This document shows, one piece after another, positions 1 through 64,000 of a DNA stretch of 64,000 nt. Every line of letters starts with the position of its first letter. Positions within the stretch are counted from its first letter, which is position 1. Under the pieces are notes generated by a model, which did no database searches, had not been told where the DNA came from, and saw only the letters and a program-made list of their open reading frames with translations. The stretch covers positions 248,001 through 312,000 of the forward strand of contig NZ_STGI01000006.1 in NCBI RefSeq assembly GCF_004804275.1, read 5' to 3'. This DNA comes from Herbaspirillum sp. ST 5-3. Its GTDB lineage: Bacteria > Pseudomonadota > Gammaproteobacteria > Burkholderiales > Burkholderiaceae_D. The position numbers and the translations under genes were made by a program.

Positions 1-47
1 GCCCTCTCGCCGAGTTGAAAGTTCTGAACAAACATGATCCGGGGTGA
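1..47 (+). CDS. C-terminal end of an upstream gene (partial)
   Basis: An open frame enters the window from the left (first full codon at position 3) and stops with TGA at 45-47, three bases before the next start codon. The last 14 residues read PLAELKVLNKHDPG. That spacing is what one expects of an upstream gene in the same operon, but so short a tail cannot identify a family and could be a chance open frame. Confidence 0.3.
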   Translation, partial: PLAELKVLNKHDPG

Positions 48-50
48 CCA

Positions 51-923
51 ATGAGATTTTCCGAGGACAGGCTGGCATCGCTCGCATGCAGCGACGGCAT
101 CGAGCGCAGCATCCACATCTGGGAGCCGAAGCAGCCGCGAGCGGTCATCCTCGCGCTGCACGGCGGCATGGCGCATGCGGGAGACTATGTCACGCCGGCA
201 CTGTACTTCCGCGACAAGGGCTTCGCCACGGTGAGCTACGACATGTGTGGCCACGACCGCAAGAAGCGCGTCGACATTCCTTCCTTCGACAGCTTTCTGG
301 ATGACGGAGAATTGTTCCTGAAATGGGTGAAGCGCAGCTACCCCGGTCTGCCGATCTTCGTGATGGGCCATTCGATGGGCGCGCTGATTAGCACCTGGCT
401 CGGCCTCACCCGCTTCCCGCGCGATCGCGACATCAAGGGCTTCATCATTTCCTCGCCCTACTACGTCAATGCAATCAAGGTGCCGGCGCTGCTGGTATCG
501 CTGTCCACCGTGCTGGCCAAACTCATGCCCAAGGCGAAAGTGCCGCTGGCTTCCCTGACCGACGCGCTGACCCACGATCCCGACATCACCGCGCGGCATT
601 ATGCGGACGAGAAGGATGATATCCGCGCGACCGAAGTGACATTCCGCTTCGCGAACGAACTGGCGCAGGCGCAGGCAGGACTGACAGGAAAGCTGTCGTC
701 GTGGCCGTATCCGATGTTCGCCGTGGTTGCCGGCAATGACAAGCTGGCCGATGCTCAGGCGGTTGTGGCGATGTTAAAGACAGTTCGCCCCAACCTGCTG
801 GAATACCATTTTTATCCCGATAATTTCCACGAGAATTTCAACGAGCTCAATCGCGAGGAAATTTTCGCGAAGATCCAGACCTGGATGGAGGCGCGCCTCG
901 CACGTGCACAGGACGCGGCATAA
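51..923 (+). CDS. alpha/beta hydrolase, monoacylglycerol lipase/lysophospholipase type
   Basis: A 290-residue serine hydrolase of the Hydrolase_4 (monoacylglycerol lipase-like) type, probably cleaving an ester or acyl-glycerol. Visible landmarks are the oxyanion-loop strand LALHGGMAHAG near residue 35, the nucleophile elbow GHSMG near residue 106, an acid-region strand VVAGNDKLAD near residue 226, and a late histidine in FHENFNE near residue 262 that fits the catalytic triad. There is no signal peptide, so it is likely cytoplasmic. The start is supported by GGGGTGA just upstream. The true substrate cannot be told from sequence; the family also includes esterases and haloperoxidase-like enzymes. 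Confidence 0.85.
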   Translation: MRFSEDRLASLACSDGIERSIHIWEPKQPRAVILALHGGMAHAGDYVTPALYFRDKGFATVSYDMCGHDRKKRVDIPSFDSFLDDGELFLKWVKRSYPGLPIFVMGHSMGALISTWLGLTRFPRDRDIKGFIISSPYYVNAIKVPALLVSLSTVLAKLMPKAKVPLASLTDALTHDPDITARHYADEKDDIRATEVTFRFANELAQAQAGLTGKLSSWPYPMFAVVAGNDKLADAQAVVAMLKTVRPNLLEYHFYPDNFHENFNELNREEIFAKIQTWMEARLARAQDAA

Positions 924-1072
924 AGGCCCATTTCGGCAGGGAGCAGACTCGATAATGGTTTGCGGCAGAGCCTGGCCCCCTGTACTGCATGTCCGCACAC
1001 GGTGAAACGTGTACGCTCCGGCTGGACAATGTTCATGCTGCCTCGCGGTGCATTACGTTACATTCGGGTTCG

Positions 1073-1741
1073 TTACGGTTTGACTTTCAGCAGCGGACCT
1101 GCGGCATTAGGGAACTGACTGGTGTTCAGCACCTGCACTCCCGCGTTGTGTTCGCCATTGAAGGGAGTCACGGCGCTCGGGCAACCGGCAGCGGCGGCAT
1201 CCTGCGGCGAGTTGAACCACATGCCGAGATGATAGGTGTGCACCGGGCCGCTCTGCGGATTCGAGGTCGCATCGGGGAAGGCATTGTTGTGCACCGAAGG
1301 CGCCGGGGCCACGCCCGGTGCGACGATGAAGGTCTCCTCATTGAAACGACCGATGAATGTCGCGTGTCCGTTTCCGTTGGCATCGGTTTCGATATCCCCT
1401 TGATACCATGACAGGCCGAACGGCGCGTTCGGCACCTGGATCACAAAGAAATCGAACTCGGTCCTCGGCGGCAGCCCTCGCACCAGGACAGACATCACTT
1501 CGACCGGCCCCTGCGGCAGTATCGTGACGGTCGCGCTTGCGTTCGGCAGGCAACCGGCGTTGACGATGCCGGGCGAGCGCACCATTTCGAACAGCGCCGG
1601 CCCGTTGGTCGCGCCGGCCGATGTCGCGCCACCGGCCAGTGCAGCGGCAACGAATGCCGTCACGCCCAGCCGGCGAAATGCTGATGCCAGCGGCCGCTGG
1701 ATCGAAGGGGTATCTGTTTCGTTCGTAGTTGCGTTAGTCAT
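1073..1741 (-). CDS. exported protein of unknown function
   Basis: A 222-residue protein I do not recognise. The frame is open further upstream, but the ATG at 1741 is preceded by a strong AAAGGAG at good spacing, so I use it. The N-terminus has a polar stretch of about 20 residues, then a hydrophobic segment (VTAFVAAALAGGATSAGA) that looks like a signal peptide. The mature part is rich in Asn, Pro and Gly, with several Phe and Trp, and has beta-strand character and two cysteines (AGCLPN and AAGCPS) that could form a disulfide. It stands alone, convergent with the hydrolase upstream. A secreted beta-sandwich protein is a reasonable guess only. Confidence 0.7.
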   Translation of the reverse strand: MTNATTNETDTPSIQRPLASAFRRLGVTAFVAAALAGGATSAGATNGPALFEMVRSPGIVNAGCLPNASATVTILPQGPVEVMSVLVRGLPPRTEFDFFVIQVPNAPFGLSWYQGDIETDANGNGHATFIGRFNEETFIVAPGVAPAPSVHNNAFPDATSNPQSGPVHTYHLGMWFNSPQDAAAAGCPSAVTPFNGEHNAGVQVLNTSQFPNAAGPLLKVKP

Positions 1742-2240
1742 ATCGACCTTACTCCTTTCAAGATTGTCTGGAAGATCAAGGATGAAGGGTGCCAGCCGAC
1801 ACTGCCGCAAACCTGCATTGCGCGGCGCATACCGATCCACTCATGACACACGGTATTGCCGAGCCAGGCGCAGTCGGTACGGCAGGGCCGGCAAATGTGG
1901 CAACCCCGCTCCAATATAGGCAGTGCTGCTCAGGGTGGCTTGATGGATGTCGAACCCGCGCAGTTGATGCAAGCGCGGCGTACGCGGGCAATACAGCGTC
2001 AGGGAATTTTTTATTGCAGGAAGAATTGCTGCGTGGTGCGAATAAATTCTTGCAGGAGAACGATTGCACCGCTATTGATCGATGCATTGCATCAGTCTTG
2101 CGTCTGTCATGCATAATTGTTTGATGCGATCGATTCCGCAGCCAAGAACGTCAAGCATGTGAGACCTTTGGGCGAATGCCGCACTGCACATCCGCCTTTG
2201 CTATGATCGTGGGAACCATCGCGCATCGCAGGATCAAATC
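1742..2240. other. intergenic region, no gene seen
   Basis: About 500 bases between the divergent exported protein (minus) and the racemase-family gene (plus). Short overlapping open frames exist on both strands, but none has a ribosome site or a recognisable protein. The region should hold the promoters of both neighbours. The part from about 1990 to 2130 is visibly more AT-rich than the coding sequence around it, as is usual for promoter DNA. Confidence 0.6.
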
Positions 2241-2957
2241 ATGATTCATCACATCGGTATTGTCGCTTGCTCCGCCGAAGGTGCAGCGCTGTGTTATCGC
2301 ACCATCTGCACCGAAGGCGCGCGGCTTCTCGGTCCGCATGCCCATCCCGAAATCTCGATGCACATGCACTCGCTCGCCGACTACGTTCGCTGCCTGGACC
2401 GCAACGACTTGCATGGCGTCGCCGAGCTGATGCTCTCCTCCGCACACAAGCTCGCCAAGGCCGGCGCCGATTTCCTGATCTGCCCCGACAACACGATTCA
2501 TCAGGCATTCCCCCATGTCGAACCACAGTCGCCGCTGCCCTGGCTGCACATCGCCGAAGTCGTTGCGGAAGAAGCGGTCGCGCGCGGTTTCCGGCGCGTC
2601 GGCCTCACCGGCACGCGCTGGCTCGTCGACAGCGATGTGTATCCGGAAAAGCTCGCGGCGCGCGGCATCGCGTTTGTGCGCCCGAGCAGCGCCGAACGCG
2701 ACGAGATCGGACGCATCATCATGGATGAACTTGTGCTTGGTGTTTTCAGACCGGAGTCGGTTGCATGCTTCCGGCAAGTGATTGCACGCATGAAGGATCA
2801 GGGATGTGACGCAGTTGTGCTTGGCTGCACCGAGATCCCGTTGATCGTCCATGATGCGAATTCGTCCTTGCCGACGCTGGATTCGACAAGGCTGCTGGCG
2901 CGCGCGGCACTGAAGCGGGCGGTCGGCTCGCCGGTGACACCAATCGCGGCGGAATAG
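2241..2957 (+). CDS. aspartate/glutamate racemase family protein
   Basis: A 238-residue member of the Asp/Glu/hydantoin racemase superfamily, two similar alpha/beta lobes with the active site between them. The N-terminal strand HIGIVACSAEGAALCYR and the second-lobe motif VVLGCTEIPLI (catalytic Cys near residue 199) fit amino-acid racemases such as YgeA. The first-lobe motif reads CPDNTIH near residue 83, so the position that is Cys in classical glutamate racemases (xCNTxH) is Asp, with a Cys two residues earlier. YgeA-type enzymes also lack that first Cys (they have Thr), so activity may persist with altered specificity. It lies just before a convergent PadR gene. Confidence 0.85.
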   Translation: MIHHIGIVACSAEGAALCYRTICTEGARLLGPHAHPEISMHMHSLADYVRCLDRNDLHGVAELMLSSAHKLAKAGADFLICPDNTIHQAFPHVEPQSPLPWLHIAEVVAEEAVARGFRRVGLTGTRWLVDSDVYPEKLAARGIAFVRPSSAERDEIGRIIMDELVLGVFRPESVACFRQVIARMKDQGCDAVVLGCTEIPLIVHDANSSLPTLDSTRLLARAALKRAVGSPVTPIAAE

Positions 2958-2966
2958 GCGCTCGGC

Positions 2967-3272
2967 CTATTCGAGCACTTCCTCGGTCAGTTCGCGTATC
3001 TTCTTGCGCAGCTCCTGCAGCGCACGTACGCCGGTCTTCGTGGCGCGATAGTATTTGCGCCGCTTGCCCTCGATCACCTCGAACTGCACGCTCAGATAAC
3101 CGGCGCTTTCCATCGCATGCAGGATCGGATAGAGCGTGCCGGGGCTGATGTCGTAGCCGTGATGCTTGAGTTCCTCCATCATCTCGACGCCATAAATCGC
3201 TTCCTTCGCGGCGTGGTGGAGAATGTGCACGCGGACGAAGCCGAGAAAAACGTCCCTGAATATCGCAATCAA
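2967..3272 (-). CDS. PadR family transcriptional regulator
   Basis: A 101-residue winged-helix repressor of the short PadR class. The characteristic core is present: HILHHAAKEAIYGVEMMEEL (helices 1-2), then SPGTLYPILHAMESAGYL (recognition helix and wing), then a basic wing with GKRRKYYRATKTG and a C-terminal dimerisation helix. The start is taken as TTG at 3272, which gives the usual family N-terminus (DVFLGFVRVHIL); no strong ribosome site is visible. The gene lies on the same strand as the upstream six-heme cytochrome but beyond a strong terminator, so it is probably transcribed separately. Ligand and targets are unknown. Confidence 0.85.
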   Translation of the reverse strand: MIAIFRDVFLGFVRVHILHHAAKEAIYGVEMMEELKHHGYDISPGTLYPILHAMESAGYLSVQFEVIEGKRRKYYRATKTGVRALQELRKKIRELTEEVLE

Positions 3273-3282
3273 GATCTGTCTT

Positions 3283-3308
3283 AAAAAAAGGGCCGGATTT
3301 CCCGGCCC
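3283..3308 (-). terminator. Rho-independent terminator after the multiheme cytochrome gene
   Basis: Read on the minus strand, a 7-bp stem GGGCCGG / CCGGCCC with a 5-base loop is followed directly by seven T residues. It lies 17 bases past the cytochrome stop codon, a textbook position. Confidence 0.9.
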
Positions 3309-3324
3309 GAATTGAAGCTACCCA

Positions 3325-4512
3325 TTACTGGGCTTGCTTGTAATAAACCGGCTCGCCCTTGACCGTCGTCTGCGCAGGACGCGACTGGTTCTTGTTGAAG
3401 GTGTGCGTACGCAGGAACAGGCCATTGGCGGTCTGTCCTGTGCCCGGCATGTACTTCTCGACCGTGTACGAGGAATCGTGGCATTCCTTGCAGGTGTCCT
3501 TCGGCACGATCAACTTCGGAGTGGCATCGCTGATGTGCGAGGTGTGGCACGATGAACAGCTCAGGCGGTCCTTCACCTTGGCAGCGGTGTAGTGCGGCGA
3601 CTGGAGGTATTCCTGGTACTGCTGGTGATGTTTCGCAGCGTCGTAGAAACCACCTGCCTTCGCGATGTCGTCGGTCTTGAACATGCCGGCAAGGTCGCCC
3701 TTGTAGACGGCATCGATCTTGTCCTCCGGTTGCACGCCTGGGATTATGGTGTGCTCGGGATACCACTTGGTCCAGTCGTCGCCGGGCAGCCAGGTCTTGC
3801 CGATAACAGGACTTGGCAGATGCTCCGACGGGTTGCCCTGCGCGGTCTTGTACAGATCATTCTCACCGCGGATATGGCAGTAGCCGCAGACGCGCGTCTG
3901 TTCTTCGATCGATTTGCCCTTGAAGCTGTATATGTCGCGCGCCTTTTCGGACTTGGAGTGCTTCGCGCCCGGGCCGTGGCAGGTTTCGCAGCCAACGTTG
4001 TATTCGACCATCGACCACTTCTGCTCGGTCGGTTTGGCTGAGTCATACGACGTGAGGCGGAAGCCGGTCGAGTGACAGGTTCCGCAGTTCGTTTCCCAGT
4101 CGTTCTTGTTGCCGTAGTTTTCCCACGCCTTAGCGACGGCGTTCCACTGCTTGTCGAGGAAAAGGTGGCCGCCGGTAGCAGGATTCCTGACCAGGAAGCG
4201 CTGCTTCCATTTCGAACCGATCACAAACTCGACATCGTTCAAGGTGGCCGGTGCGCCAGTCAGGTTGATTTTGGTCGGTCCGCCGTTGCTCCACTGTTCA
4301 ACGACATCCTTGAGGATGGCCGTGTCCTTGGGGCGGATCATCTTGGCATGATACGACTGCTGCCAGCTCGCATAATCCTCCTCGTGGCATTCGCCGCATC
4401 GCTTGGAACCGACGAATTCGGGATCGGCTGCCAATGCAGCACCGCACAGCAACCAGGCCGTTGCGGCCATGGCAATCAGGCGCGGTCCGCGCCCCTGGAA
4501 TATGGACCACAT
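3325..4512 (-). CDS. six-heme periplasmic cytochrome c (cytochrome c554/NrfB-like multiheme family)
   Basis: A 395-residue secreted multiheme cytochrome. The ATG at 4512 is chosen because AAGGGAG lies upstream and a good signal peptide follows (AMAATAWLLCGAALAAD). Six CxxCH heme-binding motifs are visible: CGECH, CGTCH, CETCH, CGYCH, CSSCH and CKECH, with extra histidines (such as HSK and HQQY) that can act as distal ligands. This is typical of periplasmic electron carriers or multiheme oxidoreductases used in respiration of nitrogen, sulfur or metal compounds. No partner oxidoreductase is adjacent, so the redox partner is unknown. A palindrome similar to an FNR/FixK site lies about 130 bases upstream. 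Confidence 0.9.
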   Translation of the reverse strand: MWSIFQGRGPRLIAMAATAWLLCGAALAADPEFVGSKRCGECHEEDYASWQQSYHAKMIRPKDTAILKDVVEQWSNGGPTKINLTGAPATLNDVEFVIGSKWKQRFLVRNPATGGHLFLDKQWNAVAKAWENYGNKNDWETNCGTCHSTGFRLTSYDSAKPTEQKWSMVEYNVGCETCHGPGAKHSKSEKARDIYSFKGKSIEEQTRVCGYCHIRGENDLYKTAQGNPSEHLPSPVIGKTWLPGDDWTKWYPEHTIIPGVQPEDKIDAVYKGDLAGMFKTDDIAKAGGFYDAAKHHQQYQEYLQSPHYTAAKVKDRLSCSSCHTSHISDATPKLIVPKDTCKECHDSSYTVEKYMPGTGQTANGLFLRTHTFNKNQSRPAQTTVKGEPVYYKQAQ

Positions 4513-4642
4513 GACGTACTCCCTTCTCGTGACTGAAACTGGTTCAGCTGGCCGCGCCATGCGGGCGGCTCGGTCGAAAGAGTTGCTGTAGCGTGCCGAT
4601 ATCGATTGCCGATATTGTTGGTCGTCGATTCGCCGCCTGTCA

Positions 4643-4656
4643 TTGACGGCAGTCAA
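4643..4656. promoter_or_regulatory. candidate FNR/FixK-type binding site
   Basis: TTGAC-GGCA-GTCAA is a perfect palindrome that fits the degenerate FNR-family pattern TTGAY-N4-RTCAA. It lies about 130 bases upstream of the six-heme cytochrome start on the minus strand. The link to that gene is inferred from position and from the expected oxygen control of such cytochromes. Confidence 0.4.
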
Positions 4657-4764
4657 GGCATTCCGGATTGATATCGCATTTCGGAGGGCAAACTTGATGC
4701 AGATGAATTTCGAGCGGAAGTGCATATCGCCGCAGTTGCGAGAGCGCGCCCTGGCACGCACCTC

Positions 4765-7260
4765 CTACTGCGGGCGATTCCTGTTCAACCAGTCACGAAA
4801 TTCCGCGGCGGGAGCGGGCAATGCGTACAGATAGCCCTGCGCCATGTCGCATCCTTCGCTCTGCAGGAAGGATTGCTGGACCTGCGTCTCGACGCCTTCG
4901 GTCACGACGGTCATGTCCAGGCTGTGCGCCATCACGATGGTGGCTCTGACGATCGCTGCATCCGACGGGTTGACGGCGACGTCGCGCACCAGCGAGCAAT
5001 CGATCTTGATTTCCGAAGGCGCGAGGCGGCTGATGTAACTGAGCGACGAGTAGCCGACACCGAAATCGTCAATGGCGATCTTGACGCCCAGTGTCTTCAG
5101 CTCTTCGATTGTCGCGTGATTCATTTCGTTATTGTCCAGCAAGACTTGCTCGGTGATTTCGATGCAGACGCGTTTCGGGTCGAGGCCGGTTTCCTGCAGC
5201 GCATCCGTGACGCTTTGCACCAGGGTGCCGCTCTTGAACTGGCGCGGCGACACATTGATCGAGACCGCAATGCCTCGCCCCTTGTGAACCGGCCACGCCA
5301 TCGCCGAACGACACGCTTCGCCGATGACCCAGGTGCCGATCGCCGTGCTCAATCCCATTTCCTCGGCAAGGGAAATAAAGGTCTCCGGCGTCAGCAATCC
5401 GAGCGTGGGATGATTCCAGCGAATGAGCGCTTCCGCCATGAGCGGTGTTCCGTCCGCCAGCGAGACGATCGGCTGATAATGCAACTCGAACTCGCGATGC
5501 GCGAGCGCCGAGCGCAAGCCCGCTTCCAGCATCATGCGCTTCTGGAGGCGCGCGATGAGATCGGGGCGATAAAACTGCAAGTTGTTGCGGCCTTCCGCCT
5601 TGGCATGATAGAGCGCGCTGTCGGCGAACCGGAGCAGCGTGCGCGCATCCTGGGCGTCGTCCGGATACAGGCTTACACCCAGGCTGATGCTGATGCACAT
5701 CTCGTGACCCGCGATGTGGAAAGGCTGCGCGCACTCGGCGCGCACTTTGTCGGTGACGGTCAATACGTCTTCCGCCGAGCGGACTTCCGTCAGCAGCATC
5801 ACGAATTCGTCGCCGCCCAGTCGGGCAACCGTATCGATTTCGCGTATGGAGTCTTTCAATTTATGCGCGATCGCCTGCAGCAATTCGTCGCCCGCTTCGT
5901 GGCCGAGGCTGTCGTTGATCTGCTTGAAGTGATCCAGGTCGAGGAAGACCACCGCAAAACATTGCTGATGACGACGAGCGAACAGAATCTGCCGTTCGAT
6001 TTCCTCGCTCAGGCAGGCACGGTTCGCCAGCCCGGTAAGCGGATCGTAATGCGCCAGGCGTGCCAGCCGGTCTTCCACGTCCTTGCGCTCGGTCAGGTCA
6101 TGAATCTGCCACAGGTAGCACAGCGGCTCCTCATTCTGCCGCAGGAGGGAGACGCTCACCAGGGTCCACACTACCCGGTCGTCCCTGGTGCGGTAGCGCT
6201 TTTCGAACTGCGACGAGAGTGATTTGCCCGACAGTATTTCGTCGAGAACGGCGCGTTCGGACGACAGATCGTCATGGCAGCTGAAGCGCGCCTGGTCCGC
6301 GCCAACGAGGTCCGTGTCGGAATAGCCGAGCAGCTGGCAGATGGCGCCATTGACCTGCAGAAAACTGTTATCCAGGCCGACCAGCGCCATGCCCACCGGA
6401 GCGAAGTCGAAGACCTTCCGAAAGTGCTCTTCGCTTTGCCGGAGCTTTTGCTCCGCCGCCAGACGTTCCTGCACGCTGCGAAATACCATGACGGCGCCCA
6501 GCGAGTTTCCTTCCGCATCCTTGACGGGCGCCGCTGAATCGTCGATGGGCAGGCGCAATCCGTTGCGTGACACCAGCGTCGCGGCGAAATCGATGCCGAC
6601 CGCTTTTCCTTCCTGCAGCGCACGCCTGGCAGGCGATTCCACCACGGCTCCGGTTTGCGTGTTCTCGATGTGCGCCACCTCGCCCACATCGCGCCCGCAT
6701 GCCTCGCTCATTTGCCAACCCAGCAGGTCTTCCGCAGCGGGATTCATGAACTGGATTTTGCCCTGCTCATCGGTGGCGACGATGCCGTCCGCGACCGAGC
6801 GCAATGTCGAAGCGAACCATTGCTCCGAATCGCGCAGCTGCCGTTCGAGTTCGGCCTTGTAGAGCGCGACTTCGATCACGGCACGCAGCTCCTGCGGACG
6901 GAAGGGCTTGGTGAGATAGCCGTAGGAGGCCGTATGCGCTGCGCGCGCGACGGTGCCAGCATCGCTGTAGGCGGTAAGAAAAATCACTGGAATTTGCAGC
7001 CCGTGACTGATCTGTTCGGCGGCCTCTATGCCATCCATGGCACCCTTGAGGACGATATCCATCAGGATCAGGTTGGGCCGGAGTTTCCAGGCACGCTCGA
7101 CGGCGTCCTCGCCGGTATCAGCAACCCCGCACACCGTATACCCCATTTCTTCCAACTGCAGTTGCAGGTCCAGCGCGACGATCGCCTCATCTTCCACGAC
7201 GAGGATTTTTGACGAGTGTCGCTCGCCGATGGCGGTGGGCACCATGTTTGCATCTGTCAT
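4765..7260 (-). CDS. response regulator with REC-PAS-PAS-GGDEF-EAL architecture
   Basis: An 831-residue cytoplasmic c-di-GMP regulator. In order: a receiver domain (about 18-130) with phosphoacceptor Asp68 in LILMDIV and the KPF loop; two PAS domains (about 145-260 and 275-395); a GGDEF domain with intact RLGGDEF and metal-site DLDHFK; and an EAL domain with AEALIRW, ITEQVL, DDFGVGYSSL and EGVET. Both catalytic motifs look complete, so the protein could make or break c-di-GMP, with GGDEF perhaps tuning EAL. The histidine kinase gene ends only 37 bases upstream on the same strand, so kinase and regulator form one operon. Phosphorylation of Asp68 presumably controls output. Confidence 0.95.
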   Translation of the reverse strand: MTDANMVPTAIGERHSSKILVVEDEAIVALDLQLQLEEMGYTVCGVADTGEDAVERAWKLRPNLILMDIVLKGAMDGIEAAEQISHGLQIPVIFLTAYSDAGTVARAAHTASYGYLTKPFRPQELRAVIEVALYKAELERQLRDSEQWFASTLRSVADGIVATDEQGKIQFMNPAAEDLLGWQMSEACGRDVGEVAHIENTQTGAVVESPARRALQEGKAVGIDFAATLVSRNGLRLPIDDSAAPVKDAEGNSLGAVMVFRSVQERLAAEQKLRQSEEHFRKVFDFAPVGMALVGLDNSFLQVNGAICQLLGYSDTDLVGADQARFSCHDDLSSERAVLDEILSGKSLSSQFEKRYRTRDDRVVWTLVSVSLLRQNEEPLCYLWQIHDLTERKDVEDRLARLAHYDPLTGLANRACLSEEIERQILFARRHQQCFAVVFLDLDHFKQINDSLGHEAGDELLQAIAHKLKDSIREIDTVARLGGDEFVMLLTEVRSAEDVLTVTDKVRAECAQPFHIAGHEMCISISLGVSLYPDDAQDARTLLRFADSALYHAKAEGRNNLQFYRPDLIARLQKRMMLEAGLRSALAHREFELHYQPIVSLADGTPLMAEALIRWNHPTLGLLTPETFISLAEEMGLSTAIGTWVIGEACRSAMAWPVHKGRGIAVSINVSPRQFKSGTLVQSVTDALQETGLDPKRVCIEITEQVLLDNNEMNHATIEELKTLGVKIAIDDFGVGYSSLSYISRLAPSEIKIDCSLVRDVAVNPSDAAIVRATIVMAHSLDMTVVTEGVETQVQQSFLQSEGCDMAQGYLYALPAPAAEFRDWLNRNRPQ

Positions 7261-7297
7261 TCAATGCTCCCGGGCCGGAGAGTGGTTTGCAAGGATT

Positions 7298-9448
7298 TCA
7301 TGCTTGAGCCTGTTTGATAAATGGGAAGACAAGGCTGGCCGTCACGCCCTGTTTTGTCTCCAGCGTAAAGTTCCCGTCCAGTTGCGTGGCGAGGGCCGTC
7401 ACCAGCCTGAGGCCGAGCGTGGGCGTCGTGGCCGGCGTCATGCCCGGCGGCAGTCCTACGCCATCGTCCGCCACCGTGAGCCGCATGCTCATCGCGTCCT
7501 CTCTCTCCAGCCGGACGAAGACGCGGCCCCGACGACCGCCGGGAAATGCATGCTTGAGACTGTTGGAGATCAACTCGTTGAGGACAAGGCCAAGCGGAAC
7601 CGCGATGTCCAGGCCGACCTGGATCGGCTCCGCCTCCGCGGTCAGTACAACGCCGCGCTCGCCGGCGCCAGCGGCGTCTCCAAGCTGCCGGCACAGATCG
7701 ACAATGTAGCCATCCAGCGCGATAGATGACAGATTGCCCGACTGGTAGAGCTTTTCATGCACCAGCGCCATCGCGCGCACCCGGTCGGCGGCTTCCTTCA
7801 AGGCGACGCGTGTCGCATCGCCCGGCATGGCGCGTTCCTGGAGGTTGATCATGCTGGCGATGACCTGAAGATTGTTCTTGACCCGATGGTACAGCTCCTT
7901 CAGCAGCGTTTCCTTTTCGTGCAGCGCGGCGTTGATTCGATCCTCGTTTCGGCGCAATTCCGTCACATCACGCACCATCGCGATCGCGAGCACGCCTTCC
8001 GGCGACTGGAGCGGGCTGAGCATCACATCGGCCGGAAACTGCGTGCCGTCGGCGCGACGCCCTTGCAGATAGATTCCGCTTCCCATCAGGCGCCGGCCAG
8101 GGTTGGCGAAAAAGGATTCGCGCAAAGACTTGTGGTGCTCAGCAACTTCCCGGGGCAGCAAATCTTCGACAAAGAGGCCGAGCAGCTGTTCGCCCGTGTA
8201 GCCGAATACTTTCTCGGCCTCCGCATTGGCGCGAACGATGCGTCCGGATGGCGCCACAAGAATGATTGCGTTGGGCGCCTCCTCGAAGATGCGGCGCTGA
8301 AAGGCCTCGCTGTGTTCCAGCCGCTGCTTGATCGCGCGCATCTCCTGCTCCGCCCGTTCCGCCAGATCACGCTCGGTGGTGCGTTGCCGCAGCAATTGGG
8401 AGGTCTTGACGAGCACTTGCGCAACATCGTTCGCCTCCTTGAGGTGCAGCAGCGGCATCGCGACGGGCTCGCCATGTCCCAGCGCCTCGGCCGGCGCCAG
8501 CAGCGCGTGAATCGACCGGCTGATGCGCTCGCCGAGCAGCGCCGCAAACAGCAGCCCGACCGCCAGGGAAAGCGCCGCGACGCCGGCGATCCAGGCGATC
8601 GACCTCCATAGTTCGCGGGCGGTCACGACCAGGGGAACGCCAATGGCAACGGTCCAGTTCGAGACCGACGATCGGCTGAATGAAGAAACAACGGGGACAC
8701 CTTCCACCGTCACATTCTCGATGCTGTCCTCGGCCACCTCCTGCATCCGTTTGACCAGTTGCGGCGCGCCTTTTTTCCCGACATAGCGTTCAGGTTCCCA
8801 GGTCCGTGCAACTGCAACGCCGCTGCTGTCGAAAATCGCAGCGACGCGATCCGGTGGAATGCGCTGCAGCCGCAATATTTCGCCCAGATGCGCGGGAAAG
8901 AAGCCCATCGACAGGTCGTAGATCACCTGATTGTTGCGCACCACGGGAACATCGATGCTGATCAACGGGCGCTGCGTCAGGCCGCCCGCGTAAAGGTCCG
9001 ATATGACCGGCTTCGCCGTCTCGAACACACGGCGAAGCTGCGCCGGATTGCCGTGCCGGGGCAACGCGCTGCCGAAGGGGCGCAGCGTGTTCACGAGCTG
9101 CTGGCCGGTGGCATCGCTCAACACGAAGTTATTGTTCGGCCGATAGCGCTGCACGTCTTGCGCCTGCGCCCAGAATTCAGCGAGATTGCCGGAAGACAAA
9201 TGGGGCGAGGTGGCGAGTGCCTGCAAGGTTCCCTGCGCACTCGACAGCTCGCGATCGACCGCCTGCATGAGCGCGCGCGCTGTCTCAATCCTCCTCAGCT
9301 CCGCGCGGACACGCTCGCGTTCATAGGCATGATTGATGAGCACCGCTGTCGTGACGATGGTCGGCACGATGCACGCGACCACCAATACAGAAAGCGACTT
9401 TCGAATGGTAAAGACACTTTCCTTCAGCTTCACAAGAACCTCGCTCAA
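7298..9448 (-). CDS. membrane sensor histidine kinase (Cache-HAMP-PAS-HisKA_2)
   Basis: A 716-residue inner-membrane kinase. A transmembrane helix (about 17-38) is followed by a periplasmic region of about 245 residues resembling a double Cache sensor, a second transmembrane helix (about 293-316), HAMP (about 318-372), a PAS domain (about 393-515), and a HisKA_2 phosphoacceptor segment, ELYHRVKNNLQVIASM, followed by a HATPase with NELISNSLKHAF and DDGVGLPPG. HisKA_2 kinases often signal to regulators other than DNA-binding proteins, which suits the downstream REC-PAS-PAS-GGDEF-EAL gene. The ligand of the periplasmic sensor is unknown; Cache domains commonly bind small organic molecules. Confidence 0.92.
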   Translation of the reverse strand: MSEVLVKLKESVFTIRKSLSVLVVACIVPTIVTTAVLINHAYERERVRAELRRIETARALMQAVDRELSSAQGTLQALATSPHLSSGNLAEFWAQAQDVQRYRPNNNFVLSDATGQQLVNTLRPFGSALPRHGNPAQLRRVFETAKPVISDLYAGGLTQRPLISIDVPVVRNNQVIYDLSMGFFPAHLGEILRLQRIPPDRVAAIFDSSGVAVARTWEPERYVGKKGAPQLVKRMQEVAEDSIENVTVEGVPVVSSFSRSSVSNWTVAIGVPLVVTARELWRSIAWIAGVAALSLAVGLLFAALLGERISRSIHALLAPAEALGHGEPVAMPLLHLKEANDVAQVLVKTSQLLRQRTTERDLAERAEQEMRAIKQRLEHSEAFQRRIFEEAPNAIILVAPSGRIVRANAEAEKVFGYTGEQLLGLFVEDLLPREVAEHHKSLRESFFANPGRRLMGSGIYLQGRRADGTQFPADVMLSPLQSPEGVLAIAMVRDVTELRRNEDRINAALHEKETLLKELYHRVKNNLQVIASMINLQERAMPGDATRVALKEAADRVRAMALVHEKLYQSGNLSSIALDGYIVDLCRQLGDAAGAGERGVVLTAEAEPIQVGLDIAVPLGLVLNELISNSLKHAFPGGRRGRVFVRLEREDAMSMRLTVADDGVGLPPGMTPATTPTLGLRLVTALATQLDGNFTLETKQGVTASLVFPFIKQAQA

Positions 9449-9855
9449 TCGTCAGATCTCGCTCGCCCTGATTGGTTGCGCGCTTCTCGTCGTCGCCATG
9501 AGCGAAACATCGGCCATTGCAGATTTGCAATAGCTTCGATAACAATATATTGATTGATAGGCTAAATCTGCTTGACGGGGAATGATTTGACGTATGACAT
9601 GCAAAAGCATGTCATGGAGAATGTGGAGGTCCGGGATGTTTGCCGGCGAGACCGATGCCGGGAGGGATGGAAATGCGGGGGTGAGATTTGTTTCAGGTCC
9701 CTGGCATGTCTGGACAATATGTCCGCGCCGCATTACTTCCGCAGTTCCGGCGCTTGCACCAAGGCACGCTGCGTGCGACGCACCTTGCAGGATATGATGG
9801 AAAAGACAAACCCTGCCGTACCCGGCCCACACCACATTGAACGGAAAAGAAAACG
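9449..9855. other. intergenic region between divergent genes
   Basis: About 400 bases between the kinase (minus) and the enoyl-CoA hydratase gene (plus). No convincing gene is seen. The stretch 9530-9600 is AT-rich and could hold promoter elements. The only clear structure is the inverted repeat at 9594-9615, listed separately. Confidence 0.6.
9594..9615. repeat. perfect 9-bp inverted repeat, candidate operator
   Basis: ATGACATGC and GCATGTCAT flank a 4-base AAAA spacer. No T-run follows on either strand, so it is not a terminator. Its place in the divergent promoter region suggests a binding site for a dimeric regulator. Confidence 0.4.
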
Positions 9856-10761
9856 ATGACTTACGAGACGATCAAATACGACATCCAGGAAAATATTCTC
9901 ACCATTACCCTGCACCGTCCGGAGAAGCTGAACGCTTTTACCGGCACGATGATGCTGGAGCTGATTGACGCCTTCGACAAGGCCGATGCCGACGACGAGG
10001 TGCGCGCGATCATCGTGACCGGCGCGGGCCGTGCCTATTGCGCCGGCGCCGACCTGTCGTCCGGCGCCAAGACCTTCGACTTCGCGGCGCGCGAAGACCG
10101 GCCCGACAAGCAAGGCACGCCGCGCACGGCGGACGGTGAAGTGGACTGGAGCCATGCATCGGTGCGCGACGGCGGCGGGCGCGTGTCGCTGCGCATCTTC
10201 GAATGCCTCAAACCGGTGATTTCCGCCGTGAACGGCGCAGCCGTCGGTGTCGGTGTCACGATGCAGTTGCCGATGGACATACGCATTGCCTCGGAGGACG
10301 CACGCTTCGGCTTTGTGTTCAACCGCCGCGGCATCACGCCGGAAGCCTGTTCGAGCTGGTTCCTGCCGCGCCTGGTCGGCATCAGCAAGGCGCTGGAATG
10401 GACTTATACCGGCCGCGTGTTCTCCGCGCAGGAAGCACTTGAAAGCGGACTGGTGCAACAGGTGTGCAAGGCGGAAGACCTGCTTCCCACGGCGCGTGCC
10501 CTGGCGCGCGAGATCGCCGACAACTGCGCACCGGTCTCGCTTGCGCTGACACGGCAAATGATGTGGCGCATGCTCGGCGCGGAACACCCGATGGATGCGC
10601 ACCGCATCGACAGCCGCGCCATCTACGCCCGCGGCGCCGCGCCCGATGCCAAGGAAGGCGTGATGTCCTTCCTCGAAAAGCGCCCGGCGAAGTTCATCAA
10701 CAAGGTATCGCAGGACATGCCGTCCTTCTTCCCGTGGTGGGAGGAGAAGGAATACAAGTAA
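9856..10761 (+). CDS. enoyl-CoA hydratase/isomerase (crotonase family)
   Basis: A 301-residue crotonase-fold enzyme, probably hydrating a 2-enoyl-CoA in fatty-acid or aromatic-acid breakdown. The family core is clear: HRPEKLNAFTGTM at the N-terminus, the CoA/oxyanion loop GAGRAYCAGADLS near residue 56, GAAVGVGVTMQLPMDIRIA near residue 130, and the GITPEACSSW segment carrying the conserved PE glutamate. An insertion of about 35 residues (roughly 75-110, rich in Asp and Gly) follows the oxyanion loop, making it longer than the usual 260. Upstream spacing is consistent with a weak AACGGAAAAG site. It stands alone with no beta-oxidation partner nearby, so the substrate is undetermined. Confidence 0.9.
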   Translation: MTYETIKYDIQENILTITLHRPEKLNAFTGTMMLELIDAFDKADADDEVRAIIVTGAGRAYCAGADLSSGAKTFDFAAREDRPDKQGTPRTADGEVDWSHASVRDGGGRVSLRIFECLKPVISAVNGAAVGVGVTMQLPMDIRIASEDARFGFVFNRRGITPEACSSWFLPRLVGISKALEWTYTGRVFSAQEALESGLVQQVCKAEDLLPTARALAREIADNCAPVSLALTRQMMWRMLGAEHPMDAHRIDSRAIYARGAAPDAKEGVMSFLEKRPAKFINKVSQDMPSFFPWWEEKEYK

Positions 10762-10789
10762 AGGCGCGGCTTGTGCAGCGCTGCTCGCG

Positions 10790-11692
10790 TCAGACCCGCA
10801 CCGGCGCAGTGGCGAGCAGGATGCCGGCCAGCGAGACGGCGAAGGCAGCCATCTGGATGCCGGTCAGCGTCTCGCCGAGCACCACGACACCGACCAGCGC
10901 GGCGCTCACCGGCAGCATCACGGTAAACACACCGGCCTGCGCAGCGGGAACCGACTTCAGACCGGTCATCCACAGCCACACCGTCCACACGCTCGCCGCC
11001 AGGCCGTAAAACACCAGCAGCAGCCATATCCCGGGCTGCACAGCCGCGAAGTTGAAGCCGAACGCCATGGACAGTGCGAGCGGCGTCATCAGCGCGAAGC
11101 CCCACAGATTGATGATGGCGCTGATGCGCTTGGGACTCAGCACTGCCGTGAGCTTCTTGCCGATCACCGCATAAGACGCTTCGCAGAGCACCGCCCCGAA
11201 CACCAGCAGGTTGCCGAGCCAGGCCGTCTGCTGCGCATCGCCCGCCGCATGCGAAGGCTTGGCCAGCGACAGCAGGCCAATGCCGATCGCACCGCACGCC
11301 ACCGCCGCCCAGATGCGCGCTCCGATGCGCTCCCTAAGAAAGATCCAGCTCATCAGCGCAATCACCGCCGGAATGGTCGCCATGATTACGCCGGCCGACA
11401 CTGCGCTGGTCATGCGCACGCCAGAAATCATGCAGATCGTGAACAGGAAATTGCCGAGGAAGGATTCAAGGAACACGAGTTTTTTGGTCTGCCGCGACAT
11501 CGGCTGCTCGTTCGCCGGCTTCTTCAGCCAGCGCAGCATCGCCAGCCCGCCGATGCCGAAGCGCAGCCAGGCCAAGAGAAAAACAGGAAAGACGATGGCC
11601 AGCGGTTTGGTCAGCGCGACATAGCTGCCGACGAGGGACATGGAGAGGGCGAGGCAACCATAGGCGATGGGGCGGCTTGGGGTGTAGCTCAT
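10790..11692 (-). CDS. EamA/DMT-superfamily transporter
   Basis: A 300-residue inner-membrane protein with about ten hydrophobic segments arranged as two EamA halves, the pattern of drug/metabolite exporters (RhaT/YdcZ-like). Typical features include the N-terminal helix pair ending in FPVFLLAWLRFGIGG and the second-half segment WTVWLWMTGLKSVPAAQAG. The family exports amino acids, metabolites or drugs; the substrate cannot be predicted from sequence. It converges with the enoyl-CoA hydratase gene, only 28 bases apart, and has no operon partner. Confidence 0.88.
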   Translation of the reverse strand: MSYTPSRPIAYGCLALSMSLVGSYVALTKPLAIVFPVFLLAWLRFGIGGLAMLRWLKKPANEQPMSRQTKKLVFLESFLGNFLFTICMISGVRMTSAVSAGVIMATIPAVIALMSWIFLRERIGARIWAAVACGAIGIGLLSLAKPSHAAGDAQQTAWLGNLLVFGAVLCEASYAVIGKKLTAVLSPKRISAIINLWGFALMTPLALSMAFGFNFAAVQPGIWLLLVFYGLAASVWTVWLWMTGLKSVPAAQAGVFTVMLPVSAALVGVVVLGETLTGIQMAAFAVSLAGILLATAPVRV

Positions 11693-11817
11693 TGAAGAAA
11701 CTGGATTGATTGGTCAGGCAAGGAGGAGCATCAAGCCGATCATTGTACGGCTAAAGAGGCACTCGGCGTAGAAGCACCCGAAGCAGCGATGAGTCGCGAG
11801 ACAGACGACTAATCGAG

Positions 11818-12681
11818 TCAAGCGTCGGGCGTGCGCGCGTCGGCGACAAGCGCCTCGGCTTTCGCCTTAGCTTGTTCCAGGCTCAAGCCGTCGTCATGGC
11901 GGAGCACGCGGATGAGCGCCATCGTATCGCCGCGACGTGCCAGTTCATTCAGAGTCGAATCATCATGGCGACGTGACAAGTCCGCCGTTGTCGTCGCCAT
12001 CGTCTCGATAGAGACATGGTGCTGCCGCAACAGCTCAAGGAAGACCTGCATGCGCGGACGCGCCTGCCATTCGATGCGCAAGGTGTTGCCAGTTTCGAGG
12101 GACACCGGGAAATGCACCCAGGTGGAATGCTGCTTTCTGCCGCCCGGCCGCGCGCTGCGTTCGTCAGCCAGCTTGACGGCGAGTGCGGATGCATCGGCCA
12201 GTGCGCTTAAGCGCAGTTCGACATAAGACTTGCGCTCCGCGCGGACTGCGTTGTTATCGCTTGGCGTAATCCACCAGCGCCGGTGTCCGCGTGCCGCAGC
12301 AATGAGGCGATACGGAATGAACACGACCTGCACGTCATCGTGACCCCAATGCGCATTCCGATAGGAACGCCATTTGACGAATACGCCATTGTCGCTGGTC
12401 GCCGCCAGCCATGCGTGGGGCCGCGTCGCCTTGCGCCAGTCGCGCAACACCAGAAGCCAATATGGCGCAAGCGAAAGCGCAATCCACCATGCGATGAAGC
12501 CCGGAAGGCCGCCGCCTTTTCCAAATGCGACTCCACCATGCCAGCCGGCCCAGAGACAGCCCAAGATGACTGCGCCGACGATCGGCGCAGTCAACGCGTG
12601 CGATAGCGTCGACACGCGAAAGCGCCGCACGCCGGCGATCCGGATGTCGTCAAGGGTAAGCAGTTGGAGGTCGCTGTCCAT
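11818..12681 (-). CDS. membrane protein of unknown function with an L12-like C-terminal helical segment
   Basis: A 287-residue protein I do not recognise as a family. Two transmembrane helices near residues 30-55 and 63-85 are followed by a cytoplasmic domain with beta-strand character and many Trp and Arg. The last 45 residues (STLNELARRGDTMALIRVLR, then DDGLSLEQAKAKAEAL) resemble the C-terminal fold of ribosomal protein bL12 (hydrophobic helix, LSLEQAK turn, second helix), which also occurs as a tail on unrelated bacterial proteins. The start ATG lies in sequence shared with no other gene once the downstream divergent gene is set to 12829. Function is unknown. Confidence 0.7.
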   Translation of the reverse strand: MDSDLQLLTLDDIRIAGVRRFRVSTLSHALTAPIVGAVILGCLWAGWHGGVAFGKGGGLPGFIAWWIALSLAPYWLLVLRDWRKATRPHAWLAATSDNGVFVKWRSYRNAHWGHDDVQVVFIPYRLIAAARGHRRWWITPSDNNAVRAERKSYVELRLSALADASALAVKLADERSARPGGRKQHSTWVHFPVSLETGNTLRIEWQARPRMQVFLELLRQHHVSIETMATTTADLSRRHDDSTLNELARRGDTMALIRVLRHDDGLSLEQAKAKAEALVADARTPDA

Positions 12682-12723
12682 GGAGTAGAACGGTTTCGCT
12701 TTCTACCGCATGATAATACGTCT

Positions 12724-12828
12724 CGCCACAAATTTTCACTGCCACGACAGAACCGATTTCATCGGAAACGTCACATACGAGGTGATCGCCAGCGGATATG
12801 CCGCCGGCGTTTTCTCATCGACCTCATC
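12724..12828 (+). promoter_or_regulatory. leader segment shared with the second F-box/LRR gene
   Basis: The sequence from about 12724 (CGCCACAA, then CACTGC and ACAGAACCG with TTTCATC) aligns without gaps to 14438-14510, upstream of the second gene. The last 25 bases before the ATG also match between the two genes. No obvious Shine-Dalgarno is present at either start. It probably carries the promoter and was copied with the gene. Confidence 0.45.
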
Positions 12829-14301
12829 ATGAAGCGCGCACACCCAGGTTCGACCACACAACCCGCAGTCGCTGCAGGAAGCGCATCCGGCATGCAGCCC
12901 GGCGCTGCGCCTTCCAAGCGTCACCGACAGGATGGTCAAGCGGGCTCTGGCGCTGACAGATCAGCGGTGCAGTTGCCGCAGGAAATGCTTGAATCGATTA
13001 TTCGCCGCACGATTATCGGCGAGACACCCAGGGCAAGTGCAAGGCAGCTGGCGCTGTTGCAGCGAGTCGATCAAGGCTTCAGAGCCGCGGCCAGGAGCGT
13101 GCTGCACAGCAGGGACCAGCAGGAAGTCGGGCGCGAGACGACACGCGCGCAAATCGAACACCTTGCAAGCCATTCCACTCCGGACGAATTTGCGGCAGGC
13201 ATGCGCTCTATTGTGGGTAATGCGCCGGATGTGAGTGTCCGGCTACGATCGCTGCCCGATCACTTTCAGGAAACCGCATTGCAGGTCCTGGCAGAGCAAA
13301 CCCATTTGCGCTCGCTGGAACTGGATGCGAAGGGCACGCCTGACATCGCTCCGGATGCCGTAGCTGCAATGCAGGAAATTCTCCCCAAAAATCCGCAACT
13401 GCATCGTGCAGATTTGAACCTGAACAGGTGTAACCTGACCAGGGACGACGTCAACACCATTGCGAATAGCGCCAGCCTGAAATCCTTGACCTCGCTGGAC
13501 ATCGGGAACAACGACATCGACGACGACGGTGCGCTGGCCCTGGCGAACAGTGAGCATCTGCGCCTGAGATCCCTTGAGCTCAGGGGCAACAGCATCAGCG
13601 ATGCGGGCGTGACGGCACTGGCGAACAGCGAGATGGCGCGGTCCTTGACTTCCCTTGGCCTGCGGAGCAACGCCTTCGTCGGCACGCCAAGCGTGATGGC
13701 CCTGGTGAACAGCGACAAACTGGCGGCATTGAGCTCCCTGGACCTCGGCAACAACGCCATCGACGATGACAGCGCGCTCGCCTTGGCGAACAGCGAGCGC
13801 CTGCGCTTGCAGTCCCTTGAACTGAGAGGCAACCGAATCTGCGATGCGGGTGTGACCGCATTGGCGAACAGCGAGATGGCGCGGTCGCTGAAGTCCCTCG
13901 GCCTTCGGAACAACCTCGGCATCAGCCCTGACGGCGTGACAGCGCTGGCCAACAGTGACAAACTTTCTGGCTTGGCCTCCCTTGACCTTCGTGGTAATTA
14001 CTTCGTGGGCAATGAAGGCGCGATAGCGCTGGCCAACAGCAGGCACTTGAGATTGATGTCCCTTGATCTTGGGGGCTGCAGCATCAGTGACAGGGGCGCG
14101 GCGATATTGGCGCGCAGCGATACGGCGAGATCATTGACGTCCCTGGGCCTTCAGGACAACGACCTTGGTGATTGGGGTGCGAGAACCATGGCGCGCATCG
14201 GCAGACTGGACGCAGAGATATTCCTCAACTTGCTGAACAACCGCATCAGCGAAGAAGGCGCGAGAGCGTTGAGCGCCAGGTTCAAGCATGTGGTGGTGTA
14301 G
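12829..14301 (+). CDS. F-box-like/leucine-rich-repeat protein, GALA effector-like (copy 1)
   Basis: A 490-residue protein of eukaryotic style. After a disordered, basic N-terminus (about 1-45) comes an F-box-like helical module (about 47-95: QLPQEMLESIIRRTI, LALLQRVDQGFRAAARSVLH), then about 11 leucine-rich repeats of 24-28 residues with the pattern LxSLxLxxNxIxDxGAxALANS (about 185-485). The GAxALA core is the signature of Ralstonia GALA type III effectors, which use the F-box to join host SCF ubiquitin ligases. ATG 12829 is chosen because it aligns exactly with the MKRA start of the neighbouring paralogue. No secretion system is visible here, so delivery into a host is inference. Confidence 0.8.
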   Translation: MKRAHPGSTTQPAVAAGSASGMQPGAAPSKRHRQDGQAGSGADRSAVQLPQEMLESIIRRTIIGETPRASARQLALLQRVDQGFRAAARSVLHSRDQQEVGRETTRAQIEHLASHSTPDEFAAGMRSIVGNAPDVSVRLRSLPDHFQETALQVLAEQTHLRSLELDAKGTPDIAPDAVAAMQEILPKNPQLHRADLNLNRCNLTRDDVNTIANSASLKSLTSLDIGNNDIDDDGALALANSEHLRLRSLELRGNSISDAGVTALANSEMARSLTSLGLRSNAFVGTPSVMALVNSDKLAALSSLDLGNNAIDDDSALALANSERLRLQSLELRGNRICDAGVTALANSEMARSLKSLGLRNNLGISPDGVTALANSDKLSGLASLDLRGNYFVGNEGAIALANSRHLRLMSLDLGGCSISDRGAAILARSDTARSLTSLGLQDNDLGDWGARTMARIGRLDAEIFLNLLNNRISEEGARALSARFKHVVV

Positions 14302-14638
14302 CGCCTCCTCTTTCTTTGAACCGTGGCGCAAATTGATGCCCGCTGCCGTCCTTCTCATCAGGTTCCCGTGAGCCGGGAAGCCTGGCCATGCATAAATTTC
14401 AGCATATATGTCGAGCAATTTCATGCAGCGCACGTCGCGCCACAACTAATCACTGCGATGACAGAACCGCTTTCATCAGGAATGCCACCTATGAGTTAAC
14501 TGCCAGTTCTTGCTATTGTGAGCCGGTCTGGCAGGAGGCGGTACCAACAAGGGCGCCACCTACGGACCTGTTGTCGCCGATTTCATGCATTGCCAATCGC
14601 CAGTGCCCACGTCGCAGGCGTTCCCTCATCGACTCATC
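14302..14638 (+). promoter_or_regulatory. spacer between the two LRR genes with a duplicated leader
   Basis: No gene is seen. The segment 14438-14510 is a diverged copy of 12724-12796. About 95 bases of unmatched sequence follow, and then a second conserved stretch ends at the ATG. This is the footprint of a tandem gene duplication that later gained or lost about 95 bases in the leader. Confidence 0.5.
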
Positions 14639-16177
14639 ATGAAACGCGCAGCCCCACCCCTGAGCACACAGCCGACATCCCCTGCGGGTGCCACGTCCGA
14701 CATGCTTTCCAATCCTCGCCATCAGGATGGTCAAGCGAGACCAGGCGACGACAGACCGGCGGTGCAGTTGCCGCAGGAAATGCTGGAAACGATTGTCCGT
14801 CGCACCATTACCGGTGAGTCACCACCGGTCAGTGCAAGGCAACTGGCGTTGTTGCAGCGAGTCGATCAAGGCTTCAGAGCCGCGGCCAGGAGCGTGCTGC
14901 ACAGCAGAGATCAGCAGGAAGTCGGGCGTGAGACGGCACGCGCACAAATCGAACACCTTGCACGCCGCTCCACGCTGGAAGAATTCGCGGCGGGCATGCG
15001 CTCTATTGTGCGTCGTGCGCCGGATGTCGGTATTCGACTGCGATCACTGCCCGATGATCTCCAGGAAACCGCATTGCAGGTTCTGGCAGAGCAAACGCAT
15101 TTGCGCTCGCTGGATCTGGATGCGAAGGAGGCGCCCCGCTCGGTGCGAGGTGCCGTGACGGCAATGCAGACAATCCTCCCAAGGAACCCGCAATTGCAAC
15201 ATGCTGGCTTGAATCTGGCGGGATGCGAGTTAGCCAATGAGGTCATGAACGCCATTGCGAACAGCACGAGCCTGAAGGCCTTGACATCCCTGAACGTCGG
15301 GAACAACGCCATCGGCGATGAAGGCGTGGCGGCGTTGGCGAGCAGCGAGCACTTGCGCTTGCGTTCCCTTGAATTGCGAAGCAACAACATCAGCGACAGA
15401 GGCGTGACGACGCTGGCAAACAGCGAGATGGCGAGATCGCTGACTTCCCTTGGCCTTCGCAACAACGTCACCATCGGGCCGCAAGGCGTGGCGGCACTGG
15501 CAAACAGTGACAAACTGGCGGCGCTGACCTCCCTTGACCTTGAAGGAAACCTCTTCATCGGCGATGAAGGCGCGACGGCGCTGGCGCACAGCCGGCACTT
15601 GAGGTTGAAATCTCTCGACCTTGGGAACGGCAGAATCGACGAGGCGGGCGCGAGGGCATTGGCGAACGGCGAGATCGCACGGTCCTTGACCTCCCTTGCC
15701 CTCCCGGGAAATTACCTCAGAAATGGAGGCGTGTGCGCACTGGCGGACAGCGACAAGCTGGGAAATTTGACTTCGCTTGACCTTCAGGATTGTCGCTTCA
15801 ATCTTGAAGGTGCGCGCGCATTGGCGAACAGCGTGCATCTGAGGTCATTGACATCCCTTAACATCGAGAACAACGGAATCTGCGATGCAGGCGCGGAGGC
15901 ATTGGCGAACAGCGAGGAGCTGCGCTCCTTGACTTTCCTTGGCGCCGGGTACAACTACATCGGCGATTGGGGCGCGCGAGCATTGGCGCACAGTGAGATC
16001 GTGCAGACCCTGGATACCCTTGACCTTCGCGGCAACAGCATCGGCAATGAAGGTGCGAGGGCCGTGGCGAACAGCGACAAACTGCGCGCGGAGACGTTGC
16101 TCGACCTGCGGTACAACCCCATCAGCGATGACGCTGCGAGAGAGCTGAGAGCCAGGTTCAAACATGTAGCAATGTAG
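14639..16177 (+). CDS. F-box-like/leucine-rich-repeat protein, GALA effector-like (copy 2)
   Basis: A 512-residue paralogue of the preceding gene. The F-box-like module (about 42-90) is nearly identical (AVQLPQEMLETIVRR, LALLQRVDQGFRAAARSVLH). About 12 leucine-rich repeats follow, with motifs such as GARALANS, GVAALANS and GDWGARALAHS. The N-terminal 40 residues differ much more, and the repeats have drifted in number and in the variable surface positions, as expected if repeats bind a partner under selection. Start chosen by alignment with copy 1 (both begin MKRA). The tandem arrangement suggests duplication and diversification of an effector or symbiosis factor; a self-directed role is possible but less likely. 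Confidence 0.8.
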   Translation: MKRAAPPLSTQPTSPAGATSDMLSNPRHQDGQARPGDDRPAVQLPQEMLETIVRRTITGESPPVSARQLALLQRVDQGFRAAARSVLHSRDQQEVGRETARAQIEHLARRSTLEEFAAGMRSIVRRAPDVGIRLRSLPDDLQETALQVLAEQTHLRSLDLDAKEAPRSVRGAVTAMQTILPRNPQLQHAGLNLAGCELANEVMNAIANSTSLKALTSLNVGNNAIGDEGVAALASSEHLRLRSLELRSNNISDRGVTTLANSEMARSLTSLGLRNNVTIGPQGVAALANSDKLAALTSLDLEGNLFIGDEGATALAHSRHLRLKSLDLGNGRIDEAGARALANGEIARSLTSLALPGNYLRNGGVCALADSDKLGNLTSLDLQDCRFNLEGARALANSVHLRSLTSLNIENNGICDAGAEALANSEELRSLTFLGAGYNYIGDWGARALAHSEIVQTLDTLDLRGNSIGNEGARAVANSDKLRAETLLDLRYNPISDDAARELRARFKHVAM

Positions 16178-16416
16178 TGCTACCTTTGCTTTGAGCCATG
16201 GCACAGCTGCACCCCGCGCAGCTCAAGGCCGCCGGATCACGCGGGCGCTTCTTCTGCCACAGGTCCGGCCGGCCACCACCCTATACTTCTGTATGACTTT
16301 CTTCATGCGCCGACGCGCCTATCCTTACTTGACCGTGATTTCCTGCGCGGCACAAGACTTTGCTCGACAACCGATGCGGTTCGTCACCGTAACAACTGCA
16401 CAAAAGGGGAGACGTC

Positions 16417-17577
16417 ATGAAGAAACAAGCCATCCTATCCGCAATTTTCTGCCTCGCACTGCTTCCGCATGCCGGCGCATGGGCGCAAAAGCACGAGCTG
16501 CGCGGCGCCGGATCGACCTTTGCCGCGGCCGCCTACACCTCGTGGGCGTTTCGCTACGCCAAGGAACGCAATACGACGGTGATGTACCACGCTAGTGGCT
16601 CGGGCGATGGCGTGCGGCAGATCGTGTCGCGCGACGTGGACTTCGGCGCCACCGACCATGCGCTCGGGCCCGAAGAACTCAAGCGTGCCGGGCTGCTGCA
16701 ATTTCCCACCCTGGTCGGCGGCGTCGTCCCCGTGTTCAACCTGCCCGGCGTCAAGGGCGGCCAGCTCAGGCTCACCGGCGCGGTGCTGGCCGCGATCTTC
16801 TCCGGTCGCATCGCGAACTGGGCCGAGCCCGACATCCAGGCGCTCAATCCGGACGTCAAACTGCCTAATCTGCGCATCAAGCGCATCGTGCGCGCCGAGG
16901 ATTCCGGCACCACCGCCTCTTTCGGCGACTACCTGAGCAAGGTGGACCAGAACTGGGCCACCCGCGTCGGCAGCGGCCTGCGCATCAACTGGCCGGGCAG
17001 CGTGGAAAGCATCAAGGGAAACGAGGGTGTCGCAGCCGCGGTCCTGGCAACGCCCGGCGCCATCGGCTATGTATCGGCCAACCAGGTCGCGCGTTCCCAT
17101 CTGGCCTATGCGCTCCTGCAGAACCGCAACCGGCAGTTCGTCGCCCCAACCGATGAAGCGCTCGCCGCCGCGGTCAAGTCCAGCATGGCGCCGCGCGACG
17201 AAAAACTCAGCTTCGTCGACATGCCCGGCCCCAACGTCTGGCCGATCACCGACGCGACCTACATCCTCATCGAACAACATCCGAAAAGCCCGGAGCGTGT
17301 CCGGGACGTGCTCCGCTTCTTCTACTGGGCCTTCCTGCGCGGAGACGAGATGGCAGCGGAGACGGGGTACGTGCCATTGCCTTCCACGGTGCAGGCCCGC
17401 GTGGTGGCGAGCTTTCGTGAAGTCCAGGACGCGCAGGGCAGATCGCTGGATTTCATGAGCGGTGCGGTACGGGACGGTATGACGGTGGCGGCAGTCACCG
17501 GCGATGTCGATGGCGCGACGCGCCGACGCATGACGCAGGCTTTGCAGCTGGCATCGGTGCAGGCGCGGCTGAGATAG
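16417..17577 (+). CDS. PstS-like phosphate-type substrate-binding protein
   Basis: A 386-residue periplasmic binding protein of the PstS type. A signal peptide (MKKQAILSAIFCLALLPHAG, cleavage near AWAQ) is followed by the family start LRGAGSTFAAAAY and anion-binding loop motifs: SGSGDGVRQI, VDFGATDHAL, GRIANWAEPDI, RAEDSGTTASF and TPGAIGYVS. AAGGGGA precedes the ATG. In canonical systems PstS feeds phosphate to PstCAB; here no transporter genes are adjacent, so it may serve a distant permease or a sensory role. The C-terminal 60 residues extend beyond the core fold and look helical, which is unusual. Confidence 0.88.
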   Translation: MKKQAILSAIFCLALLPHAGAWAQKHELRGAGSTFAAAAYTSWAFRYAKERNTTVMYHASGSGDGVRQIVSRDVDFGATDHALGPEELKRAGLLQFPTLVGGVVPVFNLPGVKGGQLRLTGAVLAAIFSGRIANWAEPDIQALNPDVKLPNLRIKRIVRAEDSGTTASFGDYLSKVDQNWATRVGSGLRINWPGSVESIKGNEGVAAAVLATPGAIGYVSANQVARSHLAYALLQNRNRQFVAPTDEALAAAVKSSMAPRDEKLSFVDMPGPNVWPITDATYILIEQHPKSPERVRDVLRFFYWAFLRGDEMAAETGYVPLPSTVQARVVASFREVQDAQGRSLDFMSGAVRDGMTVAAVTGDVDGATRRRMTQALQLASVQARLR

Positions 17578-17740
17578 CGCGGCTGCAAGCAAAGATGGGG
17601 CGAGGTAGTGCGAGGTGCGCGGGGGGCCGGCGAAGGTCGAGGCTGACCTCCCATCGGCATCGCGCCGATAATGCGCCTGATGGAACATGCCGGTTGCCCC
17701 CAATCACTGGCAGTCAACACTCGCTACCGGAGGCTCGAAA

Positions 17741-18613
17741 ATGACGAAGTTTTTGCCAGGGATTTTGGTCGGGGCGCCGTTTTTGGTGACAAGCATTTTC
17801 CTGGCTGATACTCAGCTACACAGCCAGAAGGAGCTCTCCCGCGCTATCGACGTATGTCGGCCTTATCGTTGCGTGAAGTACAAGGGTAGCGACGACCATT
17901 ATCACTATTTCCAGGAAACCGGAAAGTTCGGAGCGCTCGGGCCCTCGAATAAATTCAAGATTTCCAAAGACATTATCTCGATTCAACCCTCTGCCGTGGA
18001 TAGGTCCATGACTTACGACCAAAATAACGGCCTTTTTAAAATTATCGGGATAGGAAAACCGGAAGAAGTCATCAAAGCAGATTTCGTCGAACAATACACG
18101 CGGGAAGAGGAGAATTATCTGGAGGCAGTGAAGCAGCTCAATGGATATTCAAAATCGGACGCGAGCGAACACAAGCTTAGAGCGGTCCGTCAGGCCATGA
18201 TGGCTTCCTATTTCGCCAATCACCTGAACGAGGCAAGCACGTACGCACATGCGCTGATCGACGTGGTCAATGACAGGAGCACGTCATTTTTTTATCGCGG
18301 TGGCGTGGACCTCTATGCTGACAATGTCTACCGTGCCAACACGGTACTCGGATTGGTTGCGTTAAAAAGCGGCAATGTAGAACAGGCAAAAACACATTTA
18401 ATCGAGTCAGCGAAGGTTCCTGGATCGGCCGTCCTCAGTACCTTTGGTCCGAATACAGTGCTTGCACGCGCCTTGCTTTTGGCTGGCGAAAAACAAGCCG
18501 TGATTGAGTACCTGACCCTGTGCGAGAAATTTTGGAAAGTTGACACGTTAAGGGACTGGAAAAGCATGATCGAGAACGGTGAAACACCGCCTTTCAGTCA
18601 ATATCTTTACTAA
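17741..18613 (+). CDS. exported protein with tetratricopeptide-like helices, unknown function
   Basis: A 290-residue protein I do not recognise. The ATG at 17741 has GGAGG eight bases before it and gives a clear hydrophobic N-terminus (FLPGILVGAPFLVTSIFLAD), a signal peptide or anchor. Two cysteines follow (VCRPYRCVK), then a beta-type region, then from about residue 130 a helical part with TPR-like spacing (AMMASYFANHLNEASTYAHA; VLGLVALKSGNVEQAKTHL; LARALLLAGEKQAVIEYLTL). Codon use is less GC-rich than in its neighbours, suggesting transfer. Its stop codon is the left target-site copy of the inserted element that follows. Confidence 0.7.
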   Translation: MTKFLPGILVGAPFLVTSIFLADTQLHSQKELSRAIDVCRPYRCVKYKGSDDHYHYFQETGKFGALGPSNKFKISKDIISIQPSAVDRSMTYDQNNGLFKIIGIGKPEEVIKADFVEQYTREEENYLEAVKQLNGYSKSDASEHKLRAVRQAMMASYFANHLNEASTYAHALIDVVNDRSTSFFYRGGVDLYADNVYRANTVLGLVALKSGNVEQAKTHLIESAKVPGSAVLSTFGPNTVLARALLLAGEKQAVIEYLTLCEKFWKVDTLRDWKSMIENGETPPFSQYLY

Positions 18614-18875
18614 GAGCCTATCCCAGTAGGAAACAGCCCCGCGTTGGGGGCAAAAAGGTGCGCCAGCAAGGGCGAGGATGCGGCATAGTGATCTATGCAA
18701 AGACGAGCAACACAGCTGGCGTGCGTTTTTGCCCCCAACCCGGAGGGCCGCTACCCATTGGGGCACATGGCGGTGTTGCGAGTCCCTTGCGTGGATCACC
18801 ATGCAGCGGGCCTCGCGCCTTGCCCTGTGCCCCAATGGATATCGGCGTGGGGCTGTTTCCTACTGGGATAGGCTC
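18614..18875. mobile_element. 262-bp MITE-like element with 27-bp perfect terminal inverted repeats and TAA target duplication
   Basis: The ends are perfect inverted repeats of 27 bases, beginning GAGCCTATCCCAGTAGGAAA at 18614-18640 with its complement at 18849-18875. TAA flanks both sides (18611-18613 and 18876-18878), as made by IS5-family elements with a 3-bp TNA target. Inside are two further inverted repeats, about 18643-18667 with 18718-18742 and a CCATTGGGGCACA pair, so the whole can fold into nested hairpins. No transposase is encoded. It sits exactly in the stop codons of two convergent genes and leaves both proteins unchanged. Confidence 0.85.
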
Positions 18876-20128
18876 TAACGCCCTTCAAGCCATGCGGCCA
18901 TCCCAAGCCCCGCAGCATGGCCGCTGGCAAAGCAGCCGGTCAGCAGATAGCCGCCCGTTGGCGCTTCCCAGTCGAGCATTTCGCCGGCACAGAACACCCC
19001 CGGCAACGCGCGCAGCATCAAGTGCGCATCGAGCGCCTCGAAGGCCACGCCGCCCGCGCTGCTGATCGCCTCGTCGATCGGACGCGGCGCCACCAGCTTG
19101 AGCGGCAGCGATTTGATCGCCTGCGCCAGGCGTTGCGGGTCCGCGTACTCTTCTTTCGACGCCAGTTCGCGCAGCAGTCCGGCCTTCACGCCGCGCAAGC
19201 CGACCCGGCTTTGCAGGTGTGAAGCCATCGAGCGCGAACCGCGCGGATGCGCGACCTCGTCGATCACGCGCTGCAGGCTCTTGCCCGGCACCAGGTCGAG
19301 CGTCAGCGTCGCTTCGCCGTGCACGGCGATCGCATCGCGCAGATGCGACGACAGCGCATAGACCAGGCTGCCCTCGATGCCGCTTGCGCTGATGACGAAT
19401 TCACCCTGGCGCGTGTGCGTCTGTCCATCCGCGCCAACCACGCTGGCAACCACCGACTTCACCGGCTCGCCGGCAAAGCGCGTGCGGAAATGTTCGATCC
19501 ACGGTGTATCGAAACCGCAATTGGCCGGCTGCAGCGGCTTGACCGTCACATCCTGCGCCGTGAGCAAGGGCACCCACGCGCCATCGGAGCCGAGACGCGC
19601 CCAGCTTGCGCCGCCGAGCGCAAGCAGAACCGCATCCGCATGCACGCGTTGCTCGCCGTCGGGCGTCGCGAAGCGCAGATTGCCGTCCGCAGGCTTGCCC
19701 TCCCAACCTTGCCAGCGATGCCGCATGTGAAAGCGCACGCCGGCGTCGCGCAGGCGATGCAGCCACGCGCGCAGCAGCGGCGCGGCCTTCATGTCGGTCG
19801 GAAAGACGCGGCCCGAGGTGCCGACGAAGGTCTCGATGCCGAGCCCGTGACTCCATGCGCGCAGCGCCTGCGGGCCGAAGGCATCGAGCAGCGGCGCCAT
19901 CTGTTCACGCCGCGCACCGTAACGGCCGAGGAAGGACTCGATCGGCTCGGAATGCGTGATGTTCATGCCACCCTTGCCCGCCAACAGGAATTTGCGTCCG
20001 ACCGATGGCATGGCGTCGAAGACCTCGACCTGCAAATTGCGCCCGCTCAGTACCTCGGCCGCCATCAGGCCGGCCGGGCCGCCGCCGATGATGACTACGC
20101 TTTTTATGGGATTGCTTTTCGTGTGCAT
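18875..20128 (-). CDS. YhiN/HI0933-type FAD-dependent flavoprotein
   Basis: A 417-residue NAD(P)/FAD-dependent oxidoreductase of the BaiN/HI0933 family (TIGR03862-like subgroup). The dinucleotide fold is plain at the N-terminus (VVIIGGGPAGLMAAE), followed by GRKFLLAGKGGMNITHSEP, the family signature, and a C-terminal FAD motif (GVFCAGEMLDWEAPTGGYLL). The family is widespread and poorly characterised; some members reduce carbon-carbon double bonds. ATG 20128 is chosen because it places the FAD motif near residue 10; longer starts at 20137 or 20161 are possible, and none has a good ribosome site. The 5' end is repeated at 22713-22781. Confidence 0.88.
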   Translation of the reverse strand: MHTKSNPIKSVVIIGGGPAGLMAAEVLSGRNLQVEVFDAMPSVGRKFLLAGKGGMNITHSEPIESFLGRYGARREQMAPLLDAFGPQALRAWSHGLGIETFVGTSGRVFPTDMKAAPLLRAWLHRLRDAGVRFHMRHRWQGWEGKPADGNLRFATPDGEQRVHADAVLLALGGASWARLGSDGAWVPLLTAQDVTVKPLQPANCGFDTPWIEHFRTRFAGEPVKSVVASVVGADGQTHTRQGEFVISASGIEGSLVYALSSHLRDAIAVHGEATLTLDLVPGKSLQRVIDEVAHPRGSRSMASHLQSRVGLRGVKAGLLRELASKEEYADPQRLAQAIKSLPLKLVAPRPIDEAISSAGGVAFEALDAHLMLRALPGVFCAGEMLDWEAPTGGYLLTGCFASGHAAGLGMAAWLEGR

Positions 20129-20175
20129 GGACGACATTATCCGGGGTTTCGGCGTGGCCATCACAAGGAAACGGC
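20107..20175. repeat. 69-bp direct repeat, copy A (5' end of the flavoprotein gene)
   Basis: This stretch covers the start region of the flavoprotein gene. It matches 22713-22781 in the same orientation without gaps, 62 of 69 bases identical. Confidence 0.85.
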
Positions 20176-20288
20176 GCAGAAGATGCCACAATTCCGCACG
20201 ATGGCATTCTTGCAATTTTTTGCGATTCGCTTGTGCCATCTATTTGCCGGCGGCACCGCCCAACAAGAAATGAAATCAGGGAGAACGA

Positions 20289-21536
20289 ATGGCCGAGGCC
20301 ACGATTGAAGGACGTGCGGCTTCGCAGCCGCTGCGCTTACAGGATGACGAGCCCCCTCAGCGCACCGCTGCGGTGGCGGTGGGCGTGAAACCGGCCGCAC
20401 CGGCCGAACAGGATTTCAGCGCTCCGCAGCGCTTCGAGTTCACCGGCACCGGTTCCGAATATTTCCGCATCTGGGTGGTGAACCTGCTGCTGACCATCCT
20501 GACGCTTGGTGTCTATTCCGCCTGGGCCAAGGTAAGGCGGCTGCAATACTTCTATCGCAATACCCGCGTCGCCGGCACGATTTTCGACTATCACGGCGAT
20601 CCGAAGGCGATCCTCAAGGGGCGCATCCTGGCACTCGTGCTGATCGCCGCTTACCAGATTTCTTTCGACATCTCGGTCGTGGCTGCCGTCATCGTCGCGC
20701 TCATCCTCGCCGGCATCACACCGTGGCTGCTGGCGCGCGCATTCCGCTTCAAGATGGCTAACTCAAGTTATCGCGGTCTGCGATTCCATTTCCGCGGCAC
20801 GGTCGGCGAGGCGTACCGGATGCTGATCCTGTTCCCGGTCGTGCTCGCATTCATCGGCTTGTTCATCTGGAGCATTGTGGTGTCCTACTCGCACAATCCC
20901 GGAATCGGCGTGATTCTGCTGACGACACTGCTGCCGCTCATCGCACTCGGCGTCACGGTGCCGCTGGCGCACTACTGCCTGAAGCGCTATCAGCACGACA
21001 ATGCCGATTATGGGCGCACGCCGTTTTACTTCCATGCGCGCGCGTCCGCATTTTTCAAAGTCTACGGCAAGGCGGTCGGCTTCTTCTTTCTCGGCGCGAT
21101 TCCGGCAGCGGTGTTCGGCTTCCTGACCGCCGGCGTGTTCGCGTTTCTGCAGAAGACGATTTTCGGCTGGCTGTTCGCGCTGGTGTATGGCCTGCTGAAC
21201 GCATACGCTTTCTACCTGTTCGTGCGGCCCTATCTGGAAAGCCGCATCCAGAACCTGGTCTGGAACAACACCGAACTCGGCATGCACCGTTTCGAAAGCG
21301 CCGCCAGAGCGCGCTCCCTGTTGTGGATACATGCATCGAACCTGGCCTTGATCACGCTGACCTGCGGCTTGTACAAGCCCTTCGCCGCCGTGCGGCTGGC
21401 GAAGTACCGCATCGAAAGCATGACCCTGGTGCCGTCCGGCGATCTGAACGAATTCCTGGCCGACCATTGCAACGACCACGCCGGCGCGATCGGACAGGAA
21501 GCCGGCGACTTGTTCGATATCGATATCGCCCTATGA
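20289..21536 (+). CDS. DUF898 (YjgN) family membrane protein
   Basis: A 415-residue inner-membrane protein of the DUF898/YjgN family, function unknown. After a polar N-terminus (about 1-45) come the family hallmarks: RFEFTGTGSEYFRIWVVNLL, LGVYSAWAKVRRLQYFYRNT, later the second half with GLYKPFAAVRLAKYRIES. About eight transmembrane helices are visible. The stop codon overlaps the start of the M48 peptidase (ATGA), a translationally coupled pair that recurs in proteobacteria and implies that the two act together, perhaps in membrane protein quality control; that role is inference. Confidence 0.9.
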   Translation: MAEATIEGRAASQPLRLQDDEPPQRTAAVAVGVKPAAPAEQDFSAPQRFEFTGTGSEYFRIWVVNLLLTILTLGVYSAWAKVRRLQYFYRNTRVAGTIFDYHGDPKAILKGRILALVLIAAYQISFDISVVAAVIVALILAGITPWLLARAFRFKMANSSYRGLRFHFRGTVGEAYRMLILFPVVLAFIGLFIWSIVVSYSHNPGIGVILLTTLLPLIALGVTVPLAHYCLKRYQHDNADYGRTPFYFHARASAFFKVYGKAVGFFFLGAIPAAVFGFLTAGVFAFLQKTIFGWLFALVYGLLNAYAFYLFVRPYLESRIQNLVWNNTELGMHRFESAARARSLLWIHASNLALITLTCGLYKPFAAVRLAKYRIESMTLVPSGDLNEFLADHCNDHAGAIGQEAGDLFDIDIAL

Positions 21537-22579
21537 TTACTGCGACCTATTTTGACGGTCAAAGCGCGCGCTCCCAGCCGGTGACCCTGCTGATCCACAA
21601 GCGCATCGTCGCCATCGACGGCTACGGCGTGCGGCGCAGCTACCGGCTATCCAAGCTGGACGTATCGGAGCGGCTGGACCATGCGCCGCGCATCCTGCGC
21701 CTGCCGGACGGCGGATTCATCCACAGCAGCGATCCGGGCCTCGACCGGCTGCTGCGCAAGAACGGTTATCGCGAACCCCGCGTGGTGCATTGGCAGATGC
21801 AGTGGCCACGGTCCTTGCTCGCGCTCGTGTCGCTGCTGGCCGTACTGATCGCCGGTTATCAATGGGGCCTGCCATGGGCGGCGGACACGCTCGCGCAGCA
21901 GTTGCCGGAAGCAATCGGGCAACGCATCGGCGACGAGCAGCTGACGATGATCGACGGTCGCTTCATGGAGCCGTCGCGTCTTGCGCCAGAGGAGCAGGAA
22001 CGCCTGCGGCAGCTGTTCGCGCAACTGAAGCAGCCACGCGGCGAGAAGACCGCATACCGGATCGAATTCCGCCGCAGCAAGATGAGCCCGAATGCCTTCG
22101 CATTGCCCAATGGCGTGATCATCATGACCGATGAGATGGTGACGTTCGCGCACAACGACCATGCGGTGCTGGGCGTACTCGGACATGAACTCGGCCATGT
22201 GCAGCGCCGGCACTCGCTGCGGCACATGATGCAGGCGGCGGGCATGGGCGTCGTCATTCATCTGCTGATCGGCGACGTCTCCAGCGTGCTGGCGGCCGCA
22301 CCGGCCTTCCTGCTCGACCAGAAGTATTCACGCGACTTCGAGCGCGAGGCGGACGGCTATGCGATTGACATGATGCGCGAGAATCACATTCCGCTATCAC
22401 CAATGGCGGACCTGTTCGAGAAGCTGGGTGCGGCGCATGAGCACGATCATGGGGAGGATGAGGTGCCGAAGCGGCGAGGTCAGCGCAAGACCCGGCGCGA
22501 CAGGCCGCTGGACTATCTGAGCTCCCACCCGAGCGACGAGGAACGGATCGGCCGGCTTCGCGCGGCGGATGGTAAGTAG
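21533..22579 (+). CDS. M48-family zinc metalloprotease
   Basis: A 348-residue membrane-associated metalloprotease. The zinc site HELGH is at about residues 217-221 with the third ligand in the YSRDFEREADGYAID segment near residue 272. One hydrophobic anchor near residue 90 (LLALVSLLAVLIAGYQWG) places the protease domain most likely in the periplasm. The N-terminal 80 residues form a separate small domain (TYFDGQSARSQPVTL) typical of the DUF898-linked subgroup. Start ATG 21533 overlaps the DUF898 stop. Related enzymes (HtpX, BepA/YfgC, LoiP) degrade damaged membrane or outer-membrane proteins. Confidence 0.92.
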   Translation: MITATYFDGQSARSQPVTLLIHKRIVAIDGYGVRRSYRLSKLDVSERLDHAPRILRLPDGGFIHSSDPGLDRLLRKNGYREPRVVHWQMQWPRSLLALVSLLAVLIAGYQWGLPWAADTLAQQLPEAIGQRIGDEQLTMIDGRFMEPSRLAPEEQERLRQLFAQLKQPRGEKTAYRIEFRRSKMSPNAFALPNGVIIMTDEMVTFAHNDHAVLGVLGHELGHVQRRHSLRHMMQAAGMGVVIHLLIGDVSSVLAAAPAFLLDQKYSRDFEREADGYAIDMMRENHIPLSPMADLFEKLGAAHEHDHGEDEVPKRRGQRKTRRDRPLDYLSSHPSDEERIGRLRAADGK

Positions 22580-22638
22580 CTACAGCGTCACCGGCTTGAT
22601 GAACAACGGGTTGCGCGTGGAGCTAACGACAGCGAACA

Positions 22639-22699
22639 AGAACCGGGGTTAGGTCTTGCTACCTCGTATCTGCTTGATTGCGGGACCTGCCCCTGTTCT
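22639..22699. repeat. REP-like imperfect inverted repeat
   Basis: AGAACCGGGGTTAGGTCTTG and the imperfect complement GCGGGACCTGCCCCTGTTCT are separated by about 20 bases. Such pairs resemble dispersed repetitive palindromes. No T-run follows. Confidence 0.4.
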
Positions 22700-22712
22700 C
22701 TTGCGATTTTCG

Positions 22713-22781
22713 TGGGATTGGTTTGCTTGTGCATGGGCGACATTATCCGGGGTTTCGGGGTGGCCATCACAAGGGAATGGC
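22713..22781. pseudogene. 69-bp direct repeat, copy B: remnant of a flavoprotein 5' end
   Basis: It matches 20107-20175 at 62 of 69 positions. On the minus strand the frame reads MATPKPRIMSPMHKQTNP, close to the flavoprotein's extended N-terminus, then loses all similarity before the FAD motif. It is either a truncated gene copy or a mobilised promoter segment. Confidence 0.6.
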
Positions 22782-23447
22782 ATGATCGCCATCCTGGCTG
22801 AATTCAACGCCATTTTTTTCCGCCGAATGGCGTGAAGGTATGGATCATGCTGGAAGAGTCGGCCTGCAGAAAAAACGAAAATGGTGGCGGCATGTGTTCA
22901 ACACGGTGCGCAGGGCGCCCCCTTGCTGAACATGTGTTTGATCTCGTCTGTAACTTTGGTTTATATCGAGTCTGACCAGTCTGACCCCATATATACCCAC
23001 GTTAGGGGAAGGTCAGAGCCTATATACACTCCCGCTGCGGGAGGTGTAAGACAAACTCTTCCCATACGGTCGGGATGGTTCGATACGCCGGTAAGAGGTC
23101 TAATGCCGGAACTGATCAGTGAGCAGCATATCGGTTTGACCGGCTGCATCTGAATCGGCACGGAGTCGGGCGGCGACTTTCAACACTGTCAGGTGGCCTT
23201 TTAGCGGGCCAGGTGTAAAGCATGTACGCTGCTAACCTAGAAAAGGCGTTCGAGGAAAAAGCGAGACCGGTGCTTACGCAGAAATCTCGCAAATGCCTTG
23301 AAGCGGACCGAGCGTTCGTAGAAGCACAGACAGGTATTTCACCTCGCCAGTATCTGGGCACCTAGATTCCGACGCGTGGTTTATTCATCTACACTAGATG
23401 ATCCCACGACAATATTTGTGCAGAGACGAACAACGTCAAAGGGAATC

Positions 23448-24944
23448 ATGGCAAAAACATTACTGGTGCCGGTCAAGGATCTTAGCCTCGATTTGCATAA
23501 TTTTCGAACGGTTCCACAAAAAAACGAAGTCGATGCTGTTAAAGCAATGATCTCAATTAGTCCGGATCACTTCTGGGCTCTAATGGAGAGCTTGCTTGAT
23601 GACGGATATCTTCCGACAGAAAACATTCTGGCGATCGAAGACAAATCTGGTGGTAAACACGTCAAGGAAGGGAACCGTCGTGTCGCATCTTTGAAGATTA
23701 TTCTAGGTGTTATCGATGCGAAGCCGCTAGATCTTCCACAACAATTGATTGAGCGAATTGCTACCTTGGCTCCGCAATGGATTCAAGAAAACTCGTCTGT
23801 CCCTTGCACACTGTACAAGCTGAGCGATGCAGATCTCGTTGATCGGATTATTACGCGTACCCATGGTAAAGGGACAAAAGCCGGTCGCGACGATTGGGAG
23901 ACCGTTGCCCGAGCTCGCCACAACCGCGATAAGAATGGGGCATCGGAAGTAGCATTGGATCTATTGGAGAAGTATTTGGCGACAGGAACGAACTTGACCG
24001 AGGAGCAACGAGCTCGTTGGGCTGGAAAGTATGTTTTGTCGGTTCTTGATGAAGCGATCAAGAAGACTGCGCAAAGGTTCGGGGCCGCAACAAGTCCGGA
24101 ACTCGTTCGCCTTTATCCATTGATTCCGCACAGAAAGTGCCTTGATGAAATGATCTACGCGATTGGGATGGAGACGTTGACGTTTACCGCAATTCGCGAC
24201 AGTCCTGATCTAGCGCTTAGATTTGGTGTGCCGGCACCAGCATCAGCAGCGGGAACCACTACAAATTCCAGGCAAGGAACGCAAGCCGGCGGTTCAAACT
24301 CGTCTGGCGCAAACACGGGGAACAGTTCTGGCGGAACAAATGCCAGCGCGACCAAGCCAAGCAGTCAAACGAATGCTTCCGGTGGAGGGCCGTCCAATTC
24401 TGGTGGTGCTGGTGGAGGGGCGGCGGGTGCAAATGGCGGCACTTCAAGCGGAGGAAAAACTGCGGCGACAGCGACGAATGATGAGCGGACGGTGCGGCGT
24501 TCGCTGCGGGCACTTACGCTCTTTGGCCAAAATCGGTCCAAGCTGGTAACGTTACGACAGGAAGCACTGAAGCTGAAAATAAAAGATAATCCGATCGCGT
24601 TTTGTTTCCTCTTGCGTAGCATGTTTGAAATTTCTGCAAAGGCCTATTGCGATGACCATGCGACCGTTGCAGGGGCACCCACGGCCCGTAAGGCCGATGG
24701 AACAGACAGGAACTTGGCGGATGTCTTGAAAGACATCATCACTCATCTTACACAAAATAAGAAGGATACTCAGATGGTCCGAGTGCTGCATGGCCCAGGG
24801 ACCGAAATCTTGAGGCATGAGGGGATTCTGTCGATCACTTCGATGAATCAGCTTGTCCATAGCCCCACGTTTACGATCCAAGCGGGTGACATCCCAACCT
24901 TGTTCGCGAATATTTTCCCTCTGCTTGATCACATGAACAAATGA
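23448..24944 (+). CDS. ParB/Srx-like domain protein with a disordered linker and helical C-terminal domain
   Basis: A 498-residue protein. Residues 1-100 look like a ParB/sulfiredoxin-like nucleotide-binding domain (LVPVKDLSLDLHNFR, then KEGNRRVASLKIIL, matching the ExxRR-type box). A helical middle domain (100-265) is followed by a Gly/Ser/Thr/Asn-rich linker of about 85 residues (roughly 268-350) and a helical C-terminal domain with FLLRSMFEISAKAYCDDH and NQLVHSPTF, the R...H spacing being HEPN-like. ATG 23448 has AAAGGGA upstream. Base composition is lower in GC than the core genome. It is probably co-transcribed with the methyltransferase 30 bases downstream; a DNA-related or defence role is inferred. 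Confidence 0.7.
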   Translation: MAKTLLVPVKDLSLDLHNFRTVPQKNEVDAVKAMISISPDHFWALMESLLDDGYLPTENILAIEDKSGGKHVKEGNRRVASLKIILGVIDAKPLDLPQQLIERIATLAPQWIQENSSVPCTLYKLSDADLVDRIITRTHGKGTKAGRDDWETVARARHNRDKNGASEVALDLLEKYLATGTNLTEEQRARWAGKYVLSVLDEAIKKTAQRFGAATSPELVRLYPLIPHRKCLDEMIYAIGMETLTFTAIRDSPDLALRFGVPAPASAAGTTTNSRQGTQAGGSNSSGANTGNSSGGTNASATKPSSQTNASGGGPSNSGGAGGGAAGANGGTSSGGKTAATATNDERTVRRSLRALTLFGQNRSKLVTLRQEALKLKIKDNPIAFCFLLRSMFEISAKAYCDDHATVAGAPTARKADGTDRNLADVLKDIITHLTQNKKDTQMVRVLHGPGTEILRHEGILSITSMNQLVHSPTFTIQAGDIPTLFANIFPLLDHMNK

Positions 24945-24974
24945 TAGTGACCTCTCCCCTGCATAAGGCAAGCT

Positions 24975-25886
24975 ATGACTCAAAATAGAACGCCACTGCG
25001 CTACCCTGGTGGGAAGCAGAAATTAACACCATTCGTTGTCGAAGTTTTGAGAGCTAATGGGCTTGAGGGTGGGCATTACGTTGAGCCATATGCGGGCGGA
25101 GCTGGCGTTGCAATGGAGTTGTTAATCGACGGCTGTGTTGAGCACGTTCATCTCAACGATTCGTCATATCACATTTATTCGTTTTGGAATTCTTTGCTGA
25201 CACAGCCTGATGAATTTTGTAATCGAATTTCACGGTCTTTACTGAACGTTGATGAATGGCGCAACCATCGCGAAGTACTGCGTCATCCAGAACAGCATAG
25301 TGAGTTCGACGTTGGATTCGCAACGTTTTATCTCAATCGTTCGAACAGATCTGGAGTGTTGACCGGGGGGGTGATAGGCGGACTTAACCAATCAGGAAAG
25401 TGGAAAATTGACGCTCGATTTCCAAGAAATGAACTTATTCGACGTATAGAACTGATCAGCTCCTTCCGAGATTCAATTACAGTTTGCAATCTCGATGCAG
25501 AAGAGTTTTTTGCTACTTATGTTCCAATTTTGCCGGAAGAAACGCTCGTGTATTGTGATCCACCTTACTTCGAAAAGGCAAGTCGACTCTACCTTAACCA
25601 TTACGCGCCTGAAGATCACGAAAGGATAGCCGATACTATCCAAGAGTTGGAAAACGTAAAATGGATCGTGTCATACGATGGTGTTGATAAGATACTGAGC
25701 TACTACGCTCAACGCCGTAAATTTCTATATGAACTGCAATACAACGCGTCCCGCGCTTACAAGGGAAGTGAAGTATTCATATTCTCTGACGATCTTGTTA
25801 TTCCGCGTAGCTCAGCTCTACCGTTCATCTCGTCGGCGTTGAAAGCAAATACACGAACTTTGCATGTCAACGCCTTGGCTGCTTGA
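24975..25886 (+). CDS. Dam/D12-class DNA adenine-N6 methyltransferase
   Basis: A 303-residue alpha-class (D12) DNA adenine methylase. Motif order is canonical: N-terminal motif X RYPGGKQKL, AdoMet motif I VEPYAGGAGVAMEL near residue 36, the target-recognition stretch with NRSNRSGVLTGG, and catalytic motif IV DPPYF near residue 196. Members methylate adenine in short sites such as GATC, either in restriction-modification or as solitary regulators. No restriction endonuclease is recognisable nearby. It follows the ParB-like gene by 30 bases, has the same low-GC composition and likely shares its transcript. Recognition site unknown. Confidence 0.92.
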   Translation: MTQNRTPLRYPGGKQKLTPFVVEVLRANGLEGGHYVEPYAGGAGVAMELLIDGCVEHVHLNDSSYHIYSFWNSLLTQPDEFCNRISRSLLNVDEWRNHREVLRHPEQHSEFDVGFATFYLNRSNRSGVLTGGVIGGLNQSGKWKIDARFPRNELIRRIELISSFRDSITVCNLDAEEFFATYVPILPEETLVYCDPPYFEKASRLYLNHYAPEDHERIADTIQELENVKWIVSYDGVDKILSYYAQRRKFLYELQYNASRAYKGSEVFIFSDDLVIPRSSALPFISSALKANTRTLHVNALAA

Positions 25887-26068
25887 ATTTGCGAGACTCA
25901 AGAGTCGAATGTATAAGTGTCTCCAAGTATGTAGGGGCCGACTCGATTATTCACTTATATTCTTTTTGTTAGTGGAGAAATCAAAGTTAGCGCAAGATGT
26001 GGTTTTCACAAAGTGTACATACGCCCTTGCGAACCGCGCCCAATCAGCCGATCATAAGCGTAGTTCTA

Positions 26069-26797
26069 TCATTTCTGCGTATTGTGTTTCTTTGGCCTTT
26101 CCGGGATTTTCAATCCGGCCGCTTTTTGCTTGCTGATGTATATCGACTCGATCACGTTTTCGACAACATCCATAATTGCTTCAACTTCTTGCTTACTGGG
26201 CTTGAACCCTCTATGCATACTTGCATGTCCGGCTTCTATGACTGGGCCGATGGCGTCTTTTTGGACCCCAGATATATAACCATCCGCTTCAAACCTAGCA
26301 AGGTTCTTAACGAAATTTCCTTGATCACCCACCGACTCAATCATTACTTGCTCTAAGAGTCCTCGCATTCCGAGAACAGCCAAGCGCAGATTTTCGTTCT
26401 TTAGCGCGATGTATATCTCGCTTAAAAATTCACGCTTATAAGGATTCGAAATACTCTCCATAAAGATTAGATCGAAAAGCCATTTCGGCTGTCTGCGAGA
26501 CGTTTTAGGTGGCCACTGCTCAACAACTTTCTCGGATTGACCGCTACACCACCATTCAGTGTGCAGGCTAATGCTTTCGCAACCATCGCATTCAGCAAGA
26601 CGGTAATTGCAGAATTCGTGATATTCATTACCGAAGTCGTCAAGTTCTTCAAAATGTTCCTTTTGGGTGTTGTACAGCGTCGTATGCCATCGCTTTCCCA
26701 TGCACATGTTGCAGTGAAGCTTGATTTTCTCTTTGTCTTCATCCATTGGAAGTCCAAAGCCTTTGTGTTTTGCGTCCTTATGTAATGCAAGCGCCAA
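26069..26797 (-). CDS. DUF4145 domain protein with a zinc-ribbon N-terminus
   Basis: A 242-residue protein. Cys pairs (CNMCMGK near residue 29 and CDGC near residue 71) suggest a zinc ribbon. The C-terminal half has the DUF4145 pattern (LRLAVLGMRGLLEQVMIESV, then AGHASMHRGFKPSKQEVEAI), a helical domain common in restriction and other defence proteins and related in shape to HEPN. The start is taken as TTG 26797; ATG 26746 is a shorter option that loses no motif. It is convergent with the methyltransferase gene and begins 38 bases beyond the end of the TrpB2 gene, so it marks the right edge of the island. Function unknown. Confidence 0.75.
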   Translation of the reverse strand: MALALHKDAKHKGFGLPMDEDKEKIKLHCNMCMGKRWHTTLYNTQKEHFEELDDFGNEYHEFCNYRLAECDGCESISLHTEWWCSGQSEKVVEQWPPKTSRRQPKWLFDLIFMESISNPYKREFLSEIYIALKNENLRLAVLGMRGLLEQVMIESVGDQGNFVKNLARFEADGYISGVQKDAIGPVIEAGHASMHRGFKPSKQEVEAIMDVVENVIESIYISKQKAAGLKIPERPKKHNTQK

Positions 26798-26834
26798 ACC
26801 AACAACCTATCCGACGCTTGCATCGGCAAACCGT

Positions 26835-28187
26835 CTACCCCACCTTCGGCAACCGATCCAGCGCCGCCTTGATCGCCTCCTCCGGATAAGCAAAGTCCTG
26901 CAGCTTCCCGCTGAAGTAAGCGTCGTACGCGCCCATGTCGAAGTGCCCATGGCCCGACAGGTTGATGAACAGCGTCTTCGCCTCACCGCTCTCCTTGCAG
27001 CGCAATGCCTCATCGATACACGCCGCAATCGCATGGCTCGATTCCGGCGCGGGGATGATGCCTTCCGAACGCGCGAAGCGCACGCCGGCGTCGAAGGTCG
27101 CAAGCTGCGGCACGGCGACGGCTTCCAGCAGTTTCTCGTGATAGAGCTGCGATACCAGCGCGGAGTCGCCGTGGTAGCGCAGACCGCCCGCATGAATCCC
27201 CGGCGGCATGAAGTCGTGGCCGAGGGTGTACATCAGGGTCATCGGCGTGAGCTTGGCTGTGTCGCCGTAGTCGTAGGCGTAGTGGCCGCGCGTGAGCGTC
27301 GGGCAGGAGGTCGGTTCGACGGCGACCAGGCGCACGTTCTTGCCGGCGGCCTTGTCGGCGAAGAAGGGGAAGGCCGCGCCGCCGAAGTTGGAGCCGCCGC
27401 CGCAGGGGGCGAAGATCATGTCGGGGTAGTCGCCGGCGAGATCGAACTGCTTCTTGGCTTCGAGGCCGATCACGGTCTGGTGCAGCAGCACGTGGTTGAG
27501 CACGGAACCGAGCGCGTAGTTGGTGTCGGCGCGCGAGGCGGCTTCTTCGACGGCTTCGGAGATGGCGAGGCCGAGCGAGCCCTGGTTGTCTGGATTCTCT
27601 GCGAGCGCGGCGCGGCCGACGTTGGTTTGCTCGGACGGGCTGGCGAAAACTTCGGCGCCCCAGGTCTGCATCATGGAGCGGCGATAGGGTTTCTGGAAGT
27701 AGCTGACCTTGACCATGTAGACGCGCACTTCGAGGCCGAACATCTGGCCGGCGAGCGCCATCGAGCTGCCCCACTGGCCGGCGCCGGTTTCGGTGGCGAT
27801 GCGCTTGATGCCGGCTTCGGCGTTGTAGTAGGCCTGCGCGACGGAGGTGTTGACCTTGTGCGAGCCGGCCGGCGAGACGCCTTCGAACTTGTAGTAGATC
27901 TTGCAGGGTGTGCCGAGTGCCGCTTCGAGGCGATGCGCGCGGAACAGCGGCGTGGGACGCCAGAGCTGGTAGATCTCGCGCACCTTCTCGGGAATCTTGA
28001 TCCAGCGCTCTGCCGACACTTCCTGCTCGATCAGGCTCATCGGGAAGATCGCGGCCAGCGCATCGGGCGTGAGCGGCTTGCCGTCCGGGCCGAGCGGCGG
28101 CGCGGGCGGGTTGGGCATGTCGGCCACGATGTTGTACCAATGGGTCGGGATTTCGGATTCGGGGAGCAGGAATTTGGTTTGTGACAT
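26835..28187 (-). CDS. trpB: TrpB2-type tryptophan synthase beta-like enzyme
   Basis: A 450-residue fold-type II PLP enzyme of the TrpB2 class (TIGR01415-like), making tryptophan from indole and serine, or a related beta-replacement. The PLP lysine is in SPAGSHKVNTSVAQ; other marks are the glutamate-bearing TETGAGQWGSSMAL, the phosphate-binding CGGGSNFGG and the C-terminal LSGHGHFDM. Its length and the N-terminal extension (about 50 residues before the core) separate it from TrpB1, and no trpA adjoins. TrpB2 enzymes can act without TrpA, often as indole salvage. It lies 115 bases downstream of metY on the same strand. Confidence 0.9.
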   Translation of the reverse strand: MSQTKFLLPESEIPTHWYNIVADMPNPPAPPLGPDGKPLTPDALAAIFPMSLIEQEVSAERWIKIPEKVREIYQLWRPTPLFRAHRLEAALGTPCKIYYKFEGVSPAGSHKVNTSVAQAYYNAEAGIKRIATETGAGQWGSSMALAGQMFGLEVRVYMVKVSYFQKPYRRSMMQTWGAEVFASPSEQTNVGRAALAENPDNQGSLGLAISEAVEEAASRADTNYALGSVLNHVLLHQTVIGLEAKKQFDLAGDYPDMIFAPCGGGSNFGGAAFPFFADKAAGKNVRLVAVEPTSCPTLTRGHYAYDYGDTAKLTPMTLMYTLGHDFMPPGIHAGGLRYHGDSALVSQLYHEKLLEAVAVPQLATFDAGVRFARSEGIIPAPESSHAIAACIDEALRCKESGEAKTLFINLSGHGHFDMGAYDAYFSGKLQDFAYPEEAIKAALDRLPKVG

Positions 28188-28233
28188 GGTCTGATCCTAT
28201 CGTGTGGCAAGCGGTTTTTGTATCACTGCTGGA

Positions 28234-28269
28234 CGGGCTCCTTCCCCCCTGCAAGGGGGAGGGGACCCG
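28234..28269. repeat. long hairpin between metY and trpB
   Basis: A stem of about 14 pairs with one mismatch: CGGGCTCCTTCCCCC against GGGGGAGGGGACCCG, loop CTGCAA. No T-run follows, so it is not a standard terminator; it may be a dispersed G-rich repeat or slow readthrough between the two genes. Confidence 0.5.
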
Positions 28270-28302
28270 CTGTCTATGTTGCTTACGTCTGCTACTGCTG
28301 GC

Positions 28303-29589
28303 TTACGCCTTCGCGAGCGCCTGATCCAGGTCGGCGATCAGGTCGTCGATGTGCTCGATGCCGATCGACAGGCGCAGCATGTCTTCCGACACACCGGCCT
28401 TGGCGAGTTCTTCCGGATTGAGCTGGCGGTGCGTGGTCGAGGCCGGGTGCGTGGCGAGCGACTTGGCGTCGCCGATATTGACCAGGCGCGTGAACAGTTG
28501 CAGCGCGTCGAGCACGCGTGCGCCGGCTGCGCGGGGGTCGGCCTTGTCCACGCCCTTGAGGCCGAAGGACAGGATGCCGGAGGCGCGGCCGCCCATGTAT
28601 TTCTGCACCAGCGCATGGTCCGGATGGTCGGCGAGGCCGGCGTAGTTGACCCAGCCGACCTTCGGATGATTCTTGAGGAAGCTGGCGACGGCTTGCGAGT
28701 TTTCGCAGATGCGGTCCATGCGCAGCGCGAGGGTCTCGATGCCTTGCAGGATGAGGAAGGCATTCATCGGCGAAATCGCCGCGCCCATGTTGCGCAAGGG
28801 GACGACGCGCGCGCGGCCGATGTAGGCGGCAGCGCCGAGCGCTTCGGTGTAAACCACGCCGTGGTAGGAGACGTCCGGCTCGTTGAGGCGCTTGAAGCGG
28901 TCCTTGTGCTGCGCCCAGGGGAACTTGCCGCTGTCGACGATGGCGCCGCCGATGCTGTTGCCATGACCGCCGAGGTATTTGGTGAGCGCGTGCACGACGA
29001 TGTCGGCACCGTATTCGAACGGACGGCACAGGTAGGGGCTGGGCACGGTGTTGTCGACGATGAGCGGAATGCCATGCGCGTGCGCGATGTCGGCCAGCTT
29101 GGCGAAGTCGGTGACGTTGCCGAGCGGATTGCCGATCGATTCGCAGAAGATGGCCTTGGTGCGGCTGTCGATCAGCGGCGCGAAGCTTTCCGGCTTGCGC
29201 GCGTCGGCGAAGCGCACCTCAATGCCCATCTGCGGCATGGTGTGCGCGAACAGGTTGTAGGTGCCGCCGTACAGCGTGCTGGCGGAAATGATGTTGTCGC
29301 CGGCTTCGGTGATGGTCTGGATGGAATAGGTGACCGCAGCCATGCCGGAGGCCAGCGCCAGCGCGCCGACGCCGCCTTCGAGCGCGGCGATGCGCTTTTC
29401 CAGCACGTCCTGCGTCGGGTTCATGATGCGGGTATAGATGTTGCCTGCGACCTTGAGGTCGAACAGGTCCGCGCCGTGCTGCGCATTGTCGAAGGAATAG
29501 GCGACGGTCTGGTAGATCGGCACCGCGACGGACTTGGTGGTCGGCTCGGGCGTGTAGCCGGCGTGGACTGCGAGGGTTTCGATTTTCAT
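28303..29589 (-). CDS. metY: O-acetylhomoserine sulfhydrylase (aminocarboxypropyltransferase)
   Basis: A 428-residue Cys/Met-metabolism PLP enzyme that joins O-acetylhomoserine and sulfide (or methanethiol) to give homocysteine (or methionine). The family features are clear: HAGYTPEPTTKSVAVPIYQT at the start, SGMAAVTYSI, DNTVPSPYLCRPFEYGADIV, and the PLP lysine in SLTKYLGG-type sequence (ALTKYLGGHGNSIGGA). The length fits MetY; the shorter MetZ is less likely. AAGGAAG lies upstream of the ATG. The 5' region holds a 9-bp hairpin about 70-100 bases before the start. Confidence 0.93.
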   Translation of the reverse strand: MKIETLAVHAGYTPEPTTKSVAVPIYQTVAYSFDNAQHGADLFDLKVAGNIYTRIMNPTQDVLEKRIAALEGGVGALALASGMAAVTYSIQTITEAGDNIISASTLYGGTYNLFAHTMPQMGIEVRFADARKPESFAPLIDSRTKAIFCESIGNPLGNVTDFAKLADIAHAHGIPLIVDNTVPSPYLCRPFEYGADIVVHALTKYLGGHGNSIGGAIVDSGKFPWAQHKDRFKRLNEPDVSYHGVVYTEALGAAAYIGRARVVPLRNMGAAISPMNAFLILQGIETLALRMDRICENSQAVASFLKNHPKVGWVNYAGLADHPDHALVQKYMGGRASGILSFGLKGVDKADPRAAGARVLDALQLFTRLVNIGDAKSLATHPASTTHRQLNPEELAKAGVSEDMLRLSIGIEHIDDLIADLDQALAKA

Positions 29590-30265
29590 TGTCTTCCTTT
29601 TCTTCCTGTGGTTTTCAAAAGTGTGTAGCGCGGCGGCGCAAGACTTGCATGGGAGAGCGGTCGCAATCGCGAGAATAGCCGGCGGCGACCGCTGCGAAGC
29701 TCAACATGAACCACAACGAAACAGCGTGCCCGCATTCCACCTCGGGTGAAACACGCGATGGCGAACGGGAGCGGACAGGCAAGCAGAACGAGCAGGCGGA
29801 AAAACGCGGCGCGATGCACGGCTTGCGCAGTGTTTTTCCGGGCAGCTTGCTGGCTGCCGCATGCTGATGTGCGAGCGGACGCGTTCAATGTGGCGTCCTG
29901 AAGAATAACATTTTTTCTCTGCGCAAAAACCTCATGAAGCAGGCGTTTTTGCCGCATCGGACGGCAATGTCGGACAAACTCCGTACCGGCTTCGCGGCGT
30001 GCTTCGCGCACAAGGATGCAAACAATTCGAGGCGCGAAACCGGAAGTTCTTGCCGGCCGGATTTCCACGCCGACGGCATCCTGAAGGTTCAATTTCCCGG
30101 TCGCCTGTTGCTCATATTTTGAGCAATGTTGCGCACCGCTGTATCAATTTTTCGCAGCCCGTTCGGCTGCGCGCCTGTCTTTTCCCCTCGTTGACCACTG
30201 GCATGTTTGTTGCACTTATGCAAATGGAGATTGCCGTCATAACAACACCATCAAGGGAGGACGCA
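29590..30265. other. intergenic region between metY and the FIST-like operon
   Basis: About 675 bases between divergent genes without a supportable gene. Visible structures: a hairpin with 9-bp arms (AGCGGTCGC at 29656-29664 and GCGACCGCT at 29685-29693) in the presumed metY leader, and an inverted repeat TTGCTCA-N5-TGAGCAA at 30108-30126. The part from 29895 to 29960 is AT-rich and could contain a promoter. I could not fit any known S-adenosylmethionine riboswitch. Confidence 0.5.
30108..30126. promoter_or_regulatory. 7-bp inverted repeat, candidate operator
   Basis: TTGCTCA-TATTT-TGAGCAA lies about 140 bases upstream of the GTG start at 30266. The T-N11-A spacing inside it is compatible with a LysR-type site, but the regulator is unknown. 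Confidence 0.35.
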
Positions 30266-30628
30266 GTGCTTGGAAACTTCATTCGATTACTCTTCGGGCA
30301 GCCAAAGCAGAAGCAGGTCAACGAGTTGTTCCCGCAGGACCAGCAGACCTATGTGCGGCACGGGCTGCATGTGGATGGGCACGGATTGCCGGAGGTATCG
30401 GCGACATGCTGGCGGCGTCTTGTTCTCGGCGAGACGGAAATCACGACAGCCGACATATCGCTGCGCTTCCTGCTCAAGAACAATGTGCGCTATGTGAAGC
30501 GCGCCAGCAACTCGGAAGACGCCATTGCCGAACGCATCCGCATCACGCGCAATTTCTTTATCAAGAACCGGCTGCTGCTCAACGCTGAAGTCCTCATGCT
30601 GAGCCAAATCGAAGGGGAGAAGGCATGA
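30266..30628 (+). CDS. small protein of unknown function, partner of the FIST-like gene
   Basis: A 120-residue protein I do not recognise. The frame is open for 270 bases upstream, but GTG 30266 has a near-perfect AAGGGAGG five bases before it, so I start there. The protein is basic and helical with several Arg/Lys pairs, a hydrophobic N-terminus (LGNFIRLLFG), and a possible winged-helix-like centre (TTADISLRFLLKNNVRYVKR). No signal peptide or membrane span is clear. Its stop overlaps the next start (ATGA), so the two are translationally coupled and likely work together. Confidence 0.65.
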   Translation: MLGNFIRLLFGQPKQKQVNELFPQDQQTYVRHGLHVDGHGLPEVSATCWRRLVLGETEITTADISLRFLLKNNVRYVKRASNSEDAIAERIRITRNFFIKNRLLLNAEVLMLSQIEGEKA

Positions 30629-31623
30629 TGACCGCAAAGAAGGGAATGTATTCGCTGGCCGCCGTGTCGGAGCTGGTCACCAGCGGCCGCGCCATCCTGC
30701 TTGCCGGCGATGAAGCCTTGCTCGACCAGGTGCCGCGCGGCAACTGGATCGGCGGAACGATTCCCTATTTCATGGGAGACCAGGGTGGCCTGCAGAGCAA
30801 AGAGCTGCTGCATGTATCGGTGATCGACGAGGCGTCAGGCGGACACGTCGGCATGTACGACGTATCGACTATCGACCGCATCGCCACGGACGGCCCCGCC
30901 AACGGCTTGACGGTGTGCATCCTGCCTGCCGGCAGTGCCGTGCATGAGCATTATGCGAAACACGGGCCGGACTTCGACGACATGTTCATGAAGCCCCTGG
31001 TCGGCTGGGTCGCGGGCGTCAGCCTGGACGACATCGGCCGTGTGAAGCCGCAGGTGTACAACGGCGCAACCGGGCAGAAATCGGATTGCCTGGCGGTCGC
31101 GATGCACGTCGAGCTTCCGGCCAATAAGCAGGCGAACGTCGAGCTGCTCAACCTGTTCGAGGCTCTCGATGCGCACACGCTGATCTTCGACGCGGACGGT
31201 TTCTCGGCAGGCGATTGCATGATCGACGGAAAACGGACCAATCTCGCACGTTTCATCAGCGAGCATGCGATCGACACACGCATGCCGCTGGTCGCGGACT
31301 ACAACGGTTTCTACGTCAACGTGAGCATTCAGAGCGTGGATGCCGCCAGCGGCGAGACAAGCTTCTTCGCGCCGGTCTTCGCAGGCGTCGAATATTTCTT
31401 CGCCAAACCGGTTGCCGACTATGTCGAGAGCTTCGACGCAGCCATGGCCGACAGGAAGATTGCAGCGGCCTTTTCCTGCAACTGCATCCTCAACTATCTC
31501 TATGCCAACCTGGAGGGGAAGAAGACCGGCACCTTGACCGGGCCGATGACTTTCGGCGAGATTGCCTGGCAGTTGCTCAACCAGACCCTGGTCTGGGTCA
31601 GCATCGTGGAGCGGCCGGGCTGA
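30625..31623 (+). CDS. FIST-like conserved protein
   Basis: A 332-residue protein. The C-terminal third resembles the end of FIST_C sensory domains: FSCNCILNYLYANLEGKKTG followed by MTFGEIAWQLLNQTLVWV, matching the 'F-C-x...E...GEI...NQT' pattern of that family. The first part (GRAILLAGDEALLDQVPRGN, GLTVCILPAGSAVHEHYA) would fit a degenerate FIST_N. FIST domains are thought to sense small ligands such as amino acids and usually sit with signalling proteins. The match is by eye and moderate. ATG 30625 overlaps the upstream stop; a second ATG follows immediately. Confidence 0.6.
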   Translation: MMTAKKGMYSLAAVSELVTSGRAILLAGDEALLDQVPRGNWIGGTIPYFMGDQGGLQSKELLHVSVIDEASGGHVGMYDVSTIDRIATDGPANGLTVCILPAGSAVHEHYAKHGPDFDDMFMKPLVGWVAGVSLDDIGRVKPQVYNGATGQKSDCLAVAMHVELPANKQANVELLNLFEALDAHTLIFDADGFSAGDCMIDGKRTNLARFISEHAIDTRMPLVADYNGFYVNVSIQSVDAASGETSFFAPVFAGVEYFFAKPVADYVESFDAAMADRKIAAAFSCNCILNYLYANLEGKKTGTLTGPMTFGEIAWQLLNQTLVWVSIVERPG

Positions 31624-31710
31624 ACACCGTGAAAACGGGCCGCAAGCGGCAAGGGGCGGTGTTCACCTTATGCGGCAATTCACACCGCCCCGATCCTGCC
31701 TACTGCTGGT

Positions 31711-34554
31711 TCAACCGCAAGCGCCGATCGCGCCGCAGGCTGTGCAGAACTCGCAGCCGTCCTTCTTGATCACGGTCGTGTTGCCGCATTCCTTGCACAG
31801 CTTGCCGGCGATGGTCGGCGCGGTCCGGGCGATATGCGCCGGCTCGTCGGTGACCACGCCCATGGCTTTGACCGGCATGCCTTCTTCGGTGAGGATGCCG
31901 AGCATGGCGTAGCGGTGAATCACGAGTTGCGCGATGTAGGCGACGGTCGATGGATAGCTGACCTGCTTTTCGCTGCCGGGCACGCGGGCGAGGAAATCGC
32001 CGCGCGGTTCGGCGTAGTTGAGCAGCTTGCGCAGCTTCATGCCGATCCAGGCCGGATCGACCACGCGCATGTCGTGGCTGAGCAGCTTGCACAGGCCGTC
32101 CAGGGTATGCGGATGACCGCCGGTGAGCCACATGCTGTAGGGACGGCGGGTGCCGTCCGGCATCTGCAGTTCCTTGAGCATCAGCACGAAATCGTCTTCG
32201 GTGGCCGGGTTGCGCACATCCGCCACCCAAGCCAGCGTGCCGTCGGTGCCGGTCTTGGGCTCATGCGGCGCGAACAGCGCGTTGAGCACCGGCGACGTTT
32301 CGTTGTCCTGCTTGTCGAGTGCGCCGAGCTGGTTGTAACGCCATTCGACCAGCTTGGCGAAGGCGGCCGTCGCGCTCGGCACCTGGATCGGCTGGCCGTT
32401 GGGCGGCATCGGCATTTCGAACGGATCGCCGTAGGCGCTGCCGAGCAGCGACAGGCGCTTGCGCAGCCAGGCGCGGTCGTTGGCGCGCATGTCGGTCGAC
32501 AGCGTCTTGGCGATCGCATCCAGGCCGCGCGGCGGCTGGCCGCCGAGCACCCAGACTTCGAACGGCACGCCGCCCTTGTCGGATACGGCGACCGCGAATT
32601 CGCCCTGCGGCGTGTCGATGATTTCGCTGATCCAGGCGGAAGCGCCGGCCGGCAGGCGCGGACGCGACGGCCAGCGCAGCGACGCCAGCGGCGGCGTCAT
32701 CGCCAGTTCCGTCAGCACCAGGCGCTTGTCCTGCTCGGACAGCGTGACCGGCTGCGGATTGGGATTGGCGGCAGGCACCGACAGCACCGCGCCGAGCACG
32801 CCGTTGGGGCGATAGGTGGTGATGCCTTTCAGCCCCTGGCGCCAGGCTTCCATGTAGAGGCCCTTGAAGTCCTCGTACGGATAGTCTTCCGGCACGTTGA
32901 CCGTCTTGGAAATCGCGGCATCGATGTAGGGTGCGACGCTGGCGACCATCAGCATGTGATTGATGGCGGAGATTTCCAGCGCGGAGACGAAGGCTTCCGG
33001 CAGGCTGGCGGTGTCGTGGCCGAGCGCGCGATAGACGCGGTAGGCGTGGTCTTCGACGGTGTAGTCCTTCTTGGTGCCGTCGGGCATGCGCTTGGTGCGG
33101 TTGTAGAACCACGAGAAGGCGGGCTCGATGCCGTTCGACGCGTTGTCGGCGAAGGCCAGCGAAATGGTGCCGGTCGGCGCGATCGAGGTCAGGTGCGAAT
33201 TGCGGATGCCGTGCTTGCGGATCGCATCCTTGAGCGACTCCGGCAGGCGCGAGGCAAAGCCGCCGGCCAGGTATTTGTCGGCGTCGAACAGCGGGAATGC
33301 ACCGCGCTCTTTCGCGATGTCGATCGAACCTTCATACGCGGCATCGCGCATCACGCGCGAGATCTCGCCGGCCAGCTTGCGGCCCTCTTCGGTGTCGTAG
33401 CGCACGCCGAGCATGATCAGCGCATCGCCCAGGCCGGTGAAGCCGAGGCCGAGACGGCGCTTGGCATCCGCTTCGCGGGCCTGTTCCGGCAGCGGCCACT
33501 TGGTCGCGATCAGCACGTTGTCGAGCATGCGCACGGCGATCTTCGTGACTTTCGCCAGCGTGTCGAAGTTGAACTTCGCGTCTTCGCTGAAGGGTTCCTC
33601 GACGTAGGCGGTGAGATTGAGGCTGCCGAGGCAGCAGCAGCCGTAATCCGGCAGCGGTTGTTCGCCGCAGGGATTGGTGGCTTCGATGCGTTCGCAATAG
33701 GCGAGATTGTTTTCCTGGTTGATGCGATCGAGGTAGAGCACGCCCGGTTCCGCGGCGTTGTAGGTGCTCTTCATGATCAGGTCCCAGATCTCGCGCGCCT
33801 TGACCTTCTTGTAGACCCACTTGCTGTCCTCGCGCTGGTAGGCGCCCTTCTCCTTGAAGTCGGCATTGGGTTCGACGCTGTGCGCCAGTTCGAATTCACC
33901 GTCCGCGTCGACCGCGCGCATGAACTCGTCGGTGACGCCGACCGAGACGTTGAAGTTGTTGAGCTGCCCTTTTTCCTGCTTGACCGTGATGAAGTCAAGG
34001 ATGTCCGGATGATCGACATTGAGCACGGCCATCTGCGCGCCGCGCCGTGCGCCGGCCGATTCCACGGTTTCGCAGGAACGATCGAACACCTTCATGTAGG
34101 AGATCGGACCGGAGGCGCTGCTGCCGGTGCCCTTCACCCGCGCGCCCTTGGGGCGGATGGCGGAGAAGTTGTAGCCGACGCCGCCGCCGCGGCGCATGGT
34201 TTCGGCGGCCTGTGCGAGAGCGGTATAGATGCCGGGCTTGCCGTGGTCGTCCTCGGTGATGGAATCGCCGACCGGCTGCACGAAGCAGTTGATGAGCGTG
34301 GTCTGCAGGCCGGTACCGGCGGCGCTGCTGACACGGCCGGCCGGGATGAAGCCTTGCCGCATCGCCCACAGGAAGTCGTCTGCATGCTTTTTGCGCGTCT
34401 TCTGCGGTTCAACCTCGGCCAGGGCTTTGGAGACACGGGTGATGACCTGTTCGATCGTGGTTTCGTCGCCTTTGGCGTATTTTTCGATCAGGACCTCGGT
34501 GGAGATGTCTTGTGGCTCGGCGAGCGCGATGACCGCGCTTTCTAGTTTATGCAT
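31711..34554 (-). CDS. nrdJ: adenosylcobalamin-dependent (class II) ribonucleotide reductase
   Basis: A 947-residue class II RNR that makes deoxyribonucleotides with B12 radical chemistry, with or without oxygen. Landmarks include the substrate-loop segment [36 protein letters not shown], the active-site [20 protein letters not shown] and the C-terminal Cys-rich redox tail with CKECG and [11 protein letters not shown] 34554 has AAGGAG seven bases upstream. About 250 residues of the C-terminal half (TSCPxD-like repeats around 580-850) form the extra domain seen in long NrdJ proteins. An FNR box lies about 300 bases upstream. Confidence 0.95.
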
Positions 34555-34855
34555 GTATGACTCCTTGGAGCCGACGTCGGAGCGTCGGGCGATCGAATGA
34601 AAACGTGTTGCGGGTTCTGGTGTCGATGCACCTGCGATGTGACTGATGGCCATATCAAGGTGCGTTGTGTCGGATGGTTGCGGCGCTTGCCAGGACGGTC
34701 GTGCTGATTGAAAACCGGGTCGCGATCATGAAATCACTCGTTGGTCCTGGTAGCGTTGGTTCGGGCCGGCCGAATGACCGCAAAAATCGAATTTCCGGCG
34801 GCTCTCGGTCCGGCTGGCCGGAAGTCATTCTAGCGAGGCCGTAAACGAACTCACC

Positions 34856-34869
34856 TTGATCCAGATCAA
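34856..34869. promoter_or_regulatory. perfect FNR/ANR-type box upstream of nrdJ
   Basis: TTGAT-CCAG-ATCAA matches the FNR consensus TTGAT-N4-ATCAA exactly and extends to CTTGAT...ATCAAG. It lies about 300 bases upstream of nrdJ on the minus strand, the nearest gene that could be its target. Confidence 0.65.
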
Positions 34870-34978
34870 GTATTTCCGGTGTGAAGGTCGCTTGTTCCGG
34901 CAGGCGAAAATGCTGCATTGCGAAAGAGTTTCTCCTGAAAAATCCTTCGGCATTGTGGCATGCAAAACGGTCGCCGCG

Positions 34979-35278
34979 TCACTCCTTTTTCCACTTGTTG
35001 TGGCCGACGAATTCTTCCCAGCTCAGGAAGCCGTCCTTGTTCTTGTCGTAGCGGCTGAAATTGTCTGCCTTGAAGGGCGCGACCTTGGCGACTTCGTCCC
35101 TGGTCAGCTTGCCGTCCTTGTCGGTATCGGCGGCGTCGAATTCGCCGACCGCCTGCTTGTAGGCGAGACGGGCCATATCGCCCTTGCGGCCGCTCTGGTC
35201 AAGATCGGGGACAATGGACTGCGCGCTCGCCGAGCCGGCAACGGCCAGCAGGACAAACAGCAGCAAGGATGTTTTCAT
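34979..35278 (-). CDS. small secreted EF-hand calcium-binding protein
   Basis: A 99-residue protein beginning at ATG 35278 with a clean signal peptide (MKTSLLLFVLLAVAGSASAQ). Two EF-hand loops are visible, DTDKDGKLTRDE and DKNKDGFLSWEE, both with the Asp/Asn and terminal Glu ligands for calcium. The middle linker is basic. Short periplasmic EF-hand proteins of this type are common in proteobacteria and their roles are mostly unknown. The gene is preceded by a terminator-like hairpin about 100 bases upstream, which could be a leader attenuator. Confidence 0.85.
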   Translation of the reverse strand: MKTSLLLFVLLAVAGSASAQSIVPDLDQSGRKGDMARLAYKQAVGEFDAADTDKDGKLTRDEVAKVAPFKADNFSRYDKNKDGFLSWEEFVGHNKWKKE

Positions 35279-35381
35279 GAGGCGCTCCGGAGCGGGAAAA
35301 TAGTTCCGTATGGTAACTCCCGAAGCAGGCAGGACCAACGACTTATGGCAAGGCTTCGCCAATCCTTCCCAGACTGCAGGC

Positions 35382-35414
35382 AAAAAAAAGCCCGCTGACC
35401 TTGCGGTAGCGGGC
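35382..35414 (-). terminator. Rho-independent terminator upstream of the EF-hand gene
   Basis: On the minus strand: GCCCGCT / AGCGGGC stem of 7 bp, 11-base loop, then eight T residues. Confidence 0.85.
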
Positions 35415-35444
35415 AAATCCAATTCTAGGAGAGTTGGAGGAGAC
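35382..35444 (-). ncRNA. candidate small RNA with anti-Shine-Dalgarno motif
   Basis: A candidate promoter CAGACA-N17-TATAGT would start a transcript near 35444 that ends at the strong terminator at 35382, about 62 bases. The exposed 5' part contains CTCCTCC and CTCTCC, complementary to ribosome binding sites. No protein is encoded. It could equally be a 5' leader of the EF-hand gene with an attenuator. Confidence 0.3.
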
Positions 35445-35524
35445 AGGTTCACTATACTGCCCGCCCCATGCGATGTCTGCTTTATTGTGGTGATATCGGT
35501 TATACGATTCTTGTATATCTCACC

Positions 35525-35561
35525 GAAAAAGAAAAACCCGCAAGGCTTTCACCTTGCGGGT
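35525..35561 (-). terminator. Rho-independent terminator
   Basis: On the minus strand a 10-bp perfect stem ACCCGCAAGG / CCTTGCGGGT with a 6-base loop, followed by TTTTCTTTTT. No gene ends immediately upstream of it. Confidence 0.85.
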
Positions 35562-35683
35562 CCTTGTCTCCATTCTCCATCCTTAAGTGGATTTTTTGTG
35601 CGGGAAATATTACACCGAAGTTACACATTTGGATATAGCCCGGACAACGGCGGCTTTGCTGCGCCGCATCAATGCGCCACAAC

Positions 35684-35705
35684 AAAAAAGCCCGCCGTAG
35701 CGAGC
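35684..35705 (-). terminator. Rho-independent terminator with a C(UACG)G tetraloop
   Basis: On the minus strand GCTCGC-TACG-GCGGGC forms a 6-bp stem with one G-U pair and an extra-stable UACG loop, followed by six T residues. Confidence 0.75.
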
Positions 35706-36032
35706 TTGCAATTGAATACAAGAGTAGATTCCTGAAGCCCGGTCCTATCTGGAGAGTGGCCCCAGTTGAATGAATCTGCTCGTGTATCCGCACTCGATTG
35801 GTCGAATGCTTGGAGTAAATATAGCCTGCGGGCAACGCTGCCGCAAGATTTTTTTGCGCAAGAACCGGTTTGTGTTCAAGAGTGTAGCGCAGCGTTCAAA
35901 ACGCATGAATGAAGTGACAAGAAACGCATGCGGCCGGATGATGCGGCTACACTGAAAACATGACAAGCCTGCTGTAATAATTCAGGCAAGCGGCGGTCGA
36001 ACAGACTGCCCTTCCTTCTGATCGGACTGCCC

Positions 36033-36263
36033 ATGCCTACCGTAATCAAGCATCGCCGGATCAACATCGTCACCCTCGCGGCCGGCGAAAGCATCGCCGA
36101 ACACTGCCGCAGCGGCGATATCGCCATCGTGCAGGACGAACATGGTTGGTGGGCGCACTTCGTCGGCGACAACGGCGAAGTTTCTGGCTACGATGAGCCC
36201 TTCGAGTCCTACAACAAGGCGCTCTGGACGGCGAAAGCCGCCGCGGAGTTTGCCGCCGAATGA
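36033..36263 (+). CDS. small conserved-looking protein of unknown function
   Basis: A 76-residue acidic protein. It reads as a real small fold: a beta-rich start (INIVTLAAGESIAEHCRSGD, IAIVQDEHGWWAHFVGDNGE) followed by an amphipathic C-terminal helix (SYNKALWTAKAAAEFAAE). There is no signal peptide, cysteine pair or membrane segment. Codon use has strong third-position GC like genuine genes here. No Shine-Dalgarno is obvious upstream of the ATG. No family recognised. Confidence 0.6.
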   Translation: MPTVIKHRRINIVTLAAGESIAEHCRSGDIAIVQDEHGWWAHFVGDNGEVSGYDEPFESYNKALWTAKAAAEFAAE

Positions 36264-36429
36264 GGCAGCGCGACAGCATCCCGGAATTGATGTGAAACAG
36301 CAGAATCAACAATAATCTGCGGCCGCCCGCGACAGCGTCGCGGCCTCAACGATAATTTCCCGTTTTCCTGCGAACTTGCGCCGGACGCTTGCCGTGACGA
36401 CCAGCGCCACTGACCGGAATCCGACTGAG

Positions 36430-37386
36430 ATGAAACGAAAAACCACTTTTGGAAAACGACTGGCCACATGCGCCCTCGCCCTGCTGCTGGCGGCCTGCGC
36501 GCATACCGGCGACTGGGCGTCGCAACACAATCCCTTGAACGGCAAGGTATGGGACGTTGCCGGACGCCGCTTCGTGGATCCCGCCGTGGTGCTGGAGCAG
36601 GCCGCATCGGCCCGCCTGGTACTGTTGGGCGAAATCCACGACAACCGCGAACACCATCGCATCCAGGCGCGCATCCTCGACGACATGCTCAGGCGTGGAC
36701 GCCGCCCGGCGCTGGTGATGGAACAATACGACACCGACCAGCAGGACAAGATCGCCACCGTGCTGCGCGAAAGCGAATCCGAAGGGAAGATGCGGGAGCT
36801 GTCGCAGCTGATGCGCACGAGCTGGGACTGGCCGATGTATGAGCCGATTGCAAGGCAGGCCGTGCAGCAGGGACTGCCGCTGGCCGCCGCCAATCTGTCG
36901 CGCGACATGACGCGCCTGGTTTCGCGCAACGGCTTTTCCGCGCTGGGCGCCGACGCGGAGAACCGGCTTGCGCTGGAAAGCGTCTGGACGCCGGAACGCC
37001 AGAAGCATCTGATCCATGAAGTTTATGCGGGACATTGCGGCAAGATTCCGGAACACGTGATCGGCGCGATTGCGAAAGCGCAGCGTGCGCGCGACGCGGT
37101 GATGGCCGATACGCTGCTCGGGTTCAGGGAGAACGGCGCAGTCGCCATCGTCGGCCGCGGCCACGCGCGCAAGGACATGGGCGTGCCGCTGTATCTCGCG
37201 GCGCGCGCGCCGGACACATCGGTGCTGGCCCTCGGTCTGGTGGAAACCGACACACCGACCGACCCTGACGTGTATGCCTATGGACCGCTCGGCGCGCAAT
37301 ATGATTATTTGTGGTTCACGCCGCGTACACGACGCAAGGTCGAGCCTTGCGACACGATTCCCACGAAGCCGGGCGCGAGCAGCTGA
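36430..37386 (+). CDS. ChaN-like lipoprotein (heme-binding uptake / DUF399)
   Basis: A 318-residue lipoprotein. ATG 36430 gives a signal peptide with lipobox LLLAACAH. The body matches the ChaN/DUF399 family (TIKI-superfamily fold): ARLVLLGEIHDNREHHRIQ near residue 60, RRPALVMEQYDTDQQ near residue 95 and AVAIVGRGHARKDMGVP near residue 255. ChaN of Campylobacter binds heme and is implicated in iron uptake; other relatives act as metal-dependent proteases. The E-H and G-H residues of the family are present. It stands alone on the plus strand, convergent with a DMT transporter gene. Confidence 0.88.
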   Translation: MKRKTTFGKRLATCALALLLAACAHTGDWASQHNPLNGKVWDVAGRRFVDPAVVLEQAASARLVLLGEIHDNREHHRIQARILDDMLRRGRRPALVMEQYDTDQQDKIATVLRESESEGKMRELSQLMRTSWDWPMYEPIARQAVQQGLPLAAANLSRDMTRLVSRNGFSALGADAENRLALESVWTPERQKHLIHEVYAGHCGKIPEHVIGAIAKAQRARDAVMADTLLGFRENGAVAIVGRGHARKDMGVPLYLAARAPDTSVLALGLVETDTPTDPDVYAYGPLGAQYDYLWFTPRTRRKVEPCDTIPTKPGASS

Positions 37387-37392
37387 ACGGTC

Positions 37393-38295
37393 TCACTTGC
37401 GGCGTTGCGCCGACACCAGCGCCACGCCGGCGCAGGTGACCGCAATGCCGATGACGCTCAACCAGCCCGGCACCACATCGAACATGATCCATTCCAGAAA
37501 TACCGCGATGATGGGCGTGAGGAACAGCAGGCTGGTGACCTTGGCCGCATGGCCGCGCCGCATCAATGTATGCAAGGCGTTCACCCCGAGAATCGAGGCG
37601 AAGATCACGAGGAACACGATCGACACCACCAGCTGCCAGCTCCAGTGCACCACGAAGCCCTCGACGCGCCAGGCCAGCGGCGCCAGCACCAGCAGCGACA
37701 CCACGAACTGGATGAAGGAAGAACTGCGCAGATCGGCCGTCTTGCAGAAACTGCGCTGATACAAGGTACCGACCGTGATCGAGCCCAGCGACAGAATGAC
37801 CGCAAACAGACTGGACACCGTCACCGCGCGCAGGTTGAACTTGTGCCACACCACCAGCATCACCCCCGCCAGGCCGAGAGCGACGCCCAGCCACTGCCGC
37901 CAACCGAGGTGTTCGCGCATGACGCGATGGGCAAACGCGGCAGTGAACAAGGGCTGCGTCGCCAGGATCAGGGCTGTCACGCCTGCCGACATGCCGAGGT
38001 ACTGCGCGTAGTGGCTGCCGCTCAGGTAGATCGCATGCATCAGCAATCCCGCCACGCAGACATGGAACAGTTCGCGCCGGTCTGCCGGCCACGCGGGACG
38101 CGTGATGATCAGCAAGGGAATCAGGCACAACACGCCGAAGGCGTAGCGCAGCGACAGAAAGGTGAACGGTGCCGCGTAATGCATCCCGGTCTTGCTGGCG
38201 AGATAACCGGAGCCCCAGACCAGCACGAAGAACCAGGCGAGCAATGAGTCGTAACGGGCGTCGGCCGGCGTCGCGGAAGGTGTGGTTGAGCTCAT
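37393..38295 (-). CDS. EamA/DMT-superfamily transporter
   Basis: A 300-residue inner-membrane protein of ten predicted helices in two EamA repeats (SLLAWFFVLVWGSGYLASKT at the start; SILGVNALHTLMRRGHAAKV late). ATG 38295 is chosen because the N-terminal 53 residues of the longer frame are unlike the family. The WGSGY and HYAQYLGMSAG segments are typical of amino-acid/metabolite exporters in this superfamily. Its start region overlaps the 5' side of the divergent hydrolase transcript, so the two genes share a promoter region of about 135 bases. Substrate unknown. Confidence 0.88.
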   Translation of the reverse strand: MSSTTPSATPADARYDSLLAWFFVLVWGSGYLASKTGMHYAAPFTFLSLRYAFGVLCLIPLLIITRPAWPADRRELFHVCVAGLLMHAIYLSGSHYAQYLGMSAGVTALILATQPLFTAAFAHRVMREHLGWRQWLGVALGLAGVMLVVWHKFNLRAVTVSSLFAVILSLGSITVGTLYQRSFCKTADLRSSSFIQFVVSLLVLAPLAWRVEGFVVHWSWQLVVSIVFLVIFASILGVNALHTLMRRGHAAKVTSLLFLTPIIAVFLEWIMFDVVPGWLSVIGIAVTCAGVALVSAQRRK

Positions 38296-38431
38296 CTGGC
38301 GGATACGGGAGGAATGGCGAGGAAAAAGTTTAACCGGATTCGCCGCAACGCGTTTCGCGCCGGACCGGGCTGCAGGTTTTGGCCTGAGCTGCAATAATCC
38401 GGGGAGATCGGAAACCATCAAGGGAAACACC

Positions 38432-39241
38432 GTGAACGGCAGCAAGCATGACATTCAATTCGCCGACCTCGACTGGAAGGAACGCGCGATCAGGCTGGAG
38501 TATCAATGGCTGGGCGACACGGCATCGCCCTGGCCGACGGTGGTCTTTCTGCATGAAGGACTGGGGTCGATTGCGATGTGGCGCGACTTTCCGGAACGCT
38601 TCTGCAATGAACACGGCTTGCGCGGCCTGATGTACTCGCGCTACGGCTATGGCCGCTCGACGCCGCGCCCGGCCGATGAAAAACTCTCGCCGTCTTATCT
38701 GCATGAGCAGGCGCTGGAAGTGCTGCCTTCCCTGCTGTCGCAACTTGGGGTGCAACGCCCCTGGCTGTTCGGCCATAGCGACGGCGGTTCGATCGCGCTG
38801 CTGTATGCGGCGAACTTCCCCGACGCGGTCAGCGGGATTGTGGTGGTCGCACCCCACATCTTCGTTGAAGACATAACGGTGGACGGCATTCGCAAGGTGC
38901 GCGAAACATATCTGAACAGCGACTTTCCGCGCAGGCTGGCGCGTTATCACACCGACGGCGACTCGGTGTTCTGGGGCTGGAATGATGCATGGCTCGATCC
39001 GGCATTCCGCGGCTGGAATATCGAAGACCAGCTCGGCAAGATCCGCTGTCCGGTGCTCGCGTTGCAAGGCGAAGACGACGAGTACGGCACGCTGGAGCAA
39101 ATCTACGGGATAGAACGGCTGGCCCCGAACGCCAGGGCCGTGCCGCTGGCGCAGTGCGGCCATGTCCCGCACCGCGATCAGCCGGCGCTATTGAGCGCGC
39201 AGGCGGGAAGCTTCATCACGGACTACTTGCCGCGCAGGTAG
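38432..39241 (+). CDS. alpha/beta hydrolase
   Basis: A 269-residue alpha/beta hydrolase (Abhydrolase_1). The start is taken as GTG 38432 with AAGGGA seven bases upstream; the longer frame would overlap the divergent transporter. Motifs: oxyanion strand VVFLHEGLGSIAMWRDFP, the RYGYGRST loop, nucleophile GHSDGGS near residue 115, acid region LALQGEDDEYG and the catalytic His in CGHVPHRDQP. This set resembles 3-oxoadipate enol-lactonase-like and proline-iminopeptidase-like hydrolases, so the natural ester or lactone substrate stays open. The 3' end overlaps the convergent permease gene by 19 bases. Confidence 0.88.
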   Translation: MNGSKHDIQFADLDWKERAIRLEYQWLGDTASPWPTVVFLHEGLGSIAMWRDFPERFCNEHGLRGLMYSRYGYGRSTPRPADEKLSPSYLHEQALEVLPSLLSQLGVQRPWLFGHSDGGSIALLYAANFPDAVSGIVVVAPHIFVEDITVDGIRKVRETYLNSDFPRRLARYHTDGDSVFWGWNDAWLDPAFRGWNIEDQLGKIRCPVLALQGEDDEYGTLEQIYGIERLAPNARAVPLAQCGHVPHRDQPALLSAQAGSFITDYLPRR

Positions 39242-39876
39242 ACGTTGTCGTCGAAGGTCAGTACCCATTCCGGGCGGTACACGGTGAAGATCGTGAGCAG
39301 AAATCCGGTCAGGAAGGATTCGCCCCAGGCCAGCAGCAGCATGTAGGCAACGGTATCTCCACCGACCGGTCCTGCCCATAGCTGGTACACAACGAGCGAA
39401 ACCAGATCGGTGGCAACCAGCATCACCATCGCGCCAAAAAATCCGTTGCCCAGCAAATAGATGAAGATGTGATGCGGCAGATAGCGTCGCGTCGCACGCA
39501 TCACCGCTTCGCCGCACCAGGCGGGAAAGACAGCCAGCATCAGGATATTCAATCCGATATTGCCCCACAGCCCATCCTGCAGCGCCGTGGAGGCGATCAC
39601 CGCAAGGCTGAGGCCGACCGTCGCCAAGGGCCGCCCGAACATCAGGACAAACAGCGGCACACCCAGCAACTGCAGGGCAATGCCATTGCCGATGCGCACA
39701 TCCATGCGCCACAGCAGAGGCAGGACAATGACGAAAAAGCACCAGGCGGAAAAAGCGCCGATCCGGTCAACGCGCTGCCACTGTGTGCTTCTGGCGTCGC
39801 GCACCAGCGCGACCGCAGCGGCCGCCACCGTCAGGTAGGCGAACGCCGGGGGAAGAGAAACATCGAATATGCCCAT
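39223..39876 (-). CDS. CbiM-like energy-coupling factor permease
   Basis: A 217-residue inner-membrane protein with six to seven helices, similar to the CbiM/COG3235 group of energy-coupling factor permeases (substrate-binding component for cobalt, nickel or other small ligands). Features include GNGIALQLLGVPLFVLMFG, QDGLWGNIGLNILMLA and WGESFLTGFLL near the C-terminus. The His-rich N-terminal metal site of true CbiM (MHIMEG) is absent, since the protein begins MGIFDVSLPPAFAYL, so cobalt is not assured. No ATPase or CbiQ/N genes are adjacent. It converges with the hydrolase gene. Confidence 0.75.
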   Translation of the reverse strand: MGIFDVSLPPAFAYLTVAAAAVALVRDARSTQWQRVDRIGAFSAWCFFVIVLPLLWRMDVRIGNGIALQLLGVPLFVLMFGRPLATVGLSLAVIASTALQDGLWGNIGLNILMLAVFPAWCGEAVMRATRRYLPHHIFIYLLGNGFFGAMVMLVATDLVSLVVYQLWAGPVGGDTVAYMLLLAWGESFLTGFLLTIFTVYRPEWVLTFDDNVYLRGK

Positions 39877-39936
39877 GGCACATTATAGAAAATCATCCGG
39901 CAAAGCCGGCGGCATGCCGCCATGCGCGCCTGCATG

Positions 39937-39958
39937 AAAAAAGCCCGCCGAAGCGGGC
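39937..39958 (-). terminator. Rho-independent terminator after psiF
   Basis: On the minus strand GCCCGC-TTCG-GCGGGC, an extra-stable UUCG hairpin, then six T residues, about 20 bases past the psiF stop codon. Confidence 0.95.
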
Positions 39959-39977
39959 CTGGTACGTCTGTGCGGCA

Positions 39978-40265
39978 TCAGTCTTTCTTCAGGCAGTCGC
40001 TCATGAATTTCTTGCGCTCGTCGCCTTTCATGCCCTTGGCCTGCGCATTGCAGGTTTTCATTTTTTCCTGCTGCGCCTTTTGCGCTTCGCTTACCTTCGG
40101 CTTGCTGCTCAGGCATTCCTTCATGAAGGCCTTGCGCTCATCGCCTTTCTTCGCCCCAGCCTCCTTGTTGCACGAAGCCATCTTGTTTTGCTGCTCGGTT
40201 GCCGCGAATGCGGAGTTAAGCAGGAATGGCAGGGCGAGCAATGCCGCGCCGATCAGTTTTTTCAT
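39978..40265 (-). CDS. psiF: PsiF family protein
   Basis: A 95-residue secreted protein with a signal peptide (MKKLIGAALLALPFLLNSAF) and two PsiF repeats: KMASCNKEAGAKKGDERKAF and KMKTCNAQAKGMKGDERKKF, each ending with a Cys (MKECL, MSDCL). PsiF is induced by phosphate starvation in E. coli; function unknown. The mature part is very basic and helical, with four cysteines that may pair. A GGAGG ribosome site precedes the ATG, and a strong terminator follows, so it is a single-gene transcript. Confidence 0.93.
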   Translation of the reverse strand: MKKLIGAALLALPFLLNSAFAATEQQNKMASCNKEAGAKKGDERKAFMKECLSSKPKVSEAQKAQQEKMKTCNAQAKGMKGDERKKFMSDCLKKD

Positions 40266-40554
40266 TATTGCCTCCTTTGCAAAGGTTCAGGGAACACACC
40301 GGGTTCATTACAGCATATTTTCGCCTCAACATTCCATTTTTTTAATTGGCTCCTGAAGGCAATTCATTACTTCGCGGCGTAGGAAAAGCCTTACCCCGCG
40401 CTTCCCGACTTCCGACCTTTTTTTTCATCCGCTGGCCGATGTTCTTTACATCCGACAATCGACATAATCCATTCACCGATTGCCCATACGCAAATCGCAT
40501 GCATTGAAAGAAGTTTCGTACTTGTTCATAACTTATTCGATAACAGGAACAACA

Positions 40555-41391
40555 ATGTCAACGATACAACTCTCTGATACCCGGCCCGCCACGCTGCATT
40601 CTGCAAACGCGACGGCGACCGTTCCCGGCTGGCAACGCCAGGGCAAGCTATGGTCCAATCTGAAAGAAGTCTGCGATCTGCTGCGCATTCCGGCGTCCGC
40701 ACGTGTTGCCGGCGACGAACTGCAGTTCCAGCACATGCAATTCAAGGCTGGACAGCGCATCCATACCATCGGCCAGCCCTTCGACATGCTGTACATCGTC
40801 TATTCCGGCTTCCTGAAGTCGGTCATGATCGACGAAGCCGGCAACGAGCAGGTGCTTGGCTTCCCGATGAAGGGCGACATGTTCGGCATCGACGGCATTC
40901 ATTCCCGGGTGTACTCGACCGAGACCGTGGCCCTGTCCAACTGCGAGGTGATCCTGGTGCCGTTCAAGATCTTTTCCTCGCTGGGCCGCACCCATTCCGA
41001 GCTGGAAGCCGCGATCTACGGCGTGATGAGCCGCGAACTGGTGCGCGAGCAGTCGATGGTCGGCACGCTCGGCTCCCTGAGCGCGGAAGCACGCGTCGCC
41101 CGCTTCCTGGTTTTCCTGTCGGAACGCTTTACCGACATGGGCTACTCGGGCAAGCAGTTCAACCTGCGCATGACGCGTCAGGAAATCGGAAACTACCTCG
41201 GTCTGACGCTGGAGACCGTCAGCCGCACGTTTTCGGCCTTCAATTCCATCGGCCTGATCTCGGTCGACCAGCGCGCGATCGTGTTGCATGATGTGCAGGC
41301 ATTGCGCACGCTGCGCCGCCTGCCGCCCTCGCATTCGCGTTCCAAGCCAAAGTCGGCAGTCGCTGCCGCCCCTCAATTGACGGCGGCGTAA
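40555..41391 (+). CDS. Crp/Fnr family transcriptional regulator
   Basis: A 278-residue regulator. ATG 40555 has AGGA upstream. A cyclic-nucleotide-binding-like beta domain (about 55-150: FKAGQRIHTIGQPFDMLYIV, GFPMKGDMFGIDGIHS) is followed by the long dimer helix and a winged helix with MTRQEIGNYLGLTLETVSRTF, the E-x-x-S-R recognition helix that reads TTGAT half-sites. The four N-terminal cysteines that hold the Fe-S cluster of true FNR are absent (only one Cys, in EVCDLL), so it is not an iron-sulfur oxygen sensor. The N-terminal 45 residues and C-terminal 20 are low-complexity tails. It may bind the FNR-type boxes noted in this window. Confidence 0.9.
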   Translation: MSTIQLSDTRPATLHSANATATVPGWQRQGKLWSNLKEVCDLLRIPASARVAGDELQFQHMQFKAGQRIHTIGQPFDMLYIVYSGFLKSVMIDEAGNEQVLGFPMKGDMFGIDGIHSRVYSTETVALSNCEVILVPFKIFSSLGRTHSELEAAIYGVMSRELVREQSMVGTLGSLSAEARVARFLVFLSERFTDMGYSGKQFNLRMTRQEIGNYLGLTLETVSRTFSAFNSIGLISVDQRAIVLHDVQALRTLRRLPPSHSRSKPKSAVAAAPQLTAA

Positions 41392-41394
41392 GCA

Positions 41395-43857
41395 CTACGC
41401 CACCACCTGGGCGCACCGTGTGCCTGCCTGCAGCAGTCGCTCGATCGCCTTGACAGGCAGCGGATGACTGATGCAGGCGCCCTGGATCTCGTCACAGGAG
41501 GTGGTGCGAAGAAAGTCGAGATGCTGTTGCGTCTCGACGCCTTCGGCGACGACCGACAACTGCAAGGCGTGCGCCAGCGTAATGATGGCTTCGGCCAGTT
41601 TCCAGGTGCCGGCGTCTTCGGGGCGCGCCTGCAGCAGGAAGGAGCGGTCGAGTTTCAGGCTGTCGAGCGGGAAGCGGCACAGGTAGGATAGCGACGAATA
41701 GCCAGTGCCGAAATCATCGACGGCAAGCCGCAAGCCGAGTCCCTTCAATTCCTTCAGCAATCCGGCCGCCTGCTCCGGGTCTTCCATCAGTGCGGTCTCG
41801 GTCAACTCCAGTTCAAGCCGGCTTGCCGGCAATCCGCTGTCGCGCAGGGCGTCGATCACTGTCGTCAGCAGCTTCTGGCTGCGCAACTGGCGCGCGGACA
41901 GGTTGACGGAAATGCGCAGAGGCCGCCGGAAGTGCTCGCTCCATTGCTGCGCCTGCCGTGTCGCATGTTGCAGCACCCAGGCGCCGATCTCGTCGATCAG
42001 GCCGCTCTCTTCGGCCAGCGGGATGAATTCGTTCGGCGAGATCGGGCCGAGCTCCGGATGATTCCAGCGCAGCAGCGCTTCCATGCCGGTAATTTCCCCC
42101 GTTGCCAGCTCGACGCGCGGTTGATAGTGGACATCGAATTCCTTGCGCGACAACGCGTGGCGCAGCGCGCCCTGCAAGAGCATGCGCGAGCGCGAGGCGG
42201 CGCCCATTTCCGGAGTGAAAAGGCAATAGCAGTTGCCGCCGGATGCCTTCGCGCGGTACAGCGCGGTGTCGGCATTCTGCAGCAGGATGTCGCTGCTTGC
42301 GCCGTCGCGCGGGTAGAGGGCAACGCCGACCGATGCGGAAACCTTGACTTCATATCCGGCGATCACGATCGGCTTGTCGACCGCCTCGCAGAGCTTCTCG
42401 GCCAGGCGAACGGCCGATCGTTCGCCGTACTTGCACTCGGCCAGCACCACGAATTCGTCGCCGCCGAGGCGGGCAACCATGTCGTCCACGCGCACCAGTT
42501 GCCGCAGGCGTGCGGCAACCTCCTTCAGCAGCATGTCGCCGGCCGCATGGCCGAGCGAATCGTTGACTTCCTTGAAGTCGTCGAGGTCGATGAACAGGAC
42601 CGCCTGGCACATCGTCGCGCAACCCGCATCCAGGCGCTCCTTGAGGCGCTCCTGCAACCGGGCACGGTTGGGCAATTCGGTCAGCACGTCGCAGGTCGCC
42701 AGCCGCTCCAGCGCCCGCGCAGTACGGACTTCACGCGTGACATCACGGCTGACGCCGCGGTAGCCGCAGAACACACCGTTCTCGCTGAACGGCTCGCCGG
42801 AAATGCGCAGGTAACGGACCACCCCCGGATAGGCAGCCAGTTCTGCCGGGTACAGCAGGTCGTGAAAAGGCTTGCGCTCCGCCATGGCCTCCAGCGCGGC
42901 AAGCAGGCCGGGCTCCGACTGATCCTTCACATGCGCGGTGATGCTGGTGCCGAGCAATTCCTCGGGATGTATGCCAAGCCGGTCAAGAACGCCTTCGGAG
43001 AACACCGTGAAGCGTAGTGCCGTATCGGTTTCCCAGTACCAGTCGGATGAGAGCGTGGTCAGACTGCGAAAACGTTCCTCGCGACGCCGCAGCTCCTGCT
43101 CGGCCTCGATTTGCGCGGTGATGTCGCGCGCAACCGAAACAATCCCGAGCTTGACCCCGGTGTGCGGGTCGCGGATGGTGCGCGTGGTCGCGCCTAGCCA
43201 GACCCAGTGGCCGTTCTTGTGGCGGAAGCGAATGTTGACCAGCGCGCGCCGCTGTGCGGGCGTGCGCTTCGCGTCTTCCTTCAGGTCGTCGGGATGGATG
43301 TAATCGTAGACGTGGGTGCCGATCAGTTCGTGCGCCTCGTAACCGAGCGTGTCCTTGTGCGAAGGCGAGACATAGACATAGACGTTGTCCGCGTCGCTGT
43401 GCGAAATCATGTCGCCCGCGAACTCGGTCATCAGGCGATGCTCCAGTTCGCTGCGCGCGAGGCGGTCGACGGCATCGTGGCTGACCGACACGTCGACGAT
43501 GGTTCCGAAGTATCCACTCAGCCTGCCGTCAGGTGCAAAGCGCGGCGCGGCGGTTTCCATGATCCAGCGCGTCGAACCGTCGCTGCATTGCAGGCGGTAT
43601 TTCACCTGGTATTCGCGCTGATGCTGTCTGGCATCCAGAATCGCCCGCGTGGCCGATGCACGATCGTCCGGATGCATGAAGCGCTGCCAGTCGGTGAAAC
43701 TGACCTGGCCCGGATCGGCCAGGCCCTGCATGGCGCTCGGATTCAGGTAGGTGCAGCGGCCCTGGAGGTCGGTCTCCCATACAATCATCGCCGCTCTATC
43801 GGCGAGGCGGCGCGTGATCTCCTGCACACTGCGGGCACCGGGAGTGATGACGGTCAT
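41395..43857 (-). CDS. PAS-PAS-PAS-GGDEF-EAL c-di-GMP protein
   Basis: An 820-residue cytoplasmic protein. Three PAS domains (about 15-130, 140-260 and 265-385) end in PAC-type segments (GYFGTIVDVS, LGIVSVARDIT, GYRGVSRDVT). The GGDEF domain has DLDDFK and intact RLGGDEF, and the EAL domain has MEALLRW, ELTETALM, DDFGTGYSSL and EGVETQQHL. Both catalytic sets look intact. No transmembrane or receiver segment is present, so the PAS domains presumably sense a cytoplasmic cue such as redox state or a small ligand. It converges with the Crp/Fnr gene (3 bases apart) and stands alone. Confidence 0.94.
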   Translation of the reverse strand: MTVITPGARSVQEITRRLADRAAMIVWETDLQGRCTYLNPSAMQGLADPGQVSFTDWQRFMHPDDRASATRAILDARQHQREYQVKYRLQCSDGSTRWIMETAAPRFAPDGRLSGYFGTIVDVSVSHDAVDRLARSELEHRLMTEFAGDMISHSDADNVYVYVSPSHKDTLGYEAHELIGTHVYDYIHPDDLKEDAKRTPAQRRALVNIRFRHKNGHWVWLGATTRTIRDPHTGVKLGIVSVARDITAQIEAEQELRRREERFRSLTTLSSDWYWETDTALRFTVFSEGVLDRLGIHPEELLGTSITAHVKDQSEPGLLAALEAMAERKPFHDLLYPAELAAYPGVVRYLRISGEPFSENGVFCGYRGVSRDVTREVRTARALERLATCDVLTELPNRARLQERLKERLDAGCATMCQAVLFIDLDDFKEVNDSLGHAAGDMLLKEVAARLRQLVRVDDMVARLGGDEFVVLAECKYGERSAVRLAEKLCEAVDKPIVIAGYEVKVSASVGVALYPRDGASSDILLQNADTALYRAKASGGNCYCLFTPEMGAASRSRMLLQGALRHALSRKEFDVHYQPRVELATGEITGMEALLRWNHPELGPISPNEFIPLAEESGLIDEIGAWVLQHATRQAQQWSEHFRRPLRISVNLSARQLRSQKLLTTVIDALRDSGLPASRLELELTETALMEDPEQAAGLLKELKGLGLRLAVDDFGTGYSSLSYLCRFPLDSLKLDRSFLLQARPEDAGTWKLAEAIITLAHALQLSVVAEGVETQQHLDFLRTTSCDEIQGACISHPLPVKAIERLLQAGTRCAQVVA

Positions 43858-44323
43858 TGCGATTCCAAGCCCTTTCCAAGCCTGCCGGTTTTTCCGGGCT
43901 CGGCGGGACTATCCTCCGCCGTCAGGAACAACCTCTCGATTCAAGCGCTTGCTTCATGAAAAATCTGCGTCGCTGCGGCGCGCTCATGCCGCATGAGATC
44001 TGGATTTCCATTATCCAATAACTTTGGGGGAAAGACGCTTTTCGTCTGGAATTATGGAGATAAGTGTGGCGCGCCGCGCGAGAAGCCGGCAGATAGCCAA
44101 AGAAACAACGTTCGGCACGAATCCCGTCCAACTCGCAGGGATAACGGCTATTTGCGGCGAGTGCCGCACTCGGACGCCAGGTCAGAAGCGGAACAGTTCC
44201 ACCGGAGTCCTCGAGCCGCACGCCTCCAAACGTAAGCATTCGTTAAATCCACTTTTATTTTAGGGAAATTTTCCCTAAAATCTCACGACCCACGCTTCGT
44301 GTCGTGTGGATGGAGGCTAATGT
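43858..44323. other. intergenic region upstream of dsbD
   Basis: About 465 bases between divergent genes, no supportable protein. It contains the 23-base palindrome at 44258-44280 (listed), then a short hairpin CACGAC/GTCGTG near 44284-44306 and the dsbD ribosome site GGAGG. The promoter of the PAS-GGDEF-EAL gene must also lie here. Confidence 0.6.
44258..44280. promoter_or_regulatory. palindromic operator upstream of dsbD (GGGAAATTTTCCC core)
   Basis: A 23-base palindrome with 11-bp arms whose core GGGAAATTTTCCC (44263-44275) recurs exactly at 48438-48450. It lies about 45 bases before the dsbD ATG, where a repressor or activator would act. No T-run makes it a terminator for either strand that would fit a gene end. 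Confidence 0.65.
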
Positions 44324-46168
44324 ATGTGGATCAGCGTGTGTTGGACCAGAATTTCTCGCAGGCTGTTGTTCGGCCTGATCCTTCTTGCCGGACTGGCAAC
44401 CAGCGCCACGGCCGACGATTTCCTCGCGCCCGAGCAGGCGTTCGCTTTCTCCGCCAAGGCGGTTGACCGGCAGACCGTGCGGCTGCATTGGGACATCGCT
44501 CCCGGCTATCACCTGTATCGCGAGCGCATCGAGGTGCAGCCGGAGTCGAAGGAAGTGCAACTGGAGCCGCTCGCGCTTCCGCCCGGAAAAGACCAATTCG
44601 ATCCCAATTTCAACAAGACCATGGCGATCTATGAGGGAGCGCTGGATGTGGACGTACACCTCATCAGGGGCAGCAAGAGCATGCCGGTCAGCGTGGGGTG
44701 GCAAGGATGTGCCGATGCAGGGCTGTGCTATCCGCCGGCCACGAGCAGGCTTGACCTGGCGAGCGTGGGGCTTGCCGCTGCGGACGACGCGCCGCTGACG
44801 GCACAGCCGGTTTCAGCCGCGCCGTCGCAGCAGGCCGCATCGGCGACGGACTCGATCGCATCAACGCTGGCATCGGGGAGCCTGCTGCGCACGATGGGCA
44901 TGTTCTGGCTGGCCGGGCTGCTGCTGTCGTTCACGCCGTGCGTACTGCCGATGGTGCCCATCCTGTCCTCGCTGATCGCGGGCCAGTCCGGTACCGTGAG
45001 CCGCGGCAAGGGATTTGCTCTTGCGCTGGCCTACTCGCTCGGCATGGCGCTGGTTTACGCCGCATTCGGCGTCGCGGCCGGCCTGGCCGGTGAAGGGCTG
45101 GCGGCGGCGCTGCAGAACCCCTGGGTGCTGGGCGCCTTTGCGCTGTTGCTGACGGCGCTCGCGCTGTCGATGTTCGGCTTGTACGAACTGCAGATGCCGA
45201 GCGCAATCCAGAGCCGCGCCACCGGCTGGTCCAACCGGTTTCGGGGCGGCTCCTTTGTCGGCGTTTTCATCATGGGCGGTGTCTCGGCGCTGGTTGTAGG
45301 GCCGTGTGTGGCCGCGCCGCTGGCCGGTGCGCTGGTCTATATCGCGCAAACGCATGATGTGCTGCTGGGCGGAGCGGCCCTGTTCGCGATGGCGCTGGGC
45401 ATGGGTGTGCCGCTGCTCCTGGTCGGCCTGTCGGCGGGGAGCCTGCTGCCGCGGGCCGGCGCCTGGATGGAACGCGTCAAGCAGCTGTTCGGCATGATGC
45501 TTCTCGGGGTTGCGGTCTGGATGGTGTCGCCAGTGCTGCCGGCTGCGGTGCATATGCTGCTGTGGGCGGCATGGCTGCTGACGGCTGCTGCGCTTCTCGG
45601 ATTGTTTGGCGCAGCGGCATCGCAGTCGAGCCCGCCGGTTGCGGCGCGTGCGGCAGGCGCGGGTCTTCTGGCGCTGGCGATAGTGCTGCTGGTGGGCGCG
45701 GCGTCGGGAGGGCAGTCAGTGCTGCAGCCACTGGCACATCTGCGCGCAATTCCTGGCACTGCTGGCGCTGCCGGCAATGCTGTGACCGCCGCGCGCTCCG
45801 GCCTGCAATTCGAGCGCGTGACCAGCACACAGGCGCTCGATGCCGCGCTGGCGCAAGCGCAGCAAAAGGGGCAAGCGGTGATGCTGGATTTTTATGCCGA
45901 CTGGTGCGTGTCGTGCAAGGAATTCGAGAATTTCACCTTCAGCGATCCGCAGGTGAAGGAACGCCTGGGCAAGGTGCGGCTGCTGCAAGCCGACGTGACC
46001 GACAACAACGCGGAACAGAAAGCCTTGCTCAAGCGGTTCGGTCTGTTCGGCCCGCCGGCCATCGTCTTCTTTGACAGTGCCGCGACCTCACGTGTGACGC
46101 ACAAGGTGATCGGTTACCAGCCGCCGAAGGATTTCCTCGCGTCGCTCAGCACCGCCGCCATCCGCTGA
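44324..46168 (+). CDS. dsbD: thiol:disulfide interchange protein DsbD
   Basis: A 614-residue DsbD that carries electrons from cytoplasmic thioredoxin across the inner membrane to periplasmic partners. A signal peptide and alpha domain with CADAGLC (near residue 135) precede eight transmembrane helices containing the two membrane cysteines (FTPCVLPMVP and VGPCVAAPL), and the C-terminal gamma domain has thioredoxin motif FYADWCVSCKEFE near residue 525. GGAGG precedes the ATG. DsbD feeds reducing power to cytochrome c maturation and DsbC; here the nearby TlpA-like redoxin is a likely client. A shared palindrome upstream suggests common control. Confidence 0.95.
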   Translation: MWISVCWTRISRRLLFGLILLAGLATSATADDFLAPEQAFAFSAKAVDRQTVRLHWDIAPGYHLYRERIEVQPESKEVQLEPLALPPGKDQFDPNFNKTMAIYEGALDVDVHLIRGSKSMPVSVGWQGCADAGLCYPPATSRLDLASVGLAAADDAPLTAQPVSAAPSQQAASATDSIASTLASGSLLRTMGMFWLAGLLLSFTPCVLPMVPILSSLIAGQSGTVSRGKGFALALAYSLGMALVYAAFGVAAGLAGEGLAAALQNPWVLGAFALLLTALALSMFGLYELQMPSAIQSRATGWSNRFRGGSFVGVFIMGGVSALVVGPCVAAPLAGALVYIAQTHDVLLGGAALFAMALGMGVPLLLVGLSAGSLLPRAGAWMERVKQLFGMMLLGVAVWMVSPVLPAAVHMLLWAAWLLTAAALLGLFGAAASQSSPPVAARAAGAGLLALAIVLLVGAASGGQSVLQPLAHLRAIPGTAGAAGNAVTAARSGLQFERVTSTQALDAALAQAQQKGQAVMLDFYADWCVSCKEFENFTFSDPQVKERLGKVRLLQADVTDNNAEQKALLKRFGLFGPPAIVFFDSAATSRVTHKVIGYQPPKDFLASLSTAAIR

Positions 46169-46179
46169 CGGTGCGGAAA

Positions 46180-46200
46180 GCCGCCCCTTGGCGGGGCGGC
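46180..46200. terminator. strong hairpin between convergent dsbD and DUF5666 genes
   Basis: GCCGCCCC and GGGGCGGC form an 8-bp stem with a 5-base loop between the two convergent stop codons. There is no T-run, so it may only aid Rho-dependent stopping. Confidence 0.45.
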
Positions 46201-46207
46201 GTCCTCG

Positions 46208-47335
46208 TCAGGTTTCGATTTCCAGCTCGGTCACCATCAGCACATCGCCTGCCTTGTTGCCCTTGACCTTCACCTTGATTCCCGCCTTGAGGTCGGCAGC
46301 GGTGCCATGACTGATCACGGCTTGCGAGGCATCGCAACGCTGTCCGCGCACCACGAAGTTGGCAACACTGGTGAATTGCTCGATGGTCGCCTCGATTTCC
46401 ACTTCCGTCAGCGTTTGCTCGCTCTCGGCTTCCAACTTGGTCGCCTTCAGCACGCCGGCCTGCCACGTGCCCTCGGCCTCGAGCCGGGCGCCGGCGGTGA
46501 TCTGCAGCGTGGACGGACTCAGGACCGCGCTGCTCGCATCGACCTCGATGCTGCCCATCATGAAATGACGGGCCGACAGCACACTGGTCACGACGCCTTC
46601 GACTTCACCCTCGCCCTGCGCGGTTCCCGCAAGCGGGCCTTGCAGCCTGACGCTCGCGACCTCCAGACTGTCACCCGCGGCAGATAGCGTGCCGGTGACC
46701 CGCACCAGGTCGCCTGCGTTCAATGTCCCGGCCGCTGTACCGGTCAGCACGACGCCATTGAGCAAGCGCTGGCCGCTGGTCACGCCGACCACGCCGCTGC
46801 TCACGGCCGCCGTGTCCGGGACGATGGCCACGCGGGTTGCCGTCCAGCTGCGTCCGTCGGCGCTCGCCTGCAATCCCCACACCGCCACGCGCAAGCCGGG
46901 CGACAACTGCGCCGCCGAGGCAACGCCGTCGAACATGGTGCCGCTGTCGGTCTTGATGGTCATGCCGTTGAGCGTGAACTGACCGGCGGCAAGCTGCGAA
47001 ATCACGCCCTGCGCCACCGACCATACCTCGATCCGCTCGGCGGTACCCAGGGTCGGCGTCGCGCCGCGCTGTCCCTGCACGCTGGCCACCATGCCGATGC
47101 GCAGGTCGGACGAGCGCGCCGCCATGCCGTTCACCTGAACCGTCGCATTCACGTCATCGAACTTGATGTTGTTGACCACGACGCTGCCGAAACCGGAGAT
47201 CGACCCTTGCGCATACATGCCGGTGCCGCCCGTGCCAGGCATTCCGACCTGCGTCCCGCCCCCGCAGGCCACGAGGGCCGATATGGCAATGGCGAGCACG
47301 CTGCGCCGCGACAGTCTCACTGTCCAAGGTTTCAT
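46208..47335 (-). CDS. DUF5666 lipoprotein
   Basis: A 375-residue exported lipoprotein. ATG 47335 overlaps the DUF6502 stop (ATGA). The signal peptide ends in a lipobox (ISALVACGGG). The mature part is made of about five repeated beta modules of 60-70 residues, each with a Gly-rich turn and a strand like GSISGFGSVVVNNIKFDD or VEGVVTSVLSARHFMMGSIE, the DUF5666 pattern (OB-fold-like). The C-terminal module has one Cys (RGQRCDAS). Function is unknown; as a secreted multi-module beta protein it may be a surface scaffold. Coupled to DUF6502 and adjacent to redox genes. Confidence 0.85.
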   Translation of the reverse strand: MKPWTVRLSRRSVLAIAISALVACGGGTQVGMPGTGGTGMYAQGSISGFGSVVVNNIKFDDVNATVQVNGMAARSSDLRIGMVASVQGQRGATPTLGTAERIEVWSVAQGVISQLAAGQFTLNGMTIKTDSGTMFDGVASAAQLSPGLRVAVWGLQASADGRSWTATRVAIVPDTAAVSSGVVGVTSGQRLLNGVVLTGTAAGTLNAGDLVRVTGTLSAAGDSLEVASVRLQGPLAGTAQGEGEVEGVVTSVLSARHFMMGSIEVDASSAVLSPSTLQITAGARLEAEGTWQAGVLKATKLEAESEQTLTEVEIEATIEQFTSVANFVVRGQRCDASQAVISHGTAADLKAGIKVKVKGNKAGDVLMVTELEIET

Positions 47336-48267
47336 GTTGACCTCTTTCGTCTGGTTTTCGACGCGGCCGCTTTGGCCGCCTTGCTGTTGGATGCGGTGTC
47401 GGGCTGGGGCGCGTCGTGGAAATAGACGCCGAAGCGGATCCGGTGTTTTGCTCCCTCGCTGCCGGCGCTGCGCTGCTTCGCGGCGGACGCCATCTGCAGG
47501 AATTGCTGCAGGGCGGTGCTCCACAGGCGGCGCGCCAGTTGCTGCAGCTGCTCGGCCTCGACAGGCGGGAGATTCTCCAGGAAGGCGCTTTGCTCCAGCA
47601 TCAGCGGATTGCGCCGGCCGGGTGCCAGGTTGTGGACGGCGGTGGCGAGGTGGTCGCTGACGTTCGCTGCGAGGAAATGGAAGGATTCGCTCAAGCCCTT
47701 GTTCGGCACAAAGGATGTCGACTTGAGATGCACGTAACCGTCCTCGCTCAGTTCCACCACACCCAGCCGATCCAGCTCGTCCAGCACGGCGCGCGCGCCC
47801 ACGTCGCGCGTGACCTCGGCGACCAGCGTGCTGAAGTCCGGCTCGCCGGCATGGCCCCGCTTCGGCGTGCGCGCCAGCGGGCGGGCGGTCTGTTCCGCCG
47901 TCAGGAAGCGCGGCTCGCTGATCCAGCGTGCCACCACCGATGCGGCCACGGGCACCATGGGCGGTGCCGGATCGGCAGCGGCCGGCGTATCGCGCAGGCG
48001 TTTCACGTCCTTGCGATGGACGCCGGTCAGGATCGCAATGCGGGCGTCCGAGCTGCCCTTGTCGGCCAGGCCGTAGGCGCCGACGGCTTCATCCACCAGC
48101 GCCTTCTTCAGCAGTTCCACCATGGAAGGCAGTTGCAGGCCGTGGTCAATCATCAGCCGCGCCAACGGCTGCAAAAGGCGTGCGATGGCCTCTGCCGCGA
48201 GCGCCGGCTCGGGCAGGCCCGAGGCGGGCTGCGCTTCGGGTTCGGCAGGTGGTTTGCGCGCGCTCAT
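47332..48267 (-). CDS. DUF6502 putative regulator
   Basis: A 311-residue cytoplasmic protein of the DUF6502 family. The N-terminal 100 residues look like a helix-turn-helix region (LARLMIDHGLQLPSMVELLK, SDARIAILTGVHRKDVKRLR), which supports DNA binding. The middle has VLDELDRLGVVELSEDGYVH, a winged-helix-like segment, and the C-terminus is a helical region ending in a basic tail. It is divergent from the tlpA-like operon and shares an intergenic region holding GGGAAATTTTCCC, also found upstream of dsbD. I infer it is the regulator of this block; not demonstrated. Confidence 0.75.
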   Translation of the reverse strand: MSARKPPAEPEAQPASGLPEPALAAEAIARLLQPLARLMIDHGLQLPSMVELLKKALVDEAVGAYGLADKGSSDARIAILTGVHRKDVKRLRDTPAAADPAPPMVPVAASVVARWISEPRFLTAEQTARPLARTPKRGHAGEPDFSTLVAEVTRDVGARAVLDELDRLGVVELSEDGYVHLKSTSFVPNKGLSESFHFLAANVSDHLATAVHNLAPGRRNPLMLEQSAFLENLPPVEAEQLQQLARRLWSTALQQFLQMASAAKQRSAGSEGAKHRIRFGVYFHDAPQPDTASNSKAAKAAASKTRRKRST

Positions 48268-48437
48268 GAAGGTTTTCGATATGGCCGGAAAGGAGGAATT
48301 ATGCCCGCTCGGAACCTGTTCCGGTTTTTTTACAAGGCTGCGCCCGCCTGAAAAAGACCCTGAACAGGTTTTTACATTTGCTTACGAATTTGTCAGCGGG
48401 TTGCTTGACAGCACGTTTCAAATCGCTGACTATTTAT

Positions 48438-48450
48438 GGGAAATTTTCCC
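48438..48450. promoter_or_regulatory. second copy of the GGGAAATTTTCCC palindrome
   Basis: An exact 13-base match to the core upstream of dsbD, in the divergent region between DUF6502 (start 48267) and the tlpA-like gene (start 48513), 63 bases before the latter's ATG. Flanks differ, so the core alone is conserved. Confidence 0.65.
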
Positions 48451-48512
48451 AAATTATCGAATTCAACGCAAGCCTTTTCCGCGTTTTCCCACTTCGCAAG
48501 GAGCTACCGACG

Positions 48513-49025
48513 ATGAAAAATCTCCACCTACCAGCGGTCATGGCGACCGGCGTCGCCTTCGCGGCGCTGCTATGCGTTCCGGCGCAGGCCGTCGAAACCG
48601 GCCAGTCCGCTCCCGATTTCGAACTGCCCGGCCGGGCCAGCGCCGTCAAGCTCAGCGACTTCAAGGGCAAGACCGTCTACCTGGATTTCTGGGCATCCTG
48701 GTGCGGCCCCTGCAAGCAGTCGTTTCCGTGGATGAACGAGATGCAGTCCCGCTATGGCAGCAAGGGATTGCGGGTGGTGGCGGTCAACGTCGATCAGAAG
48801 CCCGACGACGCAAAGGCATTCCTCAGCGCCAACCCCGCCGGCTTCGACGTGGCCTTCGACCAGGCCGGCAAGGTCCCGCACGCTTATGCGATCAAGGGCA
48901 TGCCGACCTCGATGCTGATCGGGCCGGACGGCAAGGTGCTGATGGTGCACGGCGGCTTCAAGGAAGAGAAGCGCGAGGAACTGGAGCGCCACATCAAGAC
49001 CGCGCTCAATCTGAAGGATCAATGA
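48513..49025 (+). CDS. TlpA-like periplasmic thioredoxin
   Basis: A 170-residue redoxin. ATG 48513 has AAGGAG nine bases upstream and gives a signal peptide (MATGVAFAALLCVPAQA). The body is a TlpA/ResA-type thioredoxin fold: APDFELPGR, LDFWASWCGPCKQSFPWMNE with the active-site WCGPC, and the cis-proline loop GMPTSMLIGPDG. Such proteins reduce specific periplasmic disulfides, for example in apocytochrome c or copper-site proteins, using electrons from DsbD or CcdA. First gene of an operon with DUF4266, DUF3570, apbE and a cytochrome lipoprotein; its stop overlaps the next start. Confidence 0.93.
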   Translation: MKNLHLPAVMATGVAFAALLCVPAQAVETGQSAPDFELPGRASAVKLSDFKGKTVYLDFWASWCGPCKQSFPWMNEMQSRYGSKGLRVVAVNVDQKPDDAKAFLSANPAGFDVAFDQAGKVPHAYAIKGMPTSMLIGPDGKVLMVHGGFKEEKREELERHIKTALNLKDQ

Positions 49026-49249
49026 TGAAGACGGCCCTCCTCCTGATGTCCCTCGCGGGCCTGTCGCTGCTCGGCGGCTGCGCCAATCTCGGCCAGGTCA
49101 GCCCCTGGGAAAAAGGCAATCTCGCCAAGCCGGCCATGACTTTCGAAGGCGATCCGCTCGACCAGCGCTTCGTGCAACACATCTACGGCAGCAAGGAAAA
49201 CTCCAGCGGCGGCTATGGCGTCGGCGGTGGCGGCTGCGGATGCAACTAG
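49022..49249 (+). CDS. DUF4266 small lipoprotein with a Cys-Gly C-terminus
   Basis: A 75-residue lipoprotein of the DUF4266 family. The signal peptide ends in lipobox LLGGCANL. The mature part is about 55 residues (VSPWEKGNLAKPAMTFEGDP, then DQRFVQHIYGSKE) and ends YGVGGGGCGCN, where two cysteines two apart in a Gly tail look like a metal or heme/flavin attachment or a thiol relay. The start overlaps the TlpA-like stop (ATGATG). Always small and found beside DUF3570 genes, so a role together is likely. Whether the tail is modified is unknown. Confidence 0.85.
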   Translation: MMKTALLLMSLAGLSLLGGCANLGQVSPWEKGNLAKPAMTFEGDPLDQRFVQHIYGSKENSSGGYGVGGGGCGCN

Positions 49250-49260
49250 AGGACGAACCC

Positions 49261-50439
49261 ATGACGAAGAATTCCCACGGTCCACAGGCCGCGACCGGCG
49301 TGCTGCTCGCGTCGCTGATGCTGCCCGGCCTGGCGGCGCTGAGCGCCCTCGCGCCATCGAACGCATCGGCGGAAAACGCCCCGGAAAAAACCACCATCGG
49401 CGTCAAGTACGGCAGCTACAAGGACAGCCAGCCCGGCTGGGAGCGCGTCAAGGTCAACGCGCCGCAGGTCTATGTGCAGGCACCTGTCGCCGGCGAATGG
49501 TCGATCGAAGGTTCCGCCGTGGCCGACAGCGTCTCGGGCGCGTCGCCGCGCATGCATACGCAGCGTTCGGGCGCCAGCAACATGAGCGACGAGCGCAAGG
49601 CCGGCGACTTCAAGGTGACGCGCTACATGCCGCGTGCCGCCGTGTCGGCGAGCGTGGCGTACTCGGACGAACACGACTACACTTCGCGCGCCTTCGGCAT
49701 CGACGGCCGCTGGTCTTCCGAGGACAACAACCGCACCTGGACGCTCGGCTACGGCACCTCGATCGACCGGATCGACAACACCTCCAACGGCGTCAACACG
49801 GCGATCAACCAGCGCAAGCGCACCCATGAAATCATGGCCGGCGTCACGCAGGTGCTGACTCCCGCGGACATCGCGCAACTCAACATCACGCGCAGCACCG
49901 GACACGGCTACTTCAACGACCCCTACAAGTCGTTCGACCAGCGGCCCGGCGAACGCAATGCGTGGATCGGCCTGGTGCGCTGGAACCACTATGTCGAACA
50001 GTTCGGCGCCGCGCTGCGCAGCAGCTACCGCTACTACAGCGATACCTTCGGCGTGAAATCGCATACCGTGGGCCTGGACTGGGTGCAGCCAGCGGGCAAG
50101 TGGACCCTGACGCCGGGCGTGCGCTACTACACGCAAAGCGCGGCGCATTTCTACCTCGATCCGAAGTTCGATGCCCAGGGCGGATACGACATGACCGCCA
50201 CCATCCTCGGCGCGATTGCCGTGCCGGGCGACAAATCCTTCGACCAGCGGCTCGCCGCCTTCGGCGCCACCACGCTGTCGATGAAGGTCGCCTACGCCTT
50301 CACGCCGGACACGAGCGCCGACATCAAGGTCGAGACCTATCGGCAGACGTCCGGAATGCGCTTGGGCGGGAATGGCAGCCCCGGCCTCGATCCCTTCCGC
50401 GCGCGCTTCATGCAGGTCGGCCTGACCCATCGCTTCTGA
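49261..50439 (+). CDS. DUF3570 outer-membrane beta-barrel protein with flavinylation-like motif
   Basis: A 392-residue protein of the DUF3570 family. ATG 49261 has GAGGA upstream and gives a signal peptide (VLLASLMLPGLAALSALAPS, then NASA). The mature part alternates polar and hydrophobic residues in many beta-strands and ends GLTHRF with a terminal Phe, the mark of outer-membrane barrels. Near residue 90 is VADSVSGASPRMHT, which fits the D-x-x-[ST]-G-A-[ST] site where ApbE attaches FMN in NqrC/RnfG-type proteins; a second SGAS follows. With apbE next door, covalent FMN attachment is a strong inference. Confidence 0.85.
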   Translation: MTKNSHGPQAATGVLLASLMLPGLAALSALAPSNASAENAPEKTTIGVKYGSYKDSQPGWERVKVNAPQVYVQAPVAGEWSIEGSAVADSVSGASPRMHTQRSGASNMSDERKAGDFKVTRYMPRAAVSASVAYSDEHDYTSRAFGIDGRWSSEDNNRTWTLGYGTSIDRIDNTSNGVNTAINQRKRTHEIMAGVTQVLTPADIAQLNITRSTGHGYFNDPYKSFDQRPGERNAWIGLVRWNHYVEQFGAALRSSYRYYSDTFGVKSHTVGLDWVQPAGKWTLTPGVRYYTQSAAHFYLDPKFDAQGGYDMTATILGAIAVPGDKSFDQRLAAFGATTLSMKVAYAFTPDTSADIKVETYRQTSGMRLGGNGSPGLDPFRARFMQVGLTHRF

Positions 50440-50448
50440 AGGTGACCA

Positions 50449-51405
50449 ATGAGCCGCTGGCGAACCCTGCGTTTTGACTTCCAGTCCATGGCCTCTCCCT
50501 GCAGCCTGCAGATGGATGGCCAGGATGAGCGCGCCATGCGTCGGGCCGCCACGGATGCCATCGCCGAAGTGCGCCGCATCGAGGAAAAGTTTTCGCGCTA
50601 CCGCGAGACGAGTGTCATCAGCCGCATCAACCGGGCCGCCGGGGCGCAGGCTGTGGACGTGGATGCCGAAACCGCCGGCCTGCTGGATTTCGCGCAGCAG
50701 CTCTGGATGCTGAGCGACGGGCTGTTCGACATCACCTCGGGCGTGCTGCGCCGTGCCTGGGATTTCCGCAAGGGCCGCCTGCCCGAACCCGCAGCGCTGG
50801 ATGCGCTGATGCCGCTGGTGGGATGGCAACACGTCGAGCGCGACGGCAACAAGCTGCGATTGTCGCTGTCCGGCATGGAGCTGGACTTCGGCGGATTCGG
50901 CAAGGAATACGCCGTCGATTGCGCTGCCGCGGTCCTGCAAGGCCACGGCATCGCGCACGCGCTGGTCAATCTCGGCGGAGACCTGTACGCACTGGGCGCA
51001 CGCGGTCTGCCGGAGCACGAAGGTGAGCCCTGGCTGGTCGAGATCCAGCATCCGCGGCCCGATCCGGCCAGGCCCGCAGCGCCGCTGGCACTGCTGCCGC
51101 TGGCGCGCGGCGGCCTGACCACCAGCGGCGACTACGAACGCTTTTTCATGCACGAAGGACAGCGCTATTGCCACATCCTGAATCCCCATACCGGCTGGCC
51201 CGTGTCGCACTGGCAGTCGGTGAGCATCCTGGCGGCCAATGCCACGACCGCCGGCGCGCTGTCAACCATCGCCATGCTGAAAGGCCCGGAGGCCATCGAC
51301 TGGCTGCAAACCCAGAACGTGCGTTATCTGGCCGTGCAACACGACGGGCAGGTGGTGCGCAACGGCACTGCCGACATCGGCGACCAGCTTCGCCAACAAG
51401 CATGA
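50449..51405 (+). CDS. apbE: ApbE-family FAD:protein FMN transferase
   Basis: A 318-residue ApbE protein, transferring FMN from FAD to a Ser/Thr of a target protein. Family motifs: EEKFSRYRETSVISRINRAA, FDITSGVL, GGFGKEYAVD, NLGGDLYALG, TTSGDYERFF and HILNPHTGWP. Two oddities: there is no signal peptide or lipobox, although most ApbE are periplasmic; and the C-terminal metal-binding stretch usually written ADALAT is AGALST, so the Mg-ligand Asp is Gly. It lies 9 bases after DUF3570 in the same operon. Either a divergent active form or a specialised subfamily. Confidence 0.9.
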   Translation: MSRWRTLRFDFQSMASPCSLQMDGQDERAMRRAATDAIAEVRRIEEKFSRYRETSVISRINRAAGAQAVDVDAETAGLLDFAQQLWMLSDGLFDITSGVLRRAWDFRKGRLPEPAALDALMPLVGWQHVERDGNKLRLSLSGMELDFGGFGKEYAVDCAAAVLQGHGIAHALVNLGGDLYALGARGLPEHEGEPWLVEIQHPRPDPARPAAPLALLPLARGGLTTSGDYERFFMHEGQRYCHILNPHTGWPVSHWQSVSILAANATTAGALSTIAMLKGPEAIDWLQTQNVRYLAVQHDGQVVRNGTADIGDQLRQQA

Positions 51406-51457
51406 CCCACGGTCCTGACGGACTTTTTATTACCGCCTTAAACAGAGGAGCCGCATC

Positions 51458-52786
51458 ATGAAAAATTCCGCATCCCGATTCACCCTGGGCCTGATCGCCA
51501 CTGCCGTCATGACGCTCACCGCATGCGGCGGCGGAGGCCCAGGCACGCCGGGGACAGCGAGCAGCACGCTGACGCCCACCGTCATGGACGGCCTGGTCCA
51601 GAACGCGCTGGTCTGCGTCGACAGCAACAGCAACGGCGTCTGCGATACGGGCGAAATCCAGGGCCGTACCGACGTCAACGGCAAGGTCACGCTGGACGTC
51701 GGCACGACCGACGTGTCCAACGCGCGACTGGTCGCGATGGTGGGCACGGACGCCACCGACGCCGACACCGGGCCGGTCACCACGCCGTATACCTTGATGG
51801 CGCCGGCGGGCAGGCACGACGTGATCAGCCCGCTGACCGACATGGTGCAGGCCAAGATCCGCCGCGACAAAGTCGGCGTCGAAGCCGCGGAAGCCTATGT
51901 CAAGACGCAAACTGGCCTGAATATCTCCATGTTCGATGACTTCATCGCCAAACGCTCCCAGAGCGCCGAACACAGGAAAGCCGGCGAGATCGCCCGTCTG
52001 CTCGTCGTCAGTGCACAAAAATCCAGGCGTGCCGGTGCCGGCGCAGCCGCGAACGCCACCGCTTGCCAAACCGAGTCGGAGCACGAACATGACCAGGACC
52101 ACACCGAAGCCAGTCGCATCGACGACGATCTCGTGACCAGGCTGGGCGAGATTCGCACGGTTTCCGACGAAATCGAACACGAGGCCTGCGCCAGCGGCAG
52201 TTTCGCGAGGGACTGCGATAGCAGCATTCAGGTGAAGGCCCTTGTGCTGAGTTGCGGGACGACAGGCGCGACGACCGGTACGACGACTGGCACGACCACA
52301 GGCACAACGACTGGTACGACGACCGGCACGACCACAGGCACAACGACTGGTACGACGACCGGCACGACCACAGGTACAACGACTGGTACGACGACCGGCA
52401 CGACCACAGGTACAACGACTGGTACGACGACCGGCACGACCACAGGCACAACGACCGGCACAACGACCGGCACGACCACAGGCACAACGACCGGCACGAC
52501 AACAGGCACAACGACGGGTACGACGACCGGCACGACGACAGGCACAACAACGGGGACAACCGTATCTGCCACCAACGGCAAGACGCTGTATGCCGCCAAC
52601 TGCGCGATCTGTCACGGAGTCAATCCGGCTCTGAACACCAACAAGATTCTGCTCGGCGCCAACTCACCCAACACCATCCTCAACGCCATCGCATCAAACA
52701 AGGGTGGGATGAGTTTCCTGTCGGCGACCATCAAGAGCACGCAGGCAAGCGATATCGCAGCCTATCTGGCTAACCCCGGCATTTAA
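51458..52786 (+). CDS. lipoprotein with a TGTT-repeat stalk and C-terminal cytochrome c domain
   Basis: A 442-residue exported lipoprotein (lipobox TLTACGGG). The N-terminal domain contains VCVDSNSNGVCDTGEI, a calcium-loop-like segment with two Cys, and a beta/alpha region (about 30-265). Then about 25 tandem Thr-Gly-Thr-Thr units form an extended stalk (about 267-368), ending in a mono-heme cytochrome c domain with the CAICH motif, then LNAIASNKGGMSFLSA with a Met ligand candidate. This architecture would hold a heme well away from the membrane. Last gene of the redox operon, followed by a strong terminator. Confidence 0.88.
   Translation: MKNSASRFTLGLIATAVMTLTACGGGGPGTPGTASSTLTPTVMDGLVQNALVCVDSNSNGVCDTGEIQGRTDVNGKVTLDVGTTDVSNARLVAMVGTDATDADTGPVTTPYTLMAPAGRHDVISPLTDMVQAKIRRDKVGVEAAEAYVKTQTGLNISMFDDFIAKRSQSAEHRKAGEIARLLVVSAQKSRRAGAGAAANATACQTESEHEHDQDHTEASRIDDDLVTRLGEIRTVSDEIEHEACASGSFARDCDSSIQVKALVLSCGTTGATTGTTTGTTTGTTTGTTTGTTTGTTTGTTTGTTTGTTTGTTTGTTTGTTTGTTTGTTTGTTTGTTTGTTTGTTTGTTTGTTTGTTTGTTTGTTTGTTVSATNGKTLYAANCAICHGVNPALNTNKILLGANSPNTILNAIASNKGGMSFLSATIKSTQASDIAAYLANPGI
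52255..52562 (+). repeat. 12-bp tandem repeat array encoding the TGTT stalk
   Basis: About 25 units of a 12-base sequence (such as ACGACCGGCACG and ACCACAGGCACA) arranged in part as a 36-base higher-order repeat. Such arrays vary in copy number by slippage, so stalk length may differ between strains. The minus strand carries a fortuitous Val-Pro-rich frame. Confidence 0.9.
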
Positions 52787-52824
52787 GGCTTTACTCCCCC
52801 TGTCGTTTTCTCCCCTGGTGCGTT

Positions 52825-52860
52825 GAGCGCTTTCCGCGAAACCGGAAGGCGCTCTTTTTT
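52825..52860 (+). terminator. Rho-independent terminator of the redox operon
   Basis: A 12-bp stem GAGCGCTTTCCG / CGGAAGGCGCTC (one G-U pair) with a 6-base loop, followed by six T residues; it lies about 40 bases after the cytochrome lipoprotein stop. Confidence 0.9.
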
Positions 52861-52893
52861 ATCGAGAACAGGAGGCCGGAATGTATCCCTCCG

Positions 52894-53409
52894 CTATCTC
52901 TTTGCCTTGCGCCGCGTCTTCGGCGCCAGATAGCTGCCGGTGCAACCGGGCGTGCCGCAACGGCAGGCAAAGGCGCGTTTGACGGCCGGCGTGTGCCGCC
53001 CCTCGTAGATCAGCGCATAGTTGTAGCTCAGTTCCTCGCCGCGCTCGATTGGCCGCAAGGCATAAAGATAAACGCGCCCATCCTCGTGCTCAAGCGCTTC
53101 GCAATTCGGCTCGCAGGCATGATTGATGAAGCGCGCAGCGTTACCGCGACGCCCGCCGTCGATCACGCGGCCGTCGTGCAGGGAAAAGAAGAAGGTGTGA
53201 TTGAGCGGCCCGCCTTTTTCCGCGGCGCGGCGCTCCGCTTCTGCCCAGTCGATTCTCTCGCCGCGGTATTCGATGATGCGGCTGCCTGCGGGAATCATGC
53301 GGGTGGCAAAGACGCCTTTGCCGTGGACGGGTGACGCTTTCACGACATAAGATCTGGCGCGAACCGCGCGACCTCCCGGCGCCCGGCGCGCATGTGACGA
53401 ACTCGGCAT
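52894..53409 (-). CDS. SET-domain lysine methyltransferase-like protein
   Basis: A 171-residue SET-domain protein. It carries the SET core: KGVFATRMIPAGSRIIEYRG, RFINHACEPNCEA (AdoMet site NHxCxPN), EELSYNYALIYEG, and a post-SET zinc motif CRCGTPGCTGSY with the three Cys that pair with the C of the NHxCxPN loop. The N- and C-termini are very basic (TRRKAKR), suggesting interaction with nucleic acid or an acidic partner. Bacterial SET proteins methylate lysines of ribosomal, histone-like or host proteins. It stands alone on the minus strand, convergent with the redox operon. Target unknown. Confidence 0.92.
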   Translation of the reverse strand: MPSSSHARRAPGGRAVRARSYVVKASPVHGKGVFATRMIPAGSRIIEYRGERIDWAEAERRAAEKGGPLNHTFFFSLHDGRVIDGGRRGNAARFINHACEPNCEALEHEDGRVYLYALRPIERGEELSYNYALIYEGRHTPAVKRAFACRCGTPGCTGSYLAPKTRRKAKR

Positions 53410-53487
53410 GGAAGGCTCGATGGAAAACAGAATGGATTTTTGACTTGATTCATATGAAATTGTTCATCCATCGAGGAGCGGCCAAGC

Positions 53488-53706
53488 TCATGGGCGGTCC
53501 ATATGCTTGCCGCTTCGTGTGACTTTGTATTCCGCGTACTCTCTAACGGCAAACCAGCAGACAACGATCAGCGCCAATACGCCGCAGAGAGTGAGTTCGA
53601 TTTTGATAAAAACGTCGTAATTCCACGGCGCGAACCAAAGCTGCGCAATGCCGAGCAGCACACAAAGGGCAAACACTCCGATGCCCGTGACAAACAGTTT
53701 TTTCAT
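53488..53706 (-). CDS. small membrane protein
   Basis: A 72-residue protein with two transmembrane helices (GIGVFALCVLLGIAQLWFAP and IELTLCGVLALIVVCWFAV) joined by a short loop with an Asn-Tyr-Asp segment. ATG 53706 has GAGGAA upstream, better than a longer alternative. It follows the YbjQ-family gene by ten bases in the same direction, so the two likely form an operon. No family known to me; many such small proteins are membrane stress or assembly factors. Confidence 0.7.
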   Translation of the reverse strand: MKKLFVTGIGVFALCVLLGIAQLWFAPWNYDVFIKIELTLCGVLALIVVCWFAVREYAEYKVTRSGKHMDRP

Positions 53707-53716
53707 CGTTTCTTCC

Positions 53717-54046
53717 TCAGCGCTTCCGAACCGTGACTGCAGTTCCATAACATAGAACTTCAGTCACGCCCCGCATGACTTCGGTGGCGTCGTATTTCAT
53801 TGCGATGATGGCGTCTGCGCCGTGGTTATCCGCCTGGACGCACATGAGTTGAAAAGCGTCTCTTCTCGCCCGCTCGCACATATTCGTGTAGACCGTGATG
53901 TTGCCTCCAACGACGGTCTGCAGACCGGCGAAGAAGGAACCCACAATGGATCGCGACCTGACCACAATGCCCCGGACCACGCCAATGTTGCCGACGATGT
54001 CGTAGCCGGGCAATTCCAGCGCAGTTGTCACCAATGATGTATCCAT
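53717..54046 (-). CDS. YbjQ/UPF0145 (heavy-metal-binding-domain) family protein
   Basis: A 109-residue protein of the YbjQ/UPF0145 family. ATG 54046 has GGAGG upstream, giving a typical start ([20 protein letters not shown]). Family features: [39 protein letters not shown], and [15 protein letters not shown] near the C-terminus. The fold is a homopentameric alpha/beta ring; some relatives bind metal, and function is unclear. It lies ten bases before the small membrane gene. Confidence 0.9.
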
Positions 54047-54426
54047 TAAACCTCCATGAAGTAGCGAATGCCCAACAAGCTTGCCAGGACGATATTTCCG
54101 CATCCTGCCACACCGGAGTTGCAACCACAATCACCCTTCCATGGGAGGCGCAAAGAACCTGCATGGCTCGGCGCCTGCATGTCGATGCCAATCCTCGCAT
54201 TCTGCCGACTGATGACGAAAGCGACAAATTCGTTTGAAGGGATCACCGCCATCTCCGCGCTTTACATCCCCCGAAAGCCTGTGCCACAATCACAGCTCGT
54301 TTGCGGCGTTAAGGGACGCCGTCCCGCAAAAGAGGCTCTCACCCTTCGTTTCTCATCTCCATGTTGGATGTGATCGACCCATTCGTTCGGCTCAGCGGGA
54401 AGCCACACAGCGAATAGGAAGATGAC
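54047..54426. other. intergenic region between divergent genes
   Basis: About 380 bases between the YbjQ-family gene (minus) and the SDR gene (plus). No supportable gene, hairpin or repeat seen; it should contain the promoters of both. Confidence 0.5.
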
Positions 54427-55200
54427 ATGACCAGACCACTTGCCGTAGTCACCGGCGCCGCTTCAGGCATCGGGCTCGCACTCTCCACGGAACTCTCAAA
54501 ACGCGATGTCGATGTGATCGCCATCGACAAGGACCCCTGCCCGTTCGCGTCGATGCCAGGCATCACGGCCGCGCAATTCGATATCCGCGACACGAGCGCC
54601 ATGCAGGCGCTGGCGGACGCTTATGCCGGCCGTCCGCTGGACTATTTGTTTGCCAACGCCGGCATCGCTGCGCCGGGTTCCGTGTTCGGCGCAAGCGATG
54701 ATGACTGGCAACGCGCGTGGGACGTCAATACCATGGGGCCGCTCAACACGCTGCGCTGCTGGTGGCCGCACTTGAAAGCCGCCGGCGGCACGGCCGTGGT
54801 GACAGCATCGGCAGCCGCACTACTGACCTATCCCGGCGCACCGCTGTATCGCGCGTCGAAGGCTGCCTTGCTGAGCATGCTGGAAAGCCTGTATTACGAG
54901 ACGCAGGGTTCCGGCGTGAGCCTGCATGTGCTGTGTCCCGGCATGGTCCGCAGCAACATCATTGTCAATGCGAAAAAGGAAAGCGCTGCGGTGCAGTCGG
55001 ACAGGCTCACGTCCATGCTTGAGCAGGCCATGCGCGCAGCGGAACCGGCGGAGGATTTTGCCAGGCGCGTGCTCGATGGACTGGACGCCGCGCCCTTCTA
55101 TTGGCTCACGCATGACAAGACGGTGGCCGCGATGGAGAAGCGTCATCACGCGCTCGTCATTGAAGGCCGGCCGCCGATGACGTTCGAGGACATGCCATGA
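54427..55200 (+). CDS. SDR-family oxidoreductase
   Basis: A 257-residue short-chain dehydrogenase/reductase. The cofactor motif TGAASGIGLAL is at residues 8-18, the structural NAGIA motif near residue 76, catalytic Ser in VVTASAAALLTYPGA near 127 and the YRASK active-site Tyr-Lys near residue 140. It acts on an alcohol/ketone with NAD(P); D41-type acidic residue after strand 2 (AIDKDP) favours NAD. Downstream gene overlaps its stop (ATGA). The ring of conserved residues is complete, but the substrate cannot be guessed. Confidence 0.93.
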   Translation: MTRPLAVVTGAASGIGLALSTELSKRDVDVIAIDKDPCPFASMPGITAAQFDIRDTSAMQALADAYAGRPLDYLFANAGIAAPGSVFGASDDDWQRAWDVNTMGPLNTLRCWWPHLKAAGGTAVVTASAAALLTYPGAPLYRASKAALLSMLESLYYETQGSGVSLHVLCPGMVRSNIIVNAKKESAAVQSDRLTSMLEQAMRAAEPAEDFARRVLDGLDAAPFYWLTHDKTVAAMEKRHHALVIEGRPPMTFEDMP

Positions 55201-55712
55201 CCACGCCCATCGAGGAACTCAAGATCCGTGCGCGCCTGTTGCTCAACGCAATCGCGCGAGCCGATGCGGACGCACTCGGTCGCGCGCAAAGTGTCTCTAA
55301 AAGTCGGCGCTGGGCGATACCGGAACACTGGACGCTGTCGCTGTGCCTGAACATCGTGTCAGCCGAAGCGGGCTTCGATCAATGGGAACACGCGCGCCGT
55401 GTTCTCGGTGGCGAAGCCCGTGCCGGCGACGACATGGGGACGCTCTGGTACGACAAGTCGTGCACCGTGTTCATGAACCACTGGTTCGCGGCGTATACGG
55501 ATGCGCTGACTGCCTTGCAGTCGCGCGAAAGCTTCTGCCTGTTTCCCTATGGCCAGCAATTTGTCGTGGTGGATGCACCCTTCATCGAGGCAATCGGCCT
55601 GGCGGACGCCGCATCCAGCCTGATGGCATTGAAGCGCGATCTGGTGGCGGGTTATGGCCAGCCGGAGTGGCAGAAGCTGGTCATGCGGCGTCTGCGACAT
55701 ATGCGGCAGTAG
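55197..55712 (+). CDS. protein of unknown function coupled to the SDR
   Basis: A 171-residue protein I do not recognise as a family. It begins four bases inside the SDR stop (ATGA), so it is translationally coupled and probably made with it. The sequence is helical with several Trp and an N-terminal repeat-like helix pair (IEELKIRARLLLNAIARADA; SRRWAIPEHWTLSLCLNIVS). No signal peptide or membrane span; several short hydrophobic stretches (HWFAAYTDALTALQS). A partner or regulator of the SDR is a plausible guess. Confidence 0.7.
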   Translation: MTTPIEELKIRARLLLNAIARADADALGRAQSVSKSRRWAIPEHWTLSLCLNIVSAEAGFDQWEHARRVLGGEARAGDDMGTLWYDKSCTVFMNHWFAAYTDALTALQSRESFCLFPYGQQFVVVDAPFIEAIGLADAASSLMALKRDLVAGYGQPEWQKLVMRRLRHMRQ

Positions 55713-56265
55713 TCTGCGCGGGCGGCGCCCAAGCAGGCTGTTGAAATTCGGCCGTATATAACGCTGTTGGTGGGGCAAGCGTTACGGATATCCTGTTCAT
55801 AGCCATGGAAAGAATGCGATATGCGGATTGGACGAGATGCAGTAAAGCCTGTTCACGGCTGGCACGCTGACTCAGGCCTCTGCCAGCCACAAAGATTTCG
55901 TTGTCGGGGATGAGGAGGCGTCATGTATGCAAAAGCGCCGGCATCCATGCATCGCCAGGCACTGAAACATGGAACAGGTACGCGACTGCGCATCGCGACG
56001 AATATGCATCTGCAGTTCTTTCTCCCATCGCGGCATGCGTAATCCAACCCGGGATGCAGAAGGCGAAACACGCCTATAAATAAAAAACCGCTGTTTTCAA
56101 GCCTCGTGTAACCCACGATTGTCCGCGTCAACAATGAGAGCGAGGGCGGAACACCGCAATCCCGGCGCTGACAATTCCGGCCTTTCGCCGCGCCAGCATC
56201 GCCCCACCTCCCCTTTTCACTCAATAACATCCGTAAATTCAACGACTTGCCGCATTCCTTCCACA
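55713..56265. other. intergenic region upstream of the sigma-54 promoter
   Basis: About 550 bases without a supportable gene. Its right end leads into the sigma-54 promoter at 56266. ATTCCGGC (56174) and CAGCATCGC (56194) recur with similar spacing upstream of the next sigma-54 promoter and are candidate activator sites. Confidence 0.5.
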
Positions 56266-56281
56266 TGGCACGAAGCCTGCA
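56266..56281 (+). promoter_or_regulatory. sigma-54 (-24/-12) promoter of the Leu-type binding-protein gene
   Basis: TGGCACG-AAGC-CTGCA matches the sigma-54 consensus TGGCAC-N5-TTGCA at the invariant GG and GC, 10 bases apart. Transcription would begin near 56292, about 70 bases before the ATG at 56364. Confidence 0.75.
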
Positions 56282-56363
56282 AGACCTGCCACGCAGCACA
56301 CACATCAAAGGCAGGCGAAGGGAGACATTCGCCTTGTTGACTCTTCAACAAAAGGAAAAGAAC

Positions 56364-57497
56364 ATGCGTGCACAGCAGATGAAATGGATAGCCGCCTTGT
56401 TGTTATCAGCCGCCACTCACGCGGCAAGTGCTGAGGACGGCGTGACCGAGGACCGCATCCTGATCGGGCAGACGGTCGGACTCACCGGGCAGATCGCCGG
56501 CTCGGTGAAGGAAATGAACGAAGGCGCCAACGCCTACATCGCGATGATCAATCGCCAGGGCGGCGTGCATGGCCGCCGCATCGAGATCCGCACGCTCGAC
56601 GACAGGTTCGATCCGGCGCTGGCGGCGAAGAATGCGCAAACCCTGATCGGCAAGGACCATGTGCTCGCGCTGTTCCTCAATCGCGGCACGCCGCATACCG
56701 AAGCCATCCTGCCGCTGCTGGCGTCGGCGCAGGTGCCGCTGATTGCGCCGAGCACCGGCGCCGCGCTGTTCCATGCGCCGGTCAACCGTCTGATCTTCAA
56801 CGTGCGCGCCAAATACCAGGACGAGGTGATCAAGGCCGTCGAGCATTTCACGACGGTCGGCTTCAAGGAAATCGGCATCCTGCATGTCGACGACGGCTTC
56901 GGGCGCGACGCACTGGCCGGCTTCGAGAAGGCGATGCAGGCGCATCAATTGAAACCGGCGCTGCTCGCCGCGTTCGACCGCGCCCATCCCGACATCGATA
57001 CCGCCGTGCACGCGGCACTCAAGGCCGATCCGCGCGCACTGATCATCGTCGGGTCCGCCGCCACCACCGCCGAACTCATCACACGCCTGCGCAAGGAAGG
57101 CAGCCGGGCGCAGCTCCTCACGCTGTCGAACAATTCCGCCCAATCCTTTGTCTCCCGCCTGGGCGCCGACGGCATTGGCGTCATTGTGTCGCAAGTCACG
57201 CCGGCACCGCATCTGGTGTCGAGCGGACTGGGCCAGGAATTCAAGATCGCGGCCAAGGCATCCGGCGCCACGGTGTCGTATGCGGCGATGGAAGGATTCG
57301 TCGCGGCCAAGGTGCTGGTCGAGGGTCTGCAGCGCGCCGGCCGCAACCTGACGCGCGAGCGGCTGATCCACGCGCTGGAATCGATACGTCATGCCGATCT
57401 CGGCGGCCTGATGGTCAGTTACGCGCCGGACGATCACACCGGCAGCGAATACGTCGAGCTGACGATGATCGGCAAGGGCGGGCATTTCATTCGCTGA
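56364..57497 (+). CDS. periplasmic Leu/Ile/Val-type (family 1) substrate-binding protein
   Basis: A 377-residue binding protein of the LivK/Peripla_BP_6 type, with a signal peptide (WIAALLLSAATHAASA) and the family start VTEDRILIGQTVGLTGQIAG, then GGVHGRRIEIRTLDDRFDPA and a C-terminal ligand lobe. AAAGGAAAAG precedes the ATG. Members bind branched amino acids, amides, aromatic acids or urea. No LivHMGF genes are adjacent; instead the gene leads into an SsuABC-type operon, each behind its own sigma-54 promoter, suggesting both serve one regulator. Confidence 0.88.
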   Translation: MRAQQMKWIAALLLSAATHAASAEDGVTEDRILIGQTVGLTGQIAGSVKEMNEGANAYIAMINRQGGVHGRRIEIRTLDDRFDPALAAKNAQTLIGKDHVLALFLNRGTPHTEAILPLLASAQVPLIAPSTGAALFHAPVNRLIFNVRAKYQDEVIKAVEHFTTVGFKEIGILHVDDGFGRDALAGFEKAMQAHQLKPALLAAFDRAHPDIDTAVHAALKADPRALIIVGSAATTAELITRLRKEGSRAQLLTLSNNSAQSFVSRLGADGIGVIVSQVTPAPHLVSSGLGQEFKIAAKASGATVSYAAMEGFVAAKVLVEGLQRAGRNLTRERLIHALESIRHADLGGLMVSYAPDDHTGSEYVELTMIGKGGHFIR

Positions 57498-57635
57498 GTA
57501 CATGTTCTGCGGCGGCGGACTTCCGCCAGCGCACGGCGCGGCATTCCGGCAGTCCGCCAGTTTGCGCTACCGCGCAGCATCGCAGAAAACAGGAAAGCCG
57601 CATGAAATCAAGCATTTGAGACCAATCCCAAGGAG

Positions 57636-57651
57636 TGGCACGGAAGCTGCA
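57636..57651 (+). promoter_or_regulatory. sigma-54 promoter of the SsuABC-type operon
   Basis: TGGCACG-GAAG-CTGCA again has the invariant GG and GC at the right spacing. It is nearly identical to the promoter at 56266 and is followed by the same CTGCCACGCA downstream segment. The ATG at 57700 is 48 bases after the -12 element. Confidence 0.8.
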
Positions 57652-57699
57652 ATAACTGCCACGCAACAAACAAGATCGTCATCATTCAAGGAGACTCGC

Positions 57700-58671
57700 A
57701 TGACCCCAATACTGAAACATACCCTGCTCGCATTGATCGTTACCTGTGCCACGTCCGCGCATGCGGAGGACGTGGTCCGCCTCGGCAATCTCAAGTTCGC
57801 GCATTACGGTGCGGTGTCCTATATCAAGGAGATCGCACCGAAGTGCGGCATCAAGGTCGAGGAACGCGTTTTCGCCAAAGGTCCCGACGTGATGCAGGCG
57901 ATCCTCGCCGGCGAACTCGATGTCGGCGCGACCGCTTCCGAAGCGGCGATTTCCGGTCGCGCCAACGGTGCGCCGATCTACATCGTCGCCGGCTTCGCCA
58001 AGGGCGGCGCGCGCTTGCTGGCACGCAGCGACAACGGCATCAAATCGGTCAAGGATCTGAAGGGCAAGAAGGTCGGCGTCACGCGCGGCGGCATCCATGA
58101 AGTGCTGCTGGCGGCGGAACTCGCGCAGGCCGGTCTCACGATGTCGGACCAGCCGGGCAAGGATGTGCAGATCATCTATCTCGCCTTTCCCGACCTTAAC
58201 CAGGCGCTGCTCGGCAAGAACGTCGACGCCATCATGCAAAGCGAGCCGCAAAGCTCGCAAGCCATCAGCAAGGGCTACGGCGTGGAGATCCTGAAGCCCT
58301 ACGACACCGCGGTCGGCGAACCGGTGCGCACCATGGTAATGACGGAGAAGTTCTACCGCGAACGTCGCGCGGTGGCGGAACGCTTCATGCGCTGTTTCGT
58401 GCAGGCCACCAAGACCTTCATCGACAACAAGGATGTCGCAGAGAAGTATGTACGCGAGACCATCTTCAAGGGCCAGCTCAGCAAGGATGATTTCTACAAC
58501 GCGATCGGCAATTCGCCCTATTCCTACGACGTCACGCCCGAGCATATCCAGATCACGACCGAGGTCATGAACAAGTACAAGGTCGGCAGGATGAGCAATC
58601 CGCCGGTCGCGAAGGAATGGGTCAAGCTCGACCTGCTCGACGGCGCCAAGAAAAGCCTGAACATCCAGTGA
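57700..58671 (+). CDS. SsuA/NMT1-type periplasmic substrate-binding protein
   Basis: A 323-residue binding protein. A signal peptide (ALIVTCATSAHA) is followed by VVRLGNLKFAHYGAVSYI, then the two-lobe pattern of the NMT1/SsuA family with MQAILAGELDVGATASE, DLKGKKVGVTRGGIHE and NVDAIMQSEPQSSQA. AAGGAG precedes the ATG. This family binds sulfonates, taurine, nitrate, pyrimidine precursors or aromatic acids. It lies 10 bases before the permease gene; the operon continues with the ATPase, a Cache protein and a two-component pair. Confidence 0.92.
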   Translation: MTPILKHTLLALIVTCATSAHAEDVVRLGNLKFAHYGAVSYIKEIAPKCGIKVEERVFAKGPDVMQAILAGELDVGATASEAAISGRANGAPIYIVAGFAKGGARLLARSDNGIKSVKDLKGKKVGVTRGGIHEVLLAAELAQAGLTMSDQPGKDVQIIYLAFPDLNQALLGKNVDAIMQSEPQSSQAISKGYGVEILKPYDTAVGEPVRTMVMTEKFYRERRAVAERFMRCFVQATKTFIDNKDVAEKYVRETIFKGQLSKDDFYNAIGNSPYSYDVTPEHIQITTEVMNKYKVGRMSNPPVAKEWVKLDLLDGAKKSLNIQ

Positions 58672-58681
58672 GGAGACCATC

Positions 58682-59503
58682 ATGAAAAAAATCGACTGGC
58701 GAGAAATCGCCGCGGGACTGATCGTGCCGATCGCCCTGATCGCACTCTGGCAAGCCGCCGCCGTGTCGGGCCTGGCCAACGAGCAGGTGCTGCCCTCGCC
58801 GCTGGCGGTGGTGAGCAAGTGGATCCAGTATCTGCTGCCGATGGAGCCGTATTCGCCGTCTTCCGAGTCCTGGCTGGCGTGGGCCGTCTCGGGTGAACTG
58901 ATCCGCGACACCATCGGCAGCATGTATCGCGTGGTGGCGGGATTTCTGCTCGGCGCGGTGCTGGCCTTGCCGCTCGGACTGGCGATGGGCGCGAGCAAGC
59001 GCGTCTATGCATGGCTGAATCCGCTGGTGCAGGTGATCCGGCCGATTCCGCCGATCGCCTACATCCCGCTGGCGATCCTGTGGTTCGGACTGGGCGATCC
59101 GCCAGCGGTATTCCTGATCGCGCTCGGCGCCTTCTTTCCGGTACTGATGAACACCATCGCCGGCGTGCGCCACGTGGACGGCATCTACCTGCGCGCTGCG
59201 CGCAATCTCGGCGCCAATCAGCGCACCATGTTCCTGCGCGTGATGCTGCCGGCAGCGGTGCCCTACATCCTGTCCGGCGTGCGCATCGGCATCGGCACCG
59301 CCTTCATCGTGGTCATCGTGTCGGAGATGATCGCAGTGAACAACGGCCTCGGATTCCGCATTCTCGAAGCGCGCGAATACTTCTGGTCCGACAAGATCAT
59401 CGCCGGCATGATCAGCATCGGCCTGCTCGGTCTGGCGATCGACATCGGCATGAACAAACTGAACAATCATTTGCTGCGGTGGCACCGCGGACTGGAGAAC
59501 TGA
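58682..59503 (+). CDS. ABC transporter permease (SsuC/TauC type)
   Basis: A 273-residue inner-membrane permease with six helices. The cytoplasmic EAA loop region appears as RAARNLGANQRTMFLRVMLP (near residue 178), where the ATPase docks. The first helix is IAAGLIVPIALIALWQAAAV. Spacing to the upstream binding-protein gene is 10 bases and to the downstream ATPase 1 base, so one transcript. Substrate is set by the binding protein and unknown. Confidence 0.93.
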   Translation: MKKIDWREIAAGLIVPIALIALWQAAAVSGLANEQVLPSPLAVVSKWIQYLLPMEPYSPSSESWLAWAVSGELIRDTIGSMYRVVAGFLLGAVLALPLGLAMGASKRVYAWLNPLVQVIRPIPPIAYIPLAILWFGLGDPPAVFLIALGAFFPVLMNTIAGVRHVDGIYLRAARNLGANQRTMFLRVMLPAAVPYILSGVRIGIGTAFIVVIVSEMIAVNNGLGFRILEAREYFWSDKIIAGMISIGLLGLAIDIGMNKLNNHLLRWHRGLEN

Positions 59504-59504
59504 T

Positions 59505-60302
59505 ATGAGCCCAGCACAGATCAAGGTGGAAGGCGTCAACAAGGTATTCAAGACCGGCGAGCGCGAAGTCGTCGCACTCAAGGACATCCAGCTCGAGGTT
59601 CCGAGCGGCGAGTTCGTCTGCCTGCTCGGACCTTCCGGCTGCGGCAAGTCGACCCTGCTCAATGCCATTGCCGGTTTTTCTCCGCCCTCCTCCGGCCTCA
59701 TCAGCGTCGACGGCAAGCCGGTCACGGGACCAGGGCCGGAGCGCGGCATGGTGTTCCAGGAATACGCGCTGTTCCCCTGGATGACGGTCGAGCAGAACGT
59801 CGGCTTCGGCCTCGAGATCAAGGGCATGCGCCAGGGCGAGATCCGGGCGCGCGTGCTGCAGCTGCTCGAGAAGCTGGGTCTGAGCGATTTCCGCAACCGT
59901 TTTCCGAAAGACCTGTCGGGCGGCATGCGTCAGCGCGTGGCGATTGCGCGCGTGCTGGCGCTCGACTCGCCCATCATGCTGATGGACGAACCCTTCGGCG
60001 CGCTCGACGCATTGACGCGCCGCAACCTGCAGGACGAACTGCTGCGCATCTGGGCGGAACTGAAGAAGACCATCATCTTCGTCACGCACAGCATCGAGGA
60101 AGCGATATACCTCGCCGACCGCATCGTCGTGATGACGTATCGCCCCGGCACGGTCAAGCGAGACATGCAGGTGAAGCTGCCGCGCCTGCGCGATCCGGCC
60201 TCGCCGGAGTTCAATGCGCTGAAATACCTGCTCGGCCAATTGGTGATGGAAGAGCAGCAGCGGCATCATGATGACGAATTGCGCATGGCTGCAGTAGACT
60301 GA
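59505..60302 (+). CDS. ABC transporter ATPase (SsuB/TauB type)
   Basis: A 265-residue ATPase with all motifs: Walker A GPSGCGKST near residue 46, Q-loop VFQEYALFPWM, signature LSGGMRQR near residue 143, Walker B IMLMDEPFGALDA, and the switch His in FVTHSIEEA. It closely matches the nitrate/sulfonate/taurine subgroup. It begins one base after the permease stop and ends 115 bases before the Cache protein gene. Energises uptake of the substrate bound by the protein encoded at 57700. Confidence 0.95.
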   Translation: MSPAQIKVEGVNKVFKTGEREVVALKDIQLEVPSGEFVCLLGPSGCGKSTLLNAIAGFSPPSSGLISVDGKPVTGPGPERGMVFQEYALFPWMTVEQNVGFGLEIKGMRQGEIRARVLQLLEKLGLSDFRNRFPKDLSGGMRQRVAIARVLALDSPIMLMDEPFGALDALTRRNLQDELLRIWAELKKTIIFVTHSIEEAIYLADRIVVMTYRPGTVKRDMQVKLPRLRDPASPEFNALKYLLGQLVMEEQQRHHDDELRMAAVD

Positions 60303-60417
60303 AGTTCAAGTATCACGGCAATCCCGCCGATAACCGATAAAGGGGACTGGCACGCAAGCGATCGCAAACGATCACACCGTGCGTACGGCCACCCGAATGA
60401 ACAACCAAGGAGACAAC

Positions 60418-60876
60418 ATGAAAGCATTGATCAAGTTACTGTTTGTATTCGCAGCCGCGACATTCGGTATCAACGCATCCGCTGCGGACCGCGGCACGCC
60501 CGAGGAAGCAGTTGCGATGGTCAAGAAGGTCATTGAATACATGAAGGCCAATGGCACCGAGAAAGCCATTGCGGAAGTCAACAACGTGCAGGGCCAGTTC
60601 CGCGACCGCGACCTGTATGTGACCATCAACGACCTGAACGCCAAGACGCTGGCGCACGGCGCCAATGTGCGCATGCAAGGCCGTAATCTGATCGACCTGA
60701 AGGACGCCGACGGAAAATTCTTCATGCGCGAACGCATGGAGCTGGCCAGGACCAAGGGCAAGGGCTGGCAGGACTACAAGTTCGTCAATCCCGAGACCAA
60801 GCAGATCGAATCGAAATCCATGTATTTCGAGCGTGTCGGCGACCTGATCGTCAACTGCGGCGTCTACAAGCAATAG
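60418..60876 (+). CDS. periplasmic single-Cache domain protein
   Basis: A 152-residue secreted protein. ATG 60418 has AAGGAG nearby and gives a signal peptide (ALIKLLFVFAAATFGINASA). The mature part is one Cache-type sensor domain (sCache-like): TPEEAVAMVKKVIEYMKANG, RDRDLYVTINDLNAKTLAHG, DGKFFMRERMELARTKGKGW and a closing Cys. Free Cache proteins are usually ligand-binding partners of sensors or transporters. It lies between the ABC transporter and the kinase, 25 bases before the latter, so it likely presents the ligand to the kinase. Confidence 0.85.
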   Translation: MKALIKLLFVFAAATFGINASAADRGTPEEAVAMVKKVIEYMKANGTEKAIAEVNNVQGQFRDRDLYVTINDLNAKTLAHGANVRMQGRNLIDLKDADGKFFMRERMELARTKGKGWQDYKFVNPETKQIESKSMYFERVGDLIVNCGVYKQ

Positions 60877-60901
60877 CGATGGCATCGGCCTCGCACCCCG
60901 C

Positions 60902-62728
60902 ATGAGCGCAAGAAAAAATGTCGGCCTGATCGGCGCGGGCGTCCTATGCGCCGCGCTCGTCGTGTTCGCGACCTACCTCACCGGTGCGCACAAGGCCGCT
61001 GCCGACATCAACGCCGCCGGCGAGCGGCAGTTGCAGATCATCGCGCTCGACCTCGAATCGGTGCTGGAGAAATTCGAAACCTTGCCGTTCGCGCTGGCTT
61101 ATCAACCCGACGTCGCCGAAGCGCTGACGCATCCCGGCGACGAAGCGGTCATCCAGCGCCTCAACCTGACGCTGCAATCGATCCAGACCCAGGCCAAGGT
61201 CGGCGCACTCTATCTGATGGATCGCGATGGCAACACGCTGGCCGCGAGCAACTGGGACCAGCGGCTCAGTTTCGTCGGCAAGAACTTCGGCTACCGGCCC
61301 TACTTCCGCGAAGCCTTGCGCGGCAACGCCGGCCGCTTCTATGGCATCGGCAGCACCACCAGCGAGCCCGGCTACTTCATCGCGCAGCCTGTGTATGCGC
61401 ACAACGCGCCGCGCGGCTCGGCTGCGCCGATCGGCGTGATGGCGGTCAAGATCAGCCTGGCGGAATTCGAGCAGACCTGGCAGAAGAGCGAAGAGCCGAT
61501 CGCGCTGGCCGACCGCAGCGGCGTGGTCTTCCTGAGCAACCGCGCCGGCTGGCACTATCACAGCCTGACGCCGCTCGACGCCGAGGCGCAACGCATCCTC
61601 GCCGGCACGCTGCAATACGCCGGCCAGTCGGTAAAGCCGATCGCGTCGCTGCCGAAGGCGGAGCGCGCCGGTTTCGGCGCCTACATCAGCCAGCCGGTGG
61701 GCCGCCTCGGCTGGCACCTGATGCTGTTTCCGTCGCAGGCGCGCATCACGCGCACCGCTGCCTACTGGGCGGGTGCGGCGGCCTTGCTGCTGGCGATCGG
61801 CGCGATCTCGCTGTGGGCGATGCATCAGCGCAAACGCCGCCTGGAAGAAAGCATGGCATCGCGCAAGGCGCTGCAGAAAGCGGCGGAGGAACTCGACCGC
61901 AAGATCGCGCAGCGCACCAAGGAGCTGCTGCAAGCCAACCAGGATCTGGAAACCAAATACGGCAAGCTGAAGGAAACCGAACAGCTGCTGCGCACGACGC
62001 AGAACGAACTGGTGCAGGCGGGCAAGCTGGCGATGCTGGGCCAGATGGCGGCCGGCGTTGCGCATGAGCTGAACCAGCCGCTGGCCGCGATCCGCACTTT
62101 CGCAGACAACGCGGTTACCTTCCTGACGCGCGAACAGCCGGAACAGGCGAAACAGAACATGACGCACATCAGCGATGCCAGTGCGCGCATGGGCTCCATC
62201 ATCGGCCAGCTCAAGGGTTTCGTGCGCAAGAGCCACGACACGATTTCCACCGTGGACCTGGCGCAGTCGATCCAAGCGTCGGCGCTGCTGCTCGAAAGCG
62301 ATTTCCGCCGGCGCGGCATCAGCTTCACGGTCGACATCCGCGAGCCGGTGCGGGTGCTGGGCGACGCGGTGCGCATCGAGCAGGTGCTGATCAACCTGAT
62401 GCGCAACGCCTGCGATGCGGTGGAACAGGCACCGGTCAAGACCGTGACGGCCGTGCTGGAGCGCGAAGGCACGGACGCCGTGCTGCGCATTCGCGACTCG
62501 GGCACGGGCATTCCGCAACAGGTGGTGCAGCATTTGTTCGAACCGTTCTTCACCACCAAGCCGTCCGGCCAGGGACTCGGCCTCGGACTGGCGATTTCAT
62601 CATCCATCGTGCAGGCGATGAACGGCAAGCTGGAGGCGCACAACCATGCGGACGGCGGCGCGGAATTCGTGGTGCGTCTGCCGTCAGAACAGGAAGAAGA
62701 GGAAGGAGAGCAAGGTGACGACGCTTGA
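60902..62728 (+). CDS. DctB-like membrane sensor histidine kinase
   Basis: A 608-residue kinase. Transmembrane helix 1 (about 8-28), a periplasmic double Cache (dCache) sensor (about 35-280) with FGYRPYFREALRGNAG, transmembrane helix 2 (about 283-303), a coiled coil (about 308-380), then HisKA with phospho-acceptor His388 in GVAHELNQPLAAIRTF and an HATPase with NLMRNACDAVEQAP and DSGTGIPQQ, and LGLAISSSIV. This layout is that of DctB and relatives, which sense dicarboxylates or similar. It is co-transcribed with the ABC transporter, Cache protein and a sigma-54 activator. Confidence 0.94.
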   Translation: MSARKNVGLIGAGVLCAALVVFATYLTGAHKAAADINAAGERQLQIIALDLESVLEKFETLPFALAYQPDVAEALTHPGDEAVIQRLNLTLQSIQTQAKVGALYLMDRDGNTLAASNWDQRLSFVGKNFGYRPYFREALRGNAGRFYGIGSTTSEPGYFIAQPVYAHNAPRGSAAPIGVMAVKISLAEFEQTWQKSEEPIALADRSGVVFLSNRAGWHYHSLTPLDAEAQRILAGTLQYAGQSVKPIASLPKAERAGFGAYISQPVGRLGWHLMLFPSQARITRTAAYWAGAAALLLAIGAISLWAMHQRKRRLEESMASRKALQKAAEELDRKIAQRTKELLQANQDLETKYGKLKETEQLLRTTQNELVQAGKLAMLGQMAAGVAHELNQPLAAIRTFADNAVTFLTREQPEQAKQNMTHISDASARMGSIIGQLKGFVRKSHDTISTVDLAQSIQASALLLESDFRRRGISFTVDIREPVRVLGDAVRIEQVLINLMRNACDAVEQAPVKTVTAVLEREGTDAVLRIRDSGTGIPQQVVQHLFEPFFTTKPSGQGLGLGLAISSSIVQAMNGKLEAHNHADGGAEFVVRLPSEQEEEEGEQGDDA

Positions 62729-64000
62729 AGCGATATTGATCGAAGACGAGCAGGCGGTGCGCATTGCGACTGCGCAGACGCTCGAACTGGGCGGCTTCTC
62801 GGTGCGTGCCTGCGGCAGCGTGGAAGAAGCCTGGCCCTGGCTGCAGCCCGGCTATCCCGGCGTGGTGGTCTCCGACGTGAAGCTGCCGGGATGTTCCGGG
62901 CTGGACCTGCTGACGCGGCTGGCGACGCTGGACGACGAACTGCCGGCGATCCTGGTCACCGGCCACGGCGACATCGACATGGCGGTCGAGGCGATGCGTG
63001 CCGGCGCCTATGACTTCATCGAAAAGCCCTTCGCCGCAGACCGGCTGCTGGAAACGGTGCGGCGCGCCCAGGAAAAGCGCACGCTGACACTGGAGAACCG
63101 ACGCCTCAAGGCGGCGTGGTCCGCACATCCCGACATGCCCTCGCTGATCGGCCAGTCGGCGCCAATCGAAGCGGTGCGCACCCTGATCCGCAGTCTCGGC
63201 CCCACCGCGGCCGATATCCTGATCAACGGCCAGACCGGCACCGGCAAGGAGGTCGTCGCGCGCCAGCTGCATGTTGCCAGCAGCAGGAAAGGTCCCTTCG
63301 TCGCCATCAACTGCGGCGCGCTGCCGGAGACCGTGTTCGAAAGCGAGATTTTCGGGCACGAGGCCGGCGCATTCACGGGCGCGCAGAAGCGCCGCATCGG
63401 CAAGCTTGAATATGCGAACGGCGGCACCGTCTTCCTCGACGAAATCGAAAGCATGCCGCTGGCATTGCAGGTGAAACTGCTGCGCGTGCTGCAGGAGCGC
63501 CGCCTGGAACGCCTCGGCGGCAACGACGCGGTGGCGATCGACTGCCGCATCATCGCCGCCAGCAAGGCCGACCTGCTGAAGCTCTCGGCGCAGGGGATGT
63601 TTCGCGAAGACCTCTACTACCGCATCGGCGTGGTCAGCATCGACCTGCCGCGCCTGTGCGAGCGCCGTGAAGACATCCCCCTGCTGCTCGCGCATTTCGC
63701 GCAGGGCGCGGCAATCCGCTACCAGCGCCCGCTGCCGCAATGGACAGCGGCGCAGATGGCGCAGTGGCAGGCACGCGAATGGCCGGGCAATGTGCGCGAG
63801 CTGCGCAACTTCGCGGATCGTCTGGTGCTGGGTGTCGGCGACGGGACTGCCGCATTGCCGAAGGGCGACGCCATGACGGAGGGCAACAGCCTGCCGCAGA
63901 AAGTCGACGCCTTCGAGCGCATGCTGATCGTCGACGCGCTGGCCGGGAACGAAGGCAGCGTCGCCGCCGCGGCAGACGCACTGGGCATTCCGCGCAAGAC
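62715..64000 (+). CDS. DctD/NtrC-type sigma-54 response regulator (3' end outside window)
   Basis: A truncated regulator of 428 visible residues. The start is GTG 62715, with AAGGAG eight bases upstream, overlapping the kinase stop by 14 bases. A receiver domain (1-120) with phospho-acceptor Asp in VVVSDVKLPG is followed by the sigma-54 AAA+ domain: Walker A INGQTGTGKEVV, the sigma-54-contact loop GAFTGA, Walker B LDEIE, and an arginine region. The end of the window (VAAAADALGIPRKT) reaches the first helix of a Fis-like DNA-binding domain. Acting on the sigma-54 promoters upstream is a strong inference. Confidence 0.95.
   Translation, partial: MTTLEAILIEDEQAVRIATAQTLELGGFSVRACGSVEEAWPWLQPGYPGVVVSDVKLPGCSGLDLLTRLATLDDELPAILVTGHGDIDMAVEAMRAGAYDFIEKPFAADRLLETVRRAQEKRTLTLENRRLKAAWSAHPDMPSLIGQSAPIEAVRTLIRSLGPTAADILINGQTGTGKEVVARQLHVASSRKGPFVAINCGALPETVFESEIFGHEAGAFTGAQKRRIGKLEYANGGTVFLDEIESMPLALQVKLLRVLQERRLERLGGNDAVAIDCRIIAASKADLLKLSAQGMFREDLYYRIGVVSIDLPRLCERREDIPLLLAHFAQGAAIRYQRPLPQWTAAQMAQWQAREWPGNVRELRNFADRLVLGVGDGTAALPKGDAMTEGNSLPQKVDAFERMLIVDALAGNEGSVAAAADALGIPRK

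Follow-up and report, generated by a model that had tools for sequence, protein, structure and literature searches.

Covalent flavinylation of a DUF3570 protein has already been described. According to Meheust et al. 2021 (eLife, PMC8238504), co-expression of the Chlorobium luteolum DUF3570 protein with its own ApbE leads to flavinylation, which is abolished only when the serines of both motifs are replaced by alanine. The strategy for these constructs is described there as similar to that for signal-truncated ones, and the DUF3570 protein was recovered from the pellet. The same paper describes a cluster of DsbD, thioredoxin, DUF4266, DUF3570 and ApbE and proposes that DsbD and the thioredoxin are linked. 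A first-pass annotation of the DNA considered here had proposed covalent FMN on DUF3570, which was right and had been demonstrated in 2021 for this Chlorobium relative; its accompanying remark that no experimental demonstration was known for DUF3570 is therefore out of date.

The DUF3570 locus of Herbaspirillum sp. ST 5-3

The DUF3570/apbE region analysed here lies in a stretch of 64,000 nt, hereafter the window, from Herbaspirillum sp. ST 5-3 (NZ_STGI01000006.1), and is a new member of the already published DUF3570 flavinylation system. Open reading frames and Pfam matches confirm the initial description of a DUF3570 gene with an SGAS motif, followed nine bases later by apbE. The DUF3570 protein, of 392 residues, is encoded at 49261..50439 (+; PF12094, E 1.7e-56, 192.3 bits against a gathering score of 25), and the ApbE FMN transferase, which lacks a signal peptide, at 50449..51405 (+; PF02424, E 3.3e-78). 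By Pfam, the set of a DsbD-type flavinylation cluster is complete in the window, with ApbE, DUF3570, DUF4266, a thioredoxin-like protein and DsbD. The small DUF4266 lipoprotein (49022..49249, +; PF14086, E 2.3e-22) has a C-terminal Cys-X-Cys sequence, CGCN (49235..49246, +). It is preceded by a TlpA/ResA-like thioredoxin-fold protein with a CGPC site (48513..49025, +), predicted to be exported, which matches the Redoxin/AhpC-TSA models and, below their cut-offs only, those of ResA/TlpA. DsbD, the candidate electron donor (44324..46168, +; DsbD_TM, DsbD_N and Thioredoxin_7), is encoded upstream of the TlpA-like gene, from which its end is separated by about 2.3 kb and two minus-strand genes. 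The lipoprotein encoded at 51458..52786 (+), which contains Thr-Gly repeats and a single cytochrome c domain at its C-terminus (Cytochrome_CBB3), is a doubtful member of the cluster. No FMN_bind domain was matched in the nine window proteins scanned with Pfam.

The genes, both flavinylation motifs, the leaderless ApbE, its subgroup and the constant DUF4266 partner are read directly from the sequence; from there we infer modification before export, a surface position, the direction and route of the electrons and a final acceptor. In the resulting model, a dedicated leaderless ApbE would act in the cytosol, the site of FAD synthesis, and would place FMN there on Ser95 and Ser106 of the DUF3570 precursor while this is still unfolded. 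The flavinylated precursor would then be exported by Sec, which requires FMN-bearing chains to pass SecYEG, and would form an outer-membrane barrel with the motif loop facing outward. Electrons would flow from DsbD to the TlpA-like thioredoxin and on to the Cys-X-Cys tail of DUF4266, which, as a thiol arm, would feed the flavins of DUF3570 and, through them, an external acceptor. Taken as a whole, with cytosolic flavinylation before export, an outward loop and a thiol-to-flavin route, this model seems to us moderately probable.

Flavinylation motifs in DUF3570

The window DUF3570 has two [ST]GA[ST] motifs, at residues 92-95 and 103-106. The first, DSVSGAS (residues 89-95; 49525..49545, +), is identified from sequence and alignment, with Ser95 as the putative acceptor. 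The second, TQRSGAS (residues 100-106; 49558..49578, +), would use Ser106 and has no Asp; it had been overlooked in the first-pass annotation. Among 20,000 composition shuffles of this protein, at least two [ST]GA[ST] motifs arise by chance in 0.66%, and D..[ST]GA[ST] in 0.72%. Conservation of the motif is a stronger argument than these statistics.

Conservation was assessed in 150 non-redundant DUF3570 proteins among the matches listed, from searches blind to the motif and after removal of eight rows (six short or without the motif column, and two duplicates). The regions read comprise 80 among the matches listed in one search, 52 from two other searches combined and 15 from a fourth. In this set, motif 1 takes the form [DEN]xx[ST]GA[ST] in 42 of the 51 proteins from the window's phylum, in 7/14 of Verrucomicrobiota type and, among the matches listed, in 48/48 of Chlorobi type and 0/37 of Bacteroidia type, these types being locus ranges divided by the author's reading (Chlorobi, L156-L198; Bacteroidia, L199-L235; Verrucomicrobiota, L236-L250). 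Retention of the motif next to apbE had been named as a test of flavinylation, and it is mostly borne out: where apbE lies within 2 kb, 71 of 115 DUF3570 proteins have [ST]GA[ST] at motif 1, and 88 of 115 have it somewhere in the motif loop. The Bacteroidia-type proteins are the part that does not agree, with 0/33 at motif 1 and 11/33 in the loop; the motif-1 glycine is absent from those that adjoin apbE, which counts against the flavinylation model. In the window's phylum, 11 of 51 DUF3570s lack an apbE within 2 kb, as do 20 of 48 of Chlorobi type, a further point against the model.

It is conceivable, though somewhat unlikely, that the window protein uses motif 1 alone, or no motif, and that sequence bias in the family accounts for the second SGAS. 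The missing Asp of motif 2 would fit this, as would the finding that, among the 51 proteins from the window's phylum, just 21 have a second [ST]GA[ST] within the N-terminal half. Against it stand the C. luteolum protein, in which both serines had to be replaced (PMC8238504), and a fumarate reductase target in which, according to a 2025 review, Asp-to-Ala replacements have minor effects.

Predicted barrel and proposed position of the motif loop

The window DUF3570 has, as read from its sequence, a hydrophobic N-terminus and a C-terminal Phe, and is predicted to consist of a signal peptide and an outer-membrane beta-barrel with an inferred number of about 16 strands. With strand limits and topology assigned by the author, the motif loop varies more in length than any other of the eight loops in the alignment. 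Two of the eight odd loops show no length variation at all, and six of the seven even turns have a near-constant length, while one varies. The alternation of short turns and long loops is mostly present within these author-assigned limits, and the termini fit a barrel by reading. A PDB profile search with DUF3570 gave no match better than E 0.067. On the basis of the loop lengths, both motifs would be placed in an extracellular loop. The earlier proposal of a flavin at the cell surface is consistent with this pattern as regards loops and turns; the surface position itself would follow only by extension. In addition, conserved residues cluster near the outward ends of the strands so assigned, which suggests chemistry at the outer face.

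An ApbE without an export signal

The window ApbE has no N-terminal signal peptide or lipobox: an in-frame TGA (50443-50445) lies one codon ahead of the ATG, and the domain begins at about residue 11. This feature had also escaped the first reading of the sequence. Export signals were assessed by a hydropathy threshold (an 11-residue mean of at least 2.0 for ApbE and 1.6 for DUF3570), not by SignalP. By this measure, a hydrophobic stretch precedes the domain in 2 of 40 DUF3570-adjacent ApbEs of the window's phylum (38/40 leaderless), in 1 of 28 of Chlorobi type (27/28 leaderless) and in 0 of 38 from scan-derived loci, four of which repeat entries of the phylum or Chlorobi-type sets. It is present in 13 of 14 further canonical ApbEs, the one without a clear stretch being the second ApbE of the window genome (L316). 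DUF3570-linked ApbEs have a hydrophobic N-terminus in 17/34 cases of Bacteroidia type and 4/15 of Verrucomicrobiota type. Because a leaderless ApbE stands beside DUF3570, flavinylation is probably cytosolic and ahead of Sec export. What looks new is an ApbE beside DUF3570 that lacks an export signal and probably flavinylates its target before export.

Alternatively, DUF3570 could be flavinylated at both motifs in the periplasm after export, either by another, export-type ApbE or by the leaderless one arriving there unconventionally. Enzymes for such a route are at hand, as all 37 DUF3570 genomes tested have ApbE, 26 of them with at least two matches, and the other ApbEs of DUF3570 genomes have the hydrophobic stretch in 15/15 cases; a 2025 review also places ApbE typically in the periplasm. 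Moreover, a leaderless ApbE was not seen in two DUF3570 genomes: in G001, the only match has a hydrophobic N-terminus and a lipobox (L260), and the closest ApbE to DUF3570 in G015, about 12 kb away, has a signal-like start. Nevertheless, the leaderless enzyme tracks DUF3570, since a search of 300 genomes with the window ApbE places 29 of its 30 best matches in DUF3570 genomes, and the single ApbE match of five genomes (G359, G473, G496, G502 and G553) is of the Glu153 type discussed below, with no hydrophobic stretch. A periplasmic enzyme would also be unable to reach the motif of leaderless RTX proteins. We thus regard the periplasmic route as improbable and prefer cytosolic flavinylation.

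Residues that distinguish the DUF3570-type ApbE

Aligned to solved ApbEs, the window enzyme retains Ser226 and His242 of the Asp-Ser-His set, and Gly269 (51253..51255, +) replaces the metal-binding/catalytic Asp. Glu153 (50905..50907, +) and Gly269 occur together in 81/81 rows (80 distinct, as the window is counted twice) of one group in an ApbE tree built by a quick method, with long branches flagged. Glu153 is found in 0/51 other ApbEs of the tree set and 0/14 more (0/65), the aligned residue in these 14 being Gly in 12 and Leu in two. Judging from the alignments, Glu153 alone cleanly divides DUF3570-type ApbEs from others and is the hallmark of the group. The idea that Gly269 is unique to the group was rejected, as Gly is aligned there in 10 of the 14 other ApbEs (L320, L323-L331), nine of which have an Asp a few residues further on. 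An ApbE of the Glu153 type occurs without a detected DUF3570 in G369, and also as a contig-end piece in G448.

RTX-repeat proteins with the motif

In related genomes, RTX proteins encoded near the operon share this motif and lack a signal peptide, as expected if the cytosolic enzyme had substrates of type I secretion as well. Fourteen of the 15 perfect RTX motifs stem from contig pattern-scan loci. One of the two scan patterns includes the motif of DUF3570; on inspection, the RTX genes of L062 and L071 are the only ones that fit it. The 14 include several near-duplicates from Gammaproteobacteria related to each other, and 9 of 46 pattern-scan loci duplicate DUF3570 proteins of the motif-blind set. 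In an order-wide search, [STA][GS]AS occurs in the RTX-domain loop of 3 of 6 matches in DUF3570 genomes, one of the three having exactly [ST]GA[ST]. Of the 13 readable matches in genomes that lack DUF3570, none has it in this loop, and one carries [ST]GA[ST] elsewhere. Another match was unreadable in the frame used. The RTX lead was rejected for the window genome, whose single RTX-domain match lacks the motif. Tentatively, there may be a separate cytosolic ApbE branch, in which an acid of the active site has been relocated, with Asp lost and Glu153 gained, and that loads FMN before export onto Sec-exported DUF3570 barrels and leaderless RTX proteins, the latter probably type I substrates.

Partner proteins and proposed electron route

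DUF4266 and DUF3570 co-occur in an identical set of 32 among 300 genomes of the order, and DUF4266 appears from these sequences as the constant partner of DUF3570. A Cys-X-Cys lies at most two residues from the C-terminus in 171/171 distinct DUF4266 proteins, found via similarity to that of the window, so that forms without it could be missed. Thioredoxin reductases have a C-terminal redox arm, to which this tail is likened by analogy only.

The first-pass annotation had linked thiols, flavin and heme in one path. A DsbD-thioredoxin link had been proposed earlier by Meheust et al. 2021. The heme step finds weak support. The cytochrome c domain alone is matched in 15 of 194 neighbourhoods (a raw count); of these, 11 belong to the motif-blind loci from the window's phylum. 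Both parts of the lipoprotein are matched, besides its own locus (L251), only in a close relative (L034), and the lipoprotein as a whole was thus rejected as a conserved component.

Instead of forming an electron conduit, the DUF4266 Cys-X-Cys and the flavin could serve to handle metals or to control thiol quality at the outer membrane; DUF3570 would then be a thiol oxidoreductase that depends on flavin. Such tails and thioredoxin partners suit metal or thiol chemistry, and 25 of the clusters in Meheust et al. 2021 (PMC8238504) include VIT1 iron transporters. No metal transporter was found among the nine window proteins scanned, however, and the conserved residues at the outer strand ends of DUF3570 would favour outer-face chemistry, with which this explanation is also compatible. 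We consider it rather unlikely and retain the electron route from DsbD to an external acceptor. If the model is true, SecYEG or a type I exporter lets chains with bound flavin through, covalent flavoproteins at and beyond the cell surface are made by a pre-export route, and a group of RTX-repeat surface proteins is marked as possible extracellular flavoproteins.

Comparison with known systems

The window locus shares with the system of Meheust et al. 2021 (PMC8238504) an ApbE, a two-motif DUF3570, a DUF4266 with a Cys-X-Cys end, a thioredoxin-like protein and a nearby DsbD. It differs in that DsbD is set apart by two opposite-strand genes, that the thioredoxin is of the Redoxin/AhpC-TSA type and not PF13899, and that ApbE lacks an export signal, a point that seems not to be discussed there. 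The cytosolic ApbE of Klebsiella pneumoniae, which serves fumarate reductase, also lacks a signal peptide according to a 2025 review; its target is soluble and cytoplasmic, whereas that of the window enzyme would be an exported outer-membrane protein.

Canonical periplasmic lipoprotein ApbEs (E. coli, Vibrio, Treponema Ftp) resemble the window enzyme in their Pfam and PDB sequence match and in the conserved Ser and His. It departs from them in lacking both signal peptide and lipobox, in having Gly where they have the metal-binding Asp, and in having Glu153 where they have Gly.

Finally, in porin-cytochrome conduits of the MtrCAB type, an outer-membrane barrel takes part in moving electrons across or at the outer membrane. 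The window DUF3570, predicted from its sequence to be such a barrel, is likewise proposed to transfer electrons. In contrast to those conduits, the nine window proteins scanned with Pfam include no multiheme cytochrome, only the single cytochrome c domain of the 51458-52786 lipoprotein, and the flavins would be carried by the barrel itself.

The DUF3570 gene and its flavinylation motifs

The DUF3570 gene (49261-50439) and apbE (50449-51405), both confirmed by Pfam, adjoin each other as the first-pass annotation had described, with nine bases between them. Around them, Pfam also identifies DsbD (44324-46168), a TlpA/ResA-like protein (48513-49025), a DUF4266 lipoprotein ending in CGCN (49022-49249) and a lipoprotein with one cytochrome c domain (51458-52786). 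A long Thr-Gly (TGTT) repeat at 52270-52560 links the N-terminal part of this last protein to its cytochrome c domain. DsbD is separated from the cluster by minus-strand DUF5666 and DUF6502 genes (46208-48267); in the close relative L034, two minus-strand genes, alike in start and size, occupy the same place.

The SGAS motif noticed earlier in the DUF3570 protein is borne out as DSVSGAS at residues 89-95 (motif 1, predicted acceptor Ser95), and a second SGAS, which had been overlooked, lies at residues 103-106 (TQRSGAS, predicted acceptor Ser106). At least two [ST]GA[ST] motifs arise by chance in 0.66% of 20,000 letter shuffles of this protein. The core inference drawn from the motif, namely that DUF3570 is flavinylated, is right but already published for a relative. 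According to excerpts of Meheust et al. 2021 (PMC8238504), DUF3570 of Chlorobium luteolum is flavinylated on co-expression with its own ApbE, this flavinylation is abolished only if both motif serines are replaced, and many genomes hold clusters of DsbD, a thioredoxin-like protein, DUF4266 and DUF3570. Literature searches on DUF3570 and on DUF4266 found this paper alone. Since flavinylation of DUF3570 was published in 2021, the main inference was known, and the window adds a new member.

Pfam searches for DUF3570 matched 20 of 299 genomes sampled from the window's phylum, 32 of 300 from its order, 85 of 296 from the phylum to which a Chlorobiaceae genome belongs and 14 of 145 from that of a Verrucomicrobiaceae genome. 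Neighborhoods of such matches were fetched; together with 46 loci from a scan with the motif in its pattern, the set comprises 194 loci. Profiles grown from the window proteins and a first set of relatives recovered 207 DUF3570 pieces, 185 DUF4266, 158 ApbE and 51 DsbD in these loci. Loci are labeled below, following our own reading, as Chlorobi-type (L156-L198), Bacteroidia-type (L199-L235) or Verrucomicrobiota-type (L236-L250).

In loci found without using the motif, motif 1 reads [DEN]xx[ST]GA[ST] in 97 of the 150 DUF3570 proteins kept. The expectation that the motif is retained beside apbE holds at the motif-1 column for 71 of the 115 such proteins with apbE within 2 kb (window's phylum 35/40, Chlorobi-type 28/28, Verrucomicrobiota-type 8/14) and fails for the Bacteroidia-type (0/33). 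Anywhere in the motif loop, [ST]GA[ST] occurs in 88 of the 115 (39, 28, 10 and 11, in the same order). Four of the five motif-1 exceptions in the window's phylum have an intact second motif. Among Bacteroidia-type proteins, 33 of 37 have [ST][SA]AS at motif 1; one subgroup, with DHYTSAS, has SSAS at the second site as well, and another retains [ST]GAS there. The [ST][SA]AS form beside apbE may be a variant ApbE motif or reflect a loss of flavinylation.

ApbE enzymes without an export signal

The window apbE has an in-frame TGA one codon 5′ of its ATG, and its ApbE domain begins near residue 11, which leaves no space for a signal peptide. By a crude hydropathy test (not SignalP), a hydrophobic stretch precedes the ApbE domain in 2 of 40 enzymes in the window's phylum (the window's own counted), 1 of 28 of the Chlorobi-type, none of 38 from the scan-derived loci, 4 of 15 of the Verrucomicrobiota-type and 17 of 34 of the Bacteroidia-type. 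The stretch is present in all 15 other ApbEs of DUF3570 genomes and in 13 of 14 further canonical ApbEs, the exception being L316, the window genome's second ApbE. Of the DUF3570 proteins themselves, 149 of 152 have a hydrophobic stretch at the N-terminus, at a laxer threshold than that for ApbE. The leaderless enzyme is not universal among DUF3570 genomes, since the sole ApbE match in G001, from the window's phylum, has a hydrophobic N-terminus and a lipobox, and the ApbE closest to DUF3570 in G015, about 12 kb away, begins with a signal-like stretch. The DUF3570/DUF4266 clusters L282-L285, which are Gammaproteobacterial with one from Burkholderiales (class and order from kinship labels and our reading), are separated from their nearest apbE by about 6 to 12 kb that include genes for other exported proteins.

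In a quick maximum-likelihood tree, the leaderless ApbEs form one group (one change, SH-aLRT 96, with long branches flagged). Glu153 and Gly269 (window numbering) are present in all 81 rows of this group, 80 of them distinct; the 51 ApbEs outside it have, without exception, Gly at 153, and their residue 269 is Asp (43), Asn (7) or Glu (1). The same pair is found in all 38 ApbEs of the scan-derived loci. Position 269 aligns with Asp in five solved ApbEs among the matches listed, and excerpts of the published work describe the aligned residue of E. coli ApbE, D280, as a metal ligand and report that alanine at metal-site residues of Listeria FmnB greatly reduced or abolished activity. By our reading of the register, Glu153 adjoins the position of E. 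coli E169, given in such an excerpt as a second-metal ligand. From these alignments, we infer that an acid may have been displaced across the active site in this group. Chlorobi-type members are likely active, judging from the C. luteolum experiment.

A wider control ruled out Gly269 by itself as a marker of DUF3570-type ApbE and found Glu153 to be diagnostic. When the window ApbE was searched in the 300 genomes of the order, the best 30 matches scored at least 225 bits and the next 173 bits. Of these 30, 29 fall in DUF3570 genomes (the exception is G369), all have Glu153, and 29 have Gly269, one ending before that position. In the order's other three DUF3570 genomes (G316, G326 and G366), the local ApbE is more diverged yet has both residues (L332-L334). 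In one genome where DUF3570 was not detected, an E153-type ApbE (L317:8347-9701) adjoins a small protein that contains AMTGAS; EF-hand-like by eye, this protein is a possible other substrate.

Cytosolic ApbEs exist, for example that of Klebsiella fumarate reductase, as stated in a 2025 review, excerpts of which make no mention of a leaderless ApbE serving exported targets. Among the papers listed by our literature searches, none was titled on such an enzyme.

RTX-repeat proteins as possible substrates

Of the 194 loci, 44 contain RTX-repeat/Ig-domain ORFs, with Pfam HemolysinCabind, Big_5 and DUF4214 in the members scanned. Among 42 distinct RTX ORFs, 15 contain D..[ST]GA[ST] and 28 contain [ST]GA[ST], against 0.9 and 11 expected from shuffles. 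In the Proteobacterial type, the motif belongs to an N-terminal domain about 90 residues long; in most members, no signal peptide precedes this domain, which begins at the start codon. Locus L049 has the order TlpA, DUF3570, apbE, a DsbD-size gene (DsbD by profile) and the RTX gene; at most about 20 bases separate apbE from the RTX gene downstream of it in L052, L057 and L065. Leaderless RTX/Ig proteins with the motif, encoded within the DUF3570 operon or close to it, were seen in L047-L049 (for example, L049:10081-11607), L052-L054, L057, L058, L060, L062, L065, L071, L076 and L037, with a near form in L126.

RTX repeats are usually a mark of type I secretion. Type I substrates are generally known to bypass the periplasm, and thus only a cytosolic ApbE could modify RTX proteins that leave by this route. 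It is possible, from their sequences, that these leaderless proteins are extracellular flavoproteins. In a related RTX domain, the motif is absent at that loop in all 13 readable matches from genomes without DUF3570, and a motif-like form is found in 3 of 6 from DUF3570 genomes. A search of the window genome found no motif-bearing RTX partner. Literature searches returned no paper on flavinylation with type I secretion, and a single unrelated one with RTX. What seems new and testable is, first, the leaderless ApbE of the Glu153 type and, second, the link to RTX proteins.

Proposed barrel topology and electron route

Barrel topology was examined with our own strand assignment and the strand-centre distances over 142 DUF3570 proteins. 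For the most part, these lengths alternate. Of the seven even turns, six have an SD between 0 and 1.3 residues and the seventh an SD of 4.5; among the eight odd loops, six show a spread of 4.9 to 22 and two are invariant. The motif loop is the most variable, with 29 to 154 residues between anchors. In barrels, short turns are usually periplasmic, and an even-stranded barrel has both ends inside. By this rule, the length pattern would place both flavinylation motifs outward. In our mapping, many of the 32 residues conserved in more than 80% of the set lie close to where the assigned strands end on the outer side. The DUF3570 proteins of L104-L109, L154 and L155 are about 900-1000 aa long, and their C-terminal extension is possibly a second barrel.

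In the proposed mechanism, DUF3570 would be flavinylated in the cytosol, exported through Sec and inserted as a barrel with its flavins outward, and electrons would pass from DsbD and thioredoxin through DUF4266 to these flavins. In the published co-expression, DUF3570 was recovered from the pellet under denaturing conditions (Meheust et al. 2021, PMC8238504, excerpts), which fits modification of the unfolded protein in the cytosol.

No other partner accompanies DUF3570 as constantly as DUF4266 does: in the four sets found without the motif, DUF4266 lies within 2 kb of DUF3570 in 51/51 cases in the window's phylum, 35/48 of the Chlorobi-type, 36/37 of the Bacteroidia-type and 14/14 of the Verrucomicrobiota-type. 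In the 300 genomes of the window's order, the same 32 carry both. Redox cycling of the DUF4266 CxC has already been suggested (Meheust et al. 2021, PMC8238504, excerpts). All 171 distinct DUF4266 sequences have CxC within two residues of the C-terminus, in a set found by similarity that CxC-less forms could escape, and 146 end in CGCN. A thioredoxin-ApbE fusion lies beside DUF4266/DUF3570 in a Bacteroidia-type locus (L235:3818-5377). The DUF4266 tail would act as a thiol arm to the flavins. Thioredoxin reductases have a swinging C-terminal arm, and the Gly-rich tail of DUF4266, with its terminal Cys pair, resembles that arm.
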